Shown here: one piece after another, positions 1 to 64,000 of the stretch
Layout of the letters: the number at the start of each line of letters is the position of its first letter
Numbering within the stretch: the first letter of the stretch is position 1
Assembly: GCA_020444265.1 (NCBI GenBank)
Contig: JAHLLH010000006.1
Location: 124,001-188,000 of the forward strand
Direction: 5' to 3'
DNA from: a bacterium
GTDB taxonomy: Bacteria; Electryoneota; Electryoneia; Electryoneales; Electryoneaceae
Length of the DNA: 64,000 nucleotides
Notes under the pieces: generated by a model
The model's input: only the letters and a program-made list of their open reading frames with translations
What the model was told of the DNA's origin: nothing
Database searches by the model: none
Position numbers and translations under genes: made by a program

Positions 1-807
1 GAGTTCTCAGATTTCACAATTCGTACGGAAATTTATCTTGGTCTTTCCAAATCTGGCATACTCTATAGGATGCTTACGCTCAATACTGGGCAAACACCTA
101 TGTCTTTCAGGCATCAAATAGAAATATTGTTCCATGACTTTTTGGAAGATGGTGCGCTGGCAGAGGACATTAGACTTGTAAAAGAGGTTGACGCTGCTCA
201 TGCAAGGGGGCTTGGTGTATATAAATATAGTGACACCATTGATATGTATCACGCTTTTACTATTGGGTCTCCTAAAGCCATAGATAGATCTGCTTTGGTT
301 GATAAATTAAAAGAAATGGAATTCCTTGAATCATATAGAACAGACCAGGCTAGTTATCAGCAGCTTGTTGTTTTGTATAACTCACTTATTCATCGTCTTG
401 ATAATCTTTCATGCGATTGGTCTTTTGATAAGGAACGGGCGGCATCTGAAATCGAAAGGCCCTTTGGGACTAATATAGACTCTTTGTTTAGCAAATCACA
501 GCCTATGACCGCCTTTGGAGCTGAACTAAACAGGTTAATTAAGCTTGGTAAAATCGAAGATGTTTCATCGATTAGTAGTATGATTGATAATCTTCGTTTT
601 ACAATTAATCCCACTACATCACTGGATCAGCTTGTAGTGATATTGGACGAAATTGCGAGGCCTGCAAAGAGAATTGGTGACGCACAGAGAGAGTATTTTC
701 GACTTGGTTTTAGAACCTTATTTAACGATGATTTCGATTCTTACCTTGACTTGTCAGAAGCATGGCTTAAGGCTCAGGATATGTATAACTCCATGTTCCT
801 ATCATGA
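1..807 (+). CDS. 3' end of an unknown protein, partner of the HEPN gene
   Basis: The reading frame is open to the first base of the window (it reads EFSDFTIRTEIYLGLSKSG before the first ATG at 70), so the gene probably begins outside the window and at least 268 residues of its C-terminus are visible. I do not recognise the family with certainty. The stretch YRMLTLNTGQTPMSFRHQI resembles the 'LNTG..P' segment of ParB/DUF262-type nuclease-fold proteins seen in phage-defence genes, but this is a weak inference. The rest is mostly helical and polar, with no signal peptide or membrane segment. It overlaps the next gene by four bases (ATGA), so the two are translationally coupled. Base composition is clearly more AT-rich than the window as a whole, which suggests acquisition by transfer. 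Confidence 0.6.
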   Translation, partial: EFSDFTIRTEIYLGLSKSGILYRMLTLNTGQTPMSFRHQIEILFHDFLEDGALAEDIRLVKEVDAAHARGLGVYKYSDTIDMYHAFTIGSPKAIDRSALVDKLKEMEFLESYRTDQASYQQLVVLYNSLIHRLDNLSCDWSFDKERAASEIERPFGTNIDSLFSKSQPMTAFGAELNRLIKLGKIEDVSSISSMIDNLRFTINPTTSLDQLVVILDEIARPAKRIGDAQREYFRLGFRTLFNDDFDSYLDLSEAWLKAQDMYNSMFLS

Positions 808-1919
808 CATGTGATGTGAAACGACTCGTCAATTCATTTGAACCTACTAGTGATGTTGATGTTTCTGACGTTGGATATGAAGATGGCACTCTAGTAATAT
901 CTACCAGTGCGGGCAATATCCTCGTCAAATGCATCGATCCCGATTTACACTCCGTTACTATTAACGACTACATCGCAGTCCTTGTGTCGAGCCCTCATGC
1001 TGGACAGCAGGAATATTGCCCTATTCGGACAGCACCACCCTTGACGAATACACTGGGGATGCTCTTCCCATTGACCTCACTGGATGACGGGAGTGAGATC
1101 TTTTCTAGCGACCATGAAGAAAAATATGCGGTTGCCGCGCTCTTATCGATTCTCGAGAATCGTTTTACTGCAAACAGTATTACACCAAAACGCGAAGAAG
1201 TTCTCACCGACCGAACCTACTATTTATCTGAGCTATTTTCTGAAGGCACATCTATAGCAATACTACATAATCCTACTTTAGCATCTCATCATTACGACCT
1301 GAAAGATGTACTTATTAATCTATTATGCCATAATATTACAATCCCTCCAGATATACTTCCTAGACAAACACACCCAACTGCTCCAGACAAGTATAAGATA
1401 AAAACTATATCCAGCGAGCTGCTTGACGACAAAGAAGTAATTTATCATATGCTTATAAAATACCAGAACGAGACCGATCCATACCTTAAATTTGTTATAT
1501 TATATCAAATTATAGAATTATTACTTGATAAAATTTACAAACACGTCATATCACTTCTTAAAGACGAATTAATAAACAATCAAAATATTTTAATAGTTAA
1601 AGAGATAATTCAAAATATCAGCAGAGAAAGATGGAGGCTTCAAATATTAGAGAATAAATTAGTAGCCGGCTGCAATCGAGATATAATGAGAGATTCTAAG
1701 GATAAATTAAATGATTTTCTTGTTGCTTGTGGAGAAGAAGGCTATCAAGACTGGAATAAAAGCTTATACAAAGCAAGAAATTTGATAACACATAGATTAT
1801 TCGAGAACTTTAATATTACCGGAATTGATTTTAGCGATACCGTTGAGTATCTAAGTAAGGCACTTCTTGAAGTAATTAGCAATTTTTCCACTAGAAATTA
1901 CACTACTTTTGAAAACTAG
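804..1919 (+). CDS. HEPN-domain-like protein, possible RNase of a defence or toxin pair
   Basis: A 371-residue protein starting inside the stop codon of the preceding gene (ATGA). The N-terminal half is beta-rich and unrecognised. From about residue 225 it is all-helical, and near the C-terminus the helix LYKARNLITHRLFE carries R325-x4-H330, the R-x4-6-H motif of HEPN-superfamily nucleases. An upstream acidic/aromatic helix (KFVILYQIIELLLDKI) fits the first helix of that fold. HEPN proteins with this motif commonly cleave RNA in abortive-infection and toxin-antitoxin systems; that this one does is inferred. The last third is very AT-rich (AAA, ATA and TTA codons frequent), unlike the alanine racemase 8 bases away, which supports recent horizontal gain. 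It has no signal peptide or transmembrane segment. Confidence 0.65.
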   Translation: MTCDVKRLVNSFEPTSDVDVSDVGYEDGTLVISTSAGNILVKCIDPDLHSVTINDYIAVLVSSPHAGQQEYCPIRTAPPLTNTLGMLFPLTSLDDGSEIFSSDHEEKYAVAALLSILENRFTANSITPKREEVLTDRTYYLSELFSEGTSIAILHNPTLASHHYDLKDVLINLLCHNITIPPDILPRQTHPTAPDKYKIKTISSELLDDKEVIYHMLIKYQNETDPYLKFVILYQIIELLLDKIYKHVISLLKDELINNQNILIVKEIIQNISRERWRLQILENKLVAGCNRDIMRDSKDKLNDFLVACGEEGYQDWNKSLYKARNLITHRLFENFNITGIDFSDTVEYLSKALLEVISNFSTRNYTTFEN

Positions 1920-1927
1920 CCCTAAGT

Positions 1928-3094
1928 TCAGTCCACGACCGTCCGTGGGATCTCGGTTGGGATACGGACGAGCGCCTCGTAGTTCAGGACACGGGCAATG
2001 TCGGAAAAGGCTGCAACACTGATTTCCTGCTTACCCTGCTTGCCGATGATCACCACCTCATCGCCTACTTCGACTCCACCGATGTCGGTGGTGTCGATCA
2101 TCATCATGTTCATGTTGACCTTGCCGACCACCTGCGCCCGTCGTCCACGAACCAGCACATGCCCCAGGTTGGAAAGGCCACGTACAAACCCGTGGTAATA
2201 CCCCACTGGTACAGAGGCGATGCGCTGACGTCGTGTTGTCATGTACGATGTGCCATAGCTGACAAACTCACCGGGCGGCACCTCCTTTACATTCATCACA
2301 CGGCTTTTCCAGGAAACGACACGCTTCAGGGGGTCACGCATCTTTTTCTTGGAATCTTCCCCCTGCTGGAGGAAATAGTGCATCTTGGTTTCTCGACTTG
2401 GCCAGAATCCAAATTGGGCGATCCCGACTCGCACCATCTCCATCCGTGTTTCGGGATAGGTGAAGGTCGCTGCCGAAGAGGCAGTGTGACGGATCTGGTA
2501 GTCAACACCCTGCATCTTCAGCCAAGCGGTAGTTTCATTGAAAATTTCAATTTGCTTTTGAATGCGCACGTAATTGCTGACCGACTCCGCCCCGGCCAGG
2601 TGGGTGCAGACACCGACCACTTCCACCGACTCGTGGTTCTGCTTGATCAGCTCTACCGCTTCTTCGAGGTTTTCGTCAAACAACCCCATCCGATTAAGGC
2701 CGGTTTCCAGCTCGAGGTGAATCCGGGCGGGCATATTCAGCTCTTTTGCCGTTTCAATGGCTGCCCGCAATCGTCTCAGGCCGAAGATATAAAACGAGAT
2801 ACGGTTCTCGATCACCCAGGGGAGCTGATCGGCATCCACCGCGCCCATGATCATGATTTCGCTCTGTTCCCCTCTCGCATGCAAGGCCACAAGTGCTTCA
2901 TCCGCACTGAATACCGCGAACCAGCGAATTCCTAATTCCTCTGCCAGCGGTACAAAAACATCAATCCCGTGACCATAGGCATTCCCCTTAACAACAGAAC
3001 AGATCTCAGTCTCCTTGCCGATGTACTTGCGAAGAAAACGGAGGTTTTTGCTCAGGGCCGAGCGGCTGATCTCGATGGAGGACGAATGAAGCAT
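1928..3094 (-). CDS. alr: Alanine racemase
   Basis: PLP-dependent interconversion of L- and D-alanine, supplying D-Ala for peptidoglycan in the cytoplasm. The 388 residues match the family length. The PLP lysine lies in VVKGNAYGHG (K36), the N-terminal alpha/beta barrel covers about residues 7-240, and the C-terminal beta domain carries the catalytic tyrosine region (FVSYGTSY) and the GKVNMNMMMID strand. The gene stands alone: it converges on the HEPN gene with an 8-bp gap, and its 5' side opens into a repeat-rich spacer. Its codon use is that of the host, so the boundary between the foreign pair and the core genome falls at about 1920. Confidence 0.93.
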   Translation of the reverse strand: MLHSSSIEISRSALSKNLRFLRKYIGKETEICSVVKGNAYGHGIDVFVPLAEELGIRWFAVFSADEALVALHARGEQSEIMIMGAVDADQLPWVIENRISFYIFGLRRLRAAIETAKELNMPARIHLELETGLNRMGLFDENLEEAVELIKQNHESVEVVGVCTHLAGAESVSNYVRIQKQIEIFNETTAWLKMQGVDYQIRHTASSAATFTYPETRMEMVRVGIAQFGFWPSRETKMHYFLQQGEDSKKKMRDPLKRVVSWKSRVMNVKEVPPGEFVSYGTSYMTTRRQRIASVPVGYYHGFVRGLSNLGHVLVRGRRAQVVGKVNMNMMMIDTTDIGGVEVGDEVVIIGKQGKQEISVAAFSDIARVLNYEALVRIPTEIPRTVVD

Positions 3095-3456
3095 CGATTG
3101 GACTCATGTTTGTCGAGCGTTCACTGCATGCGGGTAGAGGAAGATAGACGGGCTCGGTGGGAGCGGCAAGGAGAGGGACGAGTCGATTGGGGTTAGTCGA
3201 GTGTTGGCCGCTGCTTGCCAGCCTTCGTCTTATCCTTCATTGCGTCAAACGCCCACACCTACCTCTTTGCGTCAATCGCTCACGTCTGACGCACCAATCG
3301 CACAACCATGCGCGATCCTCTGTCAGGCTCGGGGGCCTGACAGAACACCGCAAAACGATACTTTTCCCGATGACACCAGAATGGACACTTCCAATTAGCG
3401 GATGCCATCCCTACATTTGTGCGTTCCTGCACACTGGCTGACAGTTTGGACGATCC
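3095..3456. repeat. Non-coding spacer holding the left copy of a ~77-bp repeat (3269-3346)
   Basis: No credible gene in this 362-base gap. At 3269-3292 a stem (GCGTCAATCG, 4-base loop, CGTCTGACGC) is followed by CGCGATC and then a second palindrome at 3322-3342 (GTCAGG...CCTGAC) ending in AGAAC. The same order of elements recurs at 7020-7095 on the other side of the restriction-modification gene, in the same orientation and with high identity. Confidence 0.7.
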
Positions 3457-3891
3457 ATGACCTATGATGCTGGCAATTTATCTCATCCCGTGACAACTGA
3501 GGAAATCGAGGAGTTCATTCTTCGATGGGAACAATCGAGTGCCTCAGAACGCGCAAATTCACAGACTTTTCTTAACGAACTATGTGATATCCTTCGAGTT
3601 TCCCGGCCAGATGTTACCCAGGCAGACGACAATAGAAACCATTATGTGTTTGAAAAACGGGTCACATTTGTTGAGCCGGGTGAACCGGATAAGCACGGCT
3701 GGGTTGATCTTTACAAAGAAGGCTGTTTTGTTCTTGAATCGAAGCAGGGGAGTGAGAAAAAACAACCACGCGCAGAACAACTGTACCTTGTCCAGCAGAG
3801 TAAACTGAAAAGCGGAACAGCCACACGTGGCACCACCGCCTGGCAAGCAGCGATGAATCGGGCTCGCGTGCAAGCCGAAGCGTATGCGTAA
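3457..3891 (+). CDS. Nuclease-domain fragment of an MmeI-like restriction-modification enzyme
   Basis: This 144-residue ORF matches the N-terminus of MmeI-like (type IIL/IIG) single-chain restriction-modification enzymes. The PD-(D/E)xK nuclease site is visible as D84 (WVDLYKEG) and E94-x-K96 (VLESKQG), with the same D-x9-E-x-K spacing as MmeI. The ORF ends at a TAA (3889-3891) directly after RVQAEAYA, but the same frame then continues with ALPEWPPFLIVVDVGYSIDV, the normal continuation of the family, into the ORF at 3925. The two ORFs are therefore halves of one ~1170-codon gene. No strong ribosome-binding site precedes the ATG. Alone, this fragment would be an isolated nuclease domain. Confidence 0.85.
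   Translation: MTYDAGNLSHPVTTEEIEEFILRWEQSSASERANSQTFLNELCDILRVSRPDVTQADDNRNHYVFEKRVTFVEPGEPDKHGWVDLYKEGCFVLESKQGSEKKQPRAEQLYLVQQSKLKSGTATRGTTAWQAAMNRARVQAEAYA
3889..3891 (+). other. In-frame TAA splitting the MmeI-like gene
   Basis: Codon 145 of the full frame is TAA. The flanking codons on both sides are in the same phase and encode family-typical sequence, so a single-base change from a sense codon such as AAA is the simplest explanation. Because it is TAA rather than TGA or TAG, selenocysteine or pyrrolysine recoding does not apply. Confidence 0.85.
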
Positions 3892-3924
3892 GCACTTCCC
3901 GAATGGCCACCCTTCCTGATCGTC

Positions 3925-6900
3925 GTGGATGTAGGTTACTCGATTGATGTCTATAGTGACTTCGAGTGTCTGGGCAAGCGTTATCAGGATTTCCCCAGTT
4001 CACGTCAGAAACGAATACTGTTGCCTCAGCTCCGCGACAAAATCGTTCGCGATTTCCTTCGTGCCATCTGGCTGGATCCTTTCTCTCTGGATCCGAGCCG
4101 ACGTGCCGCCCAGGTCACTCGCGAGGTGGCCGCAAGCCTCGCCAGACTGGCCCGAAACCTGGAGGAGCAGGGGAAGGATTCGCGAATTGTCGCCGACTTT
4201 CTGATGCGCTGTCTCTTCACCATGTTCGCCGAGGATGTTGGACTCCTGCCGCAGAACTGTTTCACAGACCTGTTGGAAGAACTGAAAGATCGCCCGCCTC
4301 ACCTCGCCTCGATGCTGGAAACACTCTGGAAGGACATGGATCAAGGGGGGTTCAGCACGGTCACAAAAAACAAAGTGCTCCGTTTCAATGGCCATTTTTT
4401 CAAGGATGCTTCTGCAATTGTCCTGAACGAAAATCAAATCAATCTGCTGATCGCTGCTGCCCGTGCGGATTGGAAGGAAGTCGAACCTGCGATCTTCGGA
4501 ACCCTGTTGGAACGGGCACTTGATCCTCGGGAACGTCATAAATTGGGTGCCCATTTTACACCACGAGCCTATGTGGAACGTTTGGTCTACCATACCATCG
4601 AAAAGCCTCTCCGTTCAGAATGGGAGGGAGTTCGAGCGCTTGCCATGAGTCTGGATATGGAAGCAACCGCAGGCAATGGAAAGCAGGACCCGAAACGTGC
4701 CAAGGCAATTCGAGGCATCCAGGAGTTTCACCATCGGCTTTGCACCGTTCAAGTCCTCGATCCGGCTTGTGGGACGGGTAATTTCCTTTATGTCACCATG
4801 GAGAAACTGAAAAAACTCGAAGGGGAGACCCTTCAAGCACTTGCTGAATTGGATGCCAAACAGGAATTGATTGAACTGGAGACAATGTCCGTCTCGCCAA
4901 AACAGTTCCTCGGTATTGAAATCAACGAACGGGCCGCTGCCATTGCCGAATTGGTGCTCTGGCTCGGCTTCCTTCAGATGCACTTCGAAACGCATGGCCA
5001 GGTCAACCCTCCCGAACCGGTCATGCAGGAGTTCCACAACATCCAGAATCGTAACGCTGTGCTGGCCTTTGACAAGGAGGAGCTGGTCCTCGACAAGGAT
5101 GGCAAAGCGGTTCGAGTGTGGGATGGCTATTCGACGAAAAAACACCCGGTCACCGGAAATGAGGTGCCGGATGAGACCAGAACAACGGTCGTTTATCGCT
5201 ACCTGAATCCACGCCCCGCAGAATGGCCCGAAGCTGATTTCATCGTCGGCAATCCTCCTTTCATCGGTACATGGAAGATGCGGGGGGAATTGGGGCAGGG
5301 GTATGCGGAAACGATTCGCACGGTATACAGCGAGCTTCCGGATTCCTGCGATTTCGTCATGTATTGGTGGGAATTGGCGGCAAGACGGCTGCGCCGCAAA
5401 CCGGACAAGCGGAAAAAAACGCAGATTTCCTTGCAGCGATTTGGATTCATCACAACAAGCAGCATTTACCAGACCTTCAACAGGCGAGTGATGCAACCCC
5501 ATGTCACGGCGGACGATGGGCTATCGTTGGGCTTTGCCATCCCCGATCATCCCTGGGTTGACAGTGCTGATGGGGCCGCTGTACGCATCGCCATGACCAT
5601 GGCGATTCCGGGGCAGGGACTTCCCGGCTGGTTGGGGACTGTTGTCCGCGAAGCGGAGGGGGAAGCCGAGGAGTGTTCGGTGACCCTCAAGCTCGAGCAG
5701 GGTATGATTCATTCCGATTTGACAATTGGAGTGGATGTGACGGGTGTCCACGCCCTTCTGGCAAATGATAAACTTTGCAGCCCTGGTGTTAAGCTGCATG
5801 GAGCTGGCTTCATCGTGACGGAGGAGGAAGCAAAGGAGTTGGGACTGGGACGTATTCCCGGACTTGAACGTCACATACGGCACTACCGCAATGGCCGCGA
5901 TATGACAAGCCGTCCTCGCGGTGTGATGGTGATTGACTTGTACGGTCTGTCAGAAGAGGAAGTGCGCGCTGCCTACCCCGAAGTCTACCAGTGGGTGTAC
6001 GAACGAGTGCGGCCAGAACGGCTTCAAAACAATGAAAAATCAAGACGGGAAAACTGGTGGCTATTCGGCAGAAAACATACCGAGCTACGTTCTTTTATTG
6101 CTGACATACCTCGCTACATATCCACCGTCGAGACGGCTAAACATCGTGTTTTCACCTTCCTGGACAAGGATATTCTACCAGACAATAAGCTGATCAACAT
6201 TGGTCTGGATGACAGTTTTTTCCTTGGTGTGCTGTCAAGTCGTCTCCACACTACATGGGCACTCGCTGCTGGGGCGCAACGGGGAGTCACACCTGTCTAT
6301 GTAAAAACCCGCTGCTTTGACCCCTTCCCCTTCCCCAATTGTTCCGACGAGCAAAAACAAACCATCCGGCAGCTGGCAGACGAGTTGGACCGGCATCGCA
6401 AGGAACGGTTACGTCTCCATCCCGAATTGTCAATCACAGAGATGTACAACGTCCTCGAAAAAGGTCGATCCGGGGAATCGCTGACCGACAAAGAGAACCA
6501 GATTCATTCCAATGCATTGCTCTCCGTCCTTCACTCTCTGCATGACGAGCTCGACAAGGCGGTCGCAGATGCCTATGGCTGGTCGGAAGCGTTGACGGAT
6601 CAGGAAATTCTGGCCCATGTGGTTGCCTTGAACAGCCAGCGGGCTGCGGAGGAAGAGGACGGCATGATTCGTTGGCTGCGACCAGCCTTCCAGGCTCCTG
6701 CACACGGATTCCAGTCCGCAATGCTTCCCGAGGATACCCCTGTGGCATCCAGGCAGGTTTCCATCGCCAAAGCAGATTGGCCCCGGCAGGAAAAAGAGCG
6801 CCTGATCGCGATCCGCTCCCTGCTTGAAGAAGTCAACTCCCCCGTGCGAGCGGTGGATGTTGCCCGGTCGTTCCGTCGCGCTCAGGTGAAAAAAGTAGAG

Positions 6901-6969
6901 GAATCGCTCGCGCTCCTGGCTTCTGTTGGTGGAGCACGAGTGCTGGACGATGGACGGTATGCTGCGTAA
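3925..6969 (+). CDS. Methyltransferase and target-recognition part of an MmeI-like R-M enzyme
   Basis: A GTG-started ORF of 1014 residues in the same frame as the nuclease fragment. It holds a helical connector, then an N6-adenine methyltransferase domain: motif I DPACGTGNF at full-frame residue ~435 (about 4759) and the catalytic motif IV NPPF at residue ~599 (about 5251). A target-recognition region and a helical C-terminus follow. Such enzymes methylate one strand of an asymmetric site and cut at a distance with the N-terminal nuclease. With the nuclease separated by the stop, the likely outcome is a methyltransferase-only remnant or loss of function. Whether this half is translated from GTG 3925 or another internal start is not clear from the sequence. 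G+C is close to the core genome, unlike the HEPN pair. Confidence 0.88.
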   Translation: MDVGYSIDVYSDFECLGKRYQDFPSSRQKRILLPQLRDKIVRDFLRAIWLDPFSLDPSRRAAQVTREVAASLARLARNLEEQGKDSRIVADFLMRCLFTMFAEDVGLLPQNCFTDLLEELKDRPPHLASMLETLWKDMDQGGFSTVTKNKVLRFNGHFFKDASAIVLNENQINLLIAAARADWKEVEPAIFGTLLERALDPRERHKLGAHFTPRAYVERLVYHTIEKPLRSEWEGVRALAMSLDMEATAGNGKQDPKRAKAIRGIQEFHHRLCTVQVLDPACGTGNFLYVTMEKLKKLEGETLQALAELDAKQELIELETMSVSPKQFLGIEINERAAAIAELVLWLGFLQMHFETHGQVNPPEPVMQEFHNIQNRNAVLAFDKEELVLDKDGKAVRVWDGYSTKKHPVTGNEVPDETRTTVVYRYLNPRPAEWPEADFIVGNPPFIGTWKMRGELGQGYAETIRTVYSELPDSCDFVMYWWELAARRLRRKPDKRKKTQISLQRFGFITTSSIYQTFNRRVMQPHVTADDGLSLGFAIPDHPWVDSADGAAVRIAMTMAIPGQGLPGWLGTVVREAEGEAEECSVTLKLEQGMIHSDLTIGVDVTGVHALLANDKLCSPGVKLHGAGFIVTEEEAKELGLGRIPGLERHIRHYRNGRDMTSRPRGVMVIDLYGLSEEEVRAAYPEVYQWVYERVRPERLQNNEKSRRENWWLFGRKHTELRSFIADIPRYISTVETAKHRVFTFLDKDILPDNKLINIGLDDSFFLGVLSSRLHTTWALAAGAQRGVTPVYVKTRCFDPFPFPNCSDEQKQTIRQLADELDRHRKERLRLHPELSITEMYNVLEKGRSGESLTDKENQIHSNALLSVLHSLHDELDKAVADAYGWSEALTDQEILAHVVALNSQRAAEEEDGMIRWLRPAFQAPAHGFQSAMLPEDTPVASRQVSIAKADWPRQEKERLIAIRSLLEEVNSPVRAVDVARSFRRAQVKKVEESLALLASVGGARVLDDGRYAA

Positions 6970-7019
6970 GGACCCCTCGTTGCATTACACCGCGCAATCC
7001 CCAGTTGCCGCCCCTCGTT

Positions 7020-7095
7020 GCGTCAGACGTCCTCGTCTGACGCACCTTTTGCGCGGTACGCGCGATCGGCTGTCAGGCTCGGGGCCTGACAGAAC
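7020..7095. repeat. Right copy of the ~77-bp direct repeat flanking the R-M gene
   Basis: GCGTCAGACG (7020-7029), TCCT, CGTCTGACGC (7034-7043) form a perfect stem. After about 18 bases come CGCGATC and the palindrome GTCAGG/CCTGAC, ending in AGAAC at 7095. It is the same orientation and order as 3269-3346; the right copy has the more perfect stem. It lies 51 bases after the stop of the R-M gene. Confidence 0.75.
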
Positions 7096-7104
7096 GAATA
7101 TGAG

Positions 7105-7219
7105 TGTAGGCCGGATTCTTGAATCCGGCAAAAGAGAAGGGCCTCAGGGCCCTGACACCCATTCGAACGGAACGTCCGGCATTTGCCGGACCTCGCCGGA
7201 TTCAAGAATCCGGCCTACA
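7105..7219. repeat. 115-bp palindromic element with 25-bp perfect terminal inverted repeats
   Basis: Positions 7105-7129 are the exact reverse complement of 7195-7219. Each arm is itself nearly self-complementary (CCGGATTC/GAATCCGG), and the centre holds two further hairpins (GGGCCTCAGGGCCC, and GTCCGGC/GCCGGAC around 7174-7191). It has no coding capacity. It looks like a REP-type or MITE-type element in the 493-base gap between the R-M gene and the first ABC permease; the rest of that gap (7250-7462) shows nothing else I can support. Confidence 0.75.
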
Positions 7220-7227
7220 TGAATAAA

Positions 7228-7249
7228 CCCGACTTGACAAGCAGTCGGG
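7228..7249. repeat. CCCGACT...AGTCGGG palindrome
   Basis: Stem CCCGACT / AGTCGGG with an 8-base loop, followed by CCACCC and preceded by GAATAAA. A closely similar context (GAGTAAACCCG...CGGGCCACCC) occurs at 56503-56540, so this is a dispersed repeat unit rather than a one-off terminator. Confidence 0.5.
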
Positions 7250-7462
7250 CCACCCGGCGGCTGGGGGGATGAAACCCGAGCAGGGGGCTGCACGGACCAC
7301 CCTCCTTCCTTTCCTCCAGAGCCCCGGGAACTCGCACCCCATCCCGTGTGTATACATCCTGTCCGGCGCGTTCGCAGGTAGCCCACCTTGGAACGCCCGT
7401 CCTACAGCGGGTGTCCTCCTGTCCAAACGCGGAATCTTCCGCGCAAGATAGAGGAACGGCCC

Positions 7463-9898
7463 ATGTTCAAGAGCTACCTGTTGGTAACCATCCGCAACCT
7501 GTTGCGGCAGCGCGCGTACACCCTTCTCAACGTGGCCGGCTTAGGCCTCGGACTCGCCTGCGCGATCCTCATCCTGATCTACGTCCGCTTCGAATTCTCC
7601 TTCGACAAGTTCCAGAAGAACCCGGAAGAGATTCAACGGATCACCATGACGATGAACCAGGGGGATCGTGAAGCGCATTTCGCGATGTCGATGCCCCCGC
7701 TTCCCCCGAAACTGGTGGACGAGATCCCGGGTGTCAAAGCCGCAACCCGCACCAACTCATCCGACTCCGGCGTGCTGACCTTCAACGAGGTCAACTACCC
7801 GGTCGAGCTGCCGTTGATGGCGGACGATGGTTTCTTCGAGGTCTTCTCCTTCCCCCTGCTGGCGGGCAACCCGGAAACGGCACTCAAGGAACCAAACTCG
7901 ATTGTCCTGAGCAAAACTTACGCGGACAAACTCTTTGGCGAAGGAGATCCGCTCGGGGCAACGGTTGAGTTCGATGGGAAAAGCTACACAGTGACCGGTG
8001 TTTCCTCCGATCCACCGAAAAACTCGTCGATTCGCTACGACCTCCTTCGATCCTTCTCCACCCTGCCCGCATTCATGCAGGACCAGTGGGGGATGATCAT
8101 GTTCATTTCCTATATCCGAACCGCACCAAGTGCAGACATGGCCCAAGTCGAAGAGCAGGCGCAGAGTATCCTTTACGAAAACTTCGGCCAGCACCTCGCC
8201 GGCCAAGAATTGGGTGTGCATTTCCAGCCCTTCCTCGATATTCACCTGCGCAGTGCAGGGATCGATGATGGACAATCACGTGGTAGCATCGAGAATGTGA
8301 TCGGCTTCGCGACCATCGCCGGGTTCATCCTGCTGCTCGCCTGCATCAACTTCATCAACCTCTCCACCGCGCGCGCCGCGAAACGTGCCCGTGAAGTCGG
8401 GGTACGTAAGGTGCTCGGCGCACGGAAGGGCAACCTGGTGGCGCAGTTTATCGGTGAATCGATGTTTATCACCCTCGTCGCCCTGGTTTTTGCTGTTGCC
8501 CTCGCACAGATCCTGCTGCCCTGGTTCGCCCAGTTGGCCAACCGTGAAATCGTCGTCCACTGGTTCAGCGATCCGTGGATTCCCCTGATGTTGACTGGTG
8601 TCCTGCTGGTGGTCGGCTTTGTCTCCGGAAGTTTCCCTGCCTTCTTCCTCTCTGCCTTCCAGCCGACAGAGGTGTTGAAGGGATCGATGAAAAAGGCGAC
8701 CCGTGGCGCAATTCTTCGCCAAGGGCTGGTCGTTGGACAGTTTGTTGTCTCTATCGGCCTGATCATCGCCAGTGTCACCGTTTACAGCCAGATCCGTTAC
8801 CTGCAAACGGTCCGTCTCGGCTTTGACAAGGAACAGGTGGTCGCCTTCCAGCTTCCGCCGGATGCAGGCCCGACCAGCCCGCAGGCGGCCAAGACCGACC
8901 TGCTCGCGTTGGGTGGGATCGAATCGGCCAGTTTGTCGAGCACCTTCCCCTTCGGGGGCGAACGTCAGAAAGTGCTGTCGATGGTCAGCGACAGCCTCGA
9001 ACCAATGCGTTTCGAAAGCTGGACGATGCAGGTCGATCCGGATTTCCTGAAGACCTACGGGATTGCTCTCGCATCGGGACGTGACTTCAACATCGAGCGT
9101 ACCACCGACCTCACCTCGGCGATCATTGTCAACGAGGCCGCCGCAAAATCTCTGGGCTGGGACAACGGCGAGGCACTGGACAAAGAAATCCCCCTCGGAC
9201 GCCGTTCGATGGCCTTCGAAAGCGAGGAGGAGATGGAGAGGGCCATGCATGGGGATAATGCAACGATTCAGTGTCCGATCATTGGTGTGATGAAAGACTT
9301 CCACTTCAGTCCGTTGCAGGAAAAGATCGAACCGCTGACGGTCTATATCGATGAGGGGGAGTATCGTGTCCTTAGCCTGCGCCTGGTTCCGGGGACGATT
9401 GACCAGACCTTGGGCGAGGTTAAAAAGAACTGGGCCAACCTCTACCCGGATGCGCCGTTTAATCCTCATTTCCTCGATCAGGAAGTAAATGCCGCTTATC
9501 AGGATGAAGTCTCCTTCGGTAAGCTCGTGGGCGCCTTTACGGTCCTCGCGATTGTTATCGCTCTGCTCGGCCTGTTTGGCTTGGCATCGTTTACGGCGGA
9601 AGCACGGACCAAGGAAATCGGTGTACGCAAGGTGCTCGGTGCATCGGTCCCCGATGTTATTCTGCTACTAAGCCGACAATTCACCCAGCCTGTCATCATT
9701 GGTGCCCTGATTGCCAGCCCGATTGCCTGGTACTTCATCTCGAAATGGCTGAACAATTTCGCCTATCGGATCGAGATGGGATGGCAGATTTATCTGCTTT
9801 CAGCCCTCGGTGGCCTGCTGCTCGCGTGGATCGCAGTCGGAGGGCAAGCTTTGCGTGCCGCTCGCACCGACCCGGCGAGGGCACTGCGCTACGAATAA
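7463..9898 (+). CDS. MacB/FtsX-type ABC transporter permease
   Basis: The start was chosen at ATG 7463 (MFKSYLLVTIRNLLRQRAYT), preceded by GAGGAAC at 7451; an upstream in-frame extension is unlikely. The 811 residues have an N-terminal membrane helix (~20-40), a large periplasmic MacB_PCD domain, an FtsX block of three to four helices (~285-435), a second periplasmic domain and a second FtsX block (~690-805). The duplicated coupling motif is visible twice (REVGVRKVLGARKG and KEIGVRKVLGASVP). Proteins of this layout work as homodimers with a separate ATPase to move or extract envelope substrates; the substrate is unknown. No ATPase gene is adjacent. It is a paralogue of the genes at 28661 and 31117. 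Confidence 0.88.
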   Translation: MFKSYLLVTIRNLLRQRAYTLLNVAGLGLGLACAILILIYVRFEFSFDKFQKNPEEIQRITMTMNQGDREAHFAMSMPPLPPKLVDEIPGVKAATRTNSSDSGVLTFNEVNYPVELPLMADDGFFEVFSFPLLAGNPETALKEPNSIVLSKTYADKLFGEGDPLGATVEFDGKSYTVTGVSSDPPKNSSIRYDLLRSFSTLPAFMQDQWGMIMFISYIRTAPSADMAQVEEQAQSILYENFGQHLAGQELGVHFQPFLDIHLRSAGIDDGQSRGSIENVIGFATIAGFILLLACINFINLSTARAAKRAREVGVRKVLGARKGNLVAQFIGESMFITLVALVFAVALAQILLPWFAQLANREIVVHWFSDPWIPLMLTGVLLVVGFVSGSFPAFFLSAFQPTEVLKGSMKKATRGAILRQGLVVGQFVVSIGLIIASVTVYSQIRYLQTVRLGFDKEQVVAFQLPPDAGPTSPQAAKTDLLALGGIESASLSSTFPFGGERQKVLSMVSDSLEPMRFESWTMQVDPDFLKTYGIALASGRDFNIERTTDLTSAIIVNEAAAKSLGWDNGEALDKEIPLGRRSMAFESEEEMERAMHGDNATIQCPIIGVMKDFHFSPLQEKIEPLTVYIDEGEYRVLSLRLVPGTIDQTLGEVKKNWANLYPDAPFNPHFLDQEVNAAYQDEVSFGKLVGAFTVLAIVIALLGLFGLASFTAEARTKEIGVRKVLGASVPDVILLLSRQFTQPVIIGALIASPIAWYFISKWLNNFAYRIEMGWQIYLLSALGGLLLAWIAVGGQALRAARTDPARALRYE

Positions 9899-9917
9899 TC
9901 GTTCCGATCGAGGATAG

Positions 9918-9954
9918 AAGGGAGCTTCCCAACGGGGAGTTCCCTTTTCTTTTT
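9918..9954 (+). terminator. Rho-independent terminator after the permease
   Basis: AAGGGAGCTTCCC (9918-9930), AAC loop, GGGGAGTTCCCTT (9934-9946), then CTTTTT. It is a 13-bp stem with G-U pairs, 20 bases after the stop codon. Confidence 0.85.
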
Positions 9955-10025
9955 GAGGGTGCGGTGTTCGAGCCTTGCTGGTTCGTACCTTGACTGCTGA
10001 ATGTAAAATCTGGTGAGGAGGAGCT

Positions 10026-10643
10026 ATGAACCAAGACACCGCGCAGGATCATTCGAAGGAAGACCGTTCCAAAACTCCAGACTACATGCTGGCCCCAACC
10101 CTGCTGCCTTACCTCGAATCCGCCTGGCAAAATTCGCAGCATTTTGACTCGTCACGCATGAACCTCTACCGGGGCTATTTCGCCCTCGCGTCGGTCGTGT
10201 TACTGGTCCATGCTTTCTCCGGGGCCGCGGCGACGAATCACCTCGCGCTGGGAGCTTTGACTCTTTTTGCGGTCCTCTGCGGGCTGGTCACTATCACCAT
10301 AAGTGTACGGTACAAGGAACGTATCATTCGGGATATCCGTGTCATCTACCGGATCAACGAGCTGCTGTTGAATGATCCTGAGGAGATGAAGGCGGTCAAG
10401 AATGTCTTCCAGAGCTACCGTAAACCTCACGCACAGGAAGAGCGACGGATTCGTGCCCGCCTCTCCACCACCCAGTTGTTCATTTTTGTCGTGGCGTTGG
10501 TGAGTACGGGTCTGCTCATTGTAAGCATGGCGACCCTGTTTGCTTCATCTCCCGAAGTCCTGTTTGGTGGTGCCATCCTCTCGCTGGGAGTCCATGTAGT
10601 CGTCTACCTTCTCTCGAAACGAGGAGTGACGTTCAACATCTGA
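10026..10643 (+). CDS. Four-helix membrane protein of unknown function
   Basis: 205 residues; ATG 10026 has an excellent GAGGAGG site. After a polar ~45-residue N-terminus there are two adjacent membrane helices (about 50-70 and 75-95), a basic/acidic cytoplasmic-looking helical segment (YKERIIRDIRVIYRINELL to EERRIRARL) and two more membrane helices (about 145-165 and 172-192). I do not recognise a family. The next gene starts 16 bases downstream, so the two are probably one operon and may act together at the inner membrane. Confidence 0.7.
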   Translation: MNQDTAQDHSKEDRSKTPDYMLAPTLLPYLESAWQNSQHFDSSRMNLYRGYFALASVVLLVHAFSGAAATNHLALGALTLFAVLCGLVTITISVRYKERIIRDIRVIYRINELLLNDPEEMKAVKNVFQSYRKPHAQEERRIRARLSTTQLFIFVVALVSTGLLIVSMATLFASSPEVLFGGAILSLGVHVVVYLLSKRGVTFNI

Positions 10644-10659
10644 GAAGGCTGGACCGACC

Positions 10660-11775
10660 GTGCTGCTGTTGATGACCCTGCCAGACTTGCTGCATGCGAA
10701 TCCGCTGCTGATCGGAATTGTGCTGCCCGGCACCCTGATCGGTCTGGCCTCACTCACCCTCAGCCGCGCGTTACCTCATCTTACCCAGCGAACTGCTCCC
10801 CTGCCACACCCATCCGGGGAAATGGATATCCGTCACGCTCGCGCCATCATTGACCAGCAGGAAGACACCGCCGCTTTCATGGCGCTGCTGGGCGATAAAG
10901 AACTGCTTTTCAGCGAAAGCGATCGTTCCTTCCTGATGGCGGGACGGACCGGTTCGACGTTGGTCACCCATGGTGCAACGTTTGGCGAACCCGGTGAAGC
11001 GGGTCCCTTGATGGATCGTCTGCTCGAGCTGGCCTCGCTGGAAAAACGGACCCCGTTGTTCAGCATGGTCGGGAGCAGGCATGCCGAGCTTTTGCGAACG
11101 CGAGGCCTTGAGGTTCACAAACTGGGCGAGGAAGCACTCCTTTCGCTGGGAGAAGCAACGCTTCGGGGGCCAGGCGCACGGAACCTGCGGAACACACGCC
11201 GCCGTCTCGCACGATCCGGTTGTTCTTTCGAGATCATCCCTGCTGAAGGGGCTCCCGCACATTTCCATGACCTGCAGGTCATCACCGACCGTTGGCTTCG
11301 TTTCCACAACACCCCTGAACTTCGCTTCTCTCTTGGCAGGCTGACCCCGGACTACCTGAAACGGCATCCGCTGGGTATGGTCTGCCAGGATGGACAGATT
11401 GTCGCGTTCGCCAACCTGCTCGTGCTTCCGCAAGCAGGAACCTTCACCCTCGATTTACTCCGTTTCGATCCGGGTGCTCCCAACGGAATCGTTGATTTCC
11501 TCATTGTCCATCTGATCGAGTGGGGCATTCAGGAGGGGTACCACACATTGAACCTCGGCCTAAGTCCGCTTACCGGGTTGGACAATGCCACCGGCCTGGT
11601 CGGATGGGGGCAGCGAATGCTGTTCGACCACGGCGAAGCACTTTACCCTTTCCAGGGGATGTACCGTTTTAAGCGGAAATTCCATCCCGAGTGGCAGCCG
11701 CGTTACATCGCGACTCTACCCGGGTTGAAAGGGGTGCGTGCGTTGCTGGACTACATGCTGCTGGTGAGATCGTAG
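10660..11775 (+). CDS. MprF C-terminal-like (DUF2156) aminoacyl-transfer domain protein
   Basis: 371 residues starting at GTG 10660 (alternative ATG 10672). The N-terminus has one hydrophobic segment (~residues 12-36). The rest resembles the GNAT-like double fold of phosphatidylglycerol lysyltransferase (MprF/LPG synthase C-terminal domain): an RNLRNTRRRLARSG basic helix, a DRWLRF segment, GQIVAFANLLVLPQ, and a closing FKRKFHPEWQPRYIA. MprF domains transfer amino acids from aminoacyl-tRNA to membrane lipids; DUF2156 proteins without the large flippase part are common and their acceptors are often unknown. The preceding 4-TM protein is a candidate partner, possibly standing in for the membrane part, but this is inference. 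Confidence 0.78.
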   Translation: MLLLMTLPDLLHANPLLIGIVLPGTLIGLASLTLSRALPHLTQRTAPLPHPSGEMDIRHARAIIDQQEDTAAFMALLGDKELLFSESDRSFLMAGRTGSTLVTHGATFGEPGEAGPLMDRLLELASLEKRTPLFSMVGSRHAELLRTRGLEVHKLGEEALLSLGEATLRGPGARNLRNTRRRLARSGCSFEIIPAEGAPAHFHDLQVITDRWLRFHNTPELRFSLGRLTPDYLKRHPLGMVCQDGQIVAFANLLVLPQAGTFTLDLLRFDPGAPNGIVDFLIVHLIEWGIQEGYHTLNLGLSPLTGLDNATGLVGWGQRMLFDHGEALYPFQGMYRFKRKFHPEWQPRYIATLPGLKGVRALLDYMLLVRS

Positions 11776-11793
11776 ATTCATCTACCCGAGAGC

Positions 11794-11959
11794 TGTCATC
11801 CCCAGCGCGATAGGATGCGTCAGCATCCTTGTGGCTGTAAGCCACCACCAGCGCGTCGGGGATCCCCTTCAAGCTGCGTGGGTCCGGGGGATCCCCGACG
11901 CGTGCCGGTGCCCTTCGGTCACAATCAGGTTAACATCTGATTGCACGCTGGGGATGACA
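11794..11959. repeat. 166-bp nested inverted-repeat element
   Basis: The outer arms TGTCATCCCCAGCG (11794-11807) and CGCTGGGGATGACA (11946-11959) are perfectly complementary. Inside, GCGTCGGGGATCCCC (11853-11867) pairs with 11887-11901 (15 bp, 19-base loop), and GTGGC/GCCAC pairs around 11831-11844. No gene is present. It lies in the 277-base convergent spacer between the MprF-like gene and the HAD phosphatase. Confidence 0.7.
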
Positions 11960-11999
11960 ATGTTCCCCGAGGTTGTTCGTAATGTCCACCACGAGGAAA

Positions 12000-12021
12000 C
12001 CCCGACATCAAGCTGTCGGGG
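12000..12021. repeat. CCCCGACA...TGTCGGGG hairpin
   Basis: An 8-bp perfect stem with a 6-base loop, followed by GCCAAAATGAAT. Read on the minus strand it has ATTTTGGCCCCGAC, the same core as the palindrome at 35721. It sits about 30 bases beyond the stop codon of the minus-strand HAD gene and could help end both converging transcripts. Confidence 0.5.
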
Positions 12022-12052
12022 CCAAAATGAATAGATCGTGTACCAATCGCGT

Positions 12053-12880
12053 CTACTTCCCACCACCCCGGTTCACAATCTCCTCCAGGGCCATCTTCAG
12101 CTGAATCTCGAGGGGTGATCCTTCACGGTAATCGGCAGTGGTGATGTTGCTGACCCGCTTGTCTTTGATGAATCCCCAGGCCCTTCCCCACTTGTGTTGC
12201 TTTTGTTGATCATAGACCGCCATCGCAACCCCATCATACCGTCGAACGAGGGTAAAGCAGGGGATGTCGGTATCCCCGTCGCCCACAAAGATCATGTTGT
12301 GGAAGGGGATGCGGTAGTCTCCCTCCTGGAATCGCTTGTTGACCCCCTGCGGGTTCAAGCGGGCTTCCTCGCCGATCATTCCTTTCGAGATATTGAAAAG
12401 GAACCGAGTTTTCTCTGTGAAGCTGACGATGTTTTTAGGGAAGACAATCGCCCCACTGCTGTCGTAATCGAAGTCACAGGCAAAGATGTCGCGAAACTCT
12501 TTCGCAATCGGAGTGGCTCGGAGGATTTCGCCGATCCCGCTACTGATCAGGTAGAACTCGAGGATCGTATCCGGGCTGATCTTCTTGAGATACGTACGCA
12601 GTCGGTCAAAGAAAGAGGGCACCCCCTCGTGCAAGGGCAAACGGCTTCCCCAGTCGCGGAACGAGTCGGCTGTCACCCGCGGACCTTCTGTCGAGGAGGA
12701 GAGTTCCATCATCTGGTAGAGGTAGACAGGTATTTGGTCCCACCCCTCCTGGTCGATCCGCCTGTTGGCACGATCCCAGAAGGCTGGCACATCCACGCCG
12801 ATATCCGCCAGATAGCCGCTTGTGCTGTCCGGGGCGAGGGTATCATCAAAATCGAAGACAATCGCGACGATGTCGCGCAT
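12053..12880 (-). CDS. HAD-superfamily phosphatase
   Basis: Start set at ATG 12880, preceded by GGGAGGTTTA, which gives 275 residues; the longer upstream frame has no support. Motif I is D10-F-D12-D-T (VFDFDDTLAPD), and the last motif is GDGDTDIPCF near residue 215, both typical of phosphoserine-phosphatase-like HAD hydrolases with Mg2+-dependent aspartyl-phosphate chemistry. A helical cap lies between. The sugar, amino-acid or nucleotide substrate cannot be told from sequence. It is divergent from the small HTH gene, across a 402-base spacer. Confidence 0.83.
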   Translation of the reverse strand: MRDIVAIVFDFDDTLAPDSTSGYLADIGVDVPAFWDRANRRIDQEGWDQIPVYLYQMMELSSSTEGPRVTADSFRDWGSRLPLHEGVPSFFDRLRTYLKKISPDTILEFYLISSGIGEILRATPIAKEFRDIFACDFDYDSSGAIVFPKNIVSFTEKTRFLFNISKGMIGEEARLNPQGVNKRFQEGDYRIPFHNMIFVGDGDTDIPCFTLVRRYDGVAMAVYDQQKQHKWGRAWGFIKDKRVSNITTADYREGSPLEIQLKMALEEIVNRGGGK

Positions 12881-13282
12881 TAAACCTCCCAATTCCTGAA
12901 GGACGCAATCGATGGAAGATACACGCACGGCACGGCCTCTCCCAGAGAAGCGGACAGGGTTCGAGGGGCAATCCGAGATCAGCGAACAAGGGAAGACTCT
13001 ACCAATCATGTGACACGGAATAGTATCATGCCCCTCAAACAGGAAATTTCTATAGTCACACTGTTGCATGCAGGCGAAAAAGCATTGTAGAGTAGTAAAG
13101 AAAGTGGATGTCGGGAAAAGGAACGGGATTCCGACCTGCTGGAAAGTCAGGAAAACGTTAGTATACCCCAAGCCGGGCAGCCGATACGTTGGGTCGTACG
13201 TCCAGAGTCTCCTGTACCATGCAGGCGTTCTTTTTCCCCGCCAATGAGCCGGCAGACTCCTGGAAGCACCAAGGAGGAAAAG
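12881..13282. other. Divergent intergenic spacer (402 bases), no gene seen
   Basis: This must hold the promoters of the HAD gene (leftward) and the small HTH gene (rightward). I see no convincing paired -35/-10 boxes, riboswitch or repeat. GCATGCAGGCG occurs near 13066 and CATGCAGGCG near 13217, which may be chance. Long frames here encode low-quality protein and lack start signals. Confidence 0.5.
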
Positions 13283-13504
13283 ATGGCATACCTATCTGAT
13301 AGAAAATTCGCGGAAGAACAGGGACTGAACCTCGAACAGGTTCGCAAACTGATCCGCAGCCTCGACATTCCATTCTTCTCGACGGGGAAGGGTGACCACC
13401 TGGTCTACATGTTTGATCCGGAGCAGCTTGATAAAGCCGTTCAGGACAAGAAGACCAAGCGTCGCGAACGTCGTCGCCGCCCCCGTCCGAACCTGAAGGA
13501 TTGA
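13283..13504 (+). CDS. Small HTH-like DNA-binding protein
   Basis: ATG 13283 is preceded by a near-consensus AAGGAGG at 13271-13277, giving 73 residues. The first ~55 residues (YLSDRKFAEEQGLNLEQV followed by a beta hairpin FFSTGKGDHLVYMFD) look like a winged HTH/excisionase-type fold, and the tail is a strongly basic stretch (KKTKRRERRRRPRP). It is too short and generic to assign a role; it might be a nucleoid or regulatory protein. It is followed by a strong terminator, so it is monocistronic. Confidence 0.72.
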   Translation: MAYLSDRKFAEEQGLNLEQVRKLIRSLDIPFFSTGKGDHLVYMFDPEQLDKAVQDKKTKRRERRRRPRPNLKD

Positions 13505-13545
13505 TCGATCCAACCTATTAAGTAGTGGCCATTTGTAAGGGCTTG

Positions 13546-13582
13546 AGGTGGACTCTGCCTTCGCTGGCAGTCCACCTTTTTC
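13546..13582 (+). terminator. Terminator of the small HTH gene
   Basis: AGGTGGACTCTGCC (13546-13559), short loop, GGCAGTCCACCT, then TTTT. The stem has a one-base bulge. The rest of the 357-base gap up to 13861 contains only one more hairpin (GGGCGTGCGA 13665-13674 with TCGCACGCCC 13695-13704) and no gene. Confidence 0.85.
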
Positions 13583-13861
13583 TGTTTCTCTCGACTTCAG
13601 AGCACCTAGAGCACACCCTGCAACAATATTTCTCGTTTGAGGTCGTACGAGTGCAGCCCTCCGTGGGCGTGCGACCCTTCCTTCCTGATCCCTCTCGCAC
13701 GCCCCGGATGGCTCGCAATTGACCAAAGCCGCCCTGAGAGTAGGTTCAGCGGAATCTCACCATTATATTTGGCCCCGAGCCGGGATGATGCTCCGCCTGG
13801 AGCCCATTGGAGGGCTTGTTAGAACGTTTCACGTTTCATCGCCCTCTGTCGGAGTGCATCC

Positions 13862-16129
13862 GTGAGTTGTGGTCGTCCAAAACCAATCCTTGTCCTCTTG
13901 TCCATCCTGCTGTTGCCTCTACTGGTGTCCGCACAGGATAACTCTTCCCAGATTGTCCATACGGTGATATCCGAACCACTGACTCTTGATGGTCACCTTG
14001 AACCAGCTTGGTTCAAGGTGGACCCCATCACGCTGGACCATCAGATCGAGCCGGAGGAAGGCGATCCACCCAGCTACCCGACACGAGTTTTTGTTCTCTA
14101 CACCAACGAAGCGCTCTATGTCGCCTACGACTGTTTCGATGCTGCACCCGACAGTATTGCGGGCCGTGTTCAACGACGGGACAACGATTCCAATTCCGAT
14201 GTCGTCGCCCTGTACCTCGATACCTTCCGTGATCGCCGAAGTGGGTACTATTTCGGAGTGACGGCAGCAGGGGTCCAGTTTGATGGCACCTGGAACAACG
14301 AAACAGATCGTGATGACACCTGGGATGGGATATGGGAATCGGCGGTGACCCAGAACGACTCGGGGTATGTCGTCGAAATGCGTATCCCGTTTCAGAGTAT
14401 TCGTCATGGCGGGCCCCTGCCCGGCGGGTGGGGCTTTAATGCCATGCGGTGGCTCGAGCGGAACGTTGAGTTGATTTCCTGGGCCAAGTTTGACCGTCCG
14501 ACCGGAAACCGGGTCAATGTCTGGGGCACCCTGCTCGGGCTGGATGAAATTGAATCAGCACGTCACATCGAGATCCTGCCGCACGCAGTGGGACGGTGGG
14601 ATGCCGACGATGGTGGCAAATGGCATTCGGTCAATGAGTGGGAAAACATAGGCATCGACCTGAAGCTGGTACCCTCCTCCACCTGGACCCTCGACCTGAC
14701 CTACCAGCCGGACTTCGCCCAAGTGGATGTGGATGATGAGGTGATCAATCTCTCCGACTATCCGATCTACCTCGAGGAAAAACGACCCTTCTTCCTCGAA
14801 AGCCTTGGGCTGTTTAACGGTATACCAATTCGGATGCTCTACACGCGAAAAATCGCCGACCCCGATTTTGGCGCTCGTGTGACTGGCCAGAAGGGCAGCA
14901 CTCGTTCCAGCATCCTGGCAGCTCGGAACCAGACGGAGGATGGTATGTTACAGGCGGCATTTGCCGGTCGAGCAGTCCGTAACCTGGGCCGGGCCAGCTC
15001 CATTGGCCTGACCAGCACCAGCCTCTCCGACACAAGCTTCCATGCGCATACCGCAGCGGTCGATGGACGTATCCGCTGGGGTAAAGAGCATGAGGTCACC
15101 CTTTTCGCCGCGGGCCTCGATAAACAGGTCCGTGAACATCTCGACACGTTTGAGGATGTCAACGGCAACGATTCGACCGTTGTAGTGCCGACCGATGACT
15201 ACGAGAACCAACCGGTCGCTCTCCGTGGCACCCTTTTTCTCGCCTTCAATAAATGGCGTGGAAGCACTGGTGTGACTTATACAGGGCAAGATTTTGATGT
15301 CAATGATCTTGGCTTTACCGGCTACAGCAACACCATCAGCAACTCCTTCTGGATTCAACGGGTGATTTACCTTCCCAAGGGTTCTGTGGTTGACGCTATG
15401 CGTCACAACATCAACTACTGGCAGGAAATTTTTCCTGACGGTAGCCACTGGGAAAAGGGTGGCAACTACAACGGCTACGCACGTTTCGCCAACAATTGGT
15501 ACTTCGGCGGTGGGCTGGGTGCTGGAGACGGCTATTTCCGGTACACGTATGACGCGGATGATGGCGACGATATCGCTGATTTCCCGTATCGGCACAACTT
15601 CGGCCCCTACCGGATAGAGTATTTCCTCTGGCATTCGCAATGGCTCTGGTTCAACTCGGACTATCGTAAGCCGGTTGGTTTCTCGATGAACATCGAAAAC
15701 GCGACCCTGCGCGATGGATTCCGGCGAGCTGTCGATTCCGATATCCAGTGGAAGGTGCTTCCAAATCTCGAGCTGAACCTGAATCACACCTACATCCAGG
15801 TCGAAGATGTTTCGGATCGGCATGCCGGCAGCCTGACAGACTACTCGATCCTGCGGCTGAAGTCACGCTGGTCACCAACCCTCGACCTCTCGCTGCGTGC
15901 TACCATCCAACTGGTGAACGACATGGTTCGCGAGCATGATCTTGAGGACGAAAACGCTATTCTCTTCAACATGCTGGTCGCCTACAACTACTCACCGGGT
16001 AGCTGGTTTTATATCGTCTATGATGATACCCGCGACTGGTATGTTGATGACGGTGAGACAATTGGCCGATGGAATGTGGGAGATCGCACCATCCGGATGA
16101 AGTGGACCTGGTTCGTGTCCGTCCCCTGA
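13862..16129 (+). CDS. DUF5916 / family-9 carbohydrate-binding-like outer-membrane protein
   Basis: 755 residues from GTG 13862 (SD-like GGAG about 8 bases upstream; no in-frame ATG nearby). A signal peptide (~24 residues ending LVSAQ) leads into an N-terminal CBM9-like beta-sandwich (about 35-240: LDGHLEPAWF, then VFVLYTNEALYVAYDC and GYVVEMRIPFQSI). The remainder (~250-755) is a series of alternating beta strands ending in ...RTIRMKWTWFVSVP, fitting an outer-membrane barrel. This architecture is common in FCB-group bacteria; the function is unknown, with sugar or glycoconjugate binding or uptake as a guess. It stands alone between two terminator-like hairpins. Confidence 0.82.
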   Translation: MSCGRPKPILVLLSILLLPLLVSAQDNSSQIVHTVISEPLTLDGHLEPAWFKVDPITLDHQIEPEEGDPPSYPTRVFVLYTNEALYVAYDCFDAAPDSIAGRVQRRDNDSNSDVVALYLDTFRDRRSGYYFGVTAAGVQFDGTWNNETDRDDTWDGIWESAVTQNDSGYVVEMRIPFQSIRHGGPLPGGWGFNAMRWLERNVELISWAKFDRPTGNRVNVWGTLLGLDEIESARHIEILPHAVGRWDADDGGKWHSVNEWENIGIDLKLVPSSTWTLDLTYQPDFAQVDVDDEVINLSDYPIYLEEKRPFFLESLGLFNGIPIRMLYTRKIADPDFGARVTGQKGSTRSSILAARNQTEDGMLQAAFAGRAVRNLGRASSIGLTSTSLSDTSFHAHTAAVDGRIRWGKEHEVTLFAAGLDKQVREHLDTFEDVNGNDSTVVVPTDDYENQPVALRGTLFLAFNKWRGSTGVTYTGQDFDVNDLGFTGYSNTISNSFWIQRVIYLPKGSVVDAMRHNINYWQEIFPDGSHWEKGGNYNGYARFANNWYFGGGLGAGDGYFRYTYDADDGDDIADFPYRHNFGPYRIEYFLWHSQWLWFNSDYRKPVGFSMNIENATLRDGFRRAVDSDIQWKVLPNLELNLNHTYIQVEDVSDRHAGSLTDYSILRLKSRWSPTLDLSLRATIQLVNDMVREHDLEDENAILFNMLVAYNYSPGSWFYIVYDDTRDWYVDDGETIGRWNVGDRTIRMKWTWFVSVP

Positions 16130-16189
16130 TCCACCCTTTCAAGCCTGTGGCACTCTTTGTATACTATGTAGATTGACTACCGGACAATG

Positions 16190-16211
16190 CCCCCGTTCTT
16201 TTGAACGGGGG
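16190..16211 (+). promoter_or_regulatory. Perfect 9-bp hairpin upstream of mgtC
   Basis: CCCCCGTTC (16190-16198), TTTT loop, GAACGGGGG (16203-16211), 21 bases before the mgtC start. There is no T-run after it, so it is not a normal terminator. It might be a leader element of mgtC or a dispersed palindrome. A TATACTAT sequence just upstream (about 16159) could be a -10 box. Confidence 0.4.
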
Positions 16212-16232
16212 TACTCTAGCTCAGAGGTGCTG

Positions 16233-16712
16233 ATGACGATCGAACAAACAATCGAATGGGGATCGCGTCTGCTGGCAGCAATTCTGGCAGGGGCTGTGAT
16301 TGGTCTGGAACGGGAACGGCATGGTAAAGCGGCTGGATTGCGAACCATCATCCTGATCTGCATGGGGTCCTGCCTTTTTATGATCACATCCGAACTTGTA
16401 GGAAGTATTCAACTCAAGCAAGGAATGGCGAATTATGTCAGCGACCCGGGACGTATCGCGGCACAGGTGGTCTCCGGTGTCGGTTTTCTCGGTGCTGGTG
16501 CAGTCATCACAGCACGTGATAAGGTTTATGGCCTGACCACAGCTGCGGTGGTCTGGGTAACCGCGGGGATCGGATTGGTTATTGGACTCGACTACGAGCT
16601 GTTCGGTCTTTCCATTGCTGTGCTGGTCACCCTCATCCTGCTTCTACTTCATGCATTCGAACGCAACTTGCTGGCAACAAAAAAGACTGAGGAAGAAAAC
16701 GCACAACCCTGA
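16233..16712 (+). CDS. MgtC/SapB-family membrane protein
   Basis: ATG 16233 was chosen (GAGG about 5-8 bases upstream), giving 159 residues. It has the MgtC pattern: a short amphipathic N-terminus, then GAVIGLERERHGKAAGLRT, four to five membrane helices, and VVSGVGFLGAGAV with an aspartate/arginine-containing loop (ITARDKVYGLTTAAVVW). The C-terminus ends soon after the last helix and lacks the ACT-like cytoplasmic domain found in longer members. Family members affect Mg2+ homeostasis and inhibit F-type ATP synthase in intracellular pathogens; here the role is unknown. Confidence 0.85.
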   Translation: MTIEQTIEWGSRLLAAILAGAVIGLERERHGKAAGLRTIILICMGSCLFMITSELVGSIQLKQGMANYVSDPGRIAAQVVSGVGFLGAGAVITARDKVYGLTTAAVVWVTAGIGLVIGLDYELFGLSIAVLVTLILLLLHAFERNLLATKKTEEENAQP

Positions 16713-16853
16713 TGCTGAGTTGGCTCGAGCTCACGTCCGAATGATGAATGTTCGGACGCATGCTTGACAGGAGAGAGCCGTTCTCGTACCATTTCCAGGG
16801 TAGCTTGCCCCAAACACGACGATCAACACGCCTATGCGGGCGGGAGCTAAAGT

Positions 16854-17735
16854 ATGGCAGGGCCGGATTTCCTTGCCGACAAAAGCAGCGAACCATTTGA
16901 TCTGCAGCCGGCAACCGATTACTCCCTGGCAACCCTGGCAGAAATCTTCACCGGGGTTTACTCGGACTACTTCTTCCCGGTCAAGATGGACGCGGAAACC
17001 CTCTCCTGGATTATCTGCACCCAGTCGATTGACCTCGCTGCAAGCCGTGTCGCCAGCATCGGCACGATCCATGCTGGCGTCATTTTCATCTCGACTCGCG
17101 GCCTGAGCCAGCGTGTCGCAGCGATGGGAGTGCTTCCAGATCATCGTGGCCAGGGTCTAGGAAGGCGGCTGATCCGTCACAGCATTGAGAATGCTCGCGC
17201 CAATGGATTTCGACGCATGGTGCTCGAGGTGATTGACGAGAACGCGAAAGCGCTCACTCTCTATCGTGCGATGGGTTTCGAAATTACAAGACGTCTCGTC
17301 GGCTACGAGCGCCTCGCGGACGATAAAGTCTATCCAGACATTGAAAAACTTGAAGAACTCGACCCGCGTGATGTTGCGAAAGCGATCGTGCATGATGGCA
17401 CCCCCGGCCTGCCCTGGCAGAGGACGGCGGATGGCTTCTATGCCATTCAGCCCCCCTCACGTGCCTTTACCATCCCGAACCGTGCCTTTGCCATCATCAG
17501 CCACCTTACCGACAAACAGGCGCACATCGAAGCGATTCTGGTTCCCCGTGCACGAAGGCGCCAAGGCTGGGGCACCAGGATGCTGCACAGCCTTTTTGCC
17601 ACCTACCCGGGCCGTACCTGGTGGGTCACCGCAACTGTACCCGAGGATCTGGCGCCCGACTTCTTCCTGAACAACGGTTTCAAGAAGGGTGCGCTCCGTC
17701 AGTACGAAATGGTACTGAATCTGGAAAGAAACTGA
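16854..17735 (+). CDS. Protein with two GNAT acetyltransferase domains
   Basis: 293 residues. The N-terminal GNAT domain (~20-155) has a full acetyl-CoA-binding motif A, VLPDHRGQGLGRRLI, followed by N-x-x-A-L-x-L-Y-R-x-M-G-F. The C-terminal domain (~160-290) is a second, degenerate GNAT unit with VPRARRRQGWGTRML and a closing NNGFKKGALRQYEMVL. The N-terminal half is therefore the likely catalyst. The substrate is unknown. It is the only gene in its transcript as far as can be seen; DUF2892 follows 105 bases later. Confidence 0.83.
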   Translation: MAGPDFLADKSSEPFDLQPATDYSLATLAEIFTGVYSDYFFPVKMDAETLSWIICTQSIDLAASRVASIGTIHAGVIFISTRGLSQRVAAMGVLPDHRGQGLGRRLIRHSIENARANGFRRMVLEVIDENAKALTLYRAMGFEITRRLVGYERLADDKVYPDIEKLEELDPRDVAKAIVHDGTPGLPWQRTADGFYAIQPPSRAFTIPNRAFAIISHLTDKQAHIEAILVPRARRRQGWGTRMLHSLFATYPGRTWWVTATVPEDLAPDFFLNNGFKKGALRQYEMVLNLERN

Positions 17736-17840
17736 TCTCTTCGGAGAGTGAGCTCTGGTGACTCTCCGGCGGGTAACACCCTTTGGGCCATGTCTGCATC
17801 CAACAGGGTGAACCGATGACAAACCCTTTGGGAGGGCAGC

Positions 17841-18035
17841 ATGAATACAAACGTCGGACCTGTTGACAGGACCATTCGCATCATTCTCGGCCTGGTGATA
17901 GCAGCAGTGGGGATCTACTACCAGAGCTGGTGGGGATTGGTTGCGATTGTTCCGCTCTTTACCGCCTTTGTGAAGTGGTGCCCACTCTACCTGCCGTTCG
18001 GTCTGAGTACCTGTAGAACGAAGATGGAATCCTAA
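17841..18035 (+). CDS. DUF2892 (YgaP transmembrane domain-like) small membrane protein
   Basis: 64 residues with the classic start MNTNVGPVDRTIRIILG, two membrane helices (about 13-30 and 32-48), and a CP-x8-L-S-T-C segment, as in the inner-membrane domain of YgaP. GGGAGG sits 9 bases upstream of ATG. Family members are often next to rhodanese or sulfur-relay genes; none is near here. A terminator follows. Confidence 0.87.
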   Translation: MNTNVGPVDRTIRIILGLVIAAVGIYYQSWWGLVAIVPLFTAFVKWCPLYLPFGLSTCRTKMES

Positions 18036-18064
18036 GCCATCGGCTCTTTTTTCTTCTGGCACAC

Positions 18065-18091
18065 AGCCCCGGCCCCGCTGGGGCTGTTTTC
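18065..18091 (+). terminator. Terminator after DUF2892
   Basis: CAGCCCC / GGGGCTG stem with a GC-rich loop, followed by TTTTCT, 30 bases after the stop codon. Confidence 0.8.
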
Positions 18092-18154
18092 TGTTACCCA
18101 TCCATCATTCTTATCGTCCTACATTGTAGACCCCGGTACTAAAGGACGATCTTC

Positions 18155-18859
18155 ATGAGTGTTTCCTGGATTGAAGTAAATGAGTTAAAGCGTCATTATC
18201 AGCGCGGACCCCAGACAGTACGCGCTCTCGATGGTGTCAGTTTCGAAATTGATCGCGGTGAGCTTGTGGCAGTGGTGGGCAGCTCCGGCTCCGGCAAATC
18301 AACCCTGCTGAACCTTCTCGCCGGGTTGGACACCCCCACCTCAGGGAGCATACGAGTTGGGGAACGTTTCCTTGAAAAGCTCACTCGCCGCGAGTTGGCA
18401 CTCTATCGCGCCCATGCTCATGGCATGGTCTTCCAATCCTTTCACCTGATCAACCATCGCTCAGCCTTGCAGAATGTCGAGCTGGCCCTCTACTTCTCCG
18501 ACCTTCCGGCACGAGAGCGAAAACACCGTGCCACAGCGATGCTGGAACGGCTTGGTCTCGGGGACCGTCTCGACCATCGTCCCGGCGACCTCTCTGGCGG
18601 CGAGCAACAGCGTGTCGCCATCGCACGGGCCCTTGTAAAAGAACCTGAAATCCTCTTCGCTGATGAGCCGACCGGCAACCTGGACCACGATAACGCAGGC
18701 CAGATTGCATCGTTGCTACAGGAACTCAACCGGGGTGGCTTGACCATTCTGCTGGTTACTCATGACCGCGAGTTGGCGGAACGAGTTGGGCAACGGTCCA
18801 TACGGCTGGTTTACGGCAAGGTCGAAAGCATCACCTCCGCCGGGGAGGTGACAGCATGA
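18155..18859 (+). CDS. MacB/LolD-type ABC transporter ATPase
   Basis: 234 residues. Walker [10 protein letters not shown] (42-50), Q-loop MVFQSFHL (~91-98), signature LSGGE (146-150), Walker B ILFADEP (166-172) and the H-loop in LVTHDRE are all present, so it should hydrolyse ATP. The best relatives are the LolD/MacB/FtsE group that power FtsX-like permeases acting on envelope substrates. Its stop overlaps the start of the permease gene by four bases (ATGA), so the pair forms one transporter. AAAGGAC precedes the ATG. Confidence 0.92.
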
Positions 18860-20316
18860 CAACACGTGAAATCATCGCCCTTTCGGCGGGTAACCTCTGG
18901 CGTCAGAAGCTACGCGCTTCGCTCACCATCGCCGGCGTGATCATCGCCATCGGATCCTTTGTAGCCATGCTTTCTTTCGGCATCGGCATGCAGAAACGTA
19001 TCTCAGAGGAATTTGAAAACCTCGGCCTCTTCACCACGATGCAAGTCTTTCCGGCAAGGGAAGGAGAAGAGGGCGACAGCCTGACACGGCCCTTACTCAA
19101 TGACGAGGGTGTCGAACGGCTTAGCACTCTTCCCGGGGTCCGTCTCGCCTACCCGATGTCCAGCTTTGATGTCGAGGTGACATACGGTGATACCAGCTTC
19201 AACAGCGAAGTGCTACCCCTGCCCTCCTCTGCTTTCTCGATGAAGTATTTCACATCGGAGCTGACCGGCGAAACCTATCCCGATGACAGCAGCCATCATG
19301 CAGTAGTCACCCATGACCTGCTGGATATTCTGGGGATGGAAGAGCCTGAAGAACTGCTGGGCGACACCCTTGTCCTGCAAACACGCCCGGCTGACCTGGA
19401 CAGTGCGATTGCTCGTGTGATTGTCGGCTTTGGCAACCCCATCCAGCGGATTGGCGAGCTCTACCTTGATTCCCTGCAAACCCCCGGTTATGTGCGTGAC
19501 CTCGCACGCCGTGAGATGCAACTTGGCTTGCAGCGTTTTGTCAATGGCTACTTCAACGCTCGCCCCACCCTGACCGATACTATCATTGTCAGTGGGGTTA
19601 CCGAGAGCGCGCAACGAGGCCACCTCCTACTCGCCCCCATCCTGGTCAGCCCGGCCATCTCGGACCGGCTCGACCGTGGTAGCATTGAGGACGACCCGGT
19701 CGCACTCCTGCAGGCGCTGCGTGGCGGCACCTTTTTCTCGGAGGAACAAGAAGCACGTGATGGGGAGTATTCCCGCGCCACGCTCAACCTTGATCCTGCC
19801 TACGATCCGGTCGCGATTAAAGATTCAGTCGAAGCAGTCGGCTACCGTGCTCTGAGCTACGTCGAAGAATTTAACGAGATGCGGAAATTTTTCCTGATCT
19901 TTGATTCCGGCCTCGGGATCATCGGCCTGATTGCCCTGATTGTCGCCTCGTTAGGGATTGTAAATACGATGATCATGTCGATCCTGGAACGGACCGAGGA
20001 GATCGGGGTGCTGAAGAGTTTAGGGGCGGACGATAGCGACATCCACCGTCTCTTCCTCGTCGAATCCGGGATCATTGGGGTGATCGGCGCCGCATTCGGT
20101 ATTGTGCTCGGGTGGGTGGTGACTCGCATTGCCTCCCTGGTCGCCCAGCAGATCATGAGACAGAACGACATGCCCGTCCTCGACATTTTCCACATCCCCT
20201 GGTGGCTGATTCTTTTCTCCATCGCCTTTGGCCTGCTGGTCAGCCTGCTGGCGGGTTTGTATCCTGCGGCTCGGGCAGCACGTGTCGATCCGGTGAAAGC
20301 ACTGCGAGGAGAGTGA
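18856..20316 (+). CDS. MacB-type ABC transporter permease
   Basis: 486 residues. One N-terminal membrane helix (~20-45), a periplasmic MacB_PCD domain (~50-340), then three membrane helices in the FtsX domain (~355-480) with LERTEEIGVLKSLGADDSDI and the closing PAARAARVDPVKALRGE. Unlike the ~800-residue permeases elsewhere in the window it has a single FtsX unit and its own ATPase just upstream. It is likely an exporter or lipoprotein-handling system; the substrate is unknown. Confidence 0.9.
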   Translation: MTTREIIALSAGNLWRQKLRASLTIAGVIIAIGSFVAMLSFGIGMQKRISEEFENLGLFTTMQVFPAREGEEGDSLTRPLLNDEGVERLSTLPGVRLAYPMSSFDVEVTYGDTSFNSEVLPLPSSAFSMKYFTSELTGETYPDDSSHHAVVTHDLLDILGMEEPEELLGDTLVLQTRPADLDSAIARVIVGFGNPIQRIGELYLDSLQTPGYVRDLARREMQLGLQRFVNGYFNARPTLTDTIIVSGVTESAQRGHLLLAPILVSPAISDRLDRGSIEDDPVALLQALRGGTFFSEEQEARDGEYSRATLNLDPAYDPVAIKDSVEAVGYRALSYVEEFNEMRKFFLIFDSGLGIIGLIALIVASLGIVNTMIMSILERTEEIGVLKSLGADDSDIHRLFLVESGIIGVIGAAFGIVLGWVVTRIASLVAQQIMRQNDMPVLDIFHIPWWLILFSIAFGLLVSLLAGLYPAARAARVDPVKALRGE

Positions 20317-20325
20317 AACGGAAGA

Positions 20326-20464
20326 GGTGTCGCTGCGCGGAGCAAAGCGGCGAAGCAGTCTCATAAAACTCCCTTGGTCTTAACTGCGCGTGAGGCTCGC
20401 AGGGATATCAAGTGAGGGATTCGAGGTTGCTTCACCCGCGTACGCTGGGTTCGCAATGACACCC
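20326..20464. repeat. ~139-bp repeat, copy 1, with GGTGTCGCTG / CGCAATGACACC ends
   Basis: The left end GGTGTCGCTGCG and right end CGCAATGACACC are imperfect inverted repeats. The interior has GCGAAGCAGTCTC on the left and GAGGTTGCTTC on the right, which are also inverted. A second copy lies at 56354-56480. It resembles the widespread TGTCATTGCGAGGAGCGAAGCGACG-type short palindromic repeats and is non-coding, probably a MITE-like or REP-like element. Confidence 0.78.
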
Positions 20465-20567
20465 AGTCGGGGGGAACGGGGATAACAAGGCTCCGGCACC
20501 AGAGCCTCGCCGATTCAAACGAATAAATCCGGACGATTCACCCTACCCTGAACCGTATACTACCCTC

Positions 20568-22004
20568 ATGAAGCTGAGTCGCGAAAAGATGCTGGCACGT
20601 GCCCTCGCACGGGATGCCCGGTATGATGGGGCCTTCATTACAGGTGTCCTTTCCACCGGAATCTACTGTCTCCCTTCCTGCCCCGCACGCAATCCAAAGG
20701 CGCAAAACATCCGCTTTTTCGAGGGTGAGGCCGAGGCACGCGAGGCGGGCTTGCGTCCCTGCAAACGTTGCCGTCCAGATCTCTTCTACCGCAGGATCAA
20801 CCCGGATGAGACCCTGGCCCAGGACCTCGCTGAGCTGGTCCGTCGTGATCCAGCGGCCTTCACCGACACCCGCGCCCTCGCGAAAACCTCCGGGGTGGGG
20901 AACACCAAGCTCAACGAGCTTTTCCGTACGCACTACCACACGACCCCGTCGGCCTATCTGCAACGATCCCGTGCTTTCCTCGCCCTCCGCTTCCTGTTAG
21001 AGGGGGAGACGGTCACCGAGGCAGCGTTTCGTGCCGGGCATGGCAGCTTGTCCACCTTCCATGCTAACCTGCGTAAGTGGACCGCGTTGAATGCGAAAGA
21101 AGCGAAACGGCTGCGTGAGGGGAAACCCTTCGAGTTGAGCTACCCACCCGGTTTCCGTGTCGACCTGCTGTTGCGTCAACACTCCTGGGATGGTATCGGT
21201 CCAGATCAGAAACGTGATGGCAACCAGATCATCCGTGCACTGAATTTTCCCGATGGCCCGGTCACGCTGCGCTTCTCCATTGAGGAGAAAGGGGTGACCG
21301 TGCTGGTGGAAAGCGACAAGCGATTGACAATCACCCAATGTCTCGGGATCCATAAAGCGCTGATCTCGCTGCTGGGCCTGCGTGGCGATCCACACAGCTT
21401 CGAGAGACGAATGGCTGAAGAGAGTGATCACCAACGGCTGATAGGTAGCAGGACCGGATTGCGCATTAGCGGCACAGCTTCCTTCTTCGAAGGAATTGTC
21501 TGGGTGATCGTCGGGCAGGCGGTGACCCTGGCCGTTGCCCACACCATGCGCAGCCGTCTCATCGAAAAAACAGCCATCCCAGCACCAGGCGGCCTGCAGG
21601 CGCACCCCCTGCCAGAGGATGTCATCAAGCTGGATGAATCGGAACTGACCGGAATGGGATTATCGCGTGCCAAGGCACAAACCCTGTTGCGGATCGCGGG
21701 CATGATGGATCGAGGTGAACTCGATCCAGACCAGCTTGCCCATGATCCCGCCGGGAAACTGGAACGTACCCTGACCAACATCCCCGGCCTTGGTCCCTGG
21801 TCGGTGAACTACCTGATGATGCGCTGGTTTGGCCTCGCTGATTGTGTACCTGTTGGAGACTCGGGTCTGGCTGCTGCCTTGCAGAACTATTACCATCTCG
21901 AGAAACGTCCGACGAAGAAGCAGACATTGGAGCTGATGGAAGCTTTTTCCCCCTACCGCAGCTTGGCGACCTTTCACCTTTGGATGACCCTTGGAGATGG
22001 ATAA
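20568..22004 (+). CDS. alkA: Ada-AlkA fusion: methyl-sensing regulator and 3-methyladenine DNA glycosylase
   Basis: 478 residues in three parts. Residues 1-75 are the Ada zinc/methyl-acceptor domain with C34, C38, C65 and C68 (YCLPSCPAR, RPCKRCRP), matching the four ligands of E. coli Ada. Residues ~80-185 are an AraC-type HTH (two helix pairs, LQRSRAFLALRFLL). Residues ~195-478 are AlkA: an N-terminal beta domain, then the HhH-GPD glycosylase with IPGLGPWSVNYLMMRW and the catalytic-aspartate segment VPVGDSGL. It should excise alkylated bases and sense methyl phosphotriesters to induce its own operon. Its stop overlaps the ogt start by one base. Confidence 0.92.
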   Translation: MKLSREKMLARALARDARYDGAFITGVLSTGIYCLPSCPARNPKAQNIRFFEGEAEAREAGLRPCKRCRPDLFYRRINPDETLAQDLAELVRRDPAAFTDTRALAKTSGVGNTKLNELFRTHYHTTPSAYLQRSRAFLALRFLLEGETVTEAAFRAGHGSLSTFHANLRKWTALNAKEAKRLREGKPFELSYPPGFRVDLLLRQHSWDGIGPDQKRDGNQIIRALNFPDGPVTLRFSIEEKGVTVLVESDKRLTITQCLGIHKALISLLGLRGDPHSFERRMAEESDHQRLIGSRTGLRISGTASFFEGIVWVIVGQAVTLAVAHTMRSRLIEKTAIPAPGGLQAHPLPEDVIKLDESELTGMGLSRAKAQTLLRIAGMMDRGELDPDQLAHDPAGKLERTLTNIPGLGPWSVNYLMMRWFGLADCVPVGDSGLAAALQNYYHLEKRPTKKQTLELMEAFSPYRSLATFHLWMTLGDG

Positions 22005-22549
22005 TGAATTCCGAATCCTGTGTGATAAACAGTAAAATCGGCCCACTGCGGGTGGTCGTTGAGTGGCCCGGGGTCCTGAAGCGGATTGATTTCCTGCCAG
22101 AGGAGACGGATGAGCCCTTCGCCGAAGGAGATGGTATTCCGGAGCTTTGTCGTCCAACGGTCGCCCAACTCAACGACTACTTCGAGGGGAAACGAACCAG
22201 CTTTGACCTCGAACTTGACCCGGAGGGGACTGAGTTTCAACGGACTGTCTGGGCCGAACTGGAACGCATTCCACATGGCGAGGTGATCAGCTATGGAGAG
22301 CAGGCGAAACGGATGAAACGTGCCGCTTCCTCCAGCCGTGCGGTGGGGCATGCGAACGGTTCCAACCCTATTCCGATTGTCATTCCCTGCCATCGCGTGG
22401 TCGCAGCGGACGGCAAGCTGACCGGTTTTGCTGGGGGCCTGTGGCGCAAGGTGATCCTGCTCGAGCACGAGGGGCATGAAGTGGTCAAGGAAAGGCTCGT
22501 GCGACCCACCTGGGAGACCCAGGGAGCTCTATCCCTTGGGGAAGAGTAG
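22004..22549 (+). CDS. ogt: Methylated-DNA-protein cysteine methyltransferase
   Basis: Start at ATG 22004, overlapping the alkA stop (taATG), giving 181 residues. The active-site motif IPCHRV places the methyl-accepting C129, with the preceding R-A-V-G-x-A-N-G-x-N-P DNA-binding helix-turn-helix and the closing GFAGGLWRK. It transfers the methyl group from O6-methylguanine to itself in a suicide reaction. Coupling with the Ada-AlkA gene makes a compact adaptive-response operon in which the Ogt domain of Ada is supplied as a separate protein. Confidence 0.93.
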   Translation: MNSESCVINSKIGPLRVVVEWPGVLKRIDFLPEETDEPFAEGDGIPELCRPTVAQLNDYFEGKRTSFDLELDPEGTEFQRTVWAELERIPHGEVISYGEQAKRMKRAASSSRAVGHANGSNPIPIVIPCHRVVAADGKLTGFAGGLWRKVILLEHEGHEVVKERLVRPTWETQGALSLGEE

Positions 22550-22556
22550 CCTGTGG

Positions 22557-22574
22557 GTGGAGGCATGCCTCCAC
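22557..22574. repeat. Perfect 18-bp palindrome after ogt
   Basis: GTGGAGGCATGCCTCCAC is its own reverse complement, 8 bases after the ogt stop. No T-run follows. It could be an operator or a stem acting as mRNA end protection. Confidence 0.4.
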
Positions 22575-22748
22575 GGGGATAGGACACCGTTCCCCTGACA
22601 TTTCTACTCGAACGCTGTTGCTCCGTCAATCCACGCCCTTGATATTATCCCATTGATATTCAAAACACCCTCCATGGTGCATTCCCGCACGTCCTGCCTG
22701 AACGATTCCTTTGCAGCATGGAGCAGAACCGTAGCAGGAGGTAGAACC

Positions 22749-25016
22749 ATGCAGTCCAGGTCCTGGGCCAGCATTCTGGTAATTGTCTTGTGTGCGTTGG
22801 TTTTGGCAGGTTCAAATGATGCGTTCGCCAAAAAACCACCGCCCCCACCTGAACCGGAAACCGTCTTCAGCGTTCCCACTAAAAAGAAACTTGAACGGGT
22901 TCACCTGCTCGGTGACGAGGGGGAGCTTGTTTTCATGCAGTACTACGACCAGCTGTATGCCTATGACGGCAACAGCGGGGAAAAGCTCTGGGATACTGAA
23001 ATCCCCAAGTACGAAGACACCGGCCTTGACTTGATCTGGAATGAGGAACTTTTCATTACCACCGTCAAGAAGGGGATGATCTGCTACAACCTGCGCAACG
23101 GCGAGGTGCTCTGGCAGACCGAAACCGAGCTTCGGATGAAAGACTTTCTCGAGGCTTTTTCCTTCCGTGCTGCCTTTGTCCTCCGCTTCGAAGAGAAGTT
23201 GATGAGCTTCTATCCCCAGACCGGCGAACTACTCTGGGAAGCGGAAGAGCTTTTTTATCCGAGTCGTGAACTGGACGATGCCGGCTACCCGGTTGTCTAC
23301 GGCTTTGATCGCGAATTTGGTGGACGTCTGCTTCTGCTGGAGGACCTCGCAGCTTACATCTACGATGCTGCCAACGGTGACCTGATTACCTCCATCGCGG
23401 TTGAATTCACCGACGAGAACCCGGAACCGATCCTCACTCTCGAGGAGAATGGGGTCATCATCTGCTACAGCGAAGGGACAACGGCCCTCGACCTGAAGGA
23501 TGGTGGCGTTCGTTGGAAACTTGCTGATGAAGTTGACCCGAAACGCCCCTACATCACCTTCGAAAATTCGGATGGTGACCACTTCGCTGCATTCGGTTTC
23601 AAATATTCCTTCGCGACAGTCAACCTGGATGATGGCGAACTGCTTTGGGACACCAACTTCACCTTCGCGGTGCGTCCTCAGCATGTCAGCATGATCAACG
23701 ACACCACCCTGTTCGCCACCGGCATTCGCAAAAGCCTCGACAATCTTCCCGGTTATGAAGATGGTGGATCAACCATTCTCGCCTCAGCTTTTGACATGCG
23801 CAGTGGGGAGATGCTCTACGAACCGGTCAACCTGGTCTATACACGGATGGCCTCGGTCGATGTGCACGGGATCGTTAACGAGTACGCCGGTTGCATTGGA
23901 CCGTTTGAACAGGATGGGGATGTACTCTTTTATGTCTTTGCCGACGATGCAAAAAGCTTCAACGATCCCGAGCTGAAGCAGGAAGGCGGCGAAGGTCTGG
24001 TTCGCTTGGACCCGATGACAGGTGAAGTGAAGTGGCGCAACGATTACGTCCTTTACGACATCTGGAACAAGCAAATGGACCGTGCCGGGTTTGATTTCCA
24101 GAGTGTCAATGAGTACGTCGAATCAGGCTTCATTCCTCAGCCCGTCTTTGACGATACATCGGCCTACATCTCCACCGGTGAAGGGATGGCCAAGCTGAGC
24201 CTCGCAACCGGAGACACCCTCTGGACTCACTCCGAATACGATCTGGTACAGAAAATGACGCTCGACGGGGATCGTCTCTTCGGCCCCATCGGCTTCTCGC
24301 ACTGGGATTTCATCCCCGATGGAAATAAAGGGAAGGCCGAAGATGCTATCTATCAGACCAAGCGCGGTGGCTATTTTGTTCTGAATGCTACCACAGGCGA
24401 ACAGGTCTATTCCGAAGAGTCACGGAAGAATCCAACCACCCTCTTCCTCGAGCACTATGATCCCGAAAGCAAGCTGGTTTACCTCAGCGATGGCGAAACG
24501 CTGCAGGCGCTGAGTGTTGTAGACAGCAACATGGTCTGGACGCGGAATATCCGAAAGGATAAAGATTTCCGGATGGATGAAATCACGGGGAAAGATGGTG
24601 TGGTCTTCGTCCTCTCCGGAGTGGAAGCCAACTCAACCCTCGACTATACCTCCTGGCGGACGGTCGAAACCCCCTTCTACGATGTCGATATGAAGCAGGG
24701 AATCTTCCCGCAGGAGGATGGTACCTTCCTCGTCGTCTCGACTCGTGCATTCGGCAAGCTGAACGGAGATGGATCCGTCCTCTGGAGAACCGCATGGAAG
24801 TGGGAATCGAAAAATGTCGACCTTGGCCCGACCATCCTGCCGGCCGGCATGCTCTTCAAGGTGAAAAACTACCTTCGTCTTGTCTCGCTGGAAGACGGAT
24901 CGACCCTCTGGCAAACCCGCTTTAAAACATCAGGCGATGTTGACATCAAGTTCACGCCGAACAAAGAGAAGGTGTTCCTGATTGACAAGAAGCAGATTGT
25001 CTGCATCAGGCTATAA
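22749..25016 (+). CDS. Secreted PQQ-like beta-propeller protein
   Basis: Start at ATG 22749 with AGGAGG at 22737-22742; the longer upstream frame has no ribosome site. 755 residues: a signal peptide of about 27 residues (ending NDAFA), a proline-rich linker (KKPPPPPEPE), then repeated blades with the pattern [ALD..G...W], for example LYAYDGNSGEKLWDTEI, NLRNGEVLWQTE, NLDDGELLWDTN, DPMTGEVKWRND and SLEDGSTLWQT. This is the PQQ_2/pyrrolo-quinoline-quinone-like propeller fold of periplasmic scaffolds (BamB-like) rather than an enzyme; no catalytic residues are evident. Monocistronic, ended by a strong terminator. Confidence 0.85.
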   Translation: MQSRSWASILVIVLCALVLAGSNDAFAKKPPPPPEPETVFSVPTKKKLERVHLLGDEGELVFMQYYDQLYAYDGNSGEKLWDTEIPKYEDTGLDLIWNEELFITTVKKGMICYNLRNGEVLWQTETELRMKDFLEAFSFRAAFVLRFEEKLMSFYPQTGELLWEAEELFYPSRELDDAGYPVVYGFDREFGGRLLLLEDLAAYIYDAANGDLITSIAVEFTDENPEPILTLEENGVIICYSEGTTALDLKDGGVRWKLADEVDPKRPYITFENSDGDHFAAFGFKYSFATVNLDDGELLWDTNFTFAVRPQHVSMINDTTLFATGIRKSLDNLPGYEDGGSTILASAFDMRSGEMLYEPVNLVYTRMASVDVHGIVNEYAGCIGPFEQDGDVLFYVFADDAKSFNDPELKQEGGEGLVRLDPMTGEVKWRNDYVLYDIWNKQMDRAGFDFQSVNEYVESGFIPQPVFDDTSAYISTGEGMAKLSLATGDTLWTHSEYDLVQKMTLDGDRLFGPIGFSHWDFIPDGNKGKAEDAIYQTKRGGYFVLNATTGEQVYSEESRKNPTTLFLEHYDPESKLVYLSDGETLQALSVVDSNMVWTRNIRKDKDFRMDEITGKDGVVFVLSGVEANSTLDYTSWRTVETPFYDVDMKQGIFPQEDGTFLVVSTRAFGKLNGDGSVLWRTAWKWESKNVDLGPTILPAGMLFKVKNYLRLVSLEDGSTLWQTRFKTSGDVDIKFTPNKEKVFLIDKKQIVCIRL

Positions 25017-25034
25017 TCGTAAACGGATTTTCGA

Positions 25035-25067
25035 AAAAGGGGAGGAGCCACAAGCTCCTCCCCTTTT
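25035..25067 (+). terminator. Strong terminator before the peroxiredoxin gene
   Basis: A 14-bp perfect stem: AAAAGGGGAGGAGC (25035-25048), CACAA loop, GCTCCTCCCCTTTT (25054-25067), followed by GTTTG. Confidence 0.9.
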
Positions 25068-25146
25068 GTTTGTGTAATCTGTGAGTCTGCCGTATCTTTT
25101 TAGACCCCCCAGCTGTGCATTTTCCCATCCAATAGGAGGTCTTGCA

Positions 25147-25860
25147 ATGTCGCAGGACAAAGAAGGTTGCGTCTCCTCCGCTGGCGGCCCGCTGGTCGAC
25201 CAGCCGACGGAAGACCAGCCGATTGCAGCCTCGCCAACGAAAAAGGAGCCTGCTATGACCGCACGTGTAGGGCATCCCGCTCCAGATTTTGAAGCGACGG
25301 CGCTTCACAATGGAGCATTCAAAAACATCCGGTTGAGCGAGTATCTCGGTCAGTGGGTCGTACTCTGCTTCTATCCGGGCGATTTCACCTTCGTTTGACC
25401 GACTGAATTGACAGCGGTCGCTGTCAAATACGACGAAATCAAAGCCCTCGGTTGCGAAGTCCTCTCCGTAAGCACCGACAGTCGTTTCACCCACAAAATC
25501 TGGCAGAATGAAGAGCTCGGCAAGATGGTTGAGGGTGGTGTTCCCTACCCGATGCTATCCGATGCCGGCGGCGCCATCGGCTCCATTTACGGGGTCTATG
25601 AACCCGCTGCAGGTGTGAATATCCGTGGTAGGTTCCTCATCGACCCAGAGGGTGTCATCCGTGCGATGGAAGTAATGACACCTGAAGTAGGGCGAAATGT
25701 TGCTGAGCTGATCCGCCAGGTGCAGGCGTTCCAGCATGTGGAAAAAACCGGCGAGGTTACACCGGCAGGTTGGACACCCGGCAAGAAAACCCTCACGCCG
25801 GGATTCGATCTAGCGGGCGAAGTGTGGAAGGTCTGGAAACCGGAAGAGGCATTTAAATAG
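25147..25860 (+). CDS. Selenocysteine-containing peroxiredoxin (AhpC/TSA family)
   Basis: One 237-residue protein read through an in-frame TGA (25396-25398) as selenocysteine. AGGAGGT at 25134-25140 positions ATG 25147; an in-frame ATG at 25255 with its own AAGGAG is an alternative that would drop a 36-residue N-terminal extension. The active-site loop is [16 protein letters not shown]: the P-x3-T-x2-C motif is complete except that the peroxidatic Cys (residue 84) is TGA. The frame continues for 153 family-typical residues ([35 protein letters not shown]). The usual resolving-Cys segment V-C-P-A is V-T-P-A here, so it would act as a 1-Sec enzyme or resolve with another thiol. It should reduce peroxides, cytoplasmic. 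Terminators on both sides make it a single-gene unit. Confidence 0.9.
25396..25427 (+). promoter_or_regulatory. Bacterial SECIS element downstream of the UGA
   Basis: After TGA (25396-25398) a perfect 8-bp stem TTGACAGC (25408-25415) / GCTGTCAA (25420-25427) closes a 4-base loop GGTC (25416-25419). The loop begins with G and lies 17 bases after the UGA, matching the known bacterial SECIS rules (small loop with a G among its first two bases, at a distance of about 16-37 bases), and the loop resembles the GGUC core of E. coli fdhF. It would bind SelB to recode the UGA. Confidence 0.85.
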
Positions 25861-25883
25861 AGTCTATCTCTGTTCTAGCTGGC

Positions 25884-25911
25884 AAGGCGCAGGATTTTCC
25901 TGCGCCTTTTT
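25884..25911 (+). terminator. Terminator after the peroxiredoxin gene
   Basis: AAGGCGCAGG / CCTGCGCCTT, 10-bp stem with an ATTTT loop and a T5 tail, about 24 bases after the stop codon. Confidence 0.9.
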
Positions 25912-25975
25912 GCATGTATCCTTCTCTCTTTGTAGACTGGAACAGGCAACGTCAACTGGAATATCGGGAGACACT

Positions 25976-26191
25976 TTGGATCATCAGTATTTAAAGGACT
26001 TCATAGAAAAAGAAATCGTTCGTGTCAAACACGAGTTCAGGCAGACGCTATCTGAAGAGCAAAAGCGAGGACTTGATAATGGAGATTTGACCGTCACCTG
26101 TACGATCAAAGAAAGTGCTGAACAAGACAGACCCGACCACATCAAGTACGATGTTGATCTGGAAGTCATTCCCAACCCGAAAAAGAACTAG
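25976..26191 (+). CDS. Small hypothetical protein
   Basis: 71 residues from TTG 25976 (CGGGAG at 25965-25970); the upstream in-frame ATG at 25910 lies in the preceding terminator and is unlikely. It contains a charged helix (YLKDFIEKEIVRVKHEFRQTL) and two strands (LTVTCTIK, IKYDVDLEVIP). It has no membrane segment and no cysteine cluster, and I do not recognise it. About 100 non-coding bases follow. Confidence 0.6.
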   Translation: MDHQYLKDFIEKEIVRVKHEFRQTLSEEQKRGLDNGDLTVTCTIKESAEQDRPDHIKYDVDLEVIPNPKKN

Positions 26192-26295
26192 TCGATTGAT
26201 CCGTTAAATCTGATTCTTTGATCGGCTCTATTTCACCTTTCATTTCAGCACTGAATGACCCAATGATGCATCACGGATACAAGGATCTGCTCTGA

Positions 26296-27420
26296 CTAGC
26301 CAAGTTCCTTCCGCAGCACCGCCTCGAAGGCATCCACTCCTTTCTGGATAAGGGTGTCCGGAAAATCGAAGTTGGGCGCATGGAGGGGTGGCTGTGCCTC
26401 ACCTGAGCCAAGGCCGAAGAGGGTTAAACGACCTAGTTGTCCGAAATGACCTACATCTTCTGACCAGCGGAAGGGCTTGTCCATCCATTCAATCGTATAT
26501 CCTTCAGATTCTAGAGCTTCGCTGAGAGTCGCCGTTGAGGTCGGATGGTTTATCGTTGCTGGAAATTCCTCGACCCATTCGATATCGTGACGCAGACGAT
26601 GGGCACTCGCGACCTCACGAGCGTCCTCGGAAGCTTTGGCAACCAGGCGCTCCATATCGCTGTCGAGGGCACTTCGCAAGGTGGCCATCACTACTCCTTC
26701 ACCCGGAGTGGTACCGAAGGCGATTTCGCCTAGCTGCGCATGAATCACTGTCGCCAGCACAAAGTCTTCCGGTCCATCGGTTCGTCCGGGTAGATCAGTC
26801 AATCTTTGCATCAGCTCCGCCATCGCGAGGGCGGGGCTGATCGCCTGTTCCGGGTGAGCGGCATGAGCCGTTTTGCCGTGCAGATGAACAATTATCCCTC
26901 TGGACGCGCAGGCGAATGGTCCCTCTTTCAGAATAATGTGCCCGAGGGGAAAGCCTGGGAGATTGTGCAGCGCGTAGCTGGTGTCGGGTTGAATCTCTTT
27001 GAAAGCCGGATCATCAATCACAGCAGCCGCACCTGCACCGGTCTCTTCGGCCGGTTGGAAGAGAAGGGTCACTTTCCCACGTGCGGGACGTTTGGCAGCA
27101 ATCCGTTCCGCAAGCCCAACCAGGATGGTCATGTGGCCATCATGCCCACAAAGGTGCCCAACGCCGTCCACCTGGGAAGCATGATCCTGCTCCCCCTTGT
27201 CCTGAATCGGCAGGGCATCGAGCTCGGCGCGAAAGAGCAGGTGTGGACCTGCGTCGTTTCCCTCCCATGTCGCCACAATTCCATGGCCACCCAGACCGGT
27301 CACAAGGCTGTCGGGCTTGAGAGTTTCCAGAAGGGAACGAATACGACGGGCGGTCGCCTCCTCCCTGCCCGAAAGCTCAGGATTGCGGTGTATCTCGTGT
27401 CGAAGCTGAATCAGATCCAT
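26296..27420 (-). CDS. M20-family amidohydrolase (N-acyl amino acid / hippurate hydrolase type)
   Basis: Start at ATG 27420, giving 374 residues. M20D features are present: RAELDALPIQD, the metal ligands in HLCGHDGHMT, the catalytic EE pair in FQPAEETGAG, the ALHNLPG histidine, the lid-domain HGKTAHAAHPE, and the closing LHAPNFDFPD. These enzymes cleave N-acyl or aryl groups from amino acids using a two-metal centre in the cytoplasm. The exact substrate is unknown. It is probably transcribed after the PD40 lipoprotein gene, 100 bases upstream on the same strand. Confidence 0.87.
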   Translation of the reverse strand: MDLIQLRHEIHRNPELSGREEATARRIRSLLETLKPDSLVTGLGGHGIVATWEGNDAGPHLLFRAELDALPIQDKGEQDHASQVDGVGHLCGHDGHMTILVGLAERIAAKRPARGKVTLLFQPAEETGAGAAAVIDDPAFKEIQPDTSYALHNLPGFPLGHIILKEGPFACASRGIIVHLHGKTAHAAHPEQAISPALAMAELMQRLTDLPGRTDGPEDFVLATVIHAQLGEIAFGTTPGEGVVMATLRSALDSDMERLVAKASEDAREVASAHRLRHDIEWVEEFPATINHPTSTATLSEALESEGYTIEWMDKPFRWSEDVGHFGQLGRLTLFGLGSGEAQPPLHAPNFDFPDTLIQKGVDAFEAVLRKELG

Positions 27421-27520
27421 GGTCACTTCGCATGCTCTCGTCGTTTTGATTTTCAAGGTGATGCCTTCTTCGCCGGGAAGCAAACAACATGACGCGCCAC
27501 AAACTACTCCCCGTAGACCG

Positions 27521-28501
27521 CTACTTCCCCGGCGGGATCCAACCCGCATCCTTCATCACCTGCAGACCAGCGAGGTCAACCAGGTAAAGATCAGCCATTC
27601 CGCCCTCACCCTGACGTAATTCTGGTACGTTCCGTGTGCTGGCAAAAAAGAGGGTGCGTCCATCGGGCGCAAGCTTGGGGCATAATTCCATTGCCTCGCT
27701 GTTGACCGGTTCGCCCAGGTTTACAGGGCTGCTCCAAGCACCCTTCCGTTTAAAACAGACATAGATGTCACCTTTTCCGTGCGAGTCCTCACGGCCATGA
27801 CTGGCAAAGAACAACAGGTTGCCATCCTGGGACAAGGTTGCATCCACCTCGGTCAACGGTGTATTGACAGGTGGGTCGAGAAGTTGGGGCTCATCATAGG
27901 ACGAACCGTCCCACCTGGCACGATAAACATCATACTTACCGGTGCCAGCCGGGCGACGACTGGTGAAGTAGAGAGTGCGGTCAAGTGTCGGGAACGGGGA
28001 GACCTCCTCATGACTCGAGTTGAGGCGAGTGAGCGGAACCGGTTCACCCCACTCATCCTCGAGTCGGTCCACATACCAGAGATCGAAATCCTCCTTCTTC
28101 GAGCCAAGCGGGTCCCGTTTGGACGCGAAATAGAGACGTTCGTGACCCGGTGAAAAGGTAGGATCCGCGTTGGCGTAGTCACCATTAAACGGCAACACCT
28201 CCGGTCTGCTCCACATGCCGTCATCCCAACGGCTGACAAGCAGGGTCATCTCCGACCAGTCGCCATTTGCCCGCGTGAAATAGAATTCCCGACCATCTGC
28301 TCCAAAGGCGCTGTTCATCTCGAAGGCTTCTGTCGAGACGATACCAGGTGCGAAAAGGAGTGCTTGCCCTGTCAGGGGTCGACTGCCATAGAGTCGCCAG
28401 CCATCTCCTTCCAAGGGCTGGGAGGTGCGACACCCAGTCTGGCTCAACAGGAACAGACCCAGAAATCCAGCCAGCGTCCACACGTTTGACAATCCTCTCA
28501 T
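27521..28501 (-). CDS. PD40 (TolB-like) beta-propeller lipoprotein
   Basis: 326 residues from ATG 28501 (GGAGAGG upstream). The N-terminus MRGLSNVWTLAGFLGLFLLSQTGC is a lipoprotein signal with Cys about residue 24. The body has WD40-like PD40 blades (FYFTRANGDWSEM, DPTFSPGHERLYFASKRD, DATLSQDGNLLFFASHG, CPKLAPDGRTLFFAST), typical of TolB-related and OmpA-associated periplasmic propellers. Its role is not evident; it is probably a surface or periplasmic binding scaffold. Confidence 0.83.
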   Translation of the reverse strand: MRGLSNVWTLAGFLGLFLLSQTGCRTSQPLEGDGWRLYGSRPLTGQALLFAPGIVSTEAFEMNSAFGADGREFYFTRANGDWSEMTLLVSRWDDGMWSRPEVLPFNGDYANADPTFSPGHERLYFASKRDPLGSKKEDFDLWYVDRLEDEWGEPVPLTRLNSSHEEVSPFPTLDRTLYFTSRRPAGTGKYDVYRARWDGSSYDEPQLLDPPVNTPLTEVDATLSQDGNLLFFASHGREDSHGKGDIYVCFKRKGAWSSPVNLGEPVNSEAMELCPKLAPDGRTLFFASTRNVPELRQGEGGMADLYLVDLAGLQVMKDAGWIPPGK

Positions 28502-28660
28502 CACCTCTCCTTCATCTGTACAGGATAAGCCTGCGAAAAAATGAACGTTTTGTGTAACCAGCGAGCGCCCGCCTGCAACCTTTTTTATCTTTCGACTGTC
28601 CTATGCACATGATCCCCCGTGGAAATCCAGGAGCCGGAGAACCACAGTTGGGACTGAAAG

Positions 28661-31057
28661 ATGTTTCGAAGTTACCTGCGGACAGCGTTCCGATCCATCG
28701 GACGTGAAAAAGGCTACACCTTCCTCAACATCCTCGGCCTCTCGATTGGGCTGGCAGGCTGTGTTTTGCTGTTTTCCCATGTACGTGCTGATTTTCTCTG
28801 GGATGGTTTTCATCCCAACGGCGACCGTATGTACCGTCTCAACCAGGTACAATCCATCGGCGGCGTTGAACCACAACACGTTGCCTATTCGGCCCCCCCC
28901 ATCGCACCCGTTATCGCCGAAGAGGTTCCAGAAATCGCTGAAGCAACACGTTACATGAACACCAGTGATTTGCTGGTCACTCGCGGGAACGGCGAAAAGT
29001 TTTACGTTCGGCGAGCGGCGTACGTAGATCCGAATTTCCTGACCCTGTTCGGTTATACACTTGGTGCCGGTGAGAGGGAACATGCTCTCGACGATCCGCA
29101 CGGTTTGGTCATTAATGAGGAGCTCGCGAAACGTTACTTCGGCAGCGAAAATCCGGTCGGGCAGGTGCTGCGCGTGTATGGGACACGTGATGTAACGGTG
29201 ACCGGAGTGCTGGACGAATTCCCCGCCGGATCTCACCTCAACTTCGAGATGCTGCTTCCCTTTGACGCTTCGTACGAAGATCTTGGATTCATGGAGACAG
29301 CCCGTGATTCATGGGGCTACAACACACTTGCTACCTATCTCTTGCTGGAGCCAACGACTACCGCTGTGGAGGTAAATGCCAAGTTGCCTGAGTTTTTTGG
29401 CATGCACCGCGATGTAAGCCGTGTCGAATATTACCTGCAACCATTGGCGGATTTGCACCTTCGATCCAATTTTGTCAAATACGAGATCAATTACGGGCAG
29501 CAGTCGATCAAAGGCGTTTATACCCTGATGACCATCGGCATTTTTCTGCTCCTGCTCGCAGTCATCAACTATACCAACCTCGCCTCGGCACGAGCGGTTC
29601 GACGTGCCCGAGAGGTTGGGATGCGAAAAGTGGTTGGTGCTCGTGTCAGCCAGCTTGTCGCCCAGTTCATGATCGAATCGACCCTGGTGACCCTGCTCTC
29701 GACTCTTGTCGCTCTCGGGATTGTCCTGTTGAGCAAAGGCTGGTTTGAAGAGATTGCCGGACGATCCATCTCTTTCGATCCTCTCTCCGGCGGATTCGAA
29801 ACTTGGCTGGTTGCGGGGCTCTTCTTCCTGGTCTCCATGCTGACTGGCCTCTATCCGGCCCTGGTGCTGGCCTCGTATCGTCCAGCAGTCGTTTTGAAAG
29901 GACGTGTTGACAGCCAGGTACGCGGGAGCTGGTTACGTCGCGGTCTTGTCATCCTTCAGTTCGCATCATCCATTGTTCTCATCATTGCAACCACCCTGGT
30001 CTACCGGCAGATCGAGTATTCCCGGAAAACGGACCTGGGCTTTGACCGGAAACATGTGGTTTACATCCCCTTGCGCGAGGATGCAATACGAGAGAAGGCG
30101 CTCGCCATCCGGGATCGTGTCGCCCAAATCCCCGGAGTTGAAGCGGCGAGTATCTCGACCAGACCACCTGTCTTCGGTGGCGGACAGACCAGTGTCACCC
30201 CGGAGGGAATGGACGAACCCTACATGGTCAGCTATTACTTTGCTGATGCCTACCAGCGGGATGTGCTGCAATTCAAGATGCTCGAAGGACGATACTTCGC
30301 ACCAGATCGACCCCTGGACAAGGTCTCTGCCGACACCACAACAGGCGCACTTGTCCTGAACCAGACCGCAGTCCAGAAGCTGGGCTGGACTGATCCACTT
30401 GGCAAAACAATTGAAGTGTGGGGAGGCCGTAAGCTTCCTGTGATAGGTGTTGTCGAAGATTTTCACTATCAATCGTTCCGCCAGGAAATCGAACCGATGA
30501 TGTTTGTCTGCGACGAGGATGCGCGGTACTTGTCCTTCCGCTACGAGGGTCAGGATCCAGCACCGGTCTTGGACCGTGTCGAAGCGATCTGGGCCCAGAT
30601 GACAGGGGATGCACCTTTCAGCTCGACCTTCCTGGACGAGCGGTTCGACCAGCTATACAGTTCCGATTCACGGTTTGGTGTAGTCCTGCGTCTCTTCTCC
30701 TTCCTCACCATTTTCATCGCATCTCTCGGCCTGCTGGGTTTAGCTGCCCATGCGACCCATCGACGGATACGTGAAATCGGGGTTCGCAAAGTGCTGGGCG
30801 CGTCAGTCGGACAGATTCTTGTTTTAATGGGACGTGAATTCGCGTTCCTTGTAGCGGTATCATCGCTCATCGCCTGGCCTACCGCATGGTTCCTGATGCG
30901 CGGCTGGGTCGAACAGTTCACCTATCGACCAGCTTATGGCTGGTGGCTTTACCCTGTCGCTGGCGGGGGAGCGTTGTTGATTGCATTGCTGACTGTATCC
31001 TTTCTCGCATGGCGAGCTGCCAATTCCAACCCGGCAAACGTGCTGCGGCAGGAATAG
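28661..31057 (+). CDS. MacB/FtsX-type ABC transporter permease (second paralogue)
   Basis: 798 residues, ATG 28661 (MFRSYLRTAFRSIGREKGYT). It has the same layout as the gene at 7463: membrane helix ~20-40, periplasmic MacB_PCD, FtsX block with REVGMRKVVGARVSQ, second periplasmic domain, second FtsX block with REIGVRKVLGASVGQ and the terminal WRAANSNPANVLRQE. It lacks an ATPase partner nearby. The next paralogue starts 59 bases downstream, so the two are probably co-transcribed and might form a heterodimer. Confidence 0.87.
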   Translation: MFRSYLRTAFRSIGREKGYTFLNILGLSIGLAGCVLLFSHVRADFLWDGFHPNGDRMYRLNQVQSIGGVEPQHVAYSAPPIAPVIAEEVPEIAEATRYMNTSDLLVTRGNGEKFYVRRAAYVDPNFLTLFGYTLGAGEREHALDDPHGLVINEELAKRYFGSENPVGQVLRVYGTRDVTVTGVLDEFPAGSHLNFEMLLPFDASYEDLGFMETARDSWGYNTLATYLLLEPTTTAVEVNAKLPEFFGMHRDVSRVEYYLQPLADLHLRSNFVKYEINYGQQSIKGVYTLMTIGIFLLLLAVINYTNLASARAVRRAREVGMRKVVGARVSQLVAQFMIESTLVTLLSTLVALGIVLLSKGWFEEIAGRSISFDPLSGGFETWLVAGLFFLVSMLTGLYPALVLASYRPAVVLKGRVDSQVRGSWLRRGLVILQFASSIVLIIATTLVYRQIEYSRKTDLGFDRKHVVYIPLREDAIREKALAIRDRVAQIPGVEAASISTRPPVFGGGQTSVTPEGMDEPYMVSYYFADAYQRDVLQFKMLEGRYFAPDRPLDKVSADTTTGALVLNQTAVQKLGWTDPLGKTIEVWGGRKLPVIGVVEDFHYQSFRQEIEPMMFVCDEDARYLSFRYEGQDPAPVLDRVEAIWAQMTGDAPFSSTFLDERFDQLYSSDSRFGVVLRLFSFLTIFIASLGLLGLAAHATHRRIREIGVRKVLGASVGQILVLMGREFAFLVAVSSLIAWPTAWFLMRGWVEQFTYRPAYGWWLYPVAGGGALLIALLTVSFLAWRAANSNPANVLRQE

Positions 31058-31116
31058 AGGAGTGGTTTATCCAATTTAACAATTGAACATCTATCTATGG
31101 GGGGCATGGAGGATGC

Positions 31117-33507
31117 ATGCTACAGAACTACCTGACGATTGCCCTACGTAACCTCTTGCGCCAAAAGGGTATTACCCTGCTAAATATCATCGGATTGGCA
31201 GTCGGTATGGCTGCCTGCCTCTTCATCACCGCCTATGTGCGCGAGGAGTTGACCTGGGATCAGTTCAACGAAAAGGGGGATCGACTGGGTCGTGTGATTA
31301 TGACCATGACCTACCCGGGGAAATCTCCTCAGCTGACGCCCTATACCATGCCAGCGGTCGGTCCTGCGATGAAAGAGGGGTTACCCGAAATAGTCCGGGC
31401 GGCACGAACCAGCATTGGCTTCCCCTACAAAGTGTTTCGCGAGAGTGATTTTCTCGGCTTTGAAATGGCGGGGTATGTCGACCCAGACTTCCTCGAGATG
31501 TATACCTTCCCCATTCTGGAGGGCAGCCAGACCCCGCTGGACCGTCCAGACGCCATTGTCCTGACCAAATCGACCGCGAACACATTGTTTGGGGATGAAC
31601 CGGCGGTCGGACAGACGATTGATGTTGGACGGGACCGTGCGAATGCCAATCCGAAAGTGGTGACCGCGATTGTCGAAGACCCACCTACCACCTCTACCCA
31701 CCAGTTCACTGCCCTGGTACCTTTCACCAACTACACCGAGGACTTCGGTTGGGGCAATCTTGAAAGCTGGGACTGGTTTAACTTCCCTACGTATGTAGAG
31801 CTGGCTGAGGGGGTTTCATTCGCCGAAGCGGAGGCGAAGTTTCCCGAGTTTTTCGCCCAGCACAAAGACCCGGAGACCACCACCTTTTCATTGCAGCCCT
31901 ACCTCTCGATCCACCTCTACGATGCACTCTACAGCAGCTTTGCCAGCGGTGGAGACATCCGAGTGGTCTATGCCCTGATCGCGTTGGCCTTGCTGATCCT
32001 GATCGTTGCATGTGTCAATTTCATCAACATGGCAACCGCCCAGTCAGCACGCCGGGCTCGTGAAGTGGGGATGCGGAAAGTGATCGGAGCGCGTAAATCG
32101 GACCTTGTCATCCAATATATCGGCGAAGCTTTCCTAGTCGCGCTTATTTCTGCGCTATTGGCAATTTTACTAGTTGAACTGCTAAAGCCGACCTTCATGG
32201 AGTTGGCAGGTCGAACGGTTCAAATTGATCTCTTCGGCGGTGGGTTCATCACCCTTGCCCTGCTTCTCTTGATCGGTCTGGTCGGACTGCTTTCCGGCTT
32301 CTACCCGGCACTGGTGATGTCAGGTTTCCAACCAGCTGCCGTCCTCAAGGGCAGCTTCCGGAGAGGTCGTAAGGGGAATGCGCTCAGACGTGTCCTTGTG
32401 GTCTTCCAGTTCACCGTCTCCATCGCCTTGATTGTCGGCGCCCTGCTGATCCACCGTCAGATGGAGTACGTCCGCAGCAAGGACCTCGGGTTTAAAAAAG
32501 AGGGAGTTGCAATAATCTATCCGGACACCCCCATCGACTTGAACGAAGCCGACTTGGCCACTCGGCTGGAAAGTGTTCCGGGCGTGACCGCTGCCTCGAT
32601 CACCTCGGGGGCTCCGGGCGATCTCCGTGGCCAGATGGGCCTGCGTCTCGATGGAACGGAAGAAACTCGTCTCGAAAATTTCTGGTGGGCCGATCCGGGA
32701 GCCTATGAAACCTTCGGCCTCGAACTTGTCGAGGGACGGTTCCTCTCGCTTGACTACCCCAGTGATGTGCTCAACCTTGAGGATTCCACTGTCGCAGCCG
32801 TCCTGAATGAGTCCGCGGTCAGGAAATTCGGGCTGGAGGAACCGGTCGGTTCGACCTTCCGCTACAGCGGCGGGATTGTCGCCACAGTGGTTGGTGTAGT
32901 CAAGGATTTCCACCTCCATTCGCTGCATCGTCCCATCACCCCGTTGGTCATTATCAATGATACACGTAACGCCTGGTTGCCCGCAGTCCGTTTCCGGACG
33001 GGTGACCTGCGTGGCTTCATGCACAATCTGGAAGGAGAATGGAGCCAGCTCGCGCCGGAATCAGTTTTCGAAGCGCACTTCCTCGATGATCTGCTGACCC
33101 GTCAGTATGAAGAGGAGATGCGTCAGAGCACATTGGTGTCTGTCATGTCAACGCTGGCAGTGTTAATCGCCATGATCGGACTTGTAGGGCTGACCTTCCA
33201 CGCGACGGAACAACGCACCCGAGAAATCGGCGTACGCAAGGTGCTCGGTGCGAGCGTGAGTCAGATCCTCACTCTGCTGAACCGAGAGTTTGTCCTGCTT
33301 GTGCTGGTCGCAAATCTCTTCGCATGGCCGTTGGCCTGGTGGGTGATCAATCGCTGGCTGGACAACTTCAGCTACCGTGCACCCATCGCATGGTGGAGCT
33401 TCCCGCTGGCGGGGGTCGCCGCGGTGCTGTTTGCCAGCCTGATCATCAGCATGCAGACCTTCCGCGCCGCAAACAGAAATCCTGCGGAGGTGCTGCGGGA
33501 CGAGTAG
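31117..33507 (+). CDS. MacB/FtsX-type ABC transporter permease (third paralogue)
   Basis: 796 residues, ATG 31117 with GGAGG at 31108-31112. The duplicated FtsX coupling motif is REVGMRKVIGARKSD and REIGVRKVLGASVSQ, ending FRAANRNPAEVLRDE. It is closely similar to its upstream neighbour. FCB-group genomes often carry many such solitary permeases that presumably share one ATPase (for example the LolD-like protein at 18155); this sharing is inference. Confidence 0.87.
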   Translation: MLQNYLTIALRNLLRQKGITLLNIIGLAVGMAACLFITAYVREELTWDQFNEKGDRLGRVIMTMTYPGKSPQLTPYTMPAVGPAMKEGLPEIVRAARTSIGFPYKVFRESDFLGFEMAGYVDPDFLEMYTFPILEGSQTPLDRPDAIVLTKSTANTLFGDEPAVGQTIDVGRDRANANPKVVTAIVEDPPTTSTHQFTALVPFTNYTEDFGWGNLESWDWFNFPTYVELAEGVSFAEAEAKFPEFFAQHKDPETTTFSLQPYLSIHLYDALYSSFASGGDIRVVYALIALALLILIVACVNFINMATAQSARRAREVGMRKVIGARKSDLVIQYIGEAFLVALISALLAILLVELLKPTFMELAGRTVQIDLFGGGFITLALLLLIGLVGLLSGFYPALVMSGFQPAAVLKGSFRRGRKGNALRRVLVVFQFTVSIALIVGALLIHRQMEYVRSKDLGFKKEGVAIIYPDTPIDLNEADLATRLESVPGVTAASITSGAPGDLRGQMGLRLDGTEETRLENFWWADPGAYETFGLELVEGRFLSLDYPSDVLNLEDSTVAAVLNESAVRKFGLEEPVGSTFRYSGGIVATVVGVVKDFHLHSLHRPITPLVIINDTRNAWLPAVRFRTGDLRGFMHNLEGEWSQLAPESVFEAHFLDDLLTRQYEEEMRQSTLVSVMSTLAVLIAMIGLVGLTFHATEQRTREIGVRKVLGASVSQILTLLNREFVLLVLVANLFAWPLAWWVINRWLDNFSYRAPIAWWSFPLAGVAAVLFASLIISMQTFRAANRNPAEVLRDE

Positions 33508-33532
33508 GGTGACTAGCTGAAGGAATGGAAGT

Positions 33533-33685
33533 GGGTGCCCCGGCTTGTCTTGCAAGCCGGGTCTCTTTAACCAAACAAATAGGTTCTACCATTTGGTCGG
33601 CCCCGGCCCTGGGATCACTGAAACAAGGTGATACCTGACGATCTCCTTTACGGAAACCCGGCGTGCAAGCCAAGCCGGGGCACCC
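33533..33685. repeat. 153-bp palindromic element with 15-bp terminal inverted repeats
   Basis: GGGTGCCCCGGCTTG (33533-33547) is the exact reverse complement of 33671-33685. Inside the left end, CCCGGCTTG and CAAGCCGGG form a second stem around TCTTG. A diverged copy lies at 46831 onward. It fills most of the 313-base gap between the third permease and aspA; no gene is seen in the rest. Confidence 0.75.
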
Positions 33686-33820
33686 TCCTGGAAGCTGCAT
33701 CGAACACCACCACCTCCCCGCTCCGCTTGCTCAGGACTACCCCACTCGCTACGTTTCCCACGATGACACTAAACCGGGGAGCGCCCGCGATCGTTCCCCT
33801 TTCCAGCTTTGGAGAAGGGC

Positions 33821-35692
33821 ATGACCATTGATACGAAAAAAGAGTTCCTTTCCTCTATTGAACTCTTTGCCGACTTGAACAGGGACGAGCTGGAAGATTT
33901 GCTCGCCCACATGAATGAACGATCCTTCACTCCTGAAGAGCTCTTGTTCGAGGAGAACACCCCGCGCCTCAACCTTTTCCTCATCCATCAGGGCAGTGTC
34001 GAATTGTTCAAGCAAACAACAACACGTGACGAAACTCGTCTCGCTTTGTTCGGCTCAGGGGACTTCCTCGGAGAAGGCGCGTTGATGGATGATTACCCCC
34101 ATTCGACGGGGGCTCGTGCGCTGGAACCGACTACTGCCCTCACCATCAGCCGTGCTGAATTTCAGGAGATGTTTGAACGGTTCCCCGGGATCGGTGCAAA
34201 GCTGCTGTCACGTATTGCGCGGGTGATCTCGAGACGGATGCGTCAAACGAGCACTCGTGTGGTCAACGCTGGCGCACAGTACATCTCGGGCAGGACCCGG
34301 GCCGAGCATGACCTGTTGGGTGACCGTGATGTCCCCTACGAATTCTACTATGGTGTCCAGACCCTGCGCGGCCTTGAAAACTTCAACATCAGTGGCATTC
34401 CGCTCTCTCATTACCCGGATATGATTGTCGCGCTGGCGCGTGTCAAGATGGGCGCTGCGCTGGCGAACCACGAGCTCGGGCTGCTGAGTGACGAAGTCAA
34501 AGATGCGATTGTCGAAGCGTGCCAGGAAATCATCGACGGCAGGCTGCATACCCATTTTGTCGTGGATATGATCCAGGGCGGAGCAGGTACTTCAACCAAC
34601 ATGAATGCCAATGAGGTCATCGCCAACCGTGCCCTCGAATTGATGGGCCATAAGAAGGGCGAGTACAAGCATTGCCACCCGAACAACCATGTCAACTTGT
34701 CGCAATCGACCAACGATGCTTACCCGACCGCGATGAAACTTGCACTGCTGGAGGCAAACGAGAAGCTGGTCGACGTATTGGAGAGCCTGATCGACTCCTT
34801 CCAGCGAAAAGGACGTCAGTTCGGGCAGGTCATCAAGATGGGTCGTACCCAGCTTCAGGATGCTGTCCCGATGACCCTCGGGCAGGAATTCGAAGCCTAC
34901 GCTGCCACCCTGGGCGAGGAGATTCAACGGCTGCGTCAGAACGCAGATCTCTTCCTCGAGATCAACATGGGCGCGACAGCAATTGGCACCGGGATCAATT
35001 CCGACCCCGATTATGCGCCATCCGTTACCAACCACCTGGCAACCATCTCAGGCTATGACCTGAAACTCGCGCCCAACCTGGTAGAAGCGACCCAGGACAC
35101 CGGCAGCTTTGTGATGTATTCGAGTGCGCTGAAAAGGCTTTCGGTGAAATTGTCGAAGATTTCCAACGATCTCCGTCTCCTCTCCAGCGGCCCGCGTGCC
35201 GGGTTCAACGAGATCAACCTGCCGCCGATGCAACCGGGTTCGTCCATCATGCCCGGAAAGGTCAACCCGGTCATTCCTGAAGTGGTCAACCAGATCTGCT
35301 TCAAGGTGATCGGCAACGACCTCACCGTCACCCTCGCCGCCGAAGCAGGTCAGCTCGAGCTGAATGTGATGGAACCGGTGATCGTGCAGAGTCTTTTCGA
35401 GTCGATTGAGATGCTGAAGAACGGCATGGCGACCTTACGCCTCCGCTGCATTGACGGCATCACGGCAAACGAGGAGCGTTGCCGTGAGCTGACCCTCAAC
35501 AGCATCGGCCTGGTTACCGCACTGAACCCGACTCTGGGCTATGAGGTCTCCACCCAGCTCGCAAAGGAGGCACTGCAAACCAATCGCGGTGTCTATGATC
35601 TCGTGCTGGAGAAAGGCTTGATGAGCCAGGAAGAGTTGGATGACATCCTCAAGCCTGAAAACATGATCAAGCCGAGGAAGATGAAGAAATAA
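33821..35692 (+). CDS. aspA: Aspartate ammonia-lyase with an N-terminal cyclic-nucleotide-binding-type domain
   Basis: ATG 33821 with GGAGAAGG at 33811-33818 gives 623 residues, about 150 more than ordinary AspA. Residues ~10-140 are a cNMP-binding (CRP-type) beta-roll with the cassette GDFLGEGALMDDYPHSTGARA (~80-100): the Glu is kept (E85) but the Arg that grips the cyclic phosphate in CRP is His here. Residues ~160-615 are a full fumarase/aspartase-superfamily enzyme starting EHDLLGDRDVPYEFYYG, with the signature GSSIMPGKVNP at 473-483 carrying the catalytic serine. It should deaminate aspartate to fumarate and ammonia. The fused domain may gate activity by a ligand; what it binds is unknown. 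A strong hairpin follows. Confidence 0.9.
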   Translation: MTIDTKKEFLSSIELFADLNRDELEDLLAHMNERSFTPEELLFEENTPRLNLFLIHQGSVELFKQTTTRDETRLALFGSGDFLGEGALMDDYPHSTGARALEPTTALTISRAEFQEMFERFPGIGAKLLSRIARVISRRMRQTSTRVVNAGAQYISGRTRAEHDLLGDRDVPYEFYYGVQTLRGLENFNISGIPLSHYPDMIVALARVKMGAALANHELGLLSDEVKDAIVEACQEIIDGRLHTHFVVDMIQGGAGTSTNMNANEVIANRALELMGHKKGEYKHCHPNNHVNLSQSTNDAYPTAMKLALLEANEKLVDVLESLIDSFQRKGRQFGQVIKMGRTQLQDAVPMTLGQEFEAYAATLGEEIQRLRQNADLFLEINMGATAIGTGINSDPDYAPSVTNHLATISGYDLKLAPNLVEATQDTGSFVMYSSALKRLSVKLSKISNDLRLLSSGPRAGFNEINLPPMQPGSSIMPGKVNPVIPEVVNQICFKVIGNDLTVTLAAEAGQLELNVMEPVIVQSLFESIEMLKNGMATLRLRCIDGITANEERCRELTLNSIGLVTALNPTLGYEVSTQLAKEALQTNRGVYDLVLEKGLMSQEELDDILKPENMIKPRKMKK

Positions 35693-35720
35693 GGCACAAA
35701 AGACGTGGTGTTATTTATCC

Positions 35721-35750
35721 TGGCCCGACACTTCAGTGTCGGGCCAATTT
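35721..35750 (+). terminator. Perfect 12-bp hairpin terminator after aspA
   Basis: TGGCCCGACACT (35721-35732), TC, AGTGTCGGGCCA (35735-35746), then ATTTT. It lies between aspA and the convergent secreted-protein gene and could serve both. The same GGC(C/T)(C/T)GACAC core recurs at 50560. Confidence 0.75.
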
Positions 35751-35758
35751 TGCGAGTC

Positions 35759-36508
35759 CTATTCTCTGGCCACTCGTTCAAAGAATTCCTGTTCCATCTG
35801 CATACGGAAGGTGAAAAGCAACCATTTGGCGGTGACCTTTGTCGATACCTCGGACGGAAAAGCGTACTGCTCGCGCCAGGGCTGGTAGTGGATGGTGAGC
35901 GCCATCTCTTTCACCTTCTTATCCGGCATCGGAACCGGTGACCCGCTCACTTCGGTGGGTGTCCAGGTGGTCGTATCGATGATATAGGTTGCATCAAACC
36001 CGCCCATATCCTCGTTGATGGTTTCCGTACGGAAGGAAATCAAGCCCGGGCCTGGATCAGGGAGGCGGTAGAAACGGTGGTTGCCCCGGTTTTCCGGCAA
36101 AACAGGATCGAGCGGGCCGATGCTGACACTCATCTCGACCTTCTCATCGTCCTGCTTCACGCCATCTTCGACTTCGTCATCCGGCTTTTGCACCTGCGGC
36201 ACTTCATCGGGCAACGGGATCCCGGTCGAATCGGTAACATGGATGGTCCGTGTCCCATCCTCATCAACCTCGATCCACTGCCAGGTCAGGTCTTCCCGTT
36301 TCACATCCCCATCACCATCAAGCATCTTCGATGCGGATCGTACCCGGAAACTTTCGAGCACATTTTCCGGTTGGGTGCGCCAATGGTTTGCGGCGATAGA
36401 ATCGAGAACAGCTGTTTCGAGCGCTTCGCCTTTGGCTGCGGCTAACGTCGGTTGGGTCATCAGGGGAATGGTTGCGACAAAAGCAATCAGAAGGAATGTG
36501 CGTTTCAT
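35759..36508 (-). CDS. Secreted protein of unknown function
   Basis: 249 residues with a clear Sec signal peptide (MKRTFLLIAFVATIPLMTQPTLAAA). The mature part has an acidic insertion (DEVEDGVKQDDEKVEM) flanked by beta strands, for example YIIDTTTWTPTEVSGSP and MALTIHYQPWREQYAFPSEVSTKV. The closing pattern (predict-and-compare strands, then KVTAKWLLFTFRMQMEQEFFERV) is vaguely like outer-membrane lipoprotein-sorting or LolA-like folds, but I cannot assign it. Monocistronic. Confidence 0.7.
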   Translation of the reverse strand: MKRTFLLIAFVATIPLMTQPTLAAAKGEALETAVLDSIAANHWRTQPENVLESFRVRSASKMLDGDGDVKREDLTWQWIEVDEDGTRTIHVTDSTGIPLPDEVPQVQKPDDEVEDGVKQDDEKVEMSVSIGPLDPVLPENRGNHRFYRLPDPGPGLISFRTETINEDMGGFDATYIIDTTTWTPTEVSGSPVPMPDKKVKEMALTIHYQPWREQYAFPSEVSTKVTAKWLLFTFRMQMEQEFFERVARE

Positions 36509-36808
36509 CCTGTCTCCGGGTCTTGTCCTGGTCCTGGGGAGATACTTCGCAAATGGCCTGCCAACGAAGCAACAGATAATTATCCTTGATAATTAATAAC
36601 TTAACTGCCGGGTTGTCTGCAACAAGTTGTGGCGATCAAGCGAATGCGTGGGGCAAAAACCACACCCTCTTGAAAGGTCGTCCAGGATACCACTCACTCT
36701 AATGGGAGTGAAACACGGCCAGGGGACTGGCCGGTCCATCCATATTGTGTACTGACATGTAAAACCCGGGTGACGGAGCATCCGGGCTACTGGCTACGAC
36801 CCAACTGC
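36509..36808. other. 300-base spacer between the secreted-protein gene and nadB
   Basis: It contains an AT-rich patch at about 36574-36601 (GATAATTATC and GATAATTAAT repeats) that probably belongs to the promoter of the secreted-protein gene, and a small hairpin CCCGG...CCGGG near 36767-36786. No gene is supported. Confidence 0.45.
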
Positions 36809-38416
36809 TTAAATCACCGTATCGCGAGCCCCAAGGATGTTATCAATTCTCGGAAAATCGGTGGTGTAATGCAGGCCGCGGCTTTCTTTCCGCTGACGTG
36901 CGCACTTCACAATCATACGGGCTACTTGGGCCAGGTTGCGCAATTCGACCAGATCCGGGCTCACCGTGGTCCGTCGCCAGTAGTCCTCGACCTCGGCGGC
37001 GATAGTGGCAAGCCTTCTTGCGGCACGTTGCAAACGCAAATCGCTGCGAACAATCCCGACATAGTCTTCCATCAGTACTTGGATCTCACGTCGATCATGT
37101 CGAATCAAGACCCATTCTTCCGGATCGTAGGTGCCGCTGTCATTCCATTCGGGAATGTCCGGCATCGATTCTGTACGGCATTCCTCGAGCAGTTTTTTAG
37201 CCTCGTCCGCTGCACGGTGCGAAAAAACCACCGCTTCGAGCAGCGAGTTGGAGGCCAGGCGATTGGCGCCATGCAAGCCAGTATGCGCCACTTCACCGGC
37301 GGCGAAGAGACGATCCAGCGTGCTGCGTGAATGCATATCGGTCACGACCCCACCGCACTGGTAGTGCGCTGCTGGAACCACCGGGATCAGTTGACAGGTA
37401 AAATCGATATCGTGTTCGGCCATCAGGGTTTCGAAGATCATCGGGAAGCGATTTCGCAGCTCATCGCTATCCAGGTGGGTCACATCCAGCCAGACATGCT
37501 CGAGACCCCATTTTTTACGCTCCGAGTCGATCGCACGAGCGACAACATCTCGCGGCGCCAATTCCTTAAGCGGGTGCTGCCCCTCCATGAACCGTTCGTG
37601 ACGATGATTCAGCAGGATGCCGCCAAAGCCACGGACTGCTTCGGTGATCAGGAAGGCGCGACCGTCTACATCACGGCGTGGATCGTACAAAGCAGTCGGA
37701 TGGAACTGCATGAACTCGAGGTTGGCGATTCGTGCCCCGGCACGCCATGCCATCGCAACACCGTCGCCGGTGGCAATCGAGGGGTTGGTTGTATTGGTCC
37801 AGACACAACCCATCCCGCCGCTGGCGAGCAGGGTGATATGGCCCTGGATCAAGTCGACACGGCCCGTTTCCTGGTTATAGACATACGCGCCGTACACCGT
37901 GCGGCTTTTTGGACGACTTGCGCTGACAAGGTGACGGTCTGTAACAAGGTCCACCGCGAGGGCATTTTCCCACAGCTCAACTTGCGGGTGATTTTTCAAC
38001 GCTTCCAGCAAGGCGTGCTCGACTTCACGGCCTGTGTAGTCTGCCTTGTGAACAATCCGGTTCGCGCTGTGCCCGCCTTCTCTTCCCAGCGAGAGGTTTC
38101 CATGCTCTTCGGTAAACTCCGCGCCCCACTCGATCAGGCGACGGATCCGGTCAGGACCTTCGGTCGCCACTGCACGAACAGCGGCATCTTTACATAATCC
38201 CGCACCGGTCACCAGGGTGTCCTTGATGTGGAGATCGATGGAATCATCGTTCCCGATTGCCGCAGCAATCCCACCCTGCGCGTAGTTTGTCGCCGATTCC
38301 GCCTTGTCCTTTTTGGTCACCACCATCACCGTGGCGGAGTCCGCCATCTCAAGGGCAAAGCTCAGTCCGGCAATACCGGAACCGATCACCAGAATGTCGA
38401 ATTCCTGCTTGTTCAC
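36809..38416 (-). CDS. nadB: L-aspartate oxidase
   Basis: GTG 38416 was chosen because it overlaps the histidine-kinase stop (GTGA); this gives 535 residues, the usual NadB length. FAD-binding GSGIAGLS (12-19), the substrate-domain segments NYAQGGIAAA, FMQFHPTALYD and LITEAVRGFGG, and the closing GANRLASNSLLEAVVF are all present, followed by the helical succinate-dehydrogenase-like C-terminus. It oxidises L-aspartate to iminoaspartate, the first step to quinolinate and NAD; NadA and NadC are not in the window. It ends a run of five minus-strand genes. Confidence 0.93.
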   Translation of the reverse strand: MNKQEFDILVIGSGIAGLSFALEMADSATVMVVTKKDKAESATNYAQGGIAAAIGNDDSIDLHIKDTLVTGAGLCKDAAVRAVATEGPDRIRRLIEWGAEFTEEHGNLSLGREGGHSANRIVHKADYTGREVEHALLEALKNHPQVELWENALAVDLVTDRHLVSASRPKSRTVYGAYVYNQETGRVDLIQGHITLLASGGMGCVWTNTTNPSIATGDGVAMAWRAGARIANLEFMQFHPTALYDPRRDVDGRAFLITEAVRGFGGILLNHRHERFMEGQHPLKELAPRDVVARAIDSERKKWGLEHVWLDVTHLDSDELRNRFPMIFETLMAEHDIDFTCQLIPVVPAAHYQCGGVVTDMHSRSTLDRLFAAGEVAHTGLHGANRLASNSLLEAVVFSHRAADEAKKLLEECRTESMPDIPEWNDSGTYDPEEWVLIRHDRREIQVLMEDYVGIVRSDLRLQRAARRLATIAAEVEDYWRRTTVSPDLVELRNLAQVARMIVKCARQRKESRGLHYTTDFPRIDNILGARDTVI

Positions 38417-39594
38417 GTCGGCAGCACCATCCGTATCGTGGTCCCCTCCCCGGGCTTTGTGCTTTTTACAAACAGCCTGCCACGGTGCATCTCTTCCACG
38501 ATGCGCCGTCCGAGGGAGAGGCCCAACCCCCAACCACGTTTCTTCGTTGTAAATCCGGGACGGAAAATCGCTTCCGTATTCCGGAGGGAAATCCCTCTGC
38601 CATCATCAATCACGTCTACATAGACCTCACCGTTCAGCGTGCCGGTCTCGACAATGATTGTCCCCTTCCCTTCCATAGCCTGGGTCGCGTTGCGCAGTAG
38701 GTTTTCCAACACCCAACCGATCAACTCCGGCTGTATGCCTGCCTCCCCAGCGCCTTTGTCGCGCACATCGATGCGGATCGTGCTTCCTACACGACCACGC
38801 ATGTAGGTCACAGCCTGGTTGACGACGTCACTCAACGCCAGCCGTTGCAGTTTCTCGCGCGTACCGATTTTCGAGAAACGAACCGCAATTTTTTCGAGTC
38901 GACCGATGTCCTGCTTCATCGATTCGGTAATCTCGCCCTGGTCGCCCAACACCTCGACCCAACCCATTAGGGAAGAGATCGGTGTGCCAAGCTGATGCGC
39001 GGTTTCCCGGGCCATCCCGACCCAGACCGAACGTTCCTCGGCCTTCCGAATGACACGGAAGCCGACATAGCCGATCAGGATGTAGATCGCCACAGCAAGC
39101 GCGCTGACCAGCGACATGGTTCGCAGTAGAGTGACCAGTTTCGGATCACCGTAGTGAAAGTAATCCACTTGGCCCGGAACCACCTCGAGCGCGAGAGGCT
39201 CATTGCCTTCAGCACGTGACTCGGCGATAAAGGTACGCACCTTATTCATCGCTTCGGGGCTGAAGTCTCCCGGCTCAACGTCAAGATTACGCCAGAATTT
39301 CGGATTGCCGACCGAATCGGCGAGGACAATCGGGAAGTCGATCCCCTGAACTGCTTCATAGGCGAGCTCTGGATTGTCCCCGATCAGCAGGTTGCGGTAG
39401 TATTGGACGGATAGGCTGAGGTAAGATCGTGCCGAATCGCGTACCTGACGCACCAGCAGGTTGGTCGAGAGGAAAAGGGCCGCCGTCAGCAGAAGGGCAC
39501 CCACAAAGAGGAAACCCTTGAATAGTCCTGCCCGACGCAACTGCATCGGCACACCTGTTTGCAGGGACCGTGTCCGCTGGGGATGCCTGCTCAT
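38413..39594 (-). CDS. Membrane sensor histidine kinase, PorY-like
   Basis: 393 residues. TM1 (~25-47), a ~110-residue periplasmic domain, TM2 (~158-180), then a compact kinase core: H200 in the H-box ARETAHQLGTPISSLMGW, N-box ENLLRNATQ (~297), G1 DDGRGI (330-335) and G2 GWGLGLSLGRRI (354-365). There is no HAMP or PAS domain. The length, topology and the H-box and KKRGWGLGLSL segments resemble the Bacteroidota kinase PorY, cognate to PorX, whose homologue is at 47468; the assignment is inferred. It overlaps both neighbours by four bases (ATGA with GT4, GTGA with nadB). Confidence 0.85.
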   Translation of the reverse strand: MSRHPQRTRSLQTGVPMQLRRAGLFKGFLFVGALLLTAALFLSTNLLVRQVRDSARSYLSLSVQYYRNLLIGDNPELAYEAVQGIDFPIVLADSVGNPKFWRNLDVEPGDFSPEAMNKVRTFIAESRAEGNEPLALEVVPGQVDYFHYGDPKLVTLLRTMSLVSALAVAIYILIGYVGFRVIRKAEERSVWVGMARETAHQLGTPISSLMGWVEVLGDQGEITESMKQDIGRLEKIAVRFSKIGTREKLQRLALSDVVNQAVTYMRGRVGSTIRIDVRDKGAGEAGIQPELIGWVLENLLRNATQAMEGKGTIIVETGTLNGEVYVDVIDDGRGISLRNTEAIFRPGFTTKKRGWGLGLSLGRRIVEEMHRGRLFVKSTKPGEGTTIRMVLPT

Positions 39595-40994
39595 GCTCGC
39601 TCCCCGCTGTTCAGACCGGTGCTATCCTGTTCCATCACACGTCGATAGACCCGTTCTATTTCGCCGACATACTCATCCAGACTTTTTCCAGCACTGCAGT
39701 TTCGGCTCATGCGGTTGACCAGTTCAGGCTGTTTGACCAGACGCTGGAGAATGGCTGCCAGATCTTCGCTGTCGCCCATACGGAAATGGAGACCATCGAC
39801 CCCATCCTCTACCAGCTCGGAGACTCCGCCACGGTCGCTACAGAGGACTGGTACACCCGATGCCTGCGCCTCGATGACAATCCGTCCGAACGCTTCAAAC
39901 CAGATGCTCGGTACAACCAGCAGGTCAACGCGGTTGTAAAACTCATGGATTCGCTGTGACGGAGTAGGAATCGTATCGAAGTGAATATCGGGACGATCCC
40001 CGAGCTTTCGCATCCTACGATAGAAGGCGATTTCGTTCAGGTCAGTCCAGGTGGGGCTTCCCTTGAGGTGCAATTCCGCCGCACCGACAGGCAGGTGACG
40101 GAATGCATGGATCAGCACCTCCACCCCTTTGATCCGTGTGAACTTGCCGATGTAGCCGATGCGCAGGGGTGAGCCACCGGGTAATCGTTCGTGGTGAGCC
40201 AGCCGGTTTACATCCGGGGCCTGATGGATAGCCTCGATCTCAATATCATCGGTCAGGAAAGCACGGGTTCGGTCGGCAACATCCTGGCTGATTGCTGTGA
40301 TCGCATTTACCTGCTCGAAGGCATCGACGACAAACTCATTTCTACGGACAAAGTCGGCCGGAGTATCGTATCGAATGGGCGGTTTGGCAGGACTATTGAG
40401 GCTGAGCAGACGATCTGTTATAAGTTTCCAGGAGCGAAGCTGTCCGAGGTTTCGTCGGACTGCCACAACCCCGGCGGGAATCAGTTCCTCAAGCGACAAG
40501 GTGGTACGCTGCGCGAGACAGGATTGGCAGTCCTGTACGAGGTCGCTCTGTTCACAGAGACTGCCATCCCCACGCACCAGGTTGACTCGTGCGCAGAACG
40601 ACGCAAAATCACGAAGCGTATAAACGACAGGGATGTCCAATTTACGGGCCGCATGAATCACGTCGAGCGAAAGGTGGTTCAAATGCTGCACATGGACCAC
40701 ATCCGGCATCAGCCTCAAAAGGTGACGTGTTATTGCTTCCTCGAAACCGCGATGGTGCAGGTAAGCATTCTCGGAACGGGGATTGAACCAGACACGCAGC
40801 ACCGGCAAACCGTCTACCTGCTGCTGTTTGAAATCGAGCTCCGTGTGGAAACGGCCCACTTCACCGGCGAGGATGGAAACACGATGGCCCTGTTTGCTCT
40901 GGTAACGTGCCAGCTCAAGCGTGGAAAGCTCGACACCATGGCGATGATGGGGGAAGAACTGGTGAACGACGTGGAGTATGTTCAAGGTTGACAT
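39591..40994 (-). CDS. GT4-family glycosyltransferase
   Basis: Start at ATG 40994 (AAGGAAC upstream), 467 residues. GT-B fold: N-terminal VHQFFPHHRHGVELSTLELAR, and the C-terminal nucleotide-sugar site LRIGYIGKFTRIKGVEVLIHAF with E-x7-E-type motif WFEAFGRIVIEAQASGVPVL. It has a Cys-rich insertion (CARVNLVRGDGSLCEQSDLVQDCQSCL). It probably builds a surface polysaccharide together with the flippase upstream; sugar specificity is unknown. Confidence 0.87.
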   Translation of the reverse strand: MSTLNILHVVHQFFPHHRHGVELSTLELARYQSKQGHRVSILAGEVGRFHTELDFKQQQVDGLPVLRVWFNPRSENAYLHHRGFEEAITRHLLRLMPDVVHVQHLNHLSLDVIHAARKLDIPVVYTLRDFASFCARVNLVRGDGSLCEQSDLVQDCQSCLAQRTTLSLEELIPAGVVAVRRNLGQLRSWKLITDRLLSLNSPAKPPIRYDTPADFVRRNEFVVDAFEQVNAITAISQDVADRTRAFLTDDIEIEAIHQAPDVNRLAHHERLPGGSPLRIGYIGKFTRIKGVEVLIHAFRHLPVGAAELHLKGSPTWTDLNEIAFYRRMRKLGDRPDIHFDTIPTPSQRIHEFYNRVDLLVVPSIWFEAFGRIVIEAQASGVPVLCSDRGGVSELVEDGVDGLHFRMGDSEDLAAILQRLVKQPELVNRMSRNCSAGKSLDEYVGEIERVYRRVMEQDSTGLNSGERA

Positions 40995-41074
40995 GGTGTT
41001 CCTTGCCGCCGGATTCAAGCCTCAAAATAGGGATAGGCAACCCCCCGTCCAAGCCCTTCCCGCTCCCATCTTAC

Positions 41075-42466
41075 TCACAAGGCGGATGACCGGATCCCAA
41101 CCTTGGCCTTCACCAGCACCGCCATCACGAGTGAGGCGACCACCTGTCCGGTGAAGAGTGCCCAAGCGGCACCCAGCATGCCGAATTTTGGGATCAACAA
41201 CAGGTTCAGGCCGATGTTCAACAGTGCGCTGACTGCCGCACCCACCGCCGCCTGCCGCTCATGCCCTGTCATCATCAGGACCGTCCCCACCGCGCCGAAG
41301 AAAACGGTCACCAGTTGTGCGAGGCATAGGACGATCAAGGCTGGCAGACCGGCGACAAATGCTTCCCCGAAAATGAGCAGAAACCATCGTCCACCAACAA
41401 TCAGGATAAACGCGATGGGCAGGGAACCGAGGAAGGTGACACGTGTCGCTTTGCGCACGACATCCTGCAACCGTTCAATGTTCTTCTCTGTCCACAAAGA
41501 GGCAACCGTCGGTGCCAGCGCCGCATTGACCGCGAAGTAGACAAGCAAAACAAGCTGCGCACCGCGATTGGCTACGGTATACAACCCGGCCGATTCTGCG
41601 CCCATCAAACTGCCGACCATCAGGATGTCGATCCGTGTGTTGATCATCTGGATGCCCGCCACCGCCAGGATCGGCAAACTGCTGCGCAACCAAACGGAAA
41701 CCTGGAACTGGGGTTCAGCAGTGCGGACATGTCCGGGCAGGTAACGACGAGATTGAAACACCGCATAGCCCATCGCTACCACACCGGCCCCTGCCTGGAA
41801 GAGGAGGGCATGGTTCGGCGAGAGGAAGCCCGGGAGGAACAGCCATGCCACCACGAGAAACAGGATCAGGAGCCAGGGTTGAATCAACGATTCGGGCACC
41901 TGGCTGAGCGTAGCACGGTCCAGTCCGAGCAGGATCGTCTGACGCAACCGTGTCATCGCGAACAACGGCACCAATGGCATCGCCACCCAAACTGCGATCA
42001 CCATCGGCGTGTCAATGGATTTGCTGAAGGGTTCGATCAGATGAAGAACCAAACCGAGTATGAGGGCGAGCAGGATGGAAGTAAGGAAGACCCCTTGCTG
42101 GGAACGTAGAAGCAACCCGCGGAGCGTCCCCCACTCTTTGTGAATGTTGAGGGCTGCCACCTCACGGACCAGGAGGCGATCTGTCCCCAACAGCGCGGGT
42201 ACCAGCAGGAGCTGGACCCAGGCAATGGCATAAGCGTATTGACCATAGCCCGACACACCGAGCAGACGTGACAGCAAAACACTGATCAGGAAAGCACCGG
42301 TCATGGCGGTGATCTTCATCGTGAAGACCCCCGCTGCACTACCAGCAAGCTTTTTTCCGCGGTGGCCCGCACCGAGCTTGCTGAAAACCGCTCGCAACAG
42401 GCGCTGAAGGAGAGAACCGGAATCTGGGTCTATCTCTCGACCCTCTTGATGGTCATGCTCATTCAT
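41075..42466 (-). CDS. Wzx-type polysaccharide flippase
   Basis: 463 residues with 12-14 predicted membrane helices, a cytoplasmic polar N-terminus of ~40 residues, and family-typical LLGVSGYGQYAYAIAWVQLL and GLYTVANRGAQLVLLVYFAVNAALAPTVASLW segments. It belongs to the polysaccharide_synt/MATE-like MVF superfamily that flips lipid-linked oligosaccharides across the inner membrane. It overlaps the YfhO gene by 8 bases. Confidence 0.87.
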   Translation of the reverse strand: MNEHDHQEGREIDPDSGSLLQRLLRAVFSKLGAGHRGKKLAGSAAGVFTMKITAMTGAFLISVLLSRLLGVSGYGQYAYAIAWVQLLLVPALLGTDRLLVREVAALNIHKEWGTLRGLLLRSQQGVFLTSILLALILGLVLHLIEPFSKSIDTPMVIAVWVAMPLVPLFAMTRLRQTILLGLDRATLSQVPESLIQPWLLILFLVVAWLFLPGFLSPNHALLFQAGAGVVAMGYAVFQSRRYLPGHVRTAEPQFQVSVWLRSSLPILAVAGIQMINTRIDILMVGSLMGAESAGLYTVANRGAQLVLLVYFAVNAALAPTVASLWTEKNIERLQDVVRKATRVTFLGSLPIAFILIVGGRWFLLIFGEAFVAGLPALIVLCLAQLVTVFFGAVGTVLMMTGHERQAAVGAAVSALLNIGLNLLLIPKFGMLGAAWALFTGQVVASLVMAVLVKAKVGIRSSAL

Positions 42467-45071
42467 CGTCGCCGTCGGAACTCTCCGACTCCCCGGATGC
42501 GGCAGCTACCACCACAGCGTTCCGCCGGTTCAACGCGATATGCGCACCAATCAACCCTAGAATGATGAGCAGCGAGATAATCGAAATGGTATAGCCCGCA
42601 TTTACCTCCGGAGGATCATAGGTCATCTCAACCGTATGCTCGCCTGCAGGGACAACAATCCCCCGCAACGCATAATTGGTGCGATAGATCGGTACCTCTT
42701 CTCCATCCACCAGCGCTTTCCATCCCTGCGGGTACCAGATTTCGCTGATGACAAGGAAGCCGGCAGACTCCGCACGAGTATGGATCTCAAACTCGTGGGC
42801 GGAATAGCTTTCGGATGGCACCACCGCCGAACGTTCGCTGCCCGCCGGACCGAGGATCAATCCATCCGTGCCGCTGACAATCGCTTCGACGCCTGGGTTA
42901 AAAGAACGGGAGGAAATGGCATCCATCGCCGCGTCCAGATCGTCCTCGTAGCGAACCTGATCCACAAACCAGGCACGTGGCTGGTAGGAGGGGTTCTCGT
43001 AGACGTATTGACGGCGAAGTGAATCTGCAAAGGTCAACGTAAACTCTGCCGGCAGCTGCCCCGGCACGACCAGGTACTTCGCATTCATCATTCCGGCAAC
43101 CGTCAGGTCGGGGAAGGAGTTGGCACGGTCCACATGCAACGCATAATCGAGCAGATCCTGGTAGACACGCAGTTTGGTCGCCGCATAGCCCCCAATTGAG
43201 GGGATGCGGTGGTACATGTAGGTGTTGTCCTGGAAGGCATTGCCCAATGGGAAGACACGGAACGGTTCCTCCGCACTTGCAAGCTGCTGCTTGAAGAATT
43301 GCTGCACCGGGGTGGCGTTCAGCGTACGCTGGAAGTCACGCATCTTCACCGGGTGCAGGAAACGGCCACCCAGCACGGCCAGGTCAACTGTTGTGAAGAG
43401 AACGGCAGCCGCAGCCAGCGAGATGGTCCAGGTCCGAACACTTCCCTTTGTTGAAAAAGCAGCCAGCCCAATCGCTGAGAAACAGAGGAAATAGAGGGCG
43501 GTAATCAGCAAGCTCTTGGTGAAGAGGATCCAGCGCAGCCCGACCAACATCGAGGCGGTATCGGAGCCATAGCGCTGTAACTCGCCCTGCTTGAGAAAAC
43601 CATCAAACCAGGGACCGCCACTTCCGCCGAACAAGCCTCCAAGAACCCCTACCCCTGCAACGGTCGTCAGAATCAGGAAGACTCGTTTCCACTTTTTCGC
43701 AAGCGCCTCGTTGGACCGTGCTTCACCGACAAGACGTACCAACTCATGCAGGCCAAAACCGGCGAGGATGGCAATGCCCACCGCCGGAACCACCATAGCC
43801 ATCGAAGGGACACGGAACTTCGCAAAGAAGGGGAGGAAGTGGTACATCGGGCCGTACAATACAGGCAGGAACCGTCCGAACGAAACCACAATCCCCACCA
43901 CCGAAGCAATCGTCATCCACTGCACCACTCCACGCTTCTTCCACAACAGGGCAATCGCGATGATCGCAAGGGCAAGTGGAATGATCCCCATGTAGAGGGA
44001 GGATTGGGTGAATGGCATCCACCCCCAATACAAATTGTAATTGAGGATATTGGCCTCGTTTATTCCACGTCCTACCTGTTCCGATCCACCGAGGCCGTAA
44101 AAGCCTGGAAAAAAGAGCTGCATCAATTCGAGGGGATGGAGCGACCAGTTGGTTGCATAGGTCCAGTCCAGCCCCCCGGTTGCGGAGGCTTCAGCACGCA
44201 GAGGGGCGGCACCACGAATCGAGAATTTCTGGAAAACATAGATCGGCCAGTAAAGATAAAACGCCATCCCCAGGCCGAGCAGACCGCCAGCCGCAAAACC
44301 GCCGATACCCCGCCAGCTTTCCGCACTCTTCTTGATCAGTTTAATGATGAACCAGACCAGGGCGTAGAGCCCGGCAGTCAGCAAGGTGTAGTAGACAATC
44401 TGCACGTGGAGCGAGAGGAACTGCGCTGCCAACGCCAAGGCGAAGAGCCCAATGTCCAGCAGCCGTCGTTTGGTCAAGGTCCGGTGCGCCATCAGCAGGA
44501 CCAAGGGCATCAGTGCGATGGTCCAATGCTTGGAACCGTGCCCCGCTTCCGCCAGCGAGATGTTGTAGGGGTTCAGCAGGAATACAATGCCCGCAAGCAG
44601 TGCCCCCAAGATCGGAATGCCCACACCGCGCGCGAAGAGGAACATCACCACACCGCTGAGGAAGTAGTAGAAGACCTGACGGTTCAACGGATGTACGCCG
44701 AAGAGGTATTTCGCCACCTTCGCAACATCTTCGACCGGGTTCAACCAGGTATCCGGGTGATAAGAGAGCGATCCATAGCTCGGGAATCCGAGGAAGACAT
44801 AGGGGTTCCACAACGGGGTGCGATCTTCGGTCTGCGCGATCTCGTCTCCGACATCGTTCCAGGCACGTGCCGCCGCGGCATCGTTGGTTGCACTGAATCG
44901 TGTATCCTCAACCACGTACGGCCAGAAGACGGCGAGGGTGACAAAGTACATCACCACAATCGCTGCCAGATCATACTGCCATCGGGGCCGTGTGGTGAAG
45001 AAGTTATCAGAGGCTGACTTGTCGATCACCTGTTTGCTACTAGGTTTCGATTGCTTCGCTTTCTTGGCCAT
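42459..45071 (-). CDS. YfhO-family membrane glycosyltransferase-like protein
   Basis: 870 residues, about a dozen membrane helices in the first ~580 residues, and a C-terminal soluble domain ending in WYPQGWKALVDGEEVPIYRTNYALRGIVVPAGEH plus one last helix, the YfhO signature. The first extracytoplasmic loop has the acidic/aromatic segment typical of GT-C glycosyltransferases (TPLWNPYVFLGFPSYG). B. subtilis YfhO glycosylates lipoteichoic acid using a lipid-linked sugar. Here it heads the flippase-GT4-kinase-nadB run, implying envelope glycan synthesis. cdaA ends 73 bases upstream on the same strand. Confidence 0.85.
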   Translation of the reverse strand: MAKKAKQSKPSSKQVIDKSASDNFFTTRPRWQYDLAAIVVMYFVTLAVFWPYVVEDTRFSATNDAAAARAWNDVGDEIAQTEDRTPLWNPYVFLGFPSYGSLSYHPDTWLNPVEDVAKVAKYLFGVHPLNRQVFYYFLSGVVMFLFARGVGIPILGALLAGIVFLLNPYNISLAEAGHGSKHWTIALMPLVLLMAHRTLTKRRLLDIGLFALALAAQFLSLHVQIVYYTLLTAGLYALVWFIIKLIKKSAESWRGIGGFAAGGLLGLGMAFYLYWPIYVFQKFSIRGAAPLRAEASATGGLDWTYATNWSLHPLELMQLFFPGFYGLGGSEQVGRGINEANILNYNLYWGWMPFTQSSLYMGIIPLALAIIAIALLWKKRGVVQWMTIASVVGIVVSFGRFLPVLYGPMYHFLPFFAKFRVPSMAMVVPAVGIAILAGFGLHELVRLVGEARSNEALAKKWKRVFLILTTVAGVGVLGGLFGGSGGPWFDGFLKQGELQRYGSDTASMLVGLRWILFTKSLLITALYFLCFSAIGLAAFSTKGSVRTWTISLAAAAVLFTTVDLAVLGGRFLHPVKMRDFQRTLNATPVQQFFKQQLASAEEPFRVFPLGNAFQDNTYMYHRIPSIGGYAATKLRVYQDLLDYALHVDRANSFPDLTVAGMMNAKYLVVPGQLPAEFTLTFADSLRRQYVYENPSYQPRAWFVDQVRYEDDLDAAMDAISSRSFNPGVEAIVSGTDGLILGPAGSERSAVVPSESYSAHEFEIHTRAESAGFLVISEIWYPQGWKALVDGEEVPIYRTNYALRGIVVPAGEHTVEMTYDPPEVNAGYTISIISLLIILGLIGAHIALNRRNAVVVAAASGESESSDGDDE

Positions 45072-45144
45072 GAAGGGATCCGTCGGTCAATAGTTATCGG
45101 TTGCAAACGGGCGGAAGGGTGTGGGATCGGGAGAAACGGGACGG

Positions 45145-45936
45145 CTACTGCTCCTCATTATACCCGCTGCCAACCCGTTCAAAGATCTGTTGCAGGTATT
45201 CACGCAATTCATCCCCGGTCATCCCACGTGCGAGGAATTCCCCACGATGAGACAGGGATATCTGACCCGTTTCCTCGCTGACCACCACCACTGCGGCATC
45301 GGTCTCCTCAGTCAGGCCGAGGGCAGCACGGTGACGAGTTCCGAGGGTTGCGTCGATGTTGGGATTCTCAGTCAACGGTAGAATACAGGCAGCCGATTCG
45401 ATCAGGTTTCCGCTGATCACAATCGCCCCATCATGAAGCGGAGTCCGTGGGTAAAAGATCGAGACGATCAGTTCGGAGGTTGCTTCCGCCTGCAGTTTAA
45501 CACCGGTATCGATGATGGCGCGCAGGCCCATGTCACGCTGGAGGACAAAAAGGCCGCCATAACGTTTCTGGGATAGCTCGACTGCAGCTTTCACGATTTC
45601 ATCGATCACTCGGGTTGTCGCCACTCGGAAGAGGCGACGGACAATCCGCGCCTGCCCGATTTGGATCAGGAGACGGCGGAGTTCGGGTTGGAAGAGGATG
45701 ACAAAGGCAATCACCCAGACCTGAGATACCGACTGCACCAGCCAGGTCATGCCCTTCATGCCGATCGCACCGACGACAAAGCTGACGACGAGGATCAACA
45801 GCAACCCGAGGAACATCTGCGAGCCGCGTGTGCCGCGCATGATGTCGTAGAGACGGTAAAAGACCACCGTCACCAGGATGATGTCGATCAGGTCGACCAG
45901 GTTGAAGGTGATGAACCCTATGTGGAACAGCTCCAA
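45145..45936 (-). CDS. cdaA: Diadenylate cyclase (c-di-AMP synthase)
   Basis: Start set at TTG 45936, which has GGAGGGG five bases upstream; a longer TTG start at 45966 is possible. 263 residues: three membrane helices (~14-32, 41-60, 66-84), then the DAC domain with DGA at 169-171 (PLHDGAIVI) and RHR at 201-203 (LGTRHRAALG), both needed for condensation of two ATP to c-di-AMP. It is the membrane-bound CdaA/YbbP type. No regulator gene (CdaR) is adjacent. c-di-AMP controls potassium and osmotic homeostasis and cell-wall state in many bacteria. Confidence 0.93.
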   Translation of the reverse strand: MELFHIGFITFNLVDLIDIILVTVVFYRLYDIMRGTRGSQMFLGLLLILVVSFVVGAIGMKGMTWLVQSVSQVWVIAFVILFQPELRRLLIQIGQARIVRRLFRVATTRVIDEIVKAAVELSQKRYGGLFVLQRDMGLRAIIDTGVKLQAEATSELIVSIFYPRTPLHDGAIVISGNLIESAACILPLTENPNIDATLGTRHRAALGLTEETDAAVVVVSEETGQISLSHRGEFLARGMTGDELREYLQQIFERVGSGYNEEQ

Positions 45937-46133
45937 AAACCCCTCCGGGTGCTGTGTGGTTGGCAACCGTCCAAAGGTAGTACGTTAAACGGCTTGGGAA
46001 CAGGGTCAGGCATAGCTGACAGCAGCTTTCAGACCCGTGTCTCCGGGTGCTGCAAAGGAACATCCCCTGCGATTTTCAGCCGCACGACACGACTGTTTCC
46101 GTTACTTTAAGCAACACCCGTATCTTATTTCTA

Positions 46134-46799
46134 TTAGCCCTTTTTCTTCGGAGTCGGGACAAACTCGGCACCGTAATCAACATCCACCTCTGTCGGAGGA
46201 ACCAGGATTCCCCGGTCATAGGCTGCTTTTGCTGCGAACGCGAGGGCGAGAGCGGCGGAACGAACCTCTACACCCTGCCGTAAACGCGGCCCCAGCAGAG
46301 AATCTATCGCCTCCTGATTGCGCTGGTAGCCTTCTCCAAGCGGGAGGACAGGCTCTTCATCTGCAGGCGGGGTCAGGTTGTGAATCGAGCAGGAATTCAC
46401 GTCACTGAGCGGTGTTGGCAGGTCACCGGCCTGCATCAGGCGAGCTCGGACATCATCACGACCACCCCACGCAACCGCCCAGACGAGGCCATCCTCGACC
46501 ATCGCCGCAAGCCGTTCGTAGAGGCTGATGGGGACCATCTTGACGCCCCACGCTTCCGCGAGTCCTGTGGCAAAGGCAACCCCGACACGAAGACCCGTAA
46601 AACCGCCCGGGCCATGTACCACCGCAACCGCATCCGGTTTTTCCCAGCCCTGTTCATCCAGCCAACGGCGCACTCCGGGCGCGAGCAGGGTATCGTGCTT
46701 TTTACCCGCTTTCAACTCACGTGGTTCGAGCGGACCTCCTTCGGTCACCCCAACCCAGCGGGCCACACTTTCCGACGTATCAATCGCCAACAGCTTCAT
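46134..46799 (-). CDS. tsaB: tRNA t6A biosynthesis protein TsaB
   Basis: ATG 46799 (AGGAAG upstream), 221 residues. It starts MKLLAIDTSESVARW and contains the ASKHA-type VVHGPGGFTGLRVGVAFATGLA segment, typical of TsaB/YeaZ, the non-catalytic partner of TsaD in threonylcarbamoyl transfer to tRNA A37. It differs from many TsaB proteins in the divergent C-terminal half. tsaE lies 205 bases upstream on the same strand, separated by a repeat element. Confidence 0.87.
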   Translation of the reverse strand: MKLLAIDTSESVARWVGVTEGGPLEPRELKAGKKHDTLLAPGVRRWLDEQGWEKPDAVAVVHGPGGFTGLRVGVAFATGLAEAWGVKMVPISLYERLAAMVEDGLVWAVAWGGRDDVRARLMQAGDLPTPLSDVNSCSIHNLTPPADEEPVLPLGEGYQRNQEAIDSLLGPRLRQGVEVRSAALALAFAAKAAYDRGILVPPTEVDVDYGAEFVPTPKKKG

Positions 46800-46830
46800 G
46801 TATTGCTTCCTGTCACCCTTTTTTCCAGCC

Positions 46831-46997
46831 AGGTGCTCCGAATTGTCTTGCAAGCCGGGTTTCAGTAACCCGATTGTGCTGTTCACCCTATCGCGCCGTT
46901 GGCGCGAGGTGACATAGGCTAGATGCCGGTGCCACTATAAACCACGGCCTAAGCATGCTGATATGCACGCTTGGGTGATGGGGCACCCAAGCCACTA
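46831..46997. repeat. Diverged copy of the 33533 palindromic element
   Basis: 46831-46860 matches 33533 onward closely (both read ...TTGTCTTGCAAGCCGGGT, then TAACC a few bases on), and the right part ends GGGGCACCCAAGCC near 46980-46993. The middle differs and contains the hairpin CGCGCC/GGCGCG near 46889-46902. It separates tsaE from tsaB. Confidence 0.55.
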
Positions 46998-47003
46998 TTA
47001 TAA

Positions 47004-47468
47004 TCAGACACCCGCATCCGATTTAATACTTCGTTCGACCACAATCACCCGTTCTTCGCCAAGATCATCCACATGGATCGTTACACGCCAATTCGGTTCG
47101 CCCCAGTCGGCGGCGAGACGATCCGCCCACTCGACCAGCAAGATACCTTCCTCCGCTCCCTCATCGAGGTCGAGCGCGATCAGCTCGGAGGATTCGTTGA
47201 GACGGTACAGATCAACATGACGCACTTCCGGGTCGGTCGGGTAGATATTAACCAGCGTAAAGGAGGGGCTGCGTACTCGACCTCGATAACCCATCGCCTG
47301 CACCAATCCACGGACGAGGGTTGTCTTCCCGGCGCCGAGTGTCCCGATCAATGCAACTGCATCTCCCGCATCAAGCTGGGTGGCAAGCCAGGCGCCCAGT
47401 GCTGTGGTCTGCTCAGCAGCGTGATTTGCCTCCCGCCTCACTTCTTCCCACCGTACATCCTGCTCCAT
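47004..47468 (-). CDS. tsaE: tRNA t6A biosynthesis ATPase TsaE
   Basis: 154 residues with Walker A GTLGAGKTT (42-50), SPSFTLVNIY, and HVDLYRL followed by the acidic LVEWADRL. TsaE hydrolyses ATP to recycle the TsaB-TsaD-TsaE complex making N6-threonylcarbamoyladenosine. Its start codon overlaps the stop of the upstream PorX-like gene by one base. Confidence 0.93.
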   Translation of the reverse strand: MEQDVRWEEVRREANHAAEQTTALGAWLATQLDAGDAVALIGTLGAGKTTLVRGLVQAMGYRGRVRSPSFTLVNIYPTDPEVRHVDLYRLNESSELIALDLDEGAEEGILLVEWADRLAADWGEPNWRVTIHVDDLGEERVIVVERSIKSDAGV

Positions 47469-49036
47469 CAGCGTGCCTTCTTTTTCAGGACGGCCACCGG
47501 CAGAACCATCTCTTCCAGCGAGATACCACCATGCAGGAAGGAGTCACGGAATCGGTCAGCGTACTTGTTGAAATCGGTCGGGTAGACGAAGTAATAGTCT
47601 TCGCGAGCGAGCAGAAGATCCTCGTTCAAGCTGCTTTTCGGGATGCCCCAACGTTCCGGTTCACGTACCCGCACGGAGTGTTTGTCATCCACACGCAGGT
47701 TGCGTCCCGTCTTGTAGCGCAGGTTGGTGGAAGCTTCACGGTCCCCGATGACCTTCGCGGCACGTCTTGCCCGGATCGACCCATGATCGCTGGTCAGTAC
47801 AATGGTCACCCCACGATCGACGAAGGTGCGCATCAGCTCGTAGAGCGGCGAATGTTCAAACCAGGAGCGCACCACACTCCGGTAAGCAGCCTCATCTGGA
47901 ATCAAGGTCTGAATCACCTCTTCCGTGCTTCGATGGTGCGCCACGATGTCGACAAAATTGAAGACCATGCTGACCAACGGAAGGTCGAAGTAGTCGGAAG
48001 CCTTCTTCAACGTACGCTGCGCCTCCTCGGGGTCGAGGATCTTGGCGTACTTCGGCTCCGGGCTGGGCATGGCGCCCATGTTGGTCAGCTGACGATCCAA
48101 CAGTTGCCGCTCAAAACGGTTGACATTCGTTTCCGAATCCCACTTCAACTTCGAATAGAGGTCATTGTTGACCCGTGGGTAGTCAATCGGCAACATGCCG
48201 GAGAAGATGCTGTTTCGCGAGTAAGGTGTCGCGGTCGGCAGCAGGGAAAAGTAGGTGTCGAGTTCGATCTGAAACTGATCGCGCAACAGTGGTTCGACGG
48301 CGAGCCAATGGTCAAGACGAAGGCAGTCAAGCACGAGGAAGAGGACCGGTTCACCCTTGGAAACACGCGGCACCACCCACTCCCGGACGACATCATGGCT
48401 GAGTGGTGGACGATCTTCCCGTCCCTGTTTCAACCACCTCGGGTATTCTCTTTCGATGTAACGGCTGAAAATGTTGTTCGCGGTGTGCATCTGCTGATCG
48501 AGCAGTTCCATCAGGTCAGGCGAACGCATGGCGGAAATGTCAATCGCCCAGCGCTGCAGACGCAGACCAAGGTCGAGCCAGTCATCCCAATCGAGCTCGG
48601 AATCGAGCTCGTCATTGATCCGGTTAAACTCGGCGACATAATCCCGGTTTAATCGTTCCTGGCTGATGCTGCGTGTATCGAGCAGCCGCTTCAGCACGCT
48701 CAATATCTGGCTTGGATTAACCGGTTTGGTGAGATAATCATCGATGCGTCGGCCAATCGCCTCTTCCATCAACGATTCTTCTTCGCTTTTGGTAATCATC
48801 ACGACTGGCAGGCCGGGACGGATTCGTTTCACACGCTGAAGGGTTGCAATACCATCAAGACCGGCCATCTGCTCGTCCAGCAGGACCGCATCAAATTCTT
48901 CACGTGCAACCGCCTTGACGGCATCCTCGCCTGAGGTTACCGCATGCACATCATACCCTCGTTCCCGCAGAAAGAGCAGGTGCGGTTTCAGCATTTCAAT
49001 TTCGTCATCAGCCCAGAGAAGTCGTCGATCAGCCAC
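47468..49036 (-). CDS. porX: PorX-like response regulator with PglZ domain
   Basis: 522 residues. REC domain (1-120) with acidic D10/D11, phospho-acceptor D54 (VLLDEQM) and K104; a helical linker (~125-215); then a PglZ/alkaline-phosphatase-superfamily domain with D237 in VLDCLRLDHW, nucleophile candidate T270 (TATPYSRN), and LTSDHGS further on. Domain order, length and the TPYSRN motif match PorX of Bacteroidota, which with the kinase PorY controls type IX secretion and has phosphodiesterase activity on oligonucleotides. In this organism the target is unknown; no T9SS structural gene is in the window. It overlaps tsaE by one base; DUF2520 lies 52 bases upstream. Confidence 0.9.
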   Translation of the reverse strand: MADRRLLWADDEIEMLKPHLLFLRERGYDVHAVTSGEDAVKAVAREEFDAVLLDEQMAGLDGIATLQRVKRIRPGLPVVMITKSEEESLMEEAIGRRIDDYLTKPVNPSQILSVLKRLLDTRSISQERLNRDYVAEFNRINDELDSELDWDDWLDLGLRLQRWAIDISAMRSPDLMELLDQQMHTANNIFSRYIEREYPRWLKQGREDRPPLSHDVVREWVVPRVSKGEPVLFLVLDCLRLDHWLAVEPLLRDQFQIELDTYFSLLPTATPYSRNSIFSGMLPIDYPRVNNDLYSKLKWDSETNVNRFERQLLDRQLTNMGAMPSPEPKYAKILDPEEAQRTLKKASDYFDLPLVSMVFNFVDIVAHHRSTEEVIQTLIPDEAAYRSVVRSWFEHSPLYELMRTFVDRGVTIVLTSDHGSIRARRAAKVIGDREASTNLRYKTGRNLRVDDKHSVRVREPERWGIPKSSLNEDLLLAREDYYFVYPTDFNKYADRFRDSFLHGGISLEEMVLPVAVLKKKAR

Positions 49037-49087
49037 CGTTCATCTCCTATTTCGGACAAGCATGTCCGTTTTAGTGGATCGTTCCAC

Positions 49088-50008
49088 CTAATTTCGTCCG
49101 CTGTGCGGGCCAATAGCCTCCAGCCATTCCCGGCTTCTTTCGGGGGTCATCCGACCAGACCGTACTGCGAGCGATAACAAACCGTGGATCAATGAGCGGT
49201 AGAGCTCCTCCTCTTCCGGGTTGGAAAACGTCTTTAAATGGTGCAGAACCGTCTCAAGGTCATCACGTGCCACCGGCCCGGTCACCGCACCTGCTGGACC
49301 ATACTGCTGGATATTCTCCATCATTCCCTGCATCAGGGGGAACAGGGCCTTCCATGCTTCGTCCATTGTCGATGCAATCCCCGCGAAACGTTGGGCACCC
49401 ATTTCGAGCAGCATCGGCATGAAGTTGGAAGCCAACACCGAGGCGAGATGGTAACGAGCACGATCCTGCTCCGCCACCAGCAAGGGACTTGCACCAACCA
49501 GTTCAGCCAGCTTGTGGCCCAGTGCAATGCCCGCCTCATCACCAGTCAGGCCGACTCGAATGCCCTTGAATCGATCCGCGTCCGCAGTGGGCGGGAAGGT
49601 CTGGATCGGATGCCAGGCAAGCTGCCCCCACCCCTGTTCAGCAAGTGGTGCCAGGACATCCAATCCTGTTCCGCCGGAAAGATGCATCACCACCGGTGCG
49701 GGAATGTCCTCTCGTGGTACCGCCTCAGAGCGCGTCCGGTTCCGCTCACGGATCAGTTCAGCGAGCCGGGATGCAACGTTCGCAATCTTTCCGTCGGGGA
49801 CCGCAAGGACAACCAGGTCAACATCCGTACGCACCATCTCGAGGGGAAAGACACGGAATCCCTCTTCCTGGGCAATCCGAATCCGTTCGCTGTCCTCATG
49901 TTCGGCGATGTTGACAATCGTAGCATCTGCACGGTTCAGCGCCAGGGTCAGGGCACGTCCGACCGCACCATACCCGACCACGGTTACTGTGAGACGATTC
50001 TCATTCAT
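49088..50008 (-). CDS. Rossmann-fold plus DUF2520 protein
   Basis: Start at ATG 50008 (306 residues), overlapping the DUF523 stop by 8 bases. The N-terminal NAD(P)-binding fold has VVGYGAVGRAL and VVLAVPDGKI; the C-terminal all-helical DUF2520 domain includes LAWHPIQTFP and a helix bundle with LASVLASNFMPMLLE. The architecture resembles ProC/6-phosphogluconate dehydrogenase-type oxidoreductases; the substrate is unknown, though DUF2520 genes often neighbour pantothenate genes in other genomes (none here). Confidence 0.85.
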   Translation of the reverse strand: MNENRLTVTVVGYGAVGRALTLALNRADATIVNIAEHEDSERIRIAQEEGFRVFPLEMVRTDVDLVVLAVPDGKIANVASRLAELIRERNRTRSEAVPREDIPAPVVMHLSGGTGLDVLAPLAEQGWGQLAWHPIQTFPPTADADRFKGIRVGLTGDEAGIALGHKLAELVGASPLLVAEQDRARYHLASVLASNFMPMLLEMGAQRFAGIASTMDEAWKALFPLMQGMMENIQQYGPAGAVTGPVARDDLETVLHHLKTFSNPEEEELYRSLIHGLLSLAVRSGRMTPERSREWLEAIGPHSGRN

Positions 50009-50486
50009 CACCTTCACCCAGGGAAGGATGCTTCTGGCCCTCGACCGGGATCACCTCCAGCCCTTCCCGTTTCAGCAGGGCAGTTGTCACCCCGTCCCCG
50101 GGAACGCGTTCGCCATCTCTCGTGATTTCCCCACATCCGCACGAAGGACTGCGAGTCTTGAGGTAGGCTTTGGAGGCGCCGTAGAAACGTGCAATAGCGA
50201 GGGCCGCTTCAGCGCCGCGAAGGTAATTGTCGGTCACATCGCGTCCCGCTTCCACCGTCTTAACCTTGGCGGTTCCCTCGAGCACATCCTTGCCATCGCC
50301 GGCATCAATTTGAGCTGCAGGACGAGGAGTGGTTAAACCACCGAGCTGCTCCGGGCAGACCGGGATCAGGTCGACCGTCTCGTGTAATTCCTGCACGAGA
50401 TCGGTCAGAGTATGACCGCCATCGTACCGGCATTTGACACCCAGCAAACAGGCGGAGACGAGCGCTTTTTCCTTGTACTCGATCAT
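50001..50486 (-). CDS. DUF523 family protein
   Basis: 161 residues from ATG 50486. It begins with the hallmark LVSACLLGVKCRYDGG, then VCPEQLGGLTTPRPAAQI and the cysteine-rich LKTRSPSCGCGEI, the DUF523 (YbbK) pattern. The conserved cysteines suggest metal or thiol chemistry, but no function is established. It heads the run DUF523-DUF2520-porX-tsaE. Confidence 0.88.
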   Translation of the reverse strand: MIEYKEKALVSACLLGVKCRYDGGHTLTDLVQELHETVDLIPVCPEQLGGLTTPRPAAQIDAGDGKDVLEGTAKVKTVEAGRDVTDNYLRGAEAALAIARFYGASKAYLKTRSPSCGCGEITRDGERVPGDGVTTALLKREGLEVIPVEGQKHPSLGEGDE

Positions 50487-50559
50487 GCGGGCAATATAGG
50501 AACGAGGAGGGGCGGAACGAAGCGTAGGATGACAACTCCATCGGGCTTTTGGATGTCGC

Positions 50560-50585
50560 TGGCCTGACACTTCAGTGTCGGGCTG
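50560..50585. terminator. TGGCCTGACACT hairpin between DprE2-like and DUF523 genes
   Basis: Stem GGCCTGACACT (50561-50571), TC loop, AGTGTCGGGC(T) with G-U pairs; the loop and core match the hairpin at 35721. It is upstream of the DUF523 start and just beyond the end of the DprE2-like gene in position but on the far side of its stop, so it may be a dispersed repeat rather than a true terminator. Confidence 0.45.
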
Positions 50586-50609
50586 GTACTTTCAGCAGCA
50601 CGCTTGATT

Positions 50610-51353
50610 CTACATCTTGAGCCGTTTGAAAATCACCTCGGGGATGTGACGGATCACATGCATGATCCACTGCCAGAACCAGGGAACGTAGACCACATCA
50701 CACCGTTTGTCGATTGCCCTCGCAATGTCTGCCGCAACACGTTCCGGCATCGAGGGCAACGGCAGCTTCTCCATTCCTTCGGTCATCGGGGTTCGGGTTG
50801 GGCCCGGCTTGATGGTCAGCACATTGACCTTTGCAGGTGCAAGCCGTTGACGAAGCCCTTGCATGAACACATGCAACGCCGCTTTGTCCGCGCCATAGAG
50901 GTAGTTGGATTGGCGCCCACGGTCCCCTGCGGGGCTGCCGATGGCCACAATCTGCCCACCGCCGCGCTGCTCGAAGCGATTGGCGACCAGCCCGAGCAGG
51001 CTCATGGCCGAGGTGTAGTTGATGTCGTGATGGAGACGCGCACGATCTGGATCGTTTTGTAGCTCCTCCTGGTCCCACATCACACCTGTCGTCAGCAGAA
51101 CACCTTCCAGCGGACCCGCCAGTTCCTCGGCCTTGTTCAGCAACTCATCATGCTTGTCAAAGTCTAGTGCATCGAATTGGAGTGTGTGAACCGTGGCTCT
51201 ATAGCGGGTTTTCAGATCGGCGGCATTCCACTCAAGCCGTTCCTGCATCGATTTCTGATCTGCAAGGATCAGCGCGTGACCTCGTGCTGCCAGCTCACGA
51301 CCCAAAGCGGAGGCAATCCCACCTGCCGCACCGAGTATCAGCCAGTTACTCAT
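50610..51353 (-). CDS. DprE2-like short-chain dehydrogenase
   Basis: ATG 51353 overlaps the DprE1-like stop by four bases (ATGA), giving 247 residues. SDR fold: GAAGGIASALG near the N-terminus, the catalytic S in AIGSPAGDRGR and Y-x3-K in YLYGADKAAL. Paired directly behind a DprE1 homologue, it most likely reduces the 2-keto intermediate to give polyprenyl-phosphoryl-arabinose, as DprE2 does in mycobacteria. The C-terminus has a hydrophobic helix (VVYVPWFWQWIMHVI) that would hold it at the membrane. Confidence 0.82.
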   Translation of the reverse strand: MSNWLILGAAGGIASALGRELAARGHALILADQKSMQERLEWNAADLKTRYRATVHTLQFDALDFDKHDELLNKAEELAGPLEGVLLTTGVMWDQEELQNDPDRARLHHDINYTSAMSLLGLVANRFEQRGGGQIVAIGSPAGDRGRQSNYLYGADKAALHVFMQGLRQRLAPAKVNVLTIKPGPTRTPMTEGMEKLPLPSMPERVAADIARAIDKRCDVVYVPWFWQWIMHVIRHIPEVIFKRLKM

Positions 51354-52723
51354 ACACCCTCCTGCATCTTCAGCCGTCGTGCCAGGTTCGAGGTGAACCG
51401 CCACTTCGGATCGACCTTCTGCTTGATGGTCAGCCACTCTCCGAAACGGGGATACATCGCACGAAATGTCTCCGGCGCGAGACGTGCATCTTTCACCAGG
51501 TAGACTCGCCCACCATGCGCAAGAATGATACGATCCAACTCGTCCAACAAAGGCCAGACGGCTGTTTTAATCGGTAGATCGAGCGCGAGGGTCCACCCCG
51601 GTTTCGGAAAGGAAAGATGACCCGATCCTTCCGCTCCCAGCCGTTTCAGCACAACCAACGAGGGGATTTGCCCAGCCTGCTGGCAGCGGACCACCACCTC
51701 ACGAACCGCTTGTTCGCCCGCTTCAAAAGGGACAACAAACTGGTACTGGATGAAACCCGCCTTGCCGTAGAGACGGTTCCAGTTGTTTGCCACATCCAGC
51801 GGGTAAAAGAAGGGCCAGAAGGGCACCAACCGTGCGGTCAACTGGTCCGAGGCCTGTGATATACGCAGCGTATTGAAGACCCGGACCGAAAAGTTATTGA
51901 CCAGCGAGAAGGGTGGTATGACCGGCACAGGCAATGGACGAAGGCCAGGAACATTCAATAAATCGCGATCCGATCCGTGGGGAAATTGCTCGCGAGTCGC
52001 ATGGCTGCCGAGCAGGACCTGTCCTCGTCCGAGACGGCTGCCTGACATCGCACAATCCATCCAGGCGACGGTATAAGGGTGGGTTTCGTCGCTGACCGTC
52101 AGCCTCTCCATCATTTCGCTCAGGCTGTTCGCCCGGACCGATTCCTCGACAATCCACGCCGATTCGACTCTCTTCAGCCGGATACAGAGCTGGACAATCA
52201 CCCCGGTCAGACAGAGACCACCGACCGTCGCCGCGAAGAGATCGGGATTTTCAGTTTCGCTGCAGCGGACCACCTCGCCCGAAGCGGTCAACAGGTCGAG
52301 CCATTGAATGTGGTTGCTGAGGGTGCCGGCCATGTGATGGTTTTTCCCGTGCACATCGCAGGCAACACTTCCGCCAAGGGTCGGATGCCCAGTGCCGGGG
52401 GTGACCGGCAGCATCCAGCCACGCGGGACAAACGCCTTCAAAATGTCGTTCAGGGTCATGCCCGGCTGGCAGACAAGGTCGCCGGTGGAGTCGTCGAAGG
52501 ATATCGCCCGATCCATCCGGCCCATAAGGAAGCTGACATGGCCAGCATTCAACGAAGCATCGCCATAGGATCGTCCCGCTCCTCGTGCAAGGAACCCGGG
52601 TCCCTCACCGGTAACAAGCCAGGTGAGTGTATCAATCGAGTTGCCCTGTGCGGCAAGGCCGTAAGCGGTCCGGTGTCTCCCCCACCCCTGGAGGCCGGTC
52701 TCGATTAATTTTGGCTGTGGCAT
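51350..52723 (-). CDS. DprE1-like FAD-dependent oxidase
   Basis: 457 residues. VAO-type FAD domain (FLARGAGRSYGDASLN, PGTGHPTLGGSVACDVHG) and a C-terminal region that follows mycobacterial DprE1 closely: SFPKPGWTLALDLPIK, GRVYLVKDARL, MYPRFGEWLTIKQKVDPK. The lysine matching the catalytic K418 of M. tuberculosis DprE1 is kept (K411), while the position of C387, the benzothiazinone target, is Ala (A380). It should oxidise the 2'-OH of polyprenyl-phosphoryl-ribose. Confidence 0.87.
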   Translation of the reverse strand: MPQPKLIETGLQGWGRHRTAYGLAAQGNSIDTLTWLVTGEGPGFLARGAGRSYGDASLNAGHVSFLMGRMDRAISFDDSTGDLVCQPGMTLNDILKAFVPRGWMLPVTPGTGHPTLGGSVACDVHGKNHHMAGTLSNHIQWLDLLTASGEVVRCSETENPDLFAATVGGLCLTGVIVQLCIRLKRVESAWIVEESVRANSLSEMMERLTVSDETHPYTVAWMDCAMSGSRLGRGQVLLGSHATREQFPHGSDRDLLNVPGLRPLPVPVIPPFSLVNNFSVRVFNTLRISQASDQLTARLVPFWPFFYPLDVANNWNRLYGKAGFIQYQFVVPFEAGEQAVREVVVRCQQAGQIPSLVVLKRLGAEGSGHLSFPKPGWTLALDLPIKTAVWPLLDELDRIILAHGGRVYLVKDARLAPETFRAMYPRFGEWLTIKQKVDPKWRFTSNLARRLKMQEGV

Positions 52724-52813
52724 GGTATGCGTACGTCCAGTTCTGCTGTTAGAAAATGGATGGCATGGCGAGCGGAGCTTGCCATGCTGGCGTTTTCATA
52801 CTTTGAACGTTGT

Positions 52814-52849
52814 GTCAGGTCTCCGCGATGCAAAAGGACCTGACAGAAC
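52814..52849. repeat. GTCAGGTC...GACCTGAC palindrome ending AGAAC
   Basis: Stem GTCAGGTC (52814-52821) / GACCTGAC (52837-52844), followed by AGAAC. The same CCTGACAGAAC end occurs at 3336-3346 and 7085-7095. It lies in the 157-base gap between the UbiA-like and DprE1-like genes and might be a weak attenuator. Confidence 0.55.
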
Positions 52850-52880
52850 ATGTCGTAGGCAGAATTTCGTATAACGATCC

Positions 52881-53756
52881 CTAGAAAATCCCGAGTAACA
52901 CCAGCACCACCATCCCGATCCAAGCAGCAACCGCAAGCAGGATCCAGGGATCGGTGAGGACCGCTTCGGTCGGGTCCTCGCCTCGGTCACGTGTGTAAAC
53001 CCCCGCCTGGTAGCGCAGAAGGGCGAAGACAACAATGGGAGTCGTATACATCAACCGCTGCGAACCAACTTTTGCCACGGTTACCGGGTCAAAGGTATAG
53101 AGGGTATAAGCAAGGATGGTAATCGCCGAAATCATCATGATCCAGAGGTCCCAGACATGCAACGGCGGCGCTTCCTGCAAACTCTTCCGTCCCTTTTCAA
53201 CATTCCCATCCAGTCGGGCGATCTCCTGCCGCCGTTTTACCAGTGCCAGGGTCAACCCGATGAAAAAGGCGCAGACGGTCAGCCACTTGCTGATGGTCAC
53301 CTCAATGGCAGCTGCACCGATCACCGCACGCGCTGTAAAGCCGGTCGCGATAAGGAAGACATCGACCAGCAACATATGCTTCAACCATGCACTGTAGAAG
53401 AGCATGACAACCACATACCCGAGAACAATACCGAAGACCCAGTGGTTCATGGTCCACGCCCAAGCCACCCCCCCTGCGAGCAGGAAAAAGGCCGACACCA
53501 GGGCGACAACTGGGGAGATGGTCCCCGCTGCGAGGGGACGGTATTTCTTTTTCGGGTGGAGACGGTCCTTTTCGACATCAAAGAGGTCATTGATGATATA
53601 GATACCGGATGCGACGAGGCTGAAGATCACAAAGACCGTCAGGCTCCGTGCCCAGTCATTCAGGTTGCCATAATGCTGGGAAAAAATGATCCCAGCGAAG
53701 ACAAGAACATTCTTCGACCACTGCCTTGGTCGAAGGAGGCGAATCCATGCTCCCAT
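52881..53756 (-). CDS. UbiA-family polyprenyl-phosphate phosphoribosyltransferase-like
   Basis: ATG 53756 (GAGG 6 bases upstream), 291 residues, about nine membrane helices. It begins WIRLLRPRQWSKN and has the first Asp-rich motif N56-D57-LF-D60-VEK-D64 followed by RLHPKKKYRPLAAG, which is the pattern of decaprenyl-phosphate 5-phosphoribosyltransferase (Rv3806c) rather than ubiquinone or menaquinone UbiA enzymes. Placed just ahead of DprE1/DprE2 homologues, it should attach phosphoribose to a polyprenyl phosphate. The dedicated phosphatase of the mycobacterial pathway is not seen. Confidence 0.85.
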   Translation of the reverse strand: MGAWIRLLRPRQWSKNVLVFAGIIFSQHYGNLNDWARSLTVFVIFSLVASGIYIINDLFDVEKDRLHPKKKYRPLAAGTISPVVALVSAFFLLAGGVAWAWTMNHWVFGIVLGYVVVMLFYSAWLKHMLLVDVFLIATGFTARAVIGAAAIEVTISKWLTVCAFFIGLTLALVKRRQEIARLDGNVEKGRKSLQEAPPLHVWDLWIMMISAITILAYTLYTFDPVTVAKVGSQRLMYTTPIVVFALLRYQAGVYTRDRGEDPTEAVLTDPWILLAVAAWIGMVVLVLLGIF

Positions 53757-53962
53757 TGACACCTCGACCAGTCCTGTTTTAGTGACGTTTCAGTTTCCCG
53801 ACAATTATCACAAATCGTTGTCTAATAGTATCGTATCTCGGAGCAACATTCACAAGAGTTTCAGCCTATGTCCCGTGGAGATTCTCGTCTCTCGGACCAA
53901 CGACCGTTGCCGCGAGAGGATCAGGGGGCTACGTTTCCCGCTGGAATAGTGGAGAGGAATGG

Positions 53963-55096
53963 ATGGCTAAACATCGATGGGTGCAGGCTTGGCTTCTGGC
54001 GATGCTGGTGGTGCTGCTGAGCTGCCCGCCGGAGGTGCTTTCAGCCGATTCTGCCACTAAGACCACTCCCTGGAAAATGTTGCTCGCGCCCTATGTCCTC
54101 GGAAACAGTGATGATGGCCTTCTAGGTGGTATCGGCTGGGGCCTTTCCCTGCCGGAGACCCATTATTTCCTATTGGGAGCGGAAGCTTCATCACGTGGAG
54201 CCTATCGCGCCAACATCAAGGGCGAATGGTCCGTAAGCTCACAGTCACGATTGGTTGGGGAATTTGATATTGCCCGCCGATACACTGCCCTCTACCCCGT
54301 CACCGGCGGCAGCCCGGACCCAACTGTCATTGCATTTGAGCGGTATATCGAGGTGAACGGTTCCTTGCTTCGGCGCTATGGGCAGCTTGAAGCAGGTCCC
54401 GCTCTATTCGTAAGAAAAAGTGTCTGGCGTGATGCGAAAGATGCGGATGAAAACCCGATCCCGCTTGCCCCTTTTGACCGTCTCCAACCTGCCGGCATTG
54501 GTCTGGGCGGATTCCATGTCCGCTGGCGCACCACCAACCCGACTCGCCCGCTGCATGGCTGGCTGATCGATACTCGTCTGCAAGCAGGTGTGGTGCAGTA
54601 TGACCCATGGCAGGAATCGCGTTTTGAGCTTCATGCGCATGCCTCTCTCGCTCGTGCTCAGAAACTGAGTGAATCCGTCCGGCTCTATCTGCGTGCAAAG
54701 GGACGATTCCAGATCGAGGCTCCTCCCTCACTGCGCGAGGAGATCGGGGGCGATCACACGGTCCGTGGAGAACTGGGTGGACGAGATGCCGGGAGACGCA
54801 TTATTGCGGGACGGTCCGAGGTTCACTGGCGCATCCATGATGGCCTCCGTTGGCCGATGGAAGTGATGCACTGGGTCTTCCCGATTGTGCCTGTCCATTC
54901 CCTGGAGGTGGAGTTGGTTCCGTTCTATGATGTTGGGGCCGCAGGTGATCCGGATAGCGGTTGGGCAAGGACTCGTCAGGGTGCGGGGCTTGGTGTGCGA
55001 GTTGTTCTGCCGCCGGAGCTGGTGGTTCGCATTGACCTGGCACGATCCTTCCAGGGAGGCACCGGTTTCTATTTCTCGATCGGGGAAACGTTGTAG
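53963..55096 (+). CDS. POTRA-less Omp85/BamA-like barrel protein (first of two)
   Basis: 377 residues; GGAGAGGA at 53951-53958 precedes ATG 53963. A signal peptide (~28 residues ending VLSA) leads into an all-beta protein: alternating strands, then ...VRGELGGRDAGRRIIAGRSEVHWRI and the closing PFYDVGAAGD, GAGLGVRVVLPPELVVRIDLARS, FYFSIGETL, as in the C-terminal barrel of surface-antigen/BamA proteins with a terminal aromatic-rich strand. No POTRA domain is present, which is unusual. A paralogue follows directly. Confidence 0.8.
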   Translation: MAKHRWVQAWLLAMLVVLLSCPPEVLSADSATKTTPWKMLLAPYVLGNSDDGLLGGIGWGLSLPETHYFLLGAEASSRGAYRANIKGEWSVSSQSRLVGEFDIARRYTALYPVTGGSPDPTVIAFERYIEVNGSLLRRYGQLEAGPALFVRKSVWRDAKDADENPIPLAPFDRLQPAGIGLGGFHVRWRTTNPTRPLHGWLIDTRLQAGVVQYDPWQESRFELHAHASLARAQKLSESVRLYLRAKGRFQIEAPPSLREEIGGDHTVRGELGGRDAGRRIIAGRSEVHWRIHDGLRWPMEVMHWVFPIVPVHSLEVELVPFYDVGAAGDPDSGWARTRQGAGLGVRVVLPPELVVRIDLARSFQGGTGFYFSIGETL

Positions 55097-55160
55097 TCTT
55101 GCGGATTATCAGCAACTACCTTTCGCACAGTTCTGTGGGGGCTCTACCAGCGGGAAAAAC

Positions 55161-56339
55161 ATGTTTCGACCACTTCACTCTATTCTCGTGATTCTGTTGG
55201 GCCTCGGATGGGCCCTTTCAGCCTATTCGCAAACATCCGATCCGACCGACGAGGCGGAATCGGTTTCAGCGGTCAATGACAGCCTTGTCGAAAAAGCACA
55301 CTCGACCGGCTGGCAGTTCCTCGGTGCACCCTATGTCACCGCAGACAGCGACAATGGCATCATTTTCGGTGGCGGAACCGGGCTGGCGCATCCTCCACAT
55401 ACCGCGTATATCGTCAACTCCTCGATTTCGACCAATGGCCTTGCCGGGTTTACCTGGCGCGGCGAAACAGGGTCGGACAAGTGGCGAACGATCCTACTGA
55501 CACGAATCTGGCTGCTGCCCGCGAACCTCTACCCTGAGCACGGTGCGCTGCCGGATCCCTATGCGACAGCACGTCTCCAGCACACGGAATTCCAGGTCGC
55601 GGCGATGCGTCGTTTCACCCCCCAGTTCGAGTTCGGACCGGAAATCTGGACCGATTTTGCGAAGGGGATCGAGCCGGAAGATCCAGATGGCAACCTGCTG
55701 CCGCTGAGTAACTTGCCCCGATTTGAGGATGGATCGTTGACGTTGTTGGGACTTCGTGGCAGGTACCGTACGACCAGCGCGGTCCGTCCAATGGACGGCT
55801 TCATTATCGACCTGGCCCTGCGCGCAGGTCGTGCCGATGGCATCCTGCTGGACGAACCTCGTTTCACCGCCACCAGCGATCTCTGGATCGGCTGGGCGAA
55901 GCCGGTCACCCGCAATACGAAGTTGTACATGCGTGGTTGGTTTCGCGCCCAGGATGAAGCGGTCCCCTCTGTCCGAAACGCATTGGGTGGCATCTTCACC
56001 TTGCGCGGGCAACCGTTTAACCGGGATTATGGCCGCCGTCTCGTGGCAGGCCGTTTCCAATACCACATCACCATGGCACGGAATGTGACCGCTATCAGCA
56101 ATGCCATCCAGACTGTGCTGCCTTTCATGCCAACATGGGAACTCGATCTGGAAGTTGCCCCCTTTGCCGACATTGGTGCGGTCAGTGATCCGGACTGGGG
56201 GGGGTGGCGACGAACCCGCCAGGGGTACGGTGTCAGCTTCCGCATGGTTCTGCCCCCCGAACTGGTCTTTTTCTTTGATCTAGCGTTGACCCCAGGCGGT
56301 GACCCGCTCTTTTACTTTGGTGGTGGGGAGTCGCTGTAG
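55161..56339 (+). CDS. POTRA-less Omp85/BamA-like barrel protein (second of two)
   Basis: ATG 55161 (GCGGGA upstream), 392 residues. Signal peptide MFRPLHSILVILLGLGWALSAYSQ, then the same strand pattern as its neighbour, with FTLRGQPFNRDYGRRLVAGRFQYHI, PFADIGAVSD, GYGVSFRMVLPPELVFFFDLAL and a terminal YFGGGESL. It is a tandem duplication of the gene at 53963, 64 bases downstream. No partner lipoprotein or POTRA-containing gene is nearby; function unknown, perhaps an outer-membrane insertase or channel variant. Confidence 0.8.
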   Translation: MFRPLHSILVILLGLGWALSAYSQTSDPTDEAESVSAVNDSLVEKAHSTGWQFLGAPYVTADSDNGIIFGGGTGLAHPPHTAYIVNSSISTNGLAGFTWRGETGSDKWRTILLTRIWLLPANLYPEHGALPDPYATARLQHTEFQVAAMRRFTPQFEFGPEIWTDFAKGIEPEDPDGNLLPLSNLPRFEDGSLTLLGLRGRYRTTSAVRPMDGFIIDLALRAGRADGILLDEPRFTATSDLWIGWAKPVTRNTKLYMRGWFRAQDEAVPSVRNALGGIFTLRGQPFNRDYGRRLVAGRFQYHITMARNVTAISNAIQTVLPFMPTWELDLEVAPFADIGAVSDPDWGGWRRTRQGYGVSFRMVLPPELVFFFDLALTPGGDPLFYFGGGESL

Positions 56340-56353
56340 CGCAATTGCTATTC

Positions 56354-56480
56354 GGTGTCGCTGTGAGGAGCGTAGCAACGAAGCAGTCTCCTATCACTCA
56401 CCTTAAGCAGGCAGCGCGCGGTAAGCGAGCGAAGGGATACGAGGTTGCTTCATCCGGCGAACCGGAATCGCAACGACACC
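56354..56480. repeat. ~127-bp repeat, copy 2, with GGTGTCGCTG / CGCAACGACACC ends
   Basis: It shares with 20326-20464 the left end GGTGTCGCTG, GCGAAGCAGTCTC-like and GAGGTTGCTTCA segments and the right end GACACCC. It is non-coding and lies in the convergent gap between the second barrel gene and recJ. Confidence 0.75.
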
Positions 56481-56508
56481 CCCTACTCCACCGCCCAACA
56501 TGAGTAAA

Positions 56509-56534
56509 CCCGATCCAGCAGTTGCTGGATCGGG
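56509..56534 (-). terminator. 12-bp palindrome at the end of recJ
   Basis: CCCGATCCAGCA / TGCTGGATCGGG with a GT loop. Read on the minus strand it is followed by TTTAC, 31 bases past the recJ stop, so it may end recJ transcription. Its context (TAAACCCG...CGGGCCACCC) matches the repeat at 7221-7255. Confidence 0.55.
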
Positions 56535-56565
56535 CCACCCAAAACATTGCTATGTAGACTAGCGT

Positions 56566-58278
56566 CTAGTACGCTCGTCCGTTCTTCACATCCTGGATGT
56601 GAAGCTGGAGGTAGACTGATCCGGCCCACTCGTTCTCCTCGATGGTGTATACAATCTGGTTCGAGGGACGGTTGGGATCGAGACGGTCCAGGCGATCACC
56701 AAGGTTAAAGCCGATGCAGTCGATCACCTTCTGTGAAGAGCGCACCTTGAACTTGAGGTGGTTGGTGCCGACAATCCTCGGGTAGCCGCTGAGCTGCACA
56801 TCTTCGCTGACAAAGCTCGGTACCGGGTTGTTCGGGCCGAAGGGTGCGAAACGTTTCAGATCCTGCAGCAGCTTGTTGTCGACCTCATCCAGCTGGATAT
56901 TGGCATCGATGTGCAGTTTCGGAATCAGGTCCTCCGCAGAGAGCATCGAACGTGCCACCTCATTCAGGCGGCGACGGAATTCCGGGATGTTTTTTGCCTC
57001 AAGGGTCAAACCAGCGGCGTAGGTGTGCCCGCCGAACTGCTCGAGCAAGTCACTGCACTCGGAGAGGGCCTGGTAGATGTCGAAACCTGCAATCGACCTC
57101 GCCGATCCCTTGCCAATGCCATCTTCAACCGTAATCATTACGGTAGGACGGTAGTAGCGCTCGATCAGACGACTTGCGACGATCCCGATGACACCACCAT
57201 GCCACGCTTCGCGTGACAGCACAATCGCAAAATCTTCGGAAGGATTGTAGGTCGATTCGACCTCGTCAATCGCTTCGTCGAGGGTGGCTGTGTCGATGCT
57301 GCGCCGTTTCCGGTTCTCAGATTCCAACTCGGCGGAGAGCTCCCGTGCCCGCTGCACATTGCCGGTGATCATCAGGTCGACCGCACGGTCCGCGGAGCCC
57401 AGGCGGCCCACCGCATTGATCCGTGGCGCAAGCCCATAGATGATCTGCCCCACTTCAATGCGACCGTGGCGCAGATGAGCCGTCTCACACAGGGCGCGAA
57501 TGCCGACCAGTGGATCCTGGTTCAGCTTGTCGAGGCCCATGCGAACAAAGATCCGGTTCTCATCGACCAGCGGGACAATGTCAGCAGCCGTCCCCACCGC
57601 AACAAGGTCGAGGTAGCGGTCGAGGTAATCATCCGCGAGTTCCAGCGTACGAGCCACACCTTGGGCGAGCTTGTAAGCCACACCTACCCCGGCAAGTTCT
57701 TTGAAGGGGTAGTTGCTGCCGGGAATCTTCGGGTTGATGACCGCGAGGGCATCGGGGATTCCATCACCAGGCTGGTGATGGTCGGAGATGACCGCATCCA
57801 CCCCGAGCTCATTGGCTCGCTGGATTTCGGCGATCGAGGTGATACCGCAGTCGACGGTTACAATGAGCTGCGCGCCTTCTTTGGCTGCTGTCTCAATGCC
57901 TTCGACCGATAGGCCGTAGCCTTCGTTTTGACGGTTGGGGATGTAATACCGGACTTCGCCACCCAAATCCCGGAAAAAGAGGTACAACAGGCTGGCTGAT
58001 GTGATACCATCCACATCGTAGTCGCCGAAAATGAAAATCGACTGCCGTTCCTGCAACGCCTCAATCAGCCGATCCACCGCAACACGCATATCCTTGAACA
58101 GGAATGGGTCGTGTAGCGAGGACCGTTCCGGAGCGAAGAACGCTTTGGCATCCGTCGGGTTAGCAAAGCCACGCTGAATCAGCAATTGGCCTACGACCGG
58201 CTGGACATCCAGTTCTTCGCAAAGAGTGTTCAGAGTCTGATGATCAACATCCTCCGCCAACTCCCATCTTTTTTCCAT
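56566..58278 (-). CDS. recJ: Single-strand-DNA-specific exonuclease RecJ
   Basis: 570 residues. DHH-family motifs: IFGDYDVDGITSASLL (motif I), VDCGITS, SDHHQPGDGIPDALAVINPK (the DHH motif), then DHHA1 with the HTYAAGLTL region (FGGHTYAAGL) and a C-terminal OB domain. It is a Mn2+/Mg2+-dependent 5'-3' exonuclease in recombination and mismatch repair, cytoplasmic. Expected length and all motifs are present. ATG 58278 has no clear Shine-Dalgarno. The RNase P RNA gene lies 138 bases upstream on the same strand. Confidence 0.95.
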   Translation of the reverse strand: MEKRWELAEDVDHQTLNTLCEELDVQPVVGQLLIQRGFANPTDAKAFFAPERSSLHDPFLFKDMRVAVDRLIEALQERQSIFIFGDYDVDGITSASLLYLFFRDLGGEVRYYIPNRQNEGYGLSVEGIETAAKEGAQLIVTVDCGITSIAEIQRANELGVDAVISDHHQPGDGIPDALAVINPKIPGSNYPFKELAGVGVAYKLAQGVARTLELADDYLDRYLDLVAVGTAADIVPLVDENRIFVRMGLDKLNQDPLVGIRALCETAHLRHGRIEVGQIIYGLAPRINAVGRLGSADRAVDLMITGNVQRARELSAELESENRKRRSIDTATLDEAIDEVESTYNPSEDFAIVLSREAWHGGVIGIVASRLIERYYRPTVMITVEDGIGKGSARSIAGFDIYQALSECSDLLEQFGGHTYAAGLTLEAKNIPEFRRRLNEVARSMLSAEDLIPKLHIDANIQLDEVDNKLLQDLKRFAPFGPNNPVPSFVSEDVQLSGYPRIVGTNHLKFKVRSSQKVIDCIGFNLGDRLDRLDPNRPSNQIVYTIEENEWAGSVYLQLHIQDVKNGRAY

Positions 58279-58415
58279 GGAGGATTCTATGCCGTTAAAC
58301 GTTGAAAGCTGTCAAAGCCCTTCCATGCGGAAGGGATGCCAAGTCATTGCACGGGACAACCCCCCGAGCAAACCCTGGCTCCCGGGAGGTAGACTCGCTC
58401 AACCGGAAAAGAAAC

Positions 58416-58800
58416 ACGTAAGGCAGCCTGTAAGCCGAATTCTGTCCGCCCCTTCCCCGTAGGAAAGGAGTGGGACGGTCATTGATCTTGGCGCTGCTTC
58501 ACAGCAACGCTCCTGCAGCCTACCCGCGGGTCGAATGGAACGGGCCGTTCCTCCCCGCCTATTTGGCCTTGCTCCGGATGGGGTTTACCATGCCGCTGAC
58601 CGTTACCGGCAGCGCGGTGGGCTCTTACCCCACCGTTTCACCCTTGCCTGTGCCCCTTGCGGAGCCATCGGCGGTCTCTTCTCTGCTGCACTTTCCGTCG
58701 CCTCGCGGCGCCCGGCTGTTAGCCGGCATCCTGCCCTGCGGAGTTCGGACTTTCCTCCCCCTCGAAAACTCGAAAGGGCGACCGTCCGGCCGCCTCACGT
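58416..58800 (-). ncRNA. rnpB: RNase P RNA, bacterial class A
   Basis: Read on the minus strand, the conserved landmarks appear in order: a P1 5' strand GTGAGGCGGCC (near 58798), GAGGAAAGTCCG, GCAGGGCAGGATGCCGG, a CAGCAGAG loop with GACCGCCGATGG, CAGGCAAGGGTGAAACGG, GGTAAGAGCCCACCGCG, CATGGTAAACCCCATCC, GGAGCAAGGCCAAATAGG, and the 3' strand CAGAATTCGGCTTACAGG ending in GGCTGCCTTAC (near 58418), which pairs with the 5' strand. About 385 nt, normal for class A. It is the ribozyme that matures tRNA 5' ends. A CATAAT-like -10 box lies immediately upstream (58801-58806). Confidence 0.96.
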
Positions 58801-58872
58801 ATTATGCAAAACCTGTACGAATAGAAACGTAGTCATCGAACGGCCCGGGGCCATGGGCTCCGGAGCACCCGA

Positions 58873-59640
58873 TCAAGATTCTCCCGAGACTCCGGTCGCC
58901 AGCTCCGATTCCATATCGAGGTGTTCGGCCTCCGGCAACAGCAGAACGCCACAGGATTCGCAAAGGATGATGTCTTCCATCTTGCGGATTTCTGCCTGAC
59001 GTTGAGGCGGGACAACGGCATAGCAGGCTCCGCAGGCGCCACGATCGATGTGGGCAGCTCCGATACCGCTACGCGCCTGACGAATACGCTCATAGTGAGC
59101 AAGAATCGGCTTCTTGATCCGGACAGCCAGCTTTTCACGGTCGTGCATCAGCCGGTTCTCTTCGTCTTCCGTCTCTTCCTGCTTCGAGCCCAGTTCGCCT
59201 TTGCGTTCGCCGAGTTCGGAACGGACCTCATCGGTCCGGTCACCCAGGTCAGAAATTTGCAGGGTGATCAGGTTCTCTTCCTCGATCAGCGCCTTCTGCG
59301 AGGTGTCGAGCGATTCCATTTGCCCACGAGCCGTGTCGATCTCAGCAGTGATCGCATCGTACTCACGGTTCGTTGTCACCGTATACAACTGCTCTTTGTA
59401 CTTTTCAAGCTTCATCCGGAGCAGCTGAATCTGGCCATCATTGCTACGCTTCTGCTTCCCAATCTCCGCCAACCGGTCTTCGAGCTCCTTGACCTCGGTC
59501 TCACGCTTGTCGATCTCGTCGTTCAACTTGTTTACGAGGTTGGGCAGATCGCCCTTCTCGAGCTCGAGGTCCTTCAATTGGCTGTCCACATGCTGGAGAC
59601 GAGCCACCATCTCCAATTCGCGGCGAACATTCACGGCCAT
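58873..59640 (-). CDS. Coiled-coil protein with C4 zinc ribbon (zf-RING_7)
   Basis: 255 residues. The first ~185 form a long heptad-rich coiled coil (LVNKLNDEIDKRETEVKELEDRL onward). The C-terminus has two CxxC knuckles (ACGACY and LCESCG) around VPPQRQAEIRKMEDII, the zf-RING_7/DUF164 pattern. Homologues are widespread in bacteria and thought to bind nucleic acid; exact role unknown. It is the gene just ahead of rnpB on the minus strand, a common neighbourhood. Confidence 0.87.
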   Translation of the reverse strand: MAVNVRRELEMVARLQHVDSQLKDLELEKGDLPNLVNKLNDEIDKRETEVKELEDRLAEIGKQKRSNDGQIQLLRMKLEKYKEQLYTVTTNREYDAITAEIDTARGQMESLDTSQKALIEEENLITLQISDLGDRTDEVRSELGERKGELGSKQEETEDEENRLMHDREKLAVRIKKPILAHYERIRQARSGIGAAHIDRGACGACYAVVPPQRQAEIRKMEDIILCESCGVLLLPEAEHLDMESELATGVSGES

Positions 59641-59681
59641 CTACTGGTTCCCTTCCGCCTTCACATTTCCTGCAAGAAGAC

Positions 59682-59722
59682 AAAAAAAAGATCGTGTCCT
59701 TTCCAGAGAGAAGGGCACGATC
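59682..59722 (-). terminator. Minus-strand terminator between tRNA-Ile2 and the zinc-ribbon gene
   Basis: A GATCGTG/CACGATC stem extended by CCTTTC/GAAGGG (59690-59722), followed in the minus direction by eight Ts (complement of 59682-59689). It would stop transcription of the tRNA before the next gene. Confidence 0.85.
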
Positions 59723-59880
59723 AGGTTGTTTCTGCGCAGGGATGGGCTTTGCCGGGAAGGAGGAAGAGGAGTACCCTCCAATCCCCGGAACCGCGTCGGA
59801 TCAAGTCGTCCATCATGATCGTACCCATCACCATCTTCCGTTCTACCACTCTCACCTTCGTCCCCCTACCGGGGGGCCTG

Positions 59881-59953
59881 TGGGCCCACCAGGATTCGAA
59901 CCTGGGACCAACCGATTATGAGTCGGTGGCTCTAACCGCTGAGCTATAGGCCC
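59881..59953 (-). tRNA. tRNA with CAU anticodon, probably tRNA-Ile2
   Basis: 73 nt on the minus strand. Acceptor GGGCCTA / TGGGCCC, D arm GCTC-AGCGGTTA-GAGC, anticodon arm ACCGA-CTCATAA-TCGGT giving anticodon CAU, T arm CCAGG-TTCGAAT-CCTGG. The 3' CCA is not encoded. The anticodon alone fits Met or lysidine-modified Ile; the ACTCATAATCG anticodon region, TTGGTC variable loop and isoleucine-type acceptor favour tRNA-Ile2, which reads AUA after TilS modification. Confidence 0.93.
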
Positions 59954-60057
59954 GGTTGTCCTCCTGGGCACCTGAACAGCATTTGCAATCACCCGATTGC
60001 CATTGTGCGAAGGCGGTAACCCAGAAGGTAAGACAACAAGCAGACTGGTGCAAGATT

Positions 60058-61110
60058 CTATCGCGCACGAGCCCTCTCAACAAAGCCTTGCAAGCAAGCG
60101 TCCAACTCCGCTTCGCCCGCCTCCCATTTCCATCGTAATTCCGGCACCTGCACCGGCAGCCCTTCCTCGCCACGTGGCCACTTTACCGCATCCTTTGCGG
60201 TGATCAAGAGAGCCTCTGCTCCTACCTCCCTGGCTCGGTTCATCAGGTTAGCTCGTTGGTCCGATGTGGTCCACGCATGATCTCGCCAGGCGGTACGCTG
60301 TATGACCTCAATACCGAGCGATTCAAGCTCATCGAAGAAACGTTCAGGACGAGCAATGCCGCACGCCGCCGCAACTCGTTTCCCGTGCAGCTGCTCCACC
60401 GGGAACGATTCACCCGTCTCGTGGTCACGAACCTGCGCGAGCCAGGCACCACCACCGATCAGCTCCGCTTCCGACTGCTTCCGGACGAAGGCTGCGAGCT
60501 GATCGCGCCGCTCCTGTGGGGCACGACCTGTCATCACAACCATGTTCGCACGACGAAGCGAGGTCGGCAGTTCACGCAACCGACCCGCTGGCAAGGGACG
60601 CCAGATCCAGTCGGGCTCGGCAGCATCAATCAGCACAACGTCCAGGTCACGGGCAATCCTTCGATGCTGAAAACCATCATCGAGTATCACCAGCTTCGCT
60701 CCGAACTGCTCGACCGCCAGGGCGACCCCATCGACACGACGTTCCGATACAATCACCGGCACATCGTGCAATGCCTCCGCGATCATGACCGGTTCGTCCC
60801 CACCAAGGTCGGGAGTCAGAAAAACCGTGGTGCCGTCCGCGACCACTTGTGGCCCTTTCGTGCGACGACCATAGCCACGACTCACCACCACGATCGGCAG
60901 ATCAGGCGCCAAGGCACGTAATCGGCCACACAACTCGATGGTCAACGGGCTCTTCCCACTGCCACCGGCCGTAATGTTGCCGACCGAAAGAACCGCTACA
61001 CCGCTGTCGGTTGTACGTAGCGTACCTCGATCATACAGCAGGTTTCGCAGCCCGACACCAGCACTGTACAGCAGTGAAAAGGGGGCCAGGAGCGGCCATG
61101 CTCGTTTCAT
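60058..61110 (-). CDS. lpxK: Tetraacyldisaccharide 4'-kinase
   Basis: 350 residues. A membrane-associated N-terminus (LLAPFSLLYSAGVGLRNLLYD), then the P-loop GNITAGGSGKSPLT (44-57), VVVSRGYGRR, GDEPVMIAEAL and ILDDGFQHRRIARDLDVVLID, all LpxK hallmarks. It phosphorylates the 4' position of the lipid A disaccharide at the inner membrane. It overlaps the DUF374 gene by four bases (ATGA), within the rnhC-lpxB-DUF374-lpxK operon. Confidence 0.93.
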   Translation of the reverse strand: MKRAWPLLAPFSLLYSAGVGLRNLLYDRGTLRTTDSGVAVLSVGNITAGGSGKSPLTIELCGRLRALAPDLPIVVVSRGYGRRTKGPQVVADGTTVFLTPDLGGDEPVMIAEALHDVPVIVSERRVDGVALAVEQFGAKLVILDDGFQHRRIARDLDVVLIDAAEPDWIWRPLPAGRLRELPTSLRRANMVVMTGRAPQERRDQLAAFVRKQSEAELIGGGAWLAQVRDHETGESFPVEQLHGKRVAAACGIARPERFFDELESLGIEVIQRTAWRDHAWTTSDQRANLMNRAREVGAEALLITAKDAVKWPRGEEGLPVQVPELRWKWEAGEAELDACLQGFVERARAR

Positions 61111-61772
61111 GAGCCCTCCCGTGCTAGCCTGTCCGCCTCTTCACGAAGGCTGACAAGCCGTTTCTTCAATTCGAGACGCCACTCCTCCAATTGCTCCCCT
61201 TTCACATCCGTGGGGATGGTGAATGGCTCACCGAAAACAATCACACCGCGTCCAAACGGCTTGGGAAATTGGAAACGGTCCCATGAATTAAATTCCCAGG
61301 CGGGCCAGGTGGCACCGGCACAAGGGATGATCGGATGGCCCGATGCCCGTGCCACCGCAACACTCCCGATCTTCGGGTCCTCACGCGGGCCTTGTGGTCC
61401 ATCGACCAGGATCGCAATCGGACCCTTTTTCAAAACGTTTAACAAGCCACGTACCGCGGCGAGTGCTCCACGGTTGCTGCTGCCACGTACTGCCCCGAAG
61501 CCAAAACCCATGATCAAGCGTGTGATGATTTCACCATCCTGGCTTTGGGAGACCAACGCGGTCAGGTTGTTTCCCTTCAACGTCCAGATCGGCATGAACA
61601 TGCGGCCGTGCAGGGAGGCGATGATGTACTTTTTTCCGTGACGGTAGGCATCCCAATGCTCTCCACCGACGACTCGTTTCCTGAGGGTCAGGGCGACTGC
61701 TCCTACCAGGATTGGTCCGAGGTATTGGGCGATGAAATAGAGGATCGCGTATTTGATCCGTTTCCGGTTCAT
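61107..61772 (-). CDS. DUF374 lysophospholipid acyltransferase-like protein
   Basis: 221 residues with an N-terminal membrane helix, SLHGRMFMPIW (the HxxxxD-type region, with G/R variation), SQSQDGEIITRL, GFGAVRGSSNRGALAAVR and ILVDGPQGPR, which characterise DUF374. Members are thought to be acyltransferases of lipid A or its Kdo-bearing precursor. Its place between lpxB and lpxK, overlapping both by four bases, supports a late acylation step in lipid A synthesis; this is inferred from position. Confidence 0.87.
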   Translation of the reverse strand: MNRKRIKYAILYFIAQYLGPILVGAVALTLRKRVVGGEHWDAYRHGKKYIIASLHGRMFMPIWTLKGNNLTALVSQSQDGEIITRLIMGFGFGAVRGSSNRGALAAVRGLLNVLKKGPIAILVDGPQGPREDPKIGSVAVARASGHPIIPCAGATWPAWEFNSWDRFQFPKPFGRGVIVFGEPFTIPTDVKGEQLEEWRLELKKRLVSLREEADRLAREGS

Positions 61773-62914
61773 CCCTTCCCTCCAAATCGATCCACAATCC
61801 AGACCGCGAGACGGGCAGTCGCACCGGATTCGCCCAATGATTCCGCCACACCCTTCAACCCGGCGATTGTTTTGTCTCGCCTTTCTCCAACCCAGAGCTC
61901 CAGTAAATCGGAAGCGAGATGACCGGCAGTCGCCTCGTCCTGGATGCGCTCACGGACCACCTCACGGCCCGCGAGGACGTTGACCATCGCGATGTACTTC
62001 ACCCCTCGAACCAGCATACGAGCGAGACGGAAGGTCAGGGGCGAGGTCCGGTAGAGCACCACAAATGGTGTCCCAATCAGCGCCGCCTCGACGGTCGAGG
62101 TGCCCGATTTCACCATCCCGACACGAGCCGCAGCGAGGGCATCGTAGGCCCCGTCTTCTACAATTCGTACATTTGGAACGTTTTGCAAATAATCCGACAA
62201 AACGCCTTTCTGGACAGTATTTGCACGTGCGACGAGACCAACAACATCCTCCCCTTTGGACTCGCGAAGCCGTTCGAGGGCCTGCAACTGCACAGGTAGA
62301 TGCCGTTCGATTTCCTGGGCACGGCTGCCCGGCAGGATCGCGACGGCCTCCTGCCCCTCTTTCAGCTCGAACCGCTTCCTTAACTCGTCCACACTCGCCG
62401 AAGGTTCGACCTCGCCTGCCAGTGGATGACCAAAGAAAACCGTCTCGAGTCCATAGGGGCGATAGACCTCCTGCTCGAAGGGAAAGAGGACGGCCATTGC
62501 ATCGACACGATGAGCGATCGTCTTCGCCCGCCCCTTGCGCCATGCCCAGACTTGGGGGCTGACGTAATAGAGGATCTTCGTCTTCGAGCCGCGACGTTTC
62601 CGAATCGCCTTCGCGAGGGCGAGGTTGAAATCCGGGAAGTCGACCAGAATAACCAAATCCGCCTGCCACTCATCCACCGCAATCACCAAACGATCTCGCA
62701 GCTTGAGCAGACGTGGCAGGTGACGGATCACCTCGACCAGTCCCATCAGGGCGGCTTCGCTCAGGTTCGCATCAAGCTCGCACCCCTCCCGTTCCATCTG
62801 TTCCCCGCCCATCCCACGGTGCTGCCAGTCGGGTTGAAGAGCGTTGATCTCGTGGATCAGGTGGGCCGCGTGACGGTCCCCGGAGCTTTCTCCTGCCACC
62901 CAGAATATCCGCAT
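61769..62914 (-). CDS. lpxB: Lipid-A-disaccharide synthase
   Basis: 381 residues. It starts RIFWVAGESSGDRHAAHLI, has GMGGEQMEREG, GLVEVIRHLPRLLKLRDRL, VDFPDFNLALAK, and YYVSPQVWAWRKGRAKTI, then the C-terminal GHPLAGEV and ILPGSRAQEIERHLP. It condenses UDP-diacylglucosamine with lipid X (GT19 family) at the inner membrane. It overlaps rnhC upstream by one base and DUF374 downstream by four. Confidence 0.95.
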   Translation of the reverse strand: MRIFWVAGESSGDRHAAHLIHEINALQPDWQHRGMGGEQMEREGCELDANLSEAALMGLVEVIRHLPRLLKLRDRLVIAVDEWQADLVILVDFPDFNLALAKAIRKRRGSKTKILYYVSPQVWAWRKGRAKTIAHRVDAMAVLFPFEQEVYRPYGLETVFFGHPLAGEVEPSASVDELRKRFELKEGQEAVAILPGSRAQEIERHLPVQLQALERLRESKGEDVVGLVARANTVQKGVLSDYLQNVPNVRIVEDGAYDALAAARVGMVKSGTSTVEAALIGTPFVVLYRTSPLTFRLARMLVRGVKYIAMVNVLAGREVVRERIQDEATAGHLASDLLELWVGERRDKTIAGLKGVAESLGESGATARLAVWIVDRFGGKG

Positions 62915-63867
62915 CAGAGGAGTCCCAGAGCCTTTACGGGTGAAAAGTTTGATTTGACGTATTTGTACAAATCATCTCCTTTTTCGCGGTGTAGCGTCTT
63001 GAGGTCTTTGACCGCCGGACTCCCGCTTCCTGCATGGGGACGGAACCCAAGATCATCCTTCATCTTGTCGAGAGCGGCATCGAAACGAGCTCGTGCGAGG
63101 ATCGCCCCGGCTGCGACCGCGAGGTTCGACTCAGCTTTCGGACGGAGGATCAGCTTTGGCATGCCTTTACGTGGCAGGCTTCGTGTCACCCGGTGTTCAC
63201 CAGCGAAACGATCCACCACCGCCGCCTGAGCCTCTACACCAGATTCAACCAGGTTCTTGATGGCTCGCGCATGACCCCAGCCCAGCAAGCCATTGATCCC
63301 GCCTAGCCGTTCAAAATCGCCGTACATCTCATTGTAGCGTGTCGGGGATATTTCCACCACAGCACAGTAGGCGGGGTACTTCTTCTGCAATTCCCCGGCG
63401 AGTCGTTTGATCGCCGACGTGCTGAGTTCCTTTGAGTCGCGCACGCCCATCTTTGCCAGTTCGCTTTTCACATCGCGTGTGCAGAAAAAACCACCTACGA
63501 CCAAGGGGCCGAATAGATCCCCCTTCCCCGCCTCGTCAGTTCCGATCCATCGCTGGAGATCGTTTTCTTCTTTCCCTGCGCCCTGGTGCCCGCCTGTTCC
63601 ATTGGCCTTCTGCGTAACAAACCCCGCCACACTGCGAGTCAACAGACCTGCCATGGCGGGATCACCGCTGCCATTGGGTACCCAGCTCAACCGCCGTTTC
63701 TTCGGGCTGTGATAGAGGGTTCCACCGGCGGTCAGGCCGCCATAGGAGAGGGTCAGCTTGATGCCGTATTGCACCGGTTCAGCTTCGAGCAAACGTTCTT
63801 CGGCCGCATGCTGCTCGAGCAACTGACGGAAGACATGTGCGAGGGTGGGATCCTTGATGTTCAGCAT
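62914..63867 (-). CDS. rnhC: Ribonuclease HIII
   Basis: 317 residues. An N-terminal substrate-binding TBP-like domain (~1-100) and the catalytic domain beginning IGTDEAGKGDLFGPLVVGG (~109), with the RNase HIII-type K and GD after GTDE; also RDSKEL, VVDRFAGEHRV, KAESNLAVAAGAILAR. It cleaves RNA in RNA-DNA hybrids. RNase HIII is usual in Gram-positives but also found in FCB-type bacteria. It heads the lipid A operon by one-base overlap, an arrangement with no obvious metabolic logic. Confidence 0.9.
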   Translation of the reverse strand: MLNIKDPTLAHVFRQLLEQHAAEERLLEAEPVQYGIKLTLSYGGLTAGGTLYHSPKKRRLSWVPNGSGDPAMAGLLTRSVAGFVTQKANGTGGHQGAGKEENDLQRWIGTDEAGKGDLFGPLVVGGFFCTRDVKSELAKMGVRDSKELSTSAIKRLAGELQKKYPAYCAVVEISPTRYNEMYGDFERLGGINGLLGWGHARAIKNLVESGVEAQAAVVDRFAGEHRVTRSLPRKGMPKLILRPKAESNLAVAAGAILARARFDAALDKMKDDLGFRPHAGSGSPAVKDLKTLHREKGDDLYKYVKSNFSPVKALGLL

Positions 63868-64000
63868 GGCGCAAGATGGCTCAAACGGCCCCTCCCGGGC
63901 AAGAGGACGAGGGGGATCCTGGCAGGGACGGTGAGGCAGGGCTTAATGGGATCGGGCAGCACCAGGATACGTGGGTGGCGTGATGATCGTAGTTAGCCAC

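Follow-up and report, generated by a model that had tools for sequence, protein, structure and literature searches.

A PrxU-family selenocysteine peroxiredoxin gene with a cysteine-bearing N-terminal arm and a probable second start site

In the window (the whole stretch of 64,000 nucleotides that was analysed), a peroxiredoxin gene carries TGA where the codon for the peroxidatic cysteine is expected. The locus raises the question of whether this codon is read as selenocysteine (Sec) and, if so, how such an enzyme would be resolved when the usual resolving cysteine is also missing. Between the ATG at 25147 and the TAA ending at 25860, the triplet at 25396-25398 is the sole in-frame TGA. The 237-residue read-through product, here called PrxU, gave 131 bits with Pfam AhpC-TSA and 41.8 bits with 1-cysPrx_C. 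It scored 368.7 bits over residues 5-233 with the NCBIfam PrxU model (NF040737; curated cut-off 270), a model that extends over the N-terminal arm region too. The TGA aligns with the peroxidatic cysteine of human Prx2 in TFVCPTE, which places Sec at codon 84 in the TFVU position characteristic of PrxU. An AlphaFold model of the product (mean pLDDT 89.9) resembled solved structures of Prx2, Prx3 and AhpC, with a TM-score (target) of 0.92 to human Prx2 (7kj1) and 47% identity over the aligned part. Translation, Pfam, the PrxU score and the Prx2 alignment thus bear out the preliminary description: in a complete peroxiredoxin of the AhpC/Prx1 type, TGA has taken the place of the codon for the peroxidatic cysteine. 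The same description was right that threonine replaces the usual resolving cysteine: Thr205, in VTPAGW, occupies the C-terminal position, and the V-C-P-A-x-W motif of typical 2-Cys enzymes is absent. It expected gene callers to report a truncated frame of 84 codons; from ATG 25147, 83 sense codons precede the TGA. The product contains Cys8, Cys74 and Cys103, of which Cys8 and Cys74 are conserved.

Table 1. Features of the prxU locus, in window coordinates.
Feature	Position	Strand	Remarks
Intrinsic terminator of the upstream gene	25035..25067	+	14-pair stem, 5-nt loop, T-rich tail
Outer Shine-Dalgarno AGGAGGT for the long isoform	25134..25140	+	7 nt between GGAGG and ATG
prxU, long isoform	25147..25857	+	237 aa from ATG 25147, TGA read as Sec84; stop TAA 25858-25860
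Codon for Cys8 of the N-terminal arm, a candidate resolver	25168..25170	+	Common to ~70 armed relatives
Internal Shine-Dalgarno AAGGAG	25243..25248	+	6 nt to ATG 25255; conserved in the family
prxU, predicted short isoform	25255..25857	+	201 aa from the internal ATG, without Cys8
Codon for Cys74 (U-10), adjoining the active-site strand	25366..25368	+	Cys in 93/110 Sec forms vs 2/16 Cys forms
UGA codon for Sec84, peroxidatic position	25396..25398	+	TGA in 110/126 distinct relatives, TGC/TGT in 16
SECIS hairpin, 8-bp stem, loop GGUC	25408..25427	+	Compensatory pair changes; loop conservation

The source assembly (4.33 Mb, 94% complete, a draft of 19 contigs) was searched for the selenocysteine machinery, the complete absence of which had been named as evidence against the proposal. 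We found selA (541.7 bits), selB (331.5 bits), selD (362.4 bits; C4:217902-221831) and a tRNA-Sec (anticodon UCA), which scored 59.3 bits with Rfam and was called tRNA-SeC by ARAGORN. Since all four parts are present in the genome, selenocysteine is strongly supported. Of the other genomes with the TGA version, 24 were checked and all gave a selA match, 22 above the cut-off and two as fragments. The selD gene of the source genome (L016) itself has an in-frame TGA, between TRCAG and ASK, which we take to be the usual Sec site of SelD; this SelD is probably a selenoprotein as well.

Relatives were drawn from a scan of genome contigs, from the class and phylum of the source and from regions extracted for reading. 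The phyla to which two MAGs belong supplied further relatives: that of a Desulfuromonadaceae MAG (131 of 395 genomes) and that of a Halanaerobiales MAG (41 of 299). The catalytic codon was TGA in 110 of 126 distinct genes and TGC or TGT in the other 16. The TGA is conserved over several phyla, with named carriers labelled Chloroflexota, Thermodesulfobacteriota, Myxococcota, Planctomycetota and Bacillota. One TGC version (L119, genome G336) retains both the arm cysteine described below and the cysteine at U-10, and a TGA copy occurs in the same genome; it is an apparent Sec-to-Cys conversion within the arm clade. At another locus (L060), prxU is adjoined by a PrxQ-like frame with a lipoprotein-like start and a TGA between AFYPKDDTKL and IRQFVEF, probably a second Sec peroxiredoxin.

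The hairpin that follows the UGA was then compared with its counterparts in the relatives. It starts 9 nt downstream of the UGA and consists of eight pairs (25408-25415 with 25420-25427) closed by GGTC at 25416-25419, with a UGA-to-loop distance of 17 nt. The perfect 8-bp SECIS-like stem and its GGTC loop at 17 bases are therefore as first described, and the stem covaries in relatives. With a position just after the UGA and a G within the first two loop bases, the GGUC hairpin has the features of a bacterial SECIS element. Folded alone as RNA it reached -11.4 kcal/mol (z = -5.1). For a longer stretch of 45 nt a competing fold was predicted as the minimum, so it is conservation, rather than the folding of this one sequence by itself, that carries the SECIS assignment. 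Synonymous recoding of the source gene alone reached eight pairs in 1% of trials. Of the 110 Sec genes, 91 had at least seven of the eight stem pairs, where synonymous re-dealing of codons would give 12.5; none of the 16 Cys genes had as many. Among the Sec relatives, stem pair 3 was seen as GC, TA, CG or AT, and stem pair 6 as GC, AT, CG or TA. In the loop, 76 of the 110 Sec genes have AGTT and 25 have GGTC; this AGUU/GGUC loop is retained far more than the protein sequence demands. Neither the covariation nor the loop conservation was found in the Cys relatives. A relocated SECIS was seen in L125, L143, L152, L153 and L155-L158, in which the hairpin is shifted about 5 nt downstream (an ATAGC...GCTAT stem) while the UGA has not moved. 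From the genes compared, UGA 25396 is almost certainly decoded as Sec by SelB and tRNA-Sec under the direction of the SECIS hairpin. We put the probability that the product is a Sec-containing PrxU at about 0.92.

A candidate second start codon, preceded by its own Shine-Dalgarno sequence, lies between the N-terminal arm and the peroxiredoxin domain. A Met codon occupies this place in all arm genes except L111, with GTG in L040 and L103, and the position is where short relatives begin. Pairing of the inner site with the 16S tail averaged -11.8 kcal/mol, compared with -6.1 ± 0.4 for synonymous recodings. GGAG was present at the inner site in 66 of 68 relatives (15.4 expected from synonymous recoding) and, when one gene was kept per 75%-identity group, in nine of nine (1.2 expected). 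As a control, in-frame ATGs elsewhere in these genes (327 in all) gave no such signal (-4.4 vs -4.5 recoded). The outer start is preceded by GGAG, AGGA or GAGG in 67 of 70 armed relatives, and GGAGG along the genes concentrates mainly at two sites, ahead of the outer and ahead of the inner start. The inner site of the source gene is weaker than most (duplex -7.9) and alone is not significant (recoding p 0.10), so for this gene the two-start claim leans on the family, in which the second Shine-Dalgarno sequence and its start codon are under selection. It is likely that one mRNA carries two in-frame ribosome-binding sites with both starts in use, which would yield a 237-residue isoform containing Cys8 and Sec84 and a 201-residue isoform.

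The arm spans about 36 residues ahead of the domain; the 70 genes that share it come from the U-P-T-E as well as the U-A-T-E clade. Its cysteine lies 7-9 residues from the start, in most cases within GC[AV][RK]P... The set was picked by a cysteine 70-80 codons ahead of the UGA, so that its presence in 70 of 70 genes is partly by construction; L113, L124 and L133 were dropped for a chance cysteine in an open upstream frame, and L083 and L111 were added by eye. Codons of the arm vary at the third position yet preserve C, P and G, so the arm is translated. In the AlphaFold model it has low confidence, with a pLDDT of about 50-70. A lipoprotein reading of the arm, suggested by a cysteine near the N-terminus, was rejected because no hydrophobic signal segment precedes Cys8.

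The distribution of cysteines bears on the function of the arm. The ~70 armed relatives lack the C-terminal resolving cysteine, and 50 members of the U-A-T-E clade carry the arm cysteine without the C-terminal one. L140 and L141, which by the tree are nested inside the U-A-T-E clade, have lost the arm, start at the domain and have ACPAGW with a C-terminal cysteine. L020, near the base of the same clade, has both cysteines. Such an exchange of arm and C-terminal cysteine, seen in a single nested event, would be expected of an arm cysteine that acts as the resolver. Both the arm and the C-terminal cysteine are missing from about 14 short relatives, most of which came from the search of the Halanaerobiales-related phylum; a resolving cysteine is therefore not essential for the family. 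The preliminary description classed the enzyme as a 1-Sec type; its basis, the change of the C-terminal cysteine to threonine, stands, but the conserved arm Cys8 and Cys74 at U-10 had been overlooked, as had the internal start. In a subclade with tyrosine at U-10 (L120-L122, L124, L129, L130, L133 and L137), cysteines at U+111 and about U+143 replace the usual thiols.

Upstream of prxU is a PQQ-like propeller gene that ends in a 14-pair terminator, and prxU is probably a separate transcription unit. Downstream are a short frame without assignment and then an M20 peptidase gene on the opposite strand. A comparison of eight relatives revealed no conserved prxU neighbour that could hint at the reductant, bar desulfoferrodoxin-like genes, assigned by eye, beside two short relatives. 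In these two (L050 and L056) the desulfoferrodoxin-like gene is upstream of a short prxU of the C-terminal-Cys type. At 20568-22549 of the window, an Ada/HhH-GPD gene overlaps one for an O6-methylguanine methyltransferase, and the two form an alkylation-repair pair.

Other readings of the gene were weighed against a functional UGA and a functional second start. The TGA could be a sequencing error, or a nonsense mutation that has left an ordinary Cys peroxiredoxin as a pseudogene or split gene, and the draft state of the assembly leaves room for an error. The same codon is, however, TGA in 110 distinct genes from several phyla, the downstream frame remains open and, like the SECIS, conserved, and the Sec machinery is complete. 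We consider an error or pseudogene extremely improbable and reject it on the conserved TGA, SECIS and downstream frame. The internal Shine-Dalgarno sequence could likewise be a relic of an ancestral start, or a ribosome-pausing site, in a gene that makes the long protein only. Short relatives start exactly there with the same kind of Shine-Dalgarno sequence, as the ancestor probably did, and the site in the source gene is below average in strength, which both agree with a relic. Yet the signal survives thinning below 75% identity, the start codon stays ATG or GTG and the spacing is mostly in the usable range. Synonymous drift should have wiped out a relic signal, which makes this explanation the less likely one, and we regard it as unlikely overall.

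For the resolution of Sec84, we give about an even chance to Cys8, which would be linked to Sec84 by an Se-S bond, either inside one subunit or between neighbouring ones, and thioredoxin would reduce this bond. A credible if less than probable alternative is a 1-Sec peroxiredoxin in which thioredoxin or small thiols reduce the Sec directly and the arm cysteine serves as a structural element, a regulatory element or a docking tag. A second thiol at the arm or at the C-terminal position need not be present for the chemistry to work, since ~14 short relatives have none there, several of them having only the U-10 cysteine. Against this reading, every complete armed U-A-T-E gene among the relatives keeps the arm cysteine, none having an arm without it, and the arm cysteine was swapped for a C-terminal one in one nested lineage. 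A more doubtful candidate is Cys74, which might form the Se-S bond beneath the active site: cysteine at U-10 is found in 93 of 110 Sec forms, gives way to other residues such as Phe, Met or Val in 14 of the 16 Cys relatives, and is the sole cysteine of several short relatives. The predicted secondary structure places Cys74 in the strand ahead of the active-site loop, where it is probably buried, and U-10 cysteine is absent from the Tyr-10 subclade and others; we hold a resolving role for it to be improbable.

Returning to resolution by Cys8, the following sequence of events can be proposed. SelB and tRNA-Sec would insert Sec at UGA 25396 under SECIS direction, and the two in-frame ribosome-binding sites of one mRNA would give an armed long isoform carrying Cys8 and an armless short isoform. 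A peroxidatic Sec reduces a hydroperoxide and is itself converted to a selenenic acid, and Sec84 would do likewise. In the long isoform, Cys8 on its flexible arm would take the place of the lost C-terminal resolving cysteine and form the Cys8-Sec84 Se-S bond within its own or a neighbouring subunit, a bond that thioredoxin would then reduce. The short isoform would work as a 1-Sec enzyme, with external thiols as its direct reductants. We infer Sec insertion in vivo, the peroxidase chemistry, the two isoforms, the resolution of Sec84 by Cys8 and thioredoxin as the reductant from the sequences compared. Extended to PrxU of several phyla, the proposal is tentative, with odds somewhat short of even: a long isoform with a movable Cys arm in place of the C-terminal resolver and a short 1-Sec isoform may assemble into mixed oligomers. 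If true, such oligomers would tune the resolution of the selenoenzyme, its protection from over-oxidation and its reduction.

As a selenoprotein, prxU is an ordinary member of the already named PrxU family; Sec peroxiredoxins have been known since 2001, and the gene only adds one more little-studied bacterial group to the family. What merits specialist attention is the arm together with the conserved second start. Much of the PrxU family seems to encode two isoforms differing by one Cys-bearing arm; if this is true, annotation of PrxU genes changes in the start site as well as in the stop codon. The gene also offers a direct test of how a selenenic acid is resolved in bacteria without the usual cysteine.

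The Sec peroxiredoxin of Eubacterium acidaminophilum was described by Sohling et al. (2001), as cited in PMC13188914, PMC9312934 and PMC8533274. Reviews that cite this enzyme list Sec peroxiredoxins with the TxxU motif. Such proteins have been counted in the Sargasso Sea (PMC1088965) and in many anaerobes (PMC1794560). The prxU product shares with the E. acidaminophilum enzyme and NF040737 the Sec at the peroxidatic TFVU position and the AhpC/Prx1-type fold. No description of an internal start in PrxU, or of the arm cysteine as a substitute resolver, was found in the literature searched, which covered few subscription journals, and the conserved internal Shine-Dalgarno sequence and start in PrxU genes are apparently unreported. 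Typical 2-Cys peroxiredoxins (Prx1/AhpC, human Prx2 7kj1) have the same fold, active-site motif and C-terminal 1-cysPrx_C segment, whereas prxU has Sec for the peroxidatic cysteine, Thr205 for the C-terminal resolver and the Cys8 arm. A parallel for the second start is clpB of M. tuberculosis, from which two ClpB isoforms are made by one gene (PMC6168691). Both genes would give a long and a short isoform through an internal start, those of prxU being predicted from sequence alone. Unlike those of clpB, the prxU isoforms would differ by a single Cys-bearing arm on a selenoenzyme, and both would be translated through the same UGA.

Follow-up and report, generated by a model that had tools for sequence, protein, structure and literature searches.

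In Pat and Bd1971, a cyclic nucleotide-binding (CNB) domain attached to an enzyme confers cAMP control. The former is a mycobacterial acetyltransferase (4ava; NF058543) and the latter an EAL protein (6hq3); a bacterial pyridine nucleotide-disulphide oxidoreductase (tandem CNB) is likewise covalently joined to the domain in Kannan et al. 2007 (PMC2246266), and the accessible part of the text and table of that survey includes no lyase family among the CNB fusions. Known aspartate ammonia-lyases (AspA; TIGR00839; PDB 6wng, 1jsw, and 1j3u) begin directly at the lyase. The protein described here matches these enzymes throughout the catalytic domain, in its active-site residues and in its fold, but carries about 148 additional N-terminal residues that form a CNB domain and a linker. 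Since CNB-enzyme fusions were already known, what is new, as far as the literature found goes, is the aspartase pairing and an altered pocket: the enzyme differs from those of the oxidoreductase, Pat, and Bd1971, and the pocket is non-canonical. A literature search found neither the CNB-aspartase pairing nor the His94/Arg49 pocket (see below) in any open-library paper; the combination of domains may be on record in automatic databases.

The gene lies within a stretch of 64,000 nucleotides (the window) from a member of the Electryoneota, and its features are as follows.

33821..35692, + strand: CNB-aspartate ammonia-lyase fusion gene, 623 amino acids (open reading frame, GGAG before the ATG, Pfam, NCBIfam)
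33821..34255, + strand: CNB (cNMP-binding-like) domain, residues 1 to 145, C-helix from residue 122 (PF00027 at 33 to 120, AlphaFold2 pLDDT of 86, CRP fold)
33953..33967, + strand: beta2-beta3 loop motif E45-N-T-P-R49, with R49 invariant and at the position of PKA Gly169 (alignment, position mapping)
34070..34117, + strand: phosphate-binding-cassette region G84-E85...P93-H94...A98-R99, with E85 and H94 invariant
34253..34297, + strand: interdomain linker, residues 145 to 159 (alignment conservation, model confidence)
34292..35689, + strand: complete aspartate ammonia-lyase, residues 158 to 623 (TIGR00839, alignment to 1jsw and 6wng, invariant columns)

The start codon is the ATG at 33821, with GGAG upstream at 33811. 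In Pfam, the cNMP_binding domain (PF00027) scored 63.2 bits against a cut-off of 27.5 at residues 33 to 120, followed by Lyase_1 (residues 170 to 498) and FumaraseC_C (564 to 617). Unlike CRP/FNR-type regulators, the protein has no DNA-binding helix-turn-helix detectable by Pfam at its C terminus, where AspA stands instead, so that it does not classify as a transcription factor of that type and its output is an enzyme. The initial annotation had described AspA with an N-terminal CNB beta-roll, and both the Pfam and NCBIfam cut-offs and the predicted CRP-type fold bore this out. With 93 distinct homologous fusions aligned, the open reading frame is a real fusion and an artefact is ruled out.

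The C-terminal part matched the NCBIfam aspA model (TIGR00839) over residues 160 to 622 with 731 bits (cut-off, 681.2), while the fumC model (TIGR00979) reached 480 bits, under its cut-off of 664.75. The closest solved lyase was 6wng (E value of 1e-200). Alignment to 1jsw and 6wng showed conservation of S296/T297/N298, T343/Q344, S474/S475, and K480/N482, and the catalytic S-T-N, GRTQ, and SS-loop GSSIMPGKVNP (signature GSSIMPxKVNP) were intact and invariant or nearly so in 71 rows. By these signatures, this part is an aspartate ammonia-lyase predicted to deaminate L-aspartate to fumarate and NH4+ and, by homology, probably tetrameric like its relatives. The genome encodes one further class II lyase (40% identity), which has the fumarase-type GRTH signature, making the fusion the only aspartase detected in this assembly (94% complete). 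Nine positions within AspA were specific to the fusions, and no mapping of these onto an interface was obtained. The gene for L-aspartate oxidase (NadB) lies nearby on the opposite strand (36809 to 38533, − strand), which places two aspartate-consuming enzymes close together, an arrangement that did not recur at other loci.

AlphaFold2 modelled the whole fusion protein with a pLDDT of 82 and the isolated CNB domain with 86, the latter as a confident beta-roll with a cassette helix (residues 85 to 88) and a long C-helix. Because the Foldseek and VIA lists for the whole model were filled by AspA and fumarase, the CNB domain was modelled on its own and used for a separate search. Its best structural neighbours were cAMP-bound MtbCRP and GlxR (VIA Z score of about 19, rmsd of 1.9, 145 to 147 residues). 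The beta-roll, cassette helix, Gly-Glu, and long C-helix are common to the fusion, MtbCRP (4a2u), GlxR (3r6s), and a stand-alone CNB (3gyd), but in the fusion the cassette Arg is replaced by His and the loop Gly by Arg. A loss of the cassette fold in structure prediction, against which the initial annotation had staked its reading, did not occur, and AlphaFold2 retained a CRP-type domain. The linker (about residues 144 to 156) was modelled poorly (pLDDT below 50), yet residues 149 to 159 had a mean column conservation of 80% in the 72-row alignment, matching that of the enzyme, which suggests contact with another subunit. An NCBIfam model for family 2B encapsulins, which bear a CNB-type insert, also matched the CNB domain of the fusion.

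The pocket was compared using alignments to solved CNB domains, PKA RI-alpha, and E. coli CRP, the last two serving for numbering only; they place H94 at PKA Arg209 and R49 at Gly169. Within the cassette (GEGALMDDYPHSTGARA), Glu85 is retained and His94 occupies the Arg position. The Gly-Glu of cAMP-binding CNB domains is present among the aligned fusions (E85 in 72/72, G84 in 66/72). However, the canonical cassette Arg (PKA R209, CRP R82) is absent, with His94 in all 72 and in 21/21 further distinct fusions, as is the canonical beta2-beta3 loop Gly (PKA G169), replaced by Arg49 in every aligned fusion. The initial annotation had already pointed out that the Glu is retained and the Arg changed to His, and both features proved invariant across the fusions. 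E85, H94, R49, D81, G58, and R139 were invariant in the 72 aligned fusions, whereas CNB columns were 62% conserved on average, and the invariance of H94, R49, and E85 argues for strong selection on the pocket. A check for ascertainment bias was made, since D81 and E85 were part of one scan pattern used to collect fusions and H94 of the second, while R49 was in neither; 30 of the 72 fusions had no match to the H94 pattern, and 21 further distinct fusions collected without any pattern all had H94, R49, and E85. The three residues are kept in all 92 other distinct fusions, a pattern for which these alignments exclude a chance origin.

In cAMP binders, Arg209 of the cassette and Gly169 of the loop co-vary and link the phosphate to the beta2-beta3 loop, according to Kannan et al. 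2007 (PMC2246266). Of 24 CNB paralogues from fusion-bearing and related genomes, 20 had Arg and none had His at position 94; at position 49, Gly occurred in 17 and Arg in none. Judged from the alignments, the Arg/Gly pair has been swapped coordinately to His94/Arg49, within our sample in the fusion family only. A similar cassette in the table of Kannan et al. (PMC2246266) had prompted the idea that the domain came from the CNB-CBS-DUF294 family, which we rejected, as the one alignable DUF294-linked CNB (L197) has neither R49 nor H94. Two Ignavibacterial proteins (L191 and L192) carry a different CNB domain, with the cassette FFGEKEIIKKSNR in L191. A CNB domain that lacks the cassette Arg, as in the fusion, is also found in the cAMP-independent PKA regulatory subunit of trypanosomatids (6hyq), which binds nucleosides and not cAMP (PMC10959531). 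The Glu that is diagnostic of this subunit, at the position of PKA Ala202, is absent from the fusions, where A87 is mostly Ala and otherwise Ser or Val, so this exact solution does not apply to them.

A search of other genomes, as proposed in the initial annotation, revealed that the fusion is no isolated case but an old, conserved family of wide distribution. The 93 distinct fusions came from Electryoneota, Zixibacteria, Ignavibacteriota, Kapabacteria, Calditrichota, Aminicenantes, Gemmatimonadota, and others. An N-terminal pattern scan of the species-genome collection yielded 80 loci, almost every one of which encodes the fusion, with Zixibacteria/GN15, Chloroherpeton, and Bacteroidota-labelled bins among their sources; the aligned fusions shared 56 to 73% identity with the window protein along their length. 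In the window's own phylum, 9 of 39 genomes carry the fusion. A search at an E value of ≤1e-140 in 245 genomes, drawn class-wide around an Ignavibacterial one, found the fusion in 34; about 22 rows were close stand-alone aspartases, and only one genome had both forms. In a lyase tree of 81 rows, 39 of 40 fusions formed one fully supported clade, with a Gemmatimonadota fusion (L113) outside it in the free tree. Holding all fusions together gave a slightly higher likelihood (AU p of 0.52), so that the tree is compatible with a single origin that would include L113. No gene neighbourhood or operon was common to 72 fusion loci, and only lineage-local synteny was found. One complete Zixibacteria chromosome (CP070824.1) carries two fusion paralogues (L058 and L106); the single-frame similarity of L058 stops after 424 of the 623 residues, and its lyase part may contain a frameshift. 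In another genome (G301; C1:894060-894320), the aspartase fusion is the only detectable CNB-domain protein.

We consider the protein probably an allosterically regulated aspartase, with a sensor that would bind a ribose-bearing ligand other than classical cAMP. The N-terminal CNB domain would be a built-in ligand sensor: a small ligand entering the beta-roll would move the cassette and the C-helix, and the conserved linker would relay this change to the N-terminal segment of AspA and set the activity of the lyase, so that the breakdown of aspartate would be tied to a signal inside the cell. A ribose-bearing ligand is suggested by the retained Gly-Glu ribose-binding element (Glu85), and the replacement of the coupled Arg/Gly pair by His94/Arg49 suggests a mode of recognition different from that of canonical cAMP. 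Candidates would be nucleosides, non-cyclic nucleotides, and cyclic nucleotides of an unusual kind. From sequence we infer ligand binding, allostery, its direction, and the kind of ligand, and pocket conservation alone is no proof of allostery. Against the relay stands the model itself, in which the pLDDT of the linker leaves the signal path invisible. A wider reading, which we put forward only tentatively, is that the fusions of at least seven phyla make up a so far unrecognised family of allosteric aspartases, in which the His94/Arg49 sensor reads a signal new to the CNB domains of bacteria (c-di-AMP, a nucleoside, or a non-cyclic purine nucleotide, for instance) and sets the release of fumarate and ammonia from aspartate.

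Nucleotide supply in the carriers bears on the simplest alternative, a classical aspartase controlled by cAMP or cGMP, in which Arg49 would neutralise the phosphate in place of the cassette Arg and a 3',5'-cyclic nucleotide would still be bound. The loss of Arg to His is always paired with the gain of an Arg at the neighbouring loop, and Gly169 touches Arg209 in PKA (Kannan et al. 2007, PMC2246266), so that the phosphate could be within reach of R49. All fusion genomes of the phylum (9/9) encode class III cyclases, our genome having two copies, and cAMP or cGMP is therefore available there, which speaks against a non-cAMP sensor; these cyclases also occur in 18/30 genomes of the phylum that lack the fusion. 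Outside the phylum they were found in 14/25 fusion genomes and absent from 11/25, and a link between fusion and cyclase, suggested within the phylum, fails there. A CYTH-type cyclase was present in 6/14 genomes and a class I adenylate cyclase in 0/26 fusion genomes. Against this alternative, no adenylate cyclase of class I, class III, or the CYTH type was detected on the complete fusion-bearing chromosome CP070766.1 (G061), so cAMP is unlikely as the family-wide ligand unless a cyclase of class II, V, or VI supplies it. We regard cAMP or cGMP control as unlikely, and the suspicion voiced in the initial annotation that the ligand may not be cAMP has been strengthened by the invariant His94, its pairing with an invariant Arg49, and this cyclase-free chromosome. 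In four Electryoneota genomes (L193 to L196), a class III cyclase gene adjoins the gene for a stand-alone CNB protein with the canonical cassette Arg, and the two are likely a cyclase and its receptor. Diadenylate cyclases were too common (24/26 fusion genomes and 11/14 controls) for their distribution to serve as evidence for c-di-AMP as the ligand, and GGDEF (29/30) was equally non-discriminating. The window encodes a diadenylate cyclase, CdaA (45145 to 45966, − strand; TIGR00159, 228 bits, above the cut-off), about 9.5 kb downstream, and the organism presumably makes c-di-AMP.

Some CNB domains bind no known ligand, and the sole role of this one could lie in oligomerisation or docking, by which it would stabilise the enzyme or bring in partners. 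The match to the family 2B encapsulin model would fit such a role, as would the lack of any conserved gene neighbourhood that indicates a signalling partner, but E85, H94, R49, and D81 are among the most conserved CNB residues and docking needs no invariant pocket, which makes a ligand-free module improbable. Less probable still is gas or redox sensing of the CooA type, with His94 coordinating a heme that gates the lyase. CooA-type sensors use Pro2 and a Cys as further heme ligands, but the CNB domain of the window protein has no Cys and its residue 2 is Thr; the Gly-Glu ribose element is also retained. In favour of heme, many carriers are likely anaerobes, and the invariant His94 lies at the heme-ligand position of CooA, whose heme His is structurally equivalent to Arg209 according to Kannan et al. 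2007 (PMC2246266).

Aspartase connects nitrogen, fumarate respiration, and the pool of aspartate. A conserved sensor fused to this enzyme, as many uncultured lineages have it, would let a small molecule switch this node directly. The coordinated change of two residues through which the binding of cAMP is coupled to allostery offers a clean natural test of ligand change in CNB domains. What non-canonical CNB domains sense becomes directly testable here, since the enzyme is soluble and its activity is easily read from the absorbance of fumarate at 240 nm.
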